In this document: piece after piece, positions 1 to 16,687 of the stretch
Position numbering within the stretch: position 1 is the first letter of the stretch
How the letters are laid out: the number at the start of each line of letters is the position of its first letter
NCBI GenBank assembly: GCA_027604185.1
Contig: JADGKB010000195.1
Span: forward strand, 1 to 16,687
Length of the DNA stretch: 16,687 bases
Direction: 5' to 3'
Origin: Boothiomyces macroporosus
Taxonomy: Eukaryota; Chytridiomycota; Chytridiomycetes; Rhizophydiales; Terramycetaceae
The notes under the pieces: generated by a model
What the model was told of the DNA's origin: nothing
What the model saw: only the letters and a program-made list of their open reading frames with translations
Database searches by the model: none
Translations under genes and position numbers: made by a program

Positions 1-1496
1 CGTCACTTGACTATGATTGCTATTGCTGGTACTATTGGTACTGGTCTGTTCTTGAAATCAGGGGATGTTATTGCCCACGCTGGTGCTTTAGGTGCACTTA
101 TGGCATATGTCCTCTCTGGTATTTCTGTATATTGTGTCGTTATGTCTCTAGGTGAAATGGCTACCATGATCCCAGTCTCTGGCTCCTTCAACGAATACGC
201 TGGAAGATTTATAGACCCAGCGTTAGGTTTTGCTTTTGGATGGATGTATTGGTTCCAATGGCTGTTGACTTTCCCTGTAGAAATCCAAGCTGCTGCTGGA
301 TTCTTCTCTCACTGGTCAGGCTTTATTGGAGATAACCCATGGTACATGTTTGTTATTCTCACTGTGTTGTTGACTTTTATCAACCTGATTGCTGTCACAG
401 GGTTTGGTGAAACTGAATACTGGTTATCCTTTGCCAAAATTTTTGCTATCGCATTATTCATTATTGTTGCGATTGGTGTCTTGATTGTCAACCGCAACTA
501 TGGTCAATGGATCCAAACCAGTGGAAAATGGAATCTGGGGTATCTTGGGTGCTATGGTCAGTGCTTCTTGATTAGCGCTGCCTTTGCTTTCGGAGGTACT
601 GAATTGGTCGGTATTACCCCATCAAAGAGTGTCCCAAGAGCTATCAACGGGACTTTCTGGAGAATTGCCATTTTCTACTTTTCAACAATCTTTTTGATTG
701 GGTTAATTAAGCAATTAGCTGATTTAGCGGTGATTGGTGGATTAGACAAGTCGCCATTTGTATTTACTTTGAAAGCGGCTGGTATAGATTTCGCGTCTGA
801 ACTAATCAACTTTGTAGCACTGGTAGCCGTAGTTTCTGCTGCAAACTCATCCGTGTATGCTTGCTCAAGAACTATGATGGCATTGTGTCAAACTGGTAAA
901 GGTCCGGCATTCCTAGGAAAGAACGACAAAAGAGGCGTCCCATTCCTTCAAACTGTTATTGTCGCTACTTTGGGATTTGCTGTCTTTTTTATTACCCTAG
1001 TTCCTGCTTCTGAACAAGATATCAGAGCTGGACATGATGCCTTTGATTTGCTTGTTGGCTGTGTGGGTGCTTGTATTCTTATGATTTGGACAATGATTTC
1101 ATTTACCCACATCCGATTCCGCGCAGCTCTCAAAGCGCAAGGCATTCCACTCTCAGAATTGATTTACGTATCGCCAGTTGGTTTCATTTACCCACATCCG
1201 AGGTGGTTGGTGATTACATTGCAATCATCATCAATGTGTCTGCATTGTTCTTTTCGGGCACTGCCACTTTCTTTGCTGACCCATCAAAGTTCAACATTGT
1301 TGACTTTTTGGACGCTTATATTATCCTCTTGGCCTACCCAATCTTGTATTTTGCTTACAAATTCACTTACAACACCAAAATTGTTTCCCTCACTGAAGTG
1401 GATTTCGTTACTGGCGTTCAATTAAAGAGAGACGTTGTAGAAATCGAAGAGCCTCCAAAATCGTTCTTTGGCAAGCTATTGGATCTCGTTGCATAA
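1..1496 (+). pseudogene. Amino-acid permease copy 1, 5'-truncated by window, decayed by indels
   Basis: Homologous over its whole length to the intact permease at 2533-4113 (YAT family, APC superfamily, 12-helix proton/amino-acid symporter of the plasma membrane). It enters the window at the conserved RHLTMIAIAGTIGTGLF segment, so about 25 residues lie upstream. Frame 1 is open to 1425, but alignment with copy 2 shows damage. About 17 bp are missing after 502; 503-568 then matches copy 2 only in frame 2 (VNGSKPVENGIWGILGAMVS). A 14-bp insertion near 569-582 restores frame 1. An 18-bp deletion removes AGEAAN from the family's AGEAANP.KS.PRA motif. A 20-bp duplication at 1182-1201 shifts the last about 100 residues into frame 3, ending at 1496. 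A working transporter is unlikely. Assembly error is possible but would need several independent events. The stop TAA overlaps AATAAA. Confidence 0.8.
1182..1201 (+). repeat. 20-bp duplication that shifts the frame of permease copy 1
   Basis: The 20 bases at 1182-1201 (starting tttcatttaccc) are identical to 1097-1116, 85 bp upstream in the same gene. Removing exactly this copy gives SPVG-VVGDY in frame, matching SPVGIYGDI of copy 2. It therefore looks like a templated insertion, or an assembly slip of the same size. Confidence 0.8.
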
Positions 1497-1500
1497 TAAA
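1495..1500 (+). terminator. AATAAA poly(A) signal overlapping the stop of permease copy 1
   Basis: TAATAAA: the stop codon at 1494-1496 shares two bases with AATAAA. Confidence 0.6.
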
Positions 1501-1871
1501 CCTATTTTCATTCACAACACCTTTGAACTCTTTACACACTCAAATATCGTCATCATATTAAGCTATCAGCAGGCAAAGGCTTACAAATTATTACGTAATA
1601 ATATCCGCATTCCAAATTAGAATTTAATATCTGCAGTAGTGCTACGGCAGACGAAACGTTTATTCCTGCAAAAGAAGAGAATCAAGACAAAATTGGTACT
1701 AGAGTAAACCCAAAGACTGTCGTATTTTTATTAATTCCCTTGAATAATGGTGATGAGTCTTTGATTAAAATCTTCAATATTAAACTAGGGGTAACCACGC
1801 GGCAGTGAAACTACATGTTTCAGAAATATTTTCGGAGGTCTTTTCTCGTGATCCATTTGTAAAAAAGTAGG
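1501..1871. other. Intergenic stretch with an open frame lacking a start codon
   Basis: No complete gene is visible. The plus strand holds an open frame of about 68 codons (about 1605-1808, ending TGA) whose translation looks protein-like (ADETFIPAKEENQDKIG, then KTVVFLLIPLNNG) but has no ATG and no recognised family. It may be an exon or a gene relic, or chance. Confidence 0.3.
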
Positions 1872-2243
1872 TTAATCCAATAAGGATTTGAAAGCGGAAA
1901 AATTGATACGATCATTTCCAACTAGAGCAGAGTAAGCTCGCTGAATATGCCTGCTGTTCATATTGGGCCTATACTTTTGTTGAGCATTCACGAAATCTTG
2001 TTGATCCAAGTATCCATGTGATTTGGAGTCAAAGTGCAAGAATATCTGCCTGTTCAAAGGTATAAAGTCTTGTTTGAAGTCTTGAAAGTAAAGATCGCGA
2101 TCAGGAACTTCACAAGGCAGTGGAGGAAATCCGTTCAAGCAAACACAAGCGATAATGTAGTCCTGAGGGGTCAGATATGGTTTCCCATTGGAAGCGTAAT
2201 CAAACACCTGTTTCAAAAATATTGCGTCCTTTTCAGTTGTCAT
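1872..2243 (-). CDS. EF-hand protein, EFCAB11-like
   Basis: Intronless 123-residue protein starting at ATG 2243. It resembles the EFCAB11 family, small calmodulin-fold proteins. An N-terminal helix-loop-helix (FDYASNGKPYLTPQDY, residues about 14-29) is followed by a C-terminal pair whose first loop is FDSKSHGYLDQQDF (about 71-84). The loops are degenerate: the middle one keeps Asp at position 1, Gly at 6 and Asp at 12 but has Lys and His at ligand positions 3 and 5, and the last one (ALVGNDRINFSAF) is poor. Calcium binding is therefore doubtful, and a structural or protein-binding role is as likely. It is divergent from permease copy 2, sharing 289 bp of upstream DNA. No TATA-like element is seen close to its ATG. 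Assignment to EFCAB11 rests on overall pattern (YLTPQDY, then LNGFPPLP) and is moderate; EF-hand fold is more secure. Confidence 0.72.
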   Translation of the reverse strand: MTTEKDAIFLKQVFDYASNGKPYLTPQDYIIACVCLNGFPPLPCEVPDRDLYFQDFKQDFIPLNRQIFLHFDSKSHGYLDQQDFVNAQQKYRPNMNSRHIQRAYSALVGNDRINFSAFKSLLD

Positions 2244-2497
2244 ATTTGTAAAAGTAAAAGAAAAAACTCGTGACTTGAGGAGATTGAGATTAGCTCAACT
2301 GTGGTAAGAGTGACAAGAGGAGAGGTTTGACAATCCTTATGCGATGATTATTTTTGCTTTTGATTGATAAAAATCGGCCATCAACTCTGGGTTTTATTGA
2401 ATTATTTTTAAATTTTTATCCAGGCTCGTTCTATTGCTTGGTGTTTTAGCCCAGCCAAAATACTGGTGGGCGGAGTGATTGTGACCTGAAAAGTACT

Positions 2498-2505
2498 TAT
2501 ATAGA
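2498..2505 (+). promoter_or_regulatory. TATA-like element of permease copy 2
   Basis: TATATAGA lies 28-35 bp before the ATG at 2533. If it is the TATA box, the mRNA leader is only a few bases long, matching the other genes here. Confidence 0.5.
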
Positions 2506-2532
2506 GAGCTATCTGTGGGGTAAATTCACAAA

Positions 2533-4113
2533 ATGAACCCGAAAGTTGAAAAAGATGCTGGTGTGTTTGAAGATCAGCCAGATGGGATCCACAGAGGATT
2601 GCAATCGCGTCACTTGACTATGATTGCCATTGCTGGTACTATTGGTACTGGTCTATTCGTGAAATCAGGAGATGTAATTGGTGGTGCTGGTGCTCTAGGA
2701 GCTCTTGCTGCTTATGTTCTAGCCGGAATATCCGTCTTTTGCGTTGTAATGTCACTTGGTGAAATGGCTACCATGATTCCGCTCTCTGGTTCTTTCAACG
2801 AATACGCTGGGAGGTTTATCGACCCTGCTGTAGGGTTTGCTTTTGGATGGATGTATTGGTTCCAATGGCTGCTGACATTTCCTGTAGAAATCCAAGCTGC
2901 AGCAGGCTTTGTTGGGCATTGGTCTGACTTTATCAAGCAAAATCCTTGGTACATGTTTATCATACTAACTTTGCTGTTGACGTTCATCAATTTGGTTGCT
3001 GTAACCGGTTTCGGAGAAACTGAATACTGGCTCTCGTTCATCAAGATATTTACAATTGTAGTGTTCATTATTATTGCTATTGGTATTTTGATTGTCAACA
3101 GAAGTTATGGATTCCAAACTTACACAGTGAATGGATCATCTCCATTTGAGAACGGTGCATGGGGTATTCTCGGTGCTATGGTCAGTGCTTCTTTTGCTTT
3201 CGGAGGTACTGAATTGGTCGGTATCACTGCTGGTGAAGCTGCCAACCCTGCAAAGAGTGTCCCAAGAGCCATCAACGGGACTTTCTGGAGAATCGCCATT
3301 TTCTACTTTTCTACCATCTTCTTGATTGGCTTGATTATGAATGCTACTCTTTTGGACAAAATTGGATCCTCAGGAACACTAAACAAGTCTCCATTCGTGT
3401 TTACTTTGAAGACTGCTGGTATTGGGTTCGCACCTGATTTCATCAACGCCATTGCTTTCATTGCTGTCACCTCTGCTGCAAACTCCTCCATCTACGCCTG
3501 CTCTAGAACCATGATGGCTCTGTGCCAAACTGGAAAAGGTCCAGCTATCCTTGGAAAGAACGACAAGCGTGGTGTTCCATTCTTCCAAACTCTTATTGTT
3601 GCGACTCTTGGGTTCTGTGTGTTCTTTATCACCTTGATTCCATCATCACCAGAAGATATTCAGCTTGGCCACGATCCATTTGACTTGTTGGTAAACTGTG
3701 TCGGTGCTTGTATTTTGATGGCTTGGGGTATGATTTCAGTCACCCACATTCGTTTCCGTTATGCATTGCAAGCTCAAGGAATCCCACTCTCCAACTTGAT
3801 TTACGTTTCTCCAGTCGGAATTTACGGTGATATCTTGTCACTCGTTATCATCTTTGTCGCAATTTTCTTTTCTGGTTCTGCTCCAGTATTCTCTGGCGCA
3901 ACCACATTCAACTACATTGACTTTTTGGACGCTTACTTGGTCATCCTATTCTACCCGCTCTTGTACATTATCTACAAGGTAGTTTACAGAACCAAATTAA
4001 TTCCTCTTAATGAGGTTGATTTGGTCACTGGTGCTCAATTCAAGTCTGACGTTGCTGAGGTTGAAGAAGAACCAAAGTCAATCTGGCAAAAGATCTCTGA
4101 CATTATTGCTTGA
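2533..4113 (+). CDS. Amino-acid permease, YAT family (intact)
   Basis: Complete intronless 526-residue transporter of the fungal/bacterial amino-acid permease family (TC 2.A.3), expected to import amino acids with protons across the plasma membrane. A hydrophilic N-tail (about residues 1-25) is followed by the signature RHLTMIAIAGTIGTGLFVKSG in helix 1, GEMATMIPLSGSF in the helix 2-3 region, FGGTELVGITAGEAANPAKS (the substrate-site and loop motif) and SAANSSIYACSRTMMALC in helix 8. About 12 hydrophobic segments and an acidic C-tail rich in Glu complete it. Length is typical of the family, slightly short. ATG 2533 has an A-rich context (cacaaaATG) and a TATA-like element about 30 bp before it. 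It is a tandem duplicate of the decayed copy at 1-1496, with the EF-hand gene between them on the other strand. Substrate range cannot be read from sequence. Confidence 0.95.
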   Translation: MNPKVEKDAGVFEDQPDGIHRGLQSRHLTMIAIAGTIGTGLFVKSGDVIGGAGALGALAAYVLAGISVFCVVMSLGEMATMIPLSGSFNEYAGRFIDPAVGFAFGWMYWFQWLLTFPVEIQAAAGFVGHWSDFIKQNPWYMFIILTLLLTFINLVAVTGFGETEYWLSFIKIFTIVVFIIIAIGILIVNRSYGFQTYTVNGSSPFENGAWGILGAMVSASFAFGGTELVGITAGEAANPAKSVPRAINGTFWRIAIFYFSTIFLIGLIMNATLLDKIGSSGTLNKSPFVFTLKTAGIGFAPDFINAIAFIAVTSAANSSIYACSRTMMALCQTGKGPAILGKNDKRGVPFFQTLIVATLGFCVFFITLIPSSPEDIQLGHDPFDLLVNCVGACILMAWGMISVTHIRFRYALQAQGIPLSNLIYVSPVGIYGDILSLVIIFVAIFFSGSAPVFSGATTFNYIDFLDAYLVILFYPLLYIIYKVVYRTKLIPLNEVDLVTGAQFKSDVAEVEEEPKSIWQKISDIIA

Positions 4114-4117
4114 TTTC

Positions 4118-4123
4118 AATAAA
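4118..4123 (+). terminator. AATAAA poly(A) signal of permease copy 2
   Basis: AATAAA starts 5 bases after the TGA at 4111-4113. Confidence 0.6.
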
Positions 4124-4222
4124 CTTAGATGTTAAATAATTGATCAATATCCGTTGTTCGTGTTTTAAAAAAGATCATACTTTAAAACAATATATTATTC
4201 ATCAAAAAAGATTATATACACT

Positions 4223-4543
4223 TTACTGTCTAATTACAACTCGCTTGGATTCAATCAAAAACAAGTTCCGCTTTTTAATATGGTACCTCCAACCAATAAA
4301 CATTTCACAGTCTACACAACGCATTTCAGATACTTGAAACCCACTCTTGTAATACGCTTTTCGTCCAAATTTACAATTTTCCCTATCGTTAGCTTTAGTG
4401 TACATTTGCGGAAATAAATAAGCTTCGTCTTTGCTCGACCGCAGTTCATTAGATATCATGTCATCCAAATAGCAAAAGTGAGAGCGACATTTGGAGCAAC
4501 ATATAACTTGTCCATTCAGCAGCTGCGGTATTTTAATTCCCAT
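4223..4543 (-). CDS. Yippee-like zinc-binding protein
   Basis: A 106-residue protein of the Yippee/Mis18/cereblon-CULT fold family: small single-domain zinc proteins whose molecular role is not well defined. It has the two CxxC knuckles (C16-S-K-C19 and C76-V-D-C79), the segment after the first knuckle that in Yippee proteins reads like SHF..LDDMIS, AYLF before a short loop, and GWRY at 84-87 just after the second knuckle, in the family's usual order. The frame is open to an earlier ATG at 4612, but I chose ATG 4543. It gives MGIKIPQLLNGQVICC, the normal distance from start to first knuckle, and a TATAAAAA lies about 23-30 bp upstream of it. The C-terminal tail (about 15 basic and hydrophobic residues) may differ from the usual one. 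It is convergent with permease copy 2, with 109 bp between stops. Confidence 0.82.
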   Translation of the reverse strand: MGIKIPQLLNGQVICCSKCRSHFCYLDDMISNELRSSKDEAYLFPQMYTKANDRENCKFGRKAYYKSGFQVSEMRCVDCEMFIGWRYHIKKRNLFLIESKRVVIRQ

Positions 4544-4565
4544 AACAATGAATTCGACACCATGC

Positions 4566-4573
4566 TTTTTATA
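4566..4573 (-). promoter_or_regulatory. TATA-like element of the Yippee-like gene
   Basis: Read on the minus strand, TATAAAAA lies about 23-30 bp before ATG 4543. It decides the choice of that start over 4612, which would place the element inside the coding region. Confidence 0.5.
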
Positions 4574-4612
4574 ATCTCCAAACCACATGGTACCACTGTT
4601 AAACGCTTGCAC

Positions 4613-5072
4613 TAGCCACAGATTTTTCCAGGATCCACACTGTTACCATGCGTTACAAAGAATGAAAAAAGAAGGAAGCTTTTAAATCTACATTTTTGTA
4701 TATATGAAATCAAAAAGGGTTTGTTTTGGTTATCTTTATGTCTTTAATCCGAGTTGCTAACCAGCTGGAATGAGGCACTGGCGTAAGGTGGCCAAAAGAG
4801 CAATTGAATGAGGCGCACAAACAGAAGAGATTCACATCCATCACTGGTCACAAACCATACATGGCTGATAGTCCTGCATAACCACTTCCTTGTTTTCAAG
4901 TTGGACCACTGATCATCACCAGTAAGCCCTCAATCAAGCTGGAACAACCTTCCAAATGCGAATTCATCTACTGAGCAGTAGCTTTTTCTTTCAACCAACA
5001 AAATTCCTCTTTGAAATCATGTTGATTGGAATAATAAGCTTTTCAATCCTCGGTCTAACTCGGGATTTTTAA
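4613..5072. other. Intergenic region, no gene recognised
   Basis: About 460 bp between the Yippee-like gene and the open frame of the ankyrin gene. No ORF of useful length, tRNA or repeat array was seen. The part from about 4745 to 4985 is visibly less AT-rich than its surroundings. A missing first exon of the ankyrin gene should lie here, but no convincing exon could be placed. Confidence 0.4.
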
Positions 5073-7475
5073 AAGGAAACTCAGAGTAAACGGTTTACCA
5101 AAATTTTTAACAGAGAATTACTTTCAAAGGATTTGTTATTGTCAATAGCCGGTCATTTGAATTTGATCGAGTATCATCAGTTTAGATTCTCAGGTTGCAA
5201 TGGCTTACCAGCGGAGCCAGAGCTGACATTTCAAGCAATGAAAGAATCCTTACGGAATAACGGTGGAGTATTTATCAGAGCTAAAATGAAACCGGACGAT
5301 TATGAACATTTGCTTTCCGTTTGGGATGTAGAGTTGCTCCCAGTAATGTGTTTTCAAAGAGAGAAACAGTTGGTAATGAAATGGGCAACTTCAGAAAATC
5401 TCATTGACACAAGCTTGATCTTTAGATTGGTTCTTGGCTGCGAATTTACGAGTATAGAGTTCACAAGGTAGCAGGAATGTAATTCTAGAATATTCATGAA
5501 AGCAAGTTTCGTAGGTAGCGAAAGCCTTTTCGATTACACACTTGAAAAAACGATTGACGTGAACAATGCGTTTAGATTCGCTAGTGCCGGCGGCCATTTT
5601 CCTTTAATCAAGAAGTTGCTGCAGTGTGATAGGGTAGATTTACAATTGATGAAAACAAACAGCTTTCCTATTTTGGTTTCAAGGGGATATTTTGATATTG
5701 TATTGTACATATGCGAAAGAGTTGAAGGATGTATTGATGCTCGTTGTCTTCGGTTGGCTGTGAATGGAGGACATTACGAAATGACTAGATATTTTTTACC
5801 GTTTATTGATCCCTCATTAGATAATAACTACTGTATACGATCTGCGATTCGAAATGCGCATTCAGATATTGTAGAATTACTGCTGAATGATGTTAGAGTT
5901 ACTCCAAGCTCAGAAGGGTAAATTTGTATTCACTTTAGGTTGAAATTTGCAATATCCAAAGAGTATATTGAAATAACGAGATTACTGCTCAATGATTCTA
6001 GAGTTGAAGTGGATGGATGTTTAAAGTTGGCCGTGGATGTTGGAAATATTGATATTGTTCAAATGTTAATGGGTAGTTATAGTCTAATTGTAGAACATTC
6101 CTACTACAAACAAAGCAATTCAGTTGTAAAAGAACTGGGAAATTCGAACCCTGCATTATGTCCATTTGAGAATGTAGACGAAAGCAAAAAAGTAGCAACA
6201 CCTTTTAGACAAAAGAAACTAGAAGAAACACCAAAATGTCCAACTTTACCTTCTGGCGAATCAGAAATGCATTTTTCAGAAAAAGAAAAGGATTCAGCTG
6301 TGCTTTTAGCGATTAAAAAGAGTGATGAACACATATTTAACCTGTTATTATCAGATCCTTCCATTAATCCTAGCTTATCAAATAACGCTCCAATTAGGGC
6401 GGCGATAAATGCTCAAAATATGGAAATGGTTGCCAAACTACTTCAAGATAGTCGCGTAGATCCATCAGAATATTCAAACTACTGTTTATATTTAGCAATC
6501 AAACTGAAAAATATCAATATTCTCACTATATTACTGAAACATCCAAAGGTCAATCCAATGTTTATGGAAAACAATGCAATCAGTTTAGCAGTGCAAAGTG
6601 AAAATATAGAAATTTTGATAGCACTATTACACGATGGAAGAGCTGACCCTACTGCCTTAAATCAATATCCACTTAAATTAGCAGTTATGAGGCGGTTACC
6701 CATTTTTGTATCTGTTTTGCTGAAGGATAATAGAGTCGATCCTTGTGCTGATTCTAGCTTTTCATTATGCGAAGCAGTTAGATTACAAAATATTGAGATT
6801 GTGGATATGCTTTTGAAAGATGGACGAGCAAATCCAAACGATAATGGGCAATATTGCATAATGGAAGCATGTAAATCTGGAAACTTGGATATTGTTAAAT
6901 TGCTTGTTGCCGATGAACGCGTAGATCCAGCGTGTAATGATAATGCTCCAATCAGATTTGCTGTGGAAAGCGGGAATTTTGAACTTGTTGAATATTTTCT
7001 GCAATTACCAAATGTCGATCCGAGTGCTAGCAATCAAGACGCAATCCACTCTAGTATAGTTATTGGCAATTACAATATATTCAAACTGCTTTTGCAAGAC
7101 AAACGAGTTGATCCATCACAAAGAGAAGATGAATCGTTGATCAATGCAGTAGCAAGAAACTCTATTCAAATAGTTCAAAGTTTACTTGATGATCCCCGTA
7201 TATCCATCGAACTGGACGATTACTACACTTTTCGATTGGCAATACAGTTGCAAAATGTAGATATCGTAAAGATGTTTTTAATGTGTCCCACTCTGGATCC
7301 AAATGCTGATGACTCTTTTGCTTTACGATATATTTGCTTTGTAGGTAATAGAGAAATACTCAAACTACTTCTTGCAGATGCTCGACTTTTAATTACACAA
7401 TCTGCGCAGGATTCTGCTACAGCTGGCGGTAATCTAGATATATTTGAATTACTTGATGATCATAGAAATAAATAA
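5073..7475 (+). CDS. Ankyrin-repeat protein, 5' end unresolved, two micro-introns
   Basis: A single frame runs from 5073 (just after an in-frame TAA) to TAA 7473-7475, broken only by TAG 5469 and TAA 5919. Both stops lie inside 21-nt GT-AG segments (5468-5488 and 5918-5938). Proposed exons are <5073-5467, 5489-5917 and 5939-7475, about 786 residues in this window. The N-terminal about 130 residues (ELLSKDLLLSIAGHLN) may be a degenerate F-box-like helical region; this is weak. From about 5570 on there are about 19 ankyrin units of 28-31 residues of the kind expanded in chytrids, with consensus N.AI..A...NIEIV..LL.D.RVDPS. They are interrupted once by a hydrophilic linker rich in Glu, Lys, Ser and Pro (about 6105-6295). 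Role: protein-protein scaffold, partner unknown. There is no in-frame ATG before 5238, so a first exon upstream is likely. Confidence 0.82.
5468..5488 (+). other. Candidate 21-nt intron 1 of the ankyrin gene
   Basis: Begins GTAGCAGG and ends AATTCTAG, phase 2. It contains the only in-frame stop between 5073 and 5918. Removal keeps the frame (21 = 3 x 7) and joins EFT-R-IFMKAS. It ends like the homology-supported synthetase intron at 8543-8562 (ATTCTAG). Confidence 0.7.
5918..5938 (+). other. Candidate 21-nt intron 2 of the ankyrin gene
   Basis: Begins GTAAATTT and ends CACTTTAG, phase 2. It contains the only other in-frame stop (TAA 5919). Removal gives VTPSSEG-LKFAISKEY, a slightly short ankyrin unit but similar in spacing to the next unit (RVEVDGCLKLAVD). 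Confidence 0.7.
7467..7472 (+). terminator. AATAAA abutting the stop of the ankyrin gene
   Basis: The last two sense codons AAT AAA form AATAAA directly before TAA 7473-7475. Confidence 0.5.
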
Positions 7476-7505
7476 GTAATTGTTATATTAAGATGGTGTT
7501 TATAA

Positions 7506-9692
7506 TCATTTCAAGACATTGACAATTCTTTTGCTCTGGTTTACAATCACGTTTTTGTAATGCTCTATCCCCAAATCGTTTAAAACAACTTTTTTCAAGA
7601 GCTCATCTTCCATTTCTCCAATCTGCATTTCTTTGACTCGCTTTCCATTTACAAGTATTCTATAACTGTCGTTTACTTTTTCTGTTTGTGTGTGTTTAGG
7701 AAATTCGAGCATTTTCCCAGGTTGTATCTTTTCATACAATCGTGATGCGGTTTCTGGGGTGAAAATTGACAGCATTTCTAGCAAACGCTTCATACCCTCG
7801 GTACTATAGCTGGTGTGTAAACTTGTGCAAAGCTTCATTAATTCGGTTATTGCCAAATTGAACTGAAAATTTTCAATATATCGGGTTACCTATATCAGTT
7901 GAAATTACTTTGGTTACAGTTGTGTTAGCTAGTCTTTCCTGTTCAAGGTTTACTGTAAAGGGGGTTTCCACTAAATCTTGCACTCTATTCAAGAAACGTT
8001 GCATTCCTACAATCGCAGTTGCATCCCAAGCCAATTCATCTTGGGGAGGCGCCTTGTAAAGAATGAACAATCTCGTAACATCTGTTCCATACTGCTGGAT
8101 AACTTCATGTGGATTGACCCCATTGAATTTACTTTTGCTCATCTTTTCAAATGTAACTTTTACAGGACTAGAAGTTGATTTCGCTCTTGGTTGATTATCA
8201 ACATATTCAATTTCGTTTGATGGAATATAGCGGTGGGTGTTTTGACATTTAAAAGTGATTCCAGTAACCATTCCTTGTGTCAGCAGTTTCTTGAATGGCT
8301 CTCCTTTTGGAATATCAATCAGCTTGATATCCGTTAGAAATTTGGATATGAATCGGGCATACAATAAATGCATTATTGAATGTTCTATTCCTCCAACGTA
8401 GATGTCAACTGGAAGATTGTTCAGCTTTCCCTTTGAAATCAATTCTTTGTTGTTGTGAGAATCTAGAAATCTTATCCAGTACCAAGACGAGTCCACAAAC
8501 GTATCCATCGTATCACTTTCATATCGCGAATCTGCCTTGCACCTAGAATTAATATAAAGTACTTGGGACATTCTGGGGTTTCATTTTTATTCTCTAGTTT
8601 CAAAGGCAAATCAGATTCGGGAATAGGCACGGCTTTACATGATGGACAATGAATGACTGGAATGGGAGTTCCCCAATATCGCTGTCTAGATACTAACCAA
8701 TCGCGTAGCTGATATTTAGTTACTGGTGGATAGCTGTCTTTTGATAGACTTGCTGAGTAGTTGATGCCATATTTATCAATGTATTTTTGATGTGTGGGAT
8801 TATTGTACTCTCCCAATTCACATCCTTCGATATCATTTAACATAAACCTCGTTATATGTATAGGGATCTCCTTACACTCTGAGTTTGATGCGTAAAGCCC
8901 AGTGAATATTCCATCGATTTCTTTTGAAGAATTGCGGTCCAGTAATACACTGTCAACATACTGTTTAATTTCCGGGTTCTTTCTCAAATCTTTAACCAAC
9001 TGATGACTCAGTCCAATGGCTATGAAATGCCCACTTGTAACTGATTCAGATGAAAAGCATTCCAGGGTTTGTCCTTTAACGGTGAATTTGATCAGCCTTC
9101 CGGTTTTTGGTTTAATCCAATTTCGCTGTTGCTGCTTTACAGCCTCTGGCCAATCCAACTCATCTAAATCCTTGTATAATCTCTCCGCATACTGTGTGAT
9201 TTTAAAATACCATTGCTTCAAGTATTTCTTTTCCACAAGGGCTCCGCTACGCTCACCTTTTCCGTTAATCACTTGTTCATTCGCCAAGACAGTCTTGTCC
9301 ACGGGATCCCAATTAACTACACTCTCTTTCTGATAAATCAATCCCTTTTCGTACAGTTTCAAGAATATATATTGAGTCCATTTGTAATATTTGGGATCGC
9401 TGGTGTACAATTCATTTGTCCAGTCAAAATCAATATTCATTTTCAAAAGCTGATTCTTCATTTGACTGATATTATGATTGGTCCATTCTTGCGGGTCTTT
9501 ATTGTTGAATTTGGCGGCATTCTCTGCTGGTAATCCAAAACTATCCCATCCTATGGGATGCGTTGTCTTGTAAAAGCGAGAAATTACATCCGCGATAGTG
9601 TATACTCGTAGATGCCCCATATGCAGCAACCTGTTTAGTTGAATTCGTTACCCTGAGGGATATGGGAACATGGCGAGGATATATTTTTTCAT
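7506..9692 (-). CDS. LARS2: Leucyl-tRNA synthetase, bacterial/organellar type, four exons
   Basis: Class I aminoacyl-tRNA synthetase that charges tRNA-Leu, probably in mitochondria. Exons (minus strand): 9692-9652, 9630-8563, 8542-7909, 7889-7506; 708 residues. Order: MFPYPSG and HMGH (residues 17-20, HIGH motif), GWDSFGLPAENAA, the connective peptide, SRQRYWGTPIP, a CPSC...CPKC zinc knuckle pair, DTMDTFVDSSWYW, KMSKS (503-507), an anticodon-binding helical region and a C-terminal domain with VNGKRV. The protein is shorter than the usual 850-900. The editing insertion (about 184-323) is about 50 residues short. Its threonine-rich motif (TTRPDT in E. coli) reads SSESVT, and the HD of GHDQRD reads HQ, so proofreading is probably lost. 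No clear targeting presequence precedes the ATG. It converges on the ankyrin gene (30 bp between stops) and diverges from the hydrolase (36 bp between ATGs). Confidence 0.93.
7890..7908 (-). other. 19-nt intron 3 of the leucyl-tRNA synthetase
   Basis: Minus strand: begins GTAATTTC, ends TGATATAG, phase 0. Removal joins TVTK to VTRYIENFQFNLAITELM, which fits the conserved helix (family pattern K.VT..IE...FN.AI..LM). Without removal the frame stops at 7873. A 46-nt alternative ending at TTTTCAG also keeps frame but deletes this helix. Confidence 0.88.
8543..8562 (-). other. 20-nt intron 2 of the leucyl-tRNA synthetase
   Basis: Minus strand: begins GTACTTTA, ends AATTCTAG, phase 2. Removal shifts frame and rebuilds ECPKCKADSRYESDTMDTF, the second zinc knuckle followed by the invariant ETDTMDTF-type motif. 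Neither frame gives this without splicing. Confidence 0.92.
9631..9651 (-). other. 21-nt intron 1 of the leucyl-tRNA synthetase
   Basis: Minus strand: begins GTAACGAA, ends CTAAACAG, phase 2, with a branch-site-like ACTAAAC. It splits the universal FPYPSG..HMGH segment; removal gives MFPYPSGLLHMGHLRVY exactly as the family requires. Confidence 0.92.
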
Positions 9693-9728
9693 TTTTCGCC
9701 GATTTGAAAACTTGAATATTTTTGGGAA
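9693..9728. promoter_or_regulatory. 36-bp divergent intergenic region
   Basis: This is all that separates the ATG of the synthetase (9692, minus) from that of the hydrolase (9729, plus). It must hold two divergent promoters, or the promoters extend into the coding regions. No clear TATA box is seen. Confidence 0.55.
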
Positions 9729-11704
9729 ATGAAGTTGCTTTGTGCGGTGATCGGGATAGCTCTAGCGAAAAGAAAGATGGATTTCGAATCGGAACTGCGA
9801 TCTAAATGGTTTACGGAATTCCAAAAACAAGTAGATCTTACGAAAGCTTATCCAGAAGCATTTAGTTCGATTTTTTACAAACTGGACGGCGATCGTGAAG
9901 TATACGTAGATTTCAATAACGGCACATGTTATACTTTGGATGGAGAATCGAAAGGCGCTCCAGACTCGGATACGCTATGGAGAATAGGAAGCGTGACAAA
10001 GATGTACACTGCAAGTGCAGCATTTCAATTGATTGAGCAAGGCTTATTGGATAGAACTGCACCAGTAGCAGACTACCTGCCTTGGTTGCAAGATCAAGTC
10101 AAAGAGCAAAATCTATTGGTTCAAGATTTGTTGCAGCATACAACTTCATTTGACGAAGGAGGTCTTTGGAATAAATGGCCAGTTGATTTCCCACATTCTC
10201 CAACACCGCACAAGGACAGTTTTCAGAAATTTACTACAGATTATATTGATAAAGTCGGGGTTTTTGGTGGACCAAGCTATTCTAACCAAGGTTGGGTGCT
10301 TCTCGGGGCTATAGTTGAAGAAATAGTTGGAAACCCTCTAGGTGATTACCTAAAACGAAACATCTTTAGCAATCTGGATATTAAATCTAGTGGATTTTCC
10401 TATCAACAGCCGAATTTAAATAATCTGTGCTTTTCAAAAGATGCGAAAGCAAACCTTGAATTGTTTGATGTTGAAGGGTATGCTACTGGTGATATGGTAT
10501 CAAATCCCAAAGATGTATTGCGTTTCTTTCGTGCAATGTTGAACAACGGTAAAGGAATCTTCAAATCTCAATCAACCATGGATTTAATGAAGAAGCCAAT
10601 GTATTATCACGATTGGTATGGTGAAAATGGATATATTAATGGGTTTGAGTTTCAACAACATGGAAGCATAAAGATTTGGACCAAAGGTGGGGCGATTCCT
10701 GGGTTCTCTTCTTTTGCATTTATCATTCCAGAATTTAATGAAGCTGGAGTGTTCTTTAGCTCTCCTCTCATTCACCATTACCCAAAGGCCCTAAACGCGT
10801 ATTTAAACATTCTGCATCCCAGCGAATTGAATGCTGTATCTTCAAAGTACAAGTTTGCGCAACCAACTCTGCAAAATATTGCTGCTACTCAAAAAGTAAA
10901 GGTGCTCTAGAATTAAAACAGGGACATTTTAGAAACAAGAGAACTATTTGGCATGGGGTTTTAAAGTATTTCATGATGCCATATCCTCCATTTATTATCC
11001 GTCCTCTTGCAAATTCCAACAAGATTGCAGTAATACTAAACTCTATGCAATACAACTTGCAACTAGTAGAGAAAACAAATAGTTCTGACCCGCTACCAAA
11101 TAATATTTTACTGTTTCAAGACCTAAATCGAACGCTGTCAATATCAGTCATCTTTCAGAAAAAGAGAATTAGTAAAATAGTAGTATCTGGCAGTTCGCAA
11201 GGAACCCAGACTACACACTACCCAAAGACTCTACTCGATGGTTATTTTCTTGTTCAAGCTGGGCTACTGGTAAATGCAGGGACGCATTTACTGTCATTTG
11301 TTTTAGCATTCCTGGCAATCAAGAGATTTGTTGAAAGTAAATCAGAAAACGACGAATCAACACCACTTATTAATGCAGCACTTGGAAGCAACCTATGCCA
11401 AAGGATTATTGATATCTTGGCCGTTACTACTCCTTTATTTAGTTTGCTATTTCTTTCCATAGTGGTTAAACTGTTAAACAGCGGGAGTGTATCTATTGAA
11501 GACAAGCCAAGAATTATTGTTGCTCAAGTATCCCTCTTACTATTTATAATCTTTATAGGATTAATTGTACTGGTAACTGGTGTTGGCTGCTTCAAGAAAG
11601 CCAAAGTTGCTAATCGGTGGTTGATCCTCCCCATTGCAGTACTTCAGGTATTTGGCTTGATTCAAGTGATTAATCTGAATTTAATCCAATTCAGAGTATG
11701 GTAA
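9729..11704 (+). CDS. Beta-lactamase-related serine hydrolase with C-terminal membrane domain
   Basis: Serine hydrolase of the class C beta-lactamase/penicillin-binding-protein fold (LACTB-like in eukaryotes). The weakly hydrophobic N-terminus (MKLLCAVIGIALA) could be a signal peptide. Catalytic motifs: SVTK (S88, K91), YSN (Y184-S185-N186) and TKGG (318-321, followed by AIPGF), the equivalent of the KTG triad. The frame shifts near 10900. A 26-nt GTAAAG...CAG intron (10896-10921) or a 20-nt GTGCTC...CAG intron (10902-10921) joins it to the downstream half, giving 649 or 651 residues. The join yields KGHFRNK, which resembles the G.Y.N start of the small domain that often follows this fold. 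The second half then has four hydrophobic helices: about 11245-11325, 11410-11475, 11510-11590 and 11615-11690. Substrate unknown; probably a membrane-anchored peptidase or esterase. Convergent with the first stress-protein gene (36 bp between stops). Confidence 0.88.
10896..10921 (+). other. Micro-intron of the hydrolase gene, 26 or 20 nt
   Basis: Two nested donors share one acceptor (AAAACAG, ending 10921): GTAAAG at 10896 (26 nt) or GTGCTC at 10902 (20 nt). Both correct the frame and differ by two codons (V-K). GTA donors predominate among the other introns here, while 20 nt fits their size better. Confidence 0.65.
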
Positions 11705-11717
11705 ACTGGAATTGGTA

Positions 11718-11723
11718 AATAAA
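11718..11723 (+). terminator. AATAAA poly(A) signal of the hydrolase gene
   Basis: AATAAA starts 14 bases after TAA 11702-11704, within the 36-bp convergent spacer. Confidence 0.55.
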
Positions 11724-11740
11724 ACATTTATACAATTTTA

Positions 11741-12232
11741 TCAAGTAACGATAGTAACTGGTATCGAACAAGTTTGAACAACATGGTTACTAACAGATCC
11801 AAGCAAGAATTGTTTCAGCGATGTTTGGTTTCTTCTTCCCATTAATATCAAGTCATAAGTTCCTTCTTTTAGATGCTCGTCGATCAAATATTGAGCCTGT
11901 CCTTTTTGAATATAAGCTTGAACATGGAAACCGTCACTAACGAGATCCTTTACCAACTTTTCCATCATCTCAACAGCCCTTTGCCTAATTCCTTGCTGCA
12001 ATTCAAGCGTTTCTTGTCTATACCTATCCAAATTAACTTTGGCGCCGTGGGTTATATCAGCATAAGCGTGAAATAACACAATCAAGTCAGTCTTTTGAAA
12101 CACGGATTTTTTACCAAAATTAACTAGTTTTTCGGCTGAAGGTTGGTCAATTGGTACGAATACTTTTCTCGTTGGGACAAAGTAAGATGGAGCTGTGTGT
12201 ACAGTTTCAGCGAATTCAGTTCCAAATGTCAT
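11741..12232 (-). CDS. Universal stress protein (array member 1, last in order)
   Basis: A 163-residue UspA-domain protein (Rossmann-like alpha/beta fold; many members bind ATP). A first strand KVFVPIDQ (23-30) holds the conserved Asp, then DLIVLFHAYAD, YLIDEH and DLILMGRRNQTSLKQFLLGS. The ATP motif G-2x-G-9x-G-S is altered: G132 and G145-S146 remain but the second Gly is Asn135, so nucleotide binding may be changed. It has an N-terminal extension of about 20 residues compared with members 3 and 4. It is the most distant copy of the array and is separated from the next by 399 bp. The stop is TGA followed by TAAAA (GATAAA overlapping the stop), a weaker poly(A) signal than in the others. Confidence 0.9.
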   Translation of the reverse strand: MTFGTEFAETVHTAPSYFVPTRKVFVPIDQPSAEKLVNFGKKSVFQKTDLIVLFHAYADITHGAKVNLDRYRQETLELQQGIRQRAVEMMEKLVKDLVSDGFHVQAYIQKGQAQYLIDEHLKEGTYDLILMGRRNQTSLKQFLLGSVSNHVVQTCSIPVTIVT

Positions 12233-12252
12233 TGGTTGGATAGGATTTGGTG

Positions 12253-12262
12253 GGTATTTATG
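12253..12262 (-). promoter_or_regulatory. TATA-like element, stress protein 1
   Basis: Minus strand CATAAATACC, 21-30 bp before ATG 12232. Confidence 0.4.
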
Positions 12263-12270
12263 TCAGTTGA

Positions 12271-12287
12271 TAAGTCAGAATTAGTAA
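12271..12287 (-). promoter_or_regulatory. Yap/AP-1-like sites upstream of stress protein 1
   Basis: Plus-strand TAAGTCA (12271-12277) and TTAGTAA (12281-12287). TTAGTAA matches the Yap1-type recognition element and lies 49 bp before ATG 12232. Confidence 0.5.
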
Positions 12288-12626
12288 TTGCATGAGTGTG
12301 ACTACAATGGAATGATTTTCATTCAACTTGTAGAATATTCCAATTTGACCCTTTGAAATTATCCATTGAATTTGGCATGGATATTGCGGTAATTTCAATG
12401 TAGCTTCTTGTCATTGCCTGCGTTCCGTTCGCCATTTGTATTTTTTATTTCAACACAGACGTGAGTACAAATTTACTCATCATGATTCTCTTTAGACCAA
12501 GGTTGTTCATCAGTCATCCAGCATTAGCCATACAGCTCATCGTGATCTATCAATTTCCCTCTGCCAACACTGAATTTATTATCCACACTTGATCAATATA
12601 ATCCTCTAATATATGTAAAAAGAGGC
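12288..12626. other. Intergenic region between stress proteins 1 and 2
   Basis: No gene recognised. It contains a further bZIP-like TTACTCA at 12474-12480 and a 36-codon plus-strand ORF (12482-12592) with no recognisable features. It could be the remains of another array member's promoter, but no UspA motif was found. Confidence 0.35.
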
Positions 12627-12632
12627 TTTATT
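12627..12632 (-). terminator. AATAAA overlapping the stop of stress protein 2
   Basis: Minus strand TAAATAAA: the stop TAA (12634-12632) shares its last base with AATAAA. Confidence 0.6.
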
Positions 12633-13207
12633 TATGGAACAAGAATAATCGGCACTTTGGTAGAATGTATCAAGTGGTTGGAAATGCTTCCCATAAACAT
12701 TTGCTGAATCTGCCCCAACCCTCTTCTTCCTATAATAACAACATCCGGGTGTTCATTTTCGATTTGTTCATCAATTAGTTTCTTTGGAGATCCACTAGCA
12801 ACAACGCCTTTCACTCGGATACCATTTGAATTGAGTACGTTTCCTAGCTTCACGATCAGATCAACCGCTTTCTGTCTAAACTCTGTATGAACATGTTCAA
12901 CAGTGTCCTGATACTTTGCAGTGGTTTTTGGCCCGCCTGTCGCATTGTAAGGAGAAGCAAACACGTTGAATAATATAACCAAGTCGGAGGTTTTCAAAAC
13001 GTTGTTTAAAGCCCAGTCCACAACCTTTTCAGTGTATACTGATCCATCAACTGGTAGAAAAACAATTCTCTTTGGGGTGAAATCCGTTGCCTGCTCAATA
13101 ACTTGTTCTTTAAATTCAGTGAGAGATAACTCGTGCAGTACCTTTTGGTTGTATTCTCGTAGCTCGTTTAAATCAGGGATAGAACGCTTGCTTTGTAAAT
13201 TATTCAT
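12632..13207 (-). CDS. Universal stress protein (array member 2)
   Basis: A 191-residue UspA-domain protein, the longest of the array, with an N-terminal extension of about 45 charged, helical residues (PDLNELREYNQKVLHEL) not seen in members 3-5. The domain starts at KRIVFLPVDGS (46-56) with the conserved Asp, then DLVILFNVF, the strand KGVVASGSPKKLIDEQI and VVIIGRRGLGQIQQMFMGS. The ATP-binding motif is complete: G160-2x-G163-9x-G173-S174. It is therefore one of the two members expected to bind ATP in the classical way. ATG 13207 is the only start that includes the extension, and a TATA-like element and AP-1 site lie just upstream of it. Confidence 0.92.
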   Translation of the reverse strand: MNNLQSKRSIPDLNELREYNQKVLHELSLTEFKEQVIEQATDFTPKRIVFLPVDGSVYTEKVVDWALNNVLKTSDLVILFNVFASPYNATGGPKTTAKYQDTVEHVHTEFRQKAVDLIVKLGNVLNSNGIRVKGVVASGSPKKLIDEQIENEHPDVVIIGRRGLGQIQQMFMGSISNHLIHSTKVPIILVP

Positions 13208-13230
13208 CGATTTGGTTATTCACGTTGGAG

Positions 13231-13240
13231 GTTAAATACC
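13231..13240 (-). promoter_or_regulatory. TATA-like element, stress protein 2
   Basis: Minus strand GGTATTTAAC, 24-33 bp before ATG 13207. Confidence 0.4.
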
Positions 13241-13255
13241 AAAAATTACGTTGGT

Positions 13256-13272
13256 TGAGTCAAGATGCGTAA
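13256..13272 (-). promoter_or_regulatory. AP-1-type bZIP site upstream of stress protein 2
   Basis: Plus-strand TGAGTCA at 13256-13262 (canonical AP-1/Gcn4 core, 49 bp before ATG), followed by TGCGTAA at 13266-13272, which also occurs upstream of stress protein 3. Confidence 0.55.
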
Positions 13273-13388
13273 TTTTATCAACAGCCAGCTGCCGCATCCA
13301 GAATACTTGGATTAATAAAAACAACCCGCATGATGTTCGACGGTTAAGGGTTGTGCTTATATTTGAACACAAAATTACTTGCAAATAT

Positions 13389-13394
13389 TTTATT
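13389..13394 (-). terminator. AATAAA overlapping the stop of stress protein 3
   Basis: Minus strand GAATAAAA: the TAA stop (13392-13390) lies inside AATAAA. Confidence 0.6.
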
Positions 13395-13860
13395 CTTTTG
13401 ATGGAGGAACTACTATTACAGGTACAGACGAGTTGTGTAAAATATGATTGGATATGCTTCCCATAAACACCTGTTCTACTTTACCCAGGCCTCTCTTTCC
13501 AATAACAATCAAATCCGGCTTTTCAATTGCAATCTGTTCATCTATTGCTTTCTTTGGATTGCCAGGAATAATAACTCCCTTGACATGAATATGGCCCACA
13601 TTGATTATCGCAGCATATGATTTTACAAATTGAAAAGCAGCTTTTTCATGCTGCTCTTCTAGTTCTTTAATTGCATCTGCATAAGCACCGCTGCCAATCA
13701 TTGCAACTTCAGAAGCGATATCTTTGTATACGTGGAATAAGATTACCAAGTCTGTTGGTTTGATTAAATTATCTTTTGCCCATCTGATTACGTGTTCTGA
13801 TCTTTCAGATTTATCAATTGGAATGAAAATCTTGCGGTCTGGTTTGAATTCTTCAGTCAT
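13390..13860 (-). CDS. Universal stress protein (array member 3)
   Basis: A 156-residue single UspA domain. IFIPIDKSERSEH (11-23) carries the conserved Asp, followed by DLVILFHVYKD, KGVIIPGNPKKAIDEQI and LIVIGKRGLGKVEQVFMGS. The nucleotide motif is complete (G121-2x-G124-9x-G134-S135). The last strand PVIVVPPSKE has a short extra tail. It is closest in pattern to members 2 and 5, which share the GNPKK/GSPKK-IDEQ and QxFMGSxSNH segments and so look like recent duplicates. Upstream DNA has the richest set of bZIP-like sites in the array. Confidence 0.93.
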   Translation of the reverse strand: MTEEFKPDRKIFIPIDKSERSEHVIRWAKDNLIKPTDLVILFHVYKDIASEVAMIGSGAYADAIKELEEQHEKAAFQFVKSYAAIINVGHIHVKGVIIPGNPKKAIDEQIAIEKPDLIVIGKRGLGKVEQVFMGSISNHILHNSSVPVIVVPPSKE

Positions 13861-13880
13861 GCTGAGAATACTTTTCCTTG

Positions 13881-13888
13881 TTTTTATA
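13881..13888 (-). promoter_or_regulatory. TATA-like element, stress protein 3
   Basis: Minus strand TATAAAAA, about 21-28 bp before ATG 13860; the best TATA match in the array. Confidence 0.5.
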
Positions 13889-13919
13889 CTAAAATTTACG
13901 AGTTATGAATCATTTTTGA

Positions 13920-13969
13920 TGAGTAAGAATGAGTAATTTTTATGCGTAATTTCGTGTCACGATGAGTAA
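13920..13969 (-). promoter_or_regulatory. Cluster of four bZIP-like sites upstream of stress protein 3
   Basis: Plus-strand TGAGTAA at 13920-13926, 13930-13936 and 13963-13969, plus TGCGTAA at 13943-13949. The nearest lies 60 bp before the ATG. Confidence 0.55.
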
Positions 13970-14003
13970 ACAAGATTTCTCTAAACCGAATCATAGCTAT
14001 TCA

Positions 14004-14009
14004 TTTATT
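14004..14009 (-). terminator. AATAAA overlapping the stop of stress protein 4
   Basis: Minus strand TGAATAAA: the TGA stop (14011-14009) shares its A with AATAAA. Confidence 0.6.
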
Positions 14010-14452
14010 CATGGAACAATGAGGACTGGTACATGGCAGGAATTCAATACGTGTGAAGATACCGAACCCAGTAGCAAGCGGTGTACCGGATTCAATCCAC
14101 TTCTCTTTCCCATAACTATCAAATCAATCTTTTCTTTCTGAATTGTATCATCTATTAATTCTTTGATATTCCCGCTCTGAATTATTCCTCTAGCGTTGTA
14201 ACCCATATCCAAGAGAGACTGGATGTGCTTTTTTAAAAGCTCTTGAGCTACTCTTTGGTTTTCGTCCGTTAGAGCAAGGATAGCCTCTTGGTACTCACCA
14301 GTCATGATTAAATTGGATTGATCAAAGACTGAGGAATACACGTGGAATAGGATTATTTCGTCGCCCTTGTTGAGGATGGTGGAAGCGAATTTGATTACGT
14401 GGGCTGCGGTTTCAGTGTTGTCGATTGGAATCAAAACTCGTCTCGTTTCCAT
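14009..14452 (-). CDS. Universal stress protein (array member 4)
   Basis: A 147-residue UspA domain with almost no N-terminal extension: METRRVLIPIDNTETAAH starts directly in the first strand with its conserved Asp. Then EIILFHVYSS, ARGIIQSGNIKELID and LIVMGKRSGLNPVHRLLLGS. The ATP motif is altered: after G115 comes K-R-S118-G119, then nine residues to G129-S130, so the first two glycines are one residue further apart (G-3x-G-9x-G-S). The FMGS segment of the other copies is LLGS here, as in member 1. Divergent member, possibly with changed ligand binding. Confidence 0.91.
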   Translation of the reverse strand: METRRVLIPIDNTETAAHVIKFASTILNKGDEIILFHVYSSVFDQSNLIMTGEYQEAILALTDENQRVAQELLKKHIQSLLDMGYNARGIIQSGNIKELIDDTIQKEKIDLIVMGKRSGLNPVHRLLLGSVSSHVLNSCHVPVLIVP

Positions 14453-14476
14453 TTAGAAAAAGCATAAAATTTCTTG

Positions 14477-14485
14477 TTTAAATAT
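14477..14485 (-). promoter_or_regulatory. TATA-like element, stress protein 4
   Basis: Minus strand ATATTTAAA, 25-33 bp before ATG 14452. Confidence 0.4.
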
Positions 14486-14498
14486 TCATGAATCATTC

Positions 14499-14505
14499 TG
14501 ACTCA
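14499..14505 (-). promoter_or_regulatory. AP-1-type bZIP site upstream of stress protein 4
   Basis: TGACTCA, canonical AP-1/Gcn4 core, starting 47 bp before ATG 14452, the same distance as in stress protein 5. Confidence 0.55.
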
Positions 14506-14527
14506 TTATCTGAATTATAAATATTCG

Positions 14528-14533
14528 TTTATT
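14528..14533 (-). terminator. AATAAA overlapping the stop of stress protein 5
   Basis: Minus strand TGAATAAA, identical in arrangement to stress protein 4. Confidence 0.6.
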
Positions 14534-14997
14534 CATGGAACAATGAGGACCGGGATATCGCGAGTGTTCAAAACATGGTTAGATACGCTTCCCATGAATA
14601 TTTGCTTGACTTTACCCAAATCTCTCTTACCCATCACAATCAAATCTGGTTGTTCTATATCCAACAACTCGTCAATAAGCTTCTTTGCTTTTCCAGCTCC
14701 CAAAACACCCTTGACGTGGAAATCATTCAGTTCGTTAGCATAGGTAGTTAAAAGAGATTTAGATGCGTTGTGGAACTCGGAGTTGTATTTCTGAACAGTT
14801 TCCTTGCTACCGCCACCTGGTAATTCATCACTAGCAGATTTGTGAGCATTGAAGAGGATGACTAGATCGCCTTCTCTTAATACGTTCTTTCTAGCCCAAG
14901 CAACGACGTGAGGGGTACGTTCAGAGTTGTCTACAGGCATGAATACCTTGCGCTTTCCGAGTGCGGTTGTGTTGATTACTGTTTCAAATGAAGACAT
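14533..14997 (-). CDS. Universal stress protein (array member 5, first in order)
   Basis: A 154-residue UspA domain with about 14 residues before the first strand RKVFMPVDNSERTPH. Then DLVILFNAHKS, a short glycine-rich loop (LPGGGSKE, 59-66), KGVLGAGKAKKLIDELL and LIVMGKRDLGKVKQIFMGS. In the ATP motif the second glycine is replaced by an acidic residue (G123-K-R-D126), with G136-S137 kept, so classical ATP binding is doubtful. Otherwise very close to members 2 and 3. It is the most upstream gene of the array; its promoter holds three bZIP-like sites and a TATA-like element. Confidence 0.92.
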   Translation of the reverse strand: MSSFETVINTTALGKRKVFMPVDNSERTPHVVAWARKNVLREGDLVILFNAHKSASDELPGGGSKETVQKYNSEFHNASKSLLTTYANELNDFHVKGVLGAGKAKKLIDELLDIEQPDLIVMGKRDLGKVKQIFMGSVSNHVLNTRDIPVLIVP

Positions 14998-15021
14998 TTC
15001 CTCTTTTGCAGATTTTTTCCT

Positions 15022-15030
15022 TATTTATAT
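15022..15030 (-). promoter_or_regulatory. TATA-like element, stress protein 5
   Basis: Minus strand ATATAAATA, about 25-33 bp before ATG 14997. Confidence 0.5.
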
Positions 15031-15043
15031 TACTCTGTCACAA

Positions 15044-15077
15044 TGAGTCACAATTAGTCAAATGCAACTATGAGTAA
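15044..15077 (-). promoter_or_regulatory. Three bZIP-like sites upstream of stress protein 5
   Basis: Plus-strand TGAGTCA (15044-15050), TTAGTCA (15054-15060) and TGAGTAA (15071-15077). The first starts 47 bp before ATG 14997. Confidence 0.55.
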
Positions 15078-15134
15078 TTCAGACCCAAACAAATATTAAA
15101 GGGATATTTATTGCGGGGGTTTTTCAAAACTGAA

Positions 15135-15155
15135 AGTGGCGGTTTTTTAAAATAC
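15135..15155 (+). repeat. Possible left terminal inverted repeat of the transposon (weak)
   Basis: AGTGGCGGTTTTTTAAAA resembles, imperfectly, the reverse complement of 16440-16458 (AGTGGCAATTTTCAAAG). AGTGGC is a common start of Tc1/mariner ends, but no TA duplication is evident on the left. Confidence 0.25.
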
Positions 15156-15187
15156 CTAATCTCCAAATTGCCTAAATGCCAAATACA

Positions 15188-15209
15188 GTAAAATAAAGCT
15201 AAATTCAAG
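15188..15209 (+). other. Candidate 22-nt intron at the 5' end of the transposase
   Basis: Begins GTAAAATA, ends ATTCAAG, with a CTAAA branch-like site, phase 0. It joins ATG CCA AAT ACA to the open frame that starts just after TAA 15189-15191. Not backed by a conserved motif. Confidence 0.45.
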
Positions 15210-15764
15210 GTTAAAACGCCTCTTAAAAAGGTACAATACTCATATGAAGTCATGCATGTTGTAAAAAACAAGCATGCAGCCTTTGAAACAAAAGTGTACT
15301 GTGTATATATGTACATTTTCCAAGGTATGACACAAAAAGCACTGGCAGAATTAAACGGTAAAGGAATTGGTACTATCAATAGTTGGATTAAGGAGTATTT
15401 TGATGGAACATTAAGGGAAAAGAGTATCAAACGTCAGCCTCGAAAGTTTTCCTGTGCAGAAAGACAATGGATTATCGCGTATTACAACAAGAACCCCACC
15501 GCCTTTCTCGAAGAATGTGTAGAAGAATTTAACAAATGTTATTTAGAGAAAATATCTGTATCTTCAGTGTGGAGAATATTGGATCAGGAAGGTTTTACAT
15601 ACAAAACAGTTGAACGAAGAGCTTTACAAATCAAACTATCTGATGTTCATCGTTTTTGCAATGAAATTAATCTCTTTAATTGGACCAAGGCTCATCTTGT
15701 ATTCCTAGACGAGGTCTCATTTGATAACAGAGGAATGTTACGTCCACGCGGGTATGCATTGAAA

Positions 15765-15793
15765 GGTAAAATGCTTATTCACCCAATGGTAAA
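15765..15793 (+). repeat. 6-bp direct repeats bounding a 23-bp insertion in the transposase
   Basis: GGTAAA at 15765-15770 and 15788-15793; the unit is 23 bp, so it breaks the frame. Confidence 0.7.
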
Positions 15794-16348
15794 CGATTGA
15801 TTTTCCGAGGTGAATTTGTTCGGCGTGCACGAGTATCTTTTTTAGCATTCATAGGACAAAATGGAGTATTAGACTATTATCAAACTGATGGTACTTTTAC
15901 CAGATTGAAATTCATGCACTGTATGAAACTTTTTGCTAAGAACTGTTCCCAAGTACAAAAATATCCTGGTTATTGTTCAATATGGATTTTAGATGGGGCA
16001 AGGATACATACTGATGAAAATCTTGTCTACTACCTACGTTCATTTGGTATTATTCTTATCTATCTTCCAGCCTATTGTCCTTTCTTTAATCCAATAGAAT
16101 TTTTCTTTGGCATGGTTAAACAACGCTTTAAAAAGTTGTACAAGGAAGGGGAAAATCAAACCCTCTCAATTTTCGTCAGTGAAATAATGAACAGTTATAT
16201 AAACTATGATTTTACCAAAATATTCAACAAATGTGGTTACAGATTTGCTAAGGGGTTTGACCCGTCAGCATCTGACACTACGTTAAATCAGGAGTGGGAA
16301 AACCATAATTTCAATGAGAGCAATATGCATCTTGATTGAGGTGTTATC

Positions 16349-16354
16349 AATAAA
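16349..16354 (+). terminator. AATAAA poly(A) signal of the transposase
   Basis: AATAAA starts 10 bases after TGA 16337-16339. Confidence 0.45.
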
Positions 16355-16383
16355 TGTATTAGTAAATGTATTTTGCAGCAAAA

Positions 16384-16687
16384 TTAGTCCTCATCAATAG
16401 CAACAGGTTCTTCTGCATCTATTTCATCCAGAACAATCCCACTTTGAAAATTGCCACTACCTAGTAGTTAGTTTTAAATATAACGAGTAATTTCTGATTT
16501 AATGATCTATGTCATCTTGCTCGACAACTCTGCCTTCAAATTCAGCGCCAAGAGTAGTGTCCAAATGTAAATCAGGGGCTTCAATTATAGCTTGAAAAGT
16601 ATTTTGGTAAATTCTAATCGTCTCTTCCAAATTTTCAATCTTATTATCATATTCCGTCATAGTAAGTTGTAATCTATCATAGCATTC
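16384..16687 (-). CDS. 3' end of an unrecognised gene, splicing of the tail uncertain
   Basis: An open frame enters from the right edge (minus strand) and reads a helical, acidic segment (TEYDNKIENLEETIRIYQNT, then APDLHLDTTLGAEFEG), stopping at TAA 16499-16501 after VVEQDDIDH. Further downstream the same strand has a second coding-like tail ending at TAA 16384-16386: SGNFQSGIVLDEIDAEEP followed by VAIDED. The tails resemble each other (G..F..G.V....ID). They can be joined by two short GT-AG segments: one of 19 or 22 nt ending in CATAG, and one of 24 nt at about 16462-16485 that contains CTAAC before ACTAG. Because the donors are not GTA, this is uncertain and the simple stop at 16499 may be real. 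No family recognised; the N-terminal part lies outside the window. Convergent with the transposase. Confidence 0.5.
16440..16458 (+). repeat. Possible right terminal inverted repeat of the transposon (weak)
   Basis: Reverse complement reads AGTGGCAATTTTCAAAG, imperfectly matching 15135-15155. It overlaps the uncertain tail of the minus-strand gene, so the element boundary is unresolved. Confidence 0.2.

Follow-up and report, generated by a model that had tools for sequence, protein, structure and literature searches.

The window, the whole stretch of 16,687 nt analyzed here, carries a leucyl-tRNA synthetase (LeuRS) gene whose coding frame is lost three times, which raises the question of what the short segments at these breaks are. 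The original prediction held that they are GT-AG stretches on the minus strand, of 21 nt (9651-9631), 20 nt (8562-8543), and 19 nt (7908-7890), and positions, lengths, strand, and end dinucleotides all proved exact. We consider it very probable from the sequence that these segments are U2-type spliceosomal introns belonging to a widespread class of 19-22 nt, in what is probably a zoosporic fungus. Excision of the GT-AG segments restores the frame, a branch motif lies near the 3′ end in most members of the class, and U1, U2, and U6 carry the corresponding pairing sites.

Joining the LeuRS exons (9692-7506, minus strand) restored a single frame of 708 amino acids, which scored 677.5 bits against the TIGR00396 (leuS_bact) profile with a cut-off of 548.4 bits; the three unspliced ORFs scored 380.3, 243.8, and 19.9 bits. 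By this profile, the synthetase is of the bacterial-type (mitochondrial) leucyl-tRNA synthetase class. The gene is composed as follows, in the order of transcription.

9652..9692, minus strand: LeuRS exon 1, with the ATG at 9692; MKKYILAMFPYPSG; aligned without gaps to a solved LeuRS
9631..9651, minus strand: LeuRS intron 1, 21 nt, GT-AG, GTAACGAATTCAACTAAACAG; contains TAA in frame
8563..9630, minus strand: LeuRS exon 2, from the ORF, the joined frame, and TIGR00396 scoring
8543..8562, minus strand: LeuRS intron 2, 20 nt, GT-AG, GTACTTTATATTAATTCTAG; putative branch TTAAT; also found by the blind predictor
7909..8542, minus strand: LeuRS exon 3, from the ORF, the joined frame, and TIGR00396 scoring
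7890..7908, minus strand: LeuRS intron 3, 19 nt, GT-AG, GTAATTTCAACTGATATAG; putative branch CTGAT; a rival donor would give 28 nt
7506..7889, minus strand: LeuRS exon 4, with the stop codon at 7508-7506

It had further been claimed that conserved protein segments fix the exon ends to the base. The alignment to the solved LeuRS (6q89) is free of gaps around intron 1, across MFPYPSG and LLHMGH, and at intron 2 from CPKC onward; a gap of 5 residues precedes the intron 2 junction by three positions. The claim does not hold for intron 3: the alignment to 6q89 scores below zero in this region, and a 28-nt GT-AG alternative, whose donor lies 9 nt upstream, stays in frame and merely changes TVTKVTRY to TVTRY. 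We prefer the 19-nt form because it matches the length and branch pattern of the genome. The genome's splice model ranks intron 1 at the 1st percentile; the intron has an atypical branch region, CTAAA, and as far as the sequence tells, it is backed by protein homology and not by its branch site.

To place these segments in their genome, we used the assembly of 15,203,306 bp in 216 contigs, of which the window is contig 195. A sample of 216,687 bp (100 kb each from contigs 1 and 2, plus the window) was searched with a simple gene predictor that was trained on long ORFs and allowed introns of 12-150 nt. In the blind run, with a flat length prior and no motif except the end dinucleotides, 59 GT-AG introns of 19-22 nt were predicted (9, 26, 12, and 12 at 19, 20, 21, and 22 nt, respectively), compared with 5 for GA-TG, 3 for CT-AC, 5 for TG-GA, 8 for GC-AG, 7 for AT-AC, and 3 for GT-AC as counted from histograms. 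The enrichment at these lengths is about tenfold and confined to GT-AG. A similar blind test of 66.5 kb in 20 of 46 further loci, two pairs of which overlap by ~1 kb each, gave 9 GT-AG introns versus 0, 1, 0, and 1 in the controls. The same peak (13, 20, 8, and 9 at 19-22 nt) appeared in a simpler scan that counts overlapping candidates several times.

When the predictor was guided by a motif derived from the blind set, at flat length, it placed 138 of 174 introns at 19-22 nt, a count biased to the motif. Guidance by motif and length, biased also to 19-22 nt, placed 199 of 206 there and 7 outside, with introns in 65 of the 86 predicted genes. The truly blind results are the flat no-motif run on 216,687 bp and the no-motif part of the 66.5-kb test only. 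In-frame stops of 21-nt introns were left out of the evidence because the predictor is blind to stop-free ones. Of 20 long exons scanned against Pfam (E up to 1e-5), 7 had matches and 13 had none. The prediction that this genome uses introns of about 20 nt was supported: every sample (217 kb and 66.5 kb of the 15.2 Mb) has a sharp peak at 19-22 nt, a narrow mode lying below ~25 nt, and single genes repeat the pattern, Prp8 carrying five introns of this size and MSH2 eight. Scaling to 15.2 Mb extrapolates to between ~3,800 (blind excess) and ~14,000 (guided count) introns genome-wide.

The introns of the blind set also resemble each other in sequence. They start with GTA in 54 of 59 cases and end with YAG in 55, and donor position +5 is T in 33 and G in 5. 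Of the 59, 36 contain a full YTRAY (22% in shuffled interiors) and 23 do not; its A is followed by 5-6 nt in 33 of the 36 and preceded by 13-16 nt in 34. The guided set, itself selected with the motif, has YTRAY in 138 of 199 introns, 129 of these with 5-6 nt after the A. A typical intron starts with GTAAT, and the A of its putative YTRAY branch follows after 13-16 nt, leaving 5-6 nt to the 3′ end. The intron side is highly standardised.

The window holds further introns and candidates of this kind.

5468..5488, plus strand: intron 1 of an ankyrin-repeat gene, 21 nt, GTAGCAGGAATGTAATTCTAG; contains TAG in frame
5918..5938, plus strand: intron 2 of the ankyrin-repeat gene, 21 nt, GTAAATTTGTATTCACTTTAG; contains TAA in frame; also found by the blind predictor
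6073..6093, plus strand: candidate third intron of the ankyrin gene, 21 nt, GTAGTTATAGTCTAATTGTAG; from the motif- and length-guided prediction only
10902..10921, plus strand: candidate 20-nt intron, GTGCTCTAGAATTAAAACAG; a 26-nt alternative starts at 10896; unproven

The 6073-6093 candidate is likewise unproven, its length being a multiple of 3 and the frame open throughout. The candidate at 10902-10921 would link an ORF with a PF00144 serine-hydrolase match (9729-10910) to the next ORF (10973-11704). The window also contains copies of an amino-acid permease gene. The first (1-1496) is truly disrupted; another (2533-4113) is an intronless paralogue of a permease on contig 77.

The three LeuRS introns and the two ankyrin introns bear on a different reading, namely that longer introns are the norm and short ones a minority, or that the LeuRS introns actually extend to longer alternatives in the same frame. 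Longer GT-AG alternatives preserve the frame at all five sites, the 28-nt form of LeuRS intron 3 being a plausible one. Exact recovery was 2 of 5 in the blind run and again 2 of 5 in the flat-length motif-guided run, both times LeuRS intron 2 and the ankyrin intron at 5918-5938; these two runs without length preference extended LeuRS intron 3 to 112 and 76 nt and the first ankyrin intron (5468-5488) to 30 and 141 nt. LeuRS intron 1 was missed by all predictor runs, including the length-guided one. The full YTRAY is present in LeuRS introns 2 and 3, and LeuRS intron 1 and both ankyrin introns have it only in part. Against this reading, blind GT-AG introns of at least 25 nt numbered 89 compared with 110-130 in the controls (control counts from histograms), and therefore longer introns show no overall surplus. 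Longer forms would also remove conserved residues at LeuRS introns 1 and 2, and in the contig-77 permease they would swallow a 15-nt exon that lies between two 19-nt introns and whose five residues are kept in the intronless paralogue. We regard longer introns as very unlikely to be the explanation and retain introns of 19-22 nt.

Conserved proteins allow the junctions of such introns to be compared with known sequences. For Prp8 (contig 58), the alignment to the human protein is gapless at each of the five junctions. The eight introns of MSH2 all fall at gap-free positions relative to a solved Msh2, and so do eight of the nine in the C-terminal half of IFT140 relative to a solved homologue, the exception being a junction at residue 41 that falls on an alignment gap. 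The four introns of the contig-77 permease are collinear with the window's intronless paralogue at every junction. In total, 25 of 26 junctions in these four genes are gapless, LeuRS being counted apart; those of MSH2, IFT140, and Prp8 were inspected by eye on the alignments, and the junctions of the predicted Slu7, SF1, and U2AF65 gene models stand outside this tally.

These data also speak to the idea that sequencing or assembly errors, or pseudogene decay, caused the breaks and that the GT-AG segments are coincidental. Broken genes do occur here, as the disrupted permease copy illustrates. Errors, however, are not expected to be GT-AG-bounded, 19-22 nt long, and branch-bearing, or to yield 59 cases against 3-8 in controls, and conserved genes such as Prp8 and MSH2 carry these segments with gapless exon joins. 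We find errors or decay scarcely credible as the cause and continue with introns as the preferred explanation.

We searched the genome for the machinery that would splice them. The U2 snRNA is present in two copies (142.2 and 135.4 bits) and U6 in one (62.2 bits); U1 has one match of 68.8 bits, just below the Rfam gathering score of 69.5. Their pairing sites read AUACUUACCUGG for U1, GUAGUAUCUGUUC for U2, and ACAGAGAAGAUUAGCAUGGC for U6, which we take to be the canonical ones. U1 keeps the C able to pair with a G at +5, though this G is missing in most introns. All seven splicing protein families searched were matched (Prp8, Prp18, Slu7, U2AF65, SF1, Cir_N/Cwc25, and Isy1). The U2AF65 homologue is split by introns, and its exon-by-exon score of 230.7 bits is under the curated cut-off of 310.3. 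A Cir_N-domain protein on contig 49 starts with MGGGDLNLKKSWHP and has Gly2-4 (MGGG plug), Trp12, and Trp24, and its sequence fits a plug-bearing Cwc25 as described in the accessible part of PMC9505925. Isy1 is present, with a first ~33 residues that cannot be aligned to human Isy1 and a doubtful first intron in its gene model.

The original prediction had proposed a spliceosome adapted to introns of about 20 nt. This is borne out on the intron side only, where the introns are highly standardised; the spliceosome parts that we read are almost all canonical, including the sites of U1, U2, and U6, and the Isy1 N-terminus, with its uncertain gene model, is the sole candidate difference from a standard spliceosome among them. 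The same inventory bears on mechanisms that dispense with a spliceosome, such as excision of the segments from DNA, as in ciliate-type elimination, or bypassing by the ribosome. Either would restore the frame equally well, but neither predicts GT-AG specificity, the GT…YTRAY…YAG arrangement is spliceosomal grammar, and the genome has U1, U2, U6, Prp8, SF1, Slu7, and Prp18. We give elimination or bypassing hardly any credence compared with spliceosomal introns.

What kind of organism harbors these introns can be read from its genes. The 15.2-Mb genome has 47 Zn2Cys6 matches; expansions of this family are a mark of fungi, and the original guess of a fungus fits them. It also encodes a myosin with a long myosin-II-like tail, and its Prp8 is more similar to the human protein (4136 bits) than to fission yeast spp42 (3782 bits) or the budding-yeast chains (3180 bits). 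Because of the Zn2Cys6 matches, the myosin tail, and the Prp8 scores, the gene content suggests an early-branching fungus, and the presence of an IFT140 gene suggests a flagellum. From the 47 Zn2Cys6 matches and IFT140 together, the host is probably a zoosporic fungus.

The original prediction named chlorarachniophyte nucleomorphs and some ciliates as known owners of introns this short. This agrees with the accessible part of PMC10245619, which gives 18-21 nt for the chlorarachniophyte nucleomorph and 15-16 nt for heterotrich ciliates, and adds mikrocytids with 16-17 nt. The contig might then come from one of these known owners rather than from a fungus, and the nucleomorph range does overlap 19-22 nt. 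A genome of 15.2 Mb with 47 Zn2Cys6 matches speaks against this origin; mikrocytid introns are shorter (PMC10245619), and Slu7 and Prp18, which the available text of PMC9505925 gives as undetected in Stentor, were found here. Such an origin is highly improbable in our view, and a fungal host is preferred.

Each of these systems shares some features with the one described here. The nucleomorph has a nearly equal length band and a narrow distribution (PMC10245619, as available), but it is the vestige of an endosymbiont's nucleus, its genome extremely reduced, whereas the genome here measures 15.2 Mb and has a flagellar gene and matches to all seven searched splicing families. Mikrocytid introns share sequence motifs and fall within an extremely narrow range of lengths; according to the same portion of PMC10245619, however, 224 introns are predicted in Mikrocytos mackini and the spliceosomal proteins of mikrocytids number 17-19, whereas here the introns number thousands by extrapolation and all seven searched splicing families are matched, with U2AF65 below its cut-off. 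The strong reduction of genome and spliceosome seen in mikrocytids and nucleomorphs was not found in these 15.2 Mb and seven families.

Stentor, with introns of 15-16 nt, likewise has tiny introns genome-wide, a GUA 5′ end, a near-fixed branch A (the 10th of 15 nt, which leaves 5 nt after it), U2 and U6 with conserved recognition sites, and retained SF1 and U2AF2 (PMC9505925, accessible part). In that account, Slu7 and Prp18 are undetected, Cwc25 is without the GGG plug, and the Isy1 N-terminus is non-conserved, and the authors conjecture that steric clashes are thereby avoided. In contrast, the present genome has introns of 19-22 nt with a YTRAY branch motif, contains Slu7 and Prp18, and keeps the GGG plug in its putative Cwc25. 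Three of the four Stentor features that we checked (Slu7, Prp18, and the Cwc25 plug) are therefore not shared, as far as the available description goes.

Among fungi, a survey of 644 genomes calls the 63-bp mean intron of Cryptococcus relatively short (PMC8476143, in its accessible part). The available text of PMC11913375 gives a Cryptococcus average of 56 nt, names introns of <60 nt ultra-short, and describes a small class of <40 nt, binned at 20-40 nt, as poorly spliced. Cryptococcus neoformans thus resembles our case as a fungus with many short introns and a small 20-40 nt class; the bulk there is at 40-100 nt, whereas in the present genome no class other than 19-22 nt was seen to be enriched. 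Introns of 20-40 nt are, on that account, already known in print from fungi as isolated cases. A fungus with an intron mode of 19-22 nt was not found among the titles and opening parts of abstracts of the openly licensed literature, for some searches among the best 15 of 340 or 197 matches.

We propose the following mechanism for such introns. U1 would pair with the short 5′ site GUAAU, mostly lacking the G at +5, and SF1 and then U2 would bind YURAY, whose branch A lies 13-16 nt further on. U6 would take the place of U1 on the same few nucleotides, branching would create a lariat loop of ~14-17 nt, and a YAG starting 3-4 nt beyond the branch A would be joined at once. The fixed spacing suggests that the whole intron may be recognised as one unit of fixed length. 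The simplest idea is that short, non-extended U6/5′ splice site and U2/branch helices would allow the two intron ends to fit into the active site together. In budding yeast, Slu7 is reportedly less required when the branch and the 3′ site are close. We infer the splicing of the segments from RNA, the identity of the branch A, the order of events, and the short helices. In human introns, the minimum distance between 5′ splice site and branch is ~50 nt (PMC6692369, accessible part). This minimum and the poor splicing of Cryptococcus introns of <40 nt (PMC11913375, as available) count against our reading, since nothing found in the literature explains how a near-canonical machine would work on ~14 nt.

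The known carriers of ultra-short introns are ciliates, reduced parasites, and the remnant of an endosymbiont, and in the available parts of the literature such introns are discussed as a matter of genome erosion, or of altered branching and absent second-step factors. Neither explanation would be a necessary condition if a fungus has the same kind of intron together with Slu7, Prp18, SF1, a U2AF65 homologue, and a Cwc25 that keeps its plug. We think it likely that an intron-rich flagellated fungus shrank its whole intron set to 19-22 nt with a spliceosome that is unreduced and nearly canonical. If this is true, the machine itself does not demand a minimum of ~50 nt from 5′ splice site to branch, and tiny introns require neither genome reduction nor the loss of second-step factors. 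Read mappers and gene finders set to longer minimum introns would presumably misread most intron-bearing genes of this organism. To structural biology, it would offer a near-standard spliceosome that spans ~14 nt from 5′ splice site to branch point.

Searching with the Cir_N profile, we found two matches of equal score, each a putative Cwc25, at contig 49:3542-3652 and contig 100:5137-5247. This pair represents either a duplication or separately assembled alleles, and the Cwc25 sequence was read from the contig 49 copy only. The start of the Isy1 gene (L047, 1224-1400) holds a 49-nt GT-AG stretch with two branch-like motifs, which may be one enlarged intron or two adjacent short introns. The U2 snRNA genes at L006 and L007 have clearly different 3' halves and a common branch-recognition region.

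Besides the leucyl-tRNA synthetase (LeuRS) gene, the window carries the following features:

1-1496, plus strand: amino-acid permease, first copy, disrupted, with a break near 1190
2533-4113: amino-acid permease, second copy, intact, in tandem with the disrupted one
14997-11741, minus strand: tandem array of five universal-stress-protein (Usp) ORFs
15252-16339, plus strand: DDE_3 transposase, split across two frames

A 16-nt direct repeat, catttacccacatccg, occurs at 1100 and 1185, adjoining the break in the first permease copy. Elsewhere, the permease gene on contig 77 (L005) contains a 15-nt exon flanked by two 19-nt introns. The transposase, which we take to be of the Tc1/mariner kind, looks like a degraded mobile element.

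The LeuRS product (9692-7506, minus strand) has 708 aa, compared with 877 aa in the best solved match. When the product is aligned to a solved LeuRS, residues ~203-310, in the editing-domain region, lack an aligned counterpart and the C-terminal portion is weak. Because of this short length and these two alignment features, the sequence suggests that LeuRS editing may be reduced.
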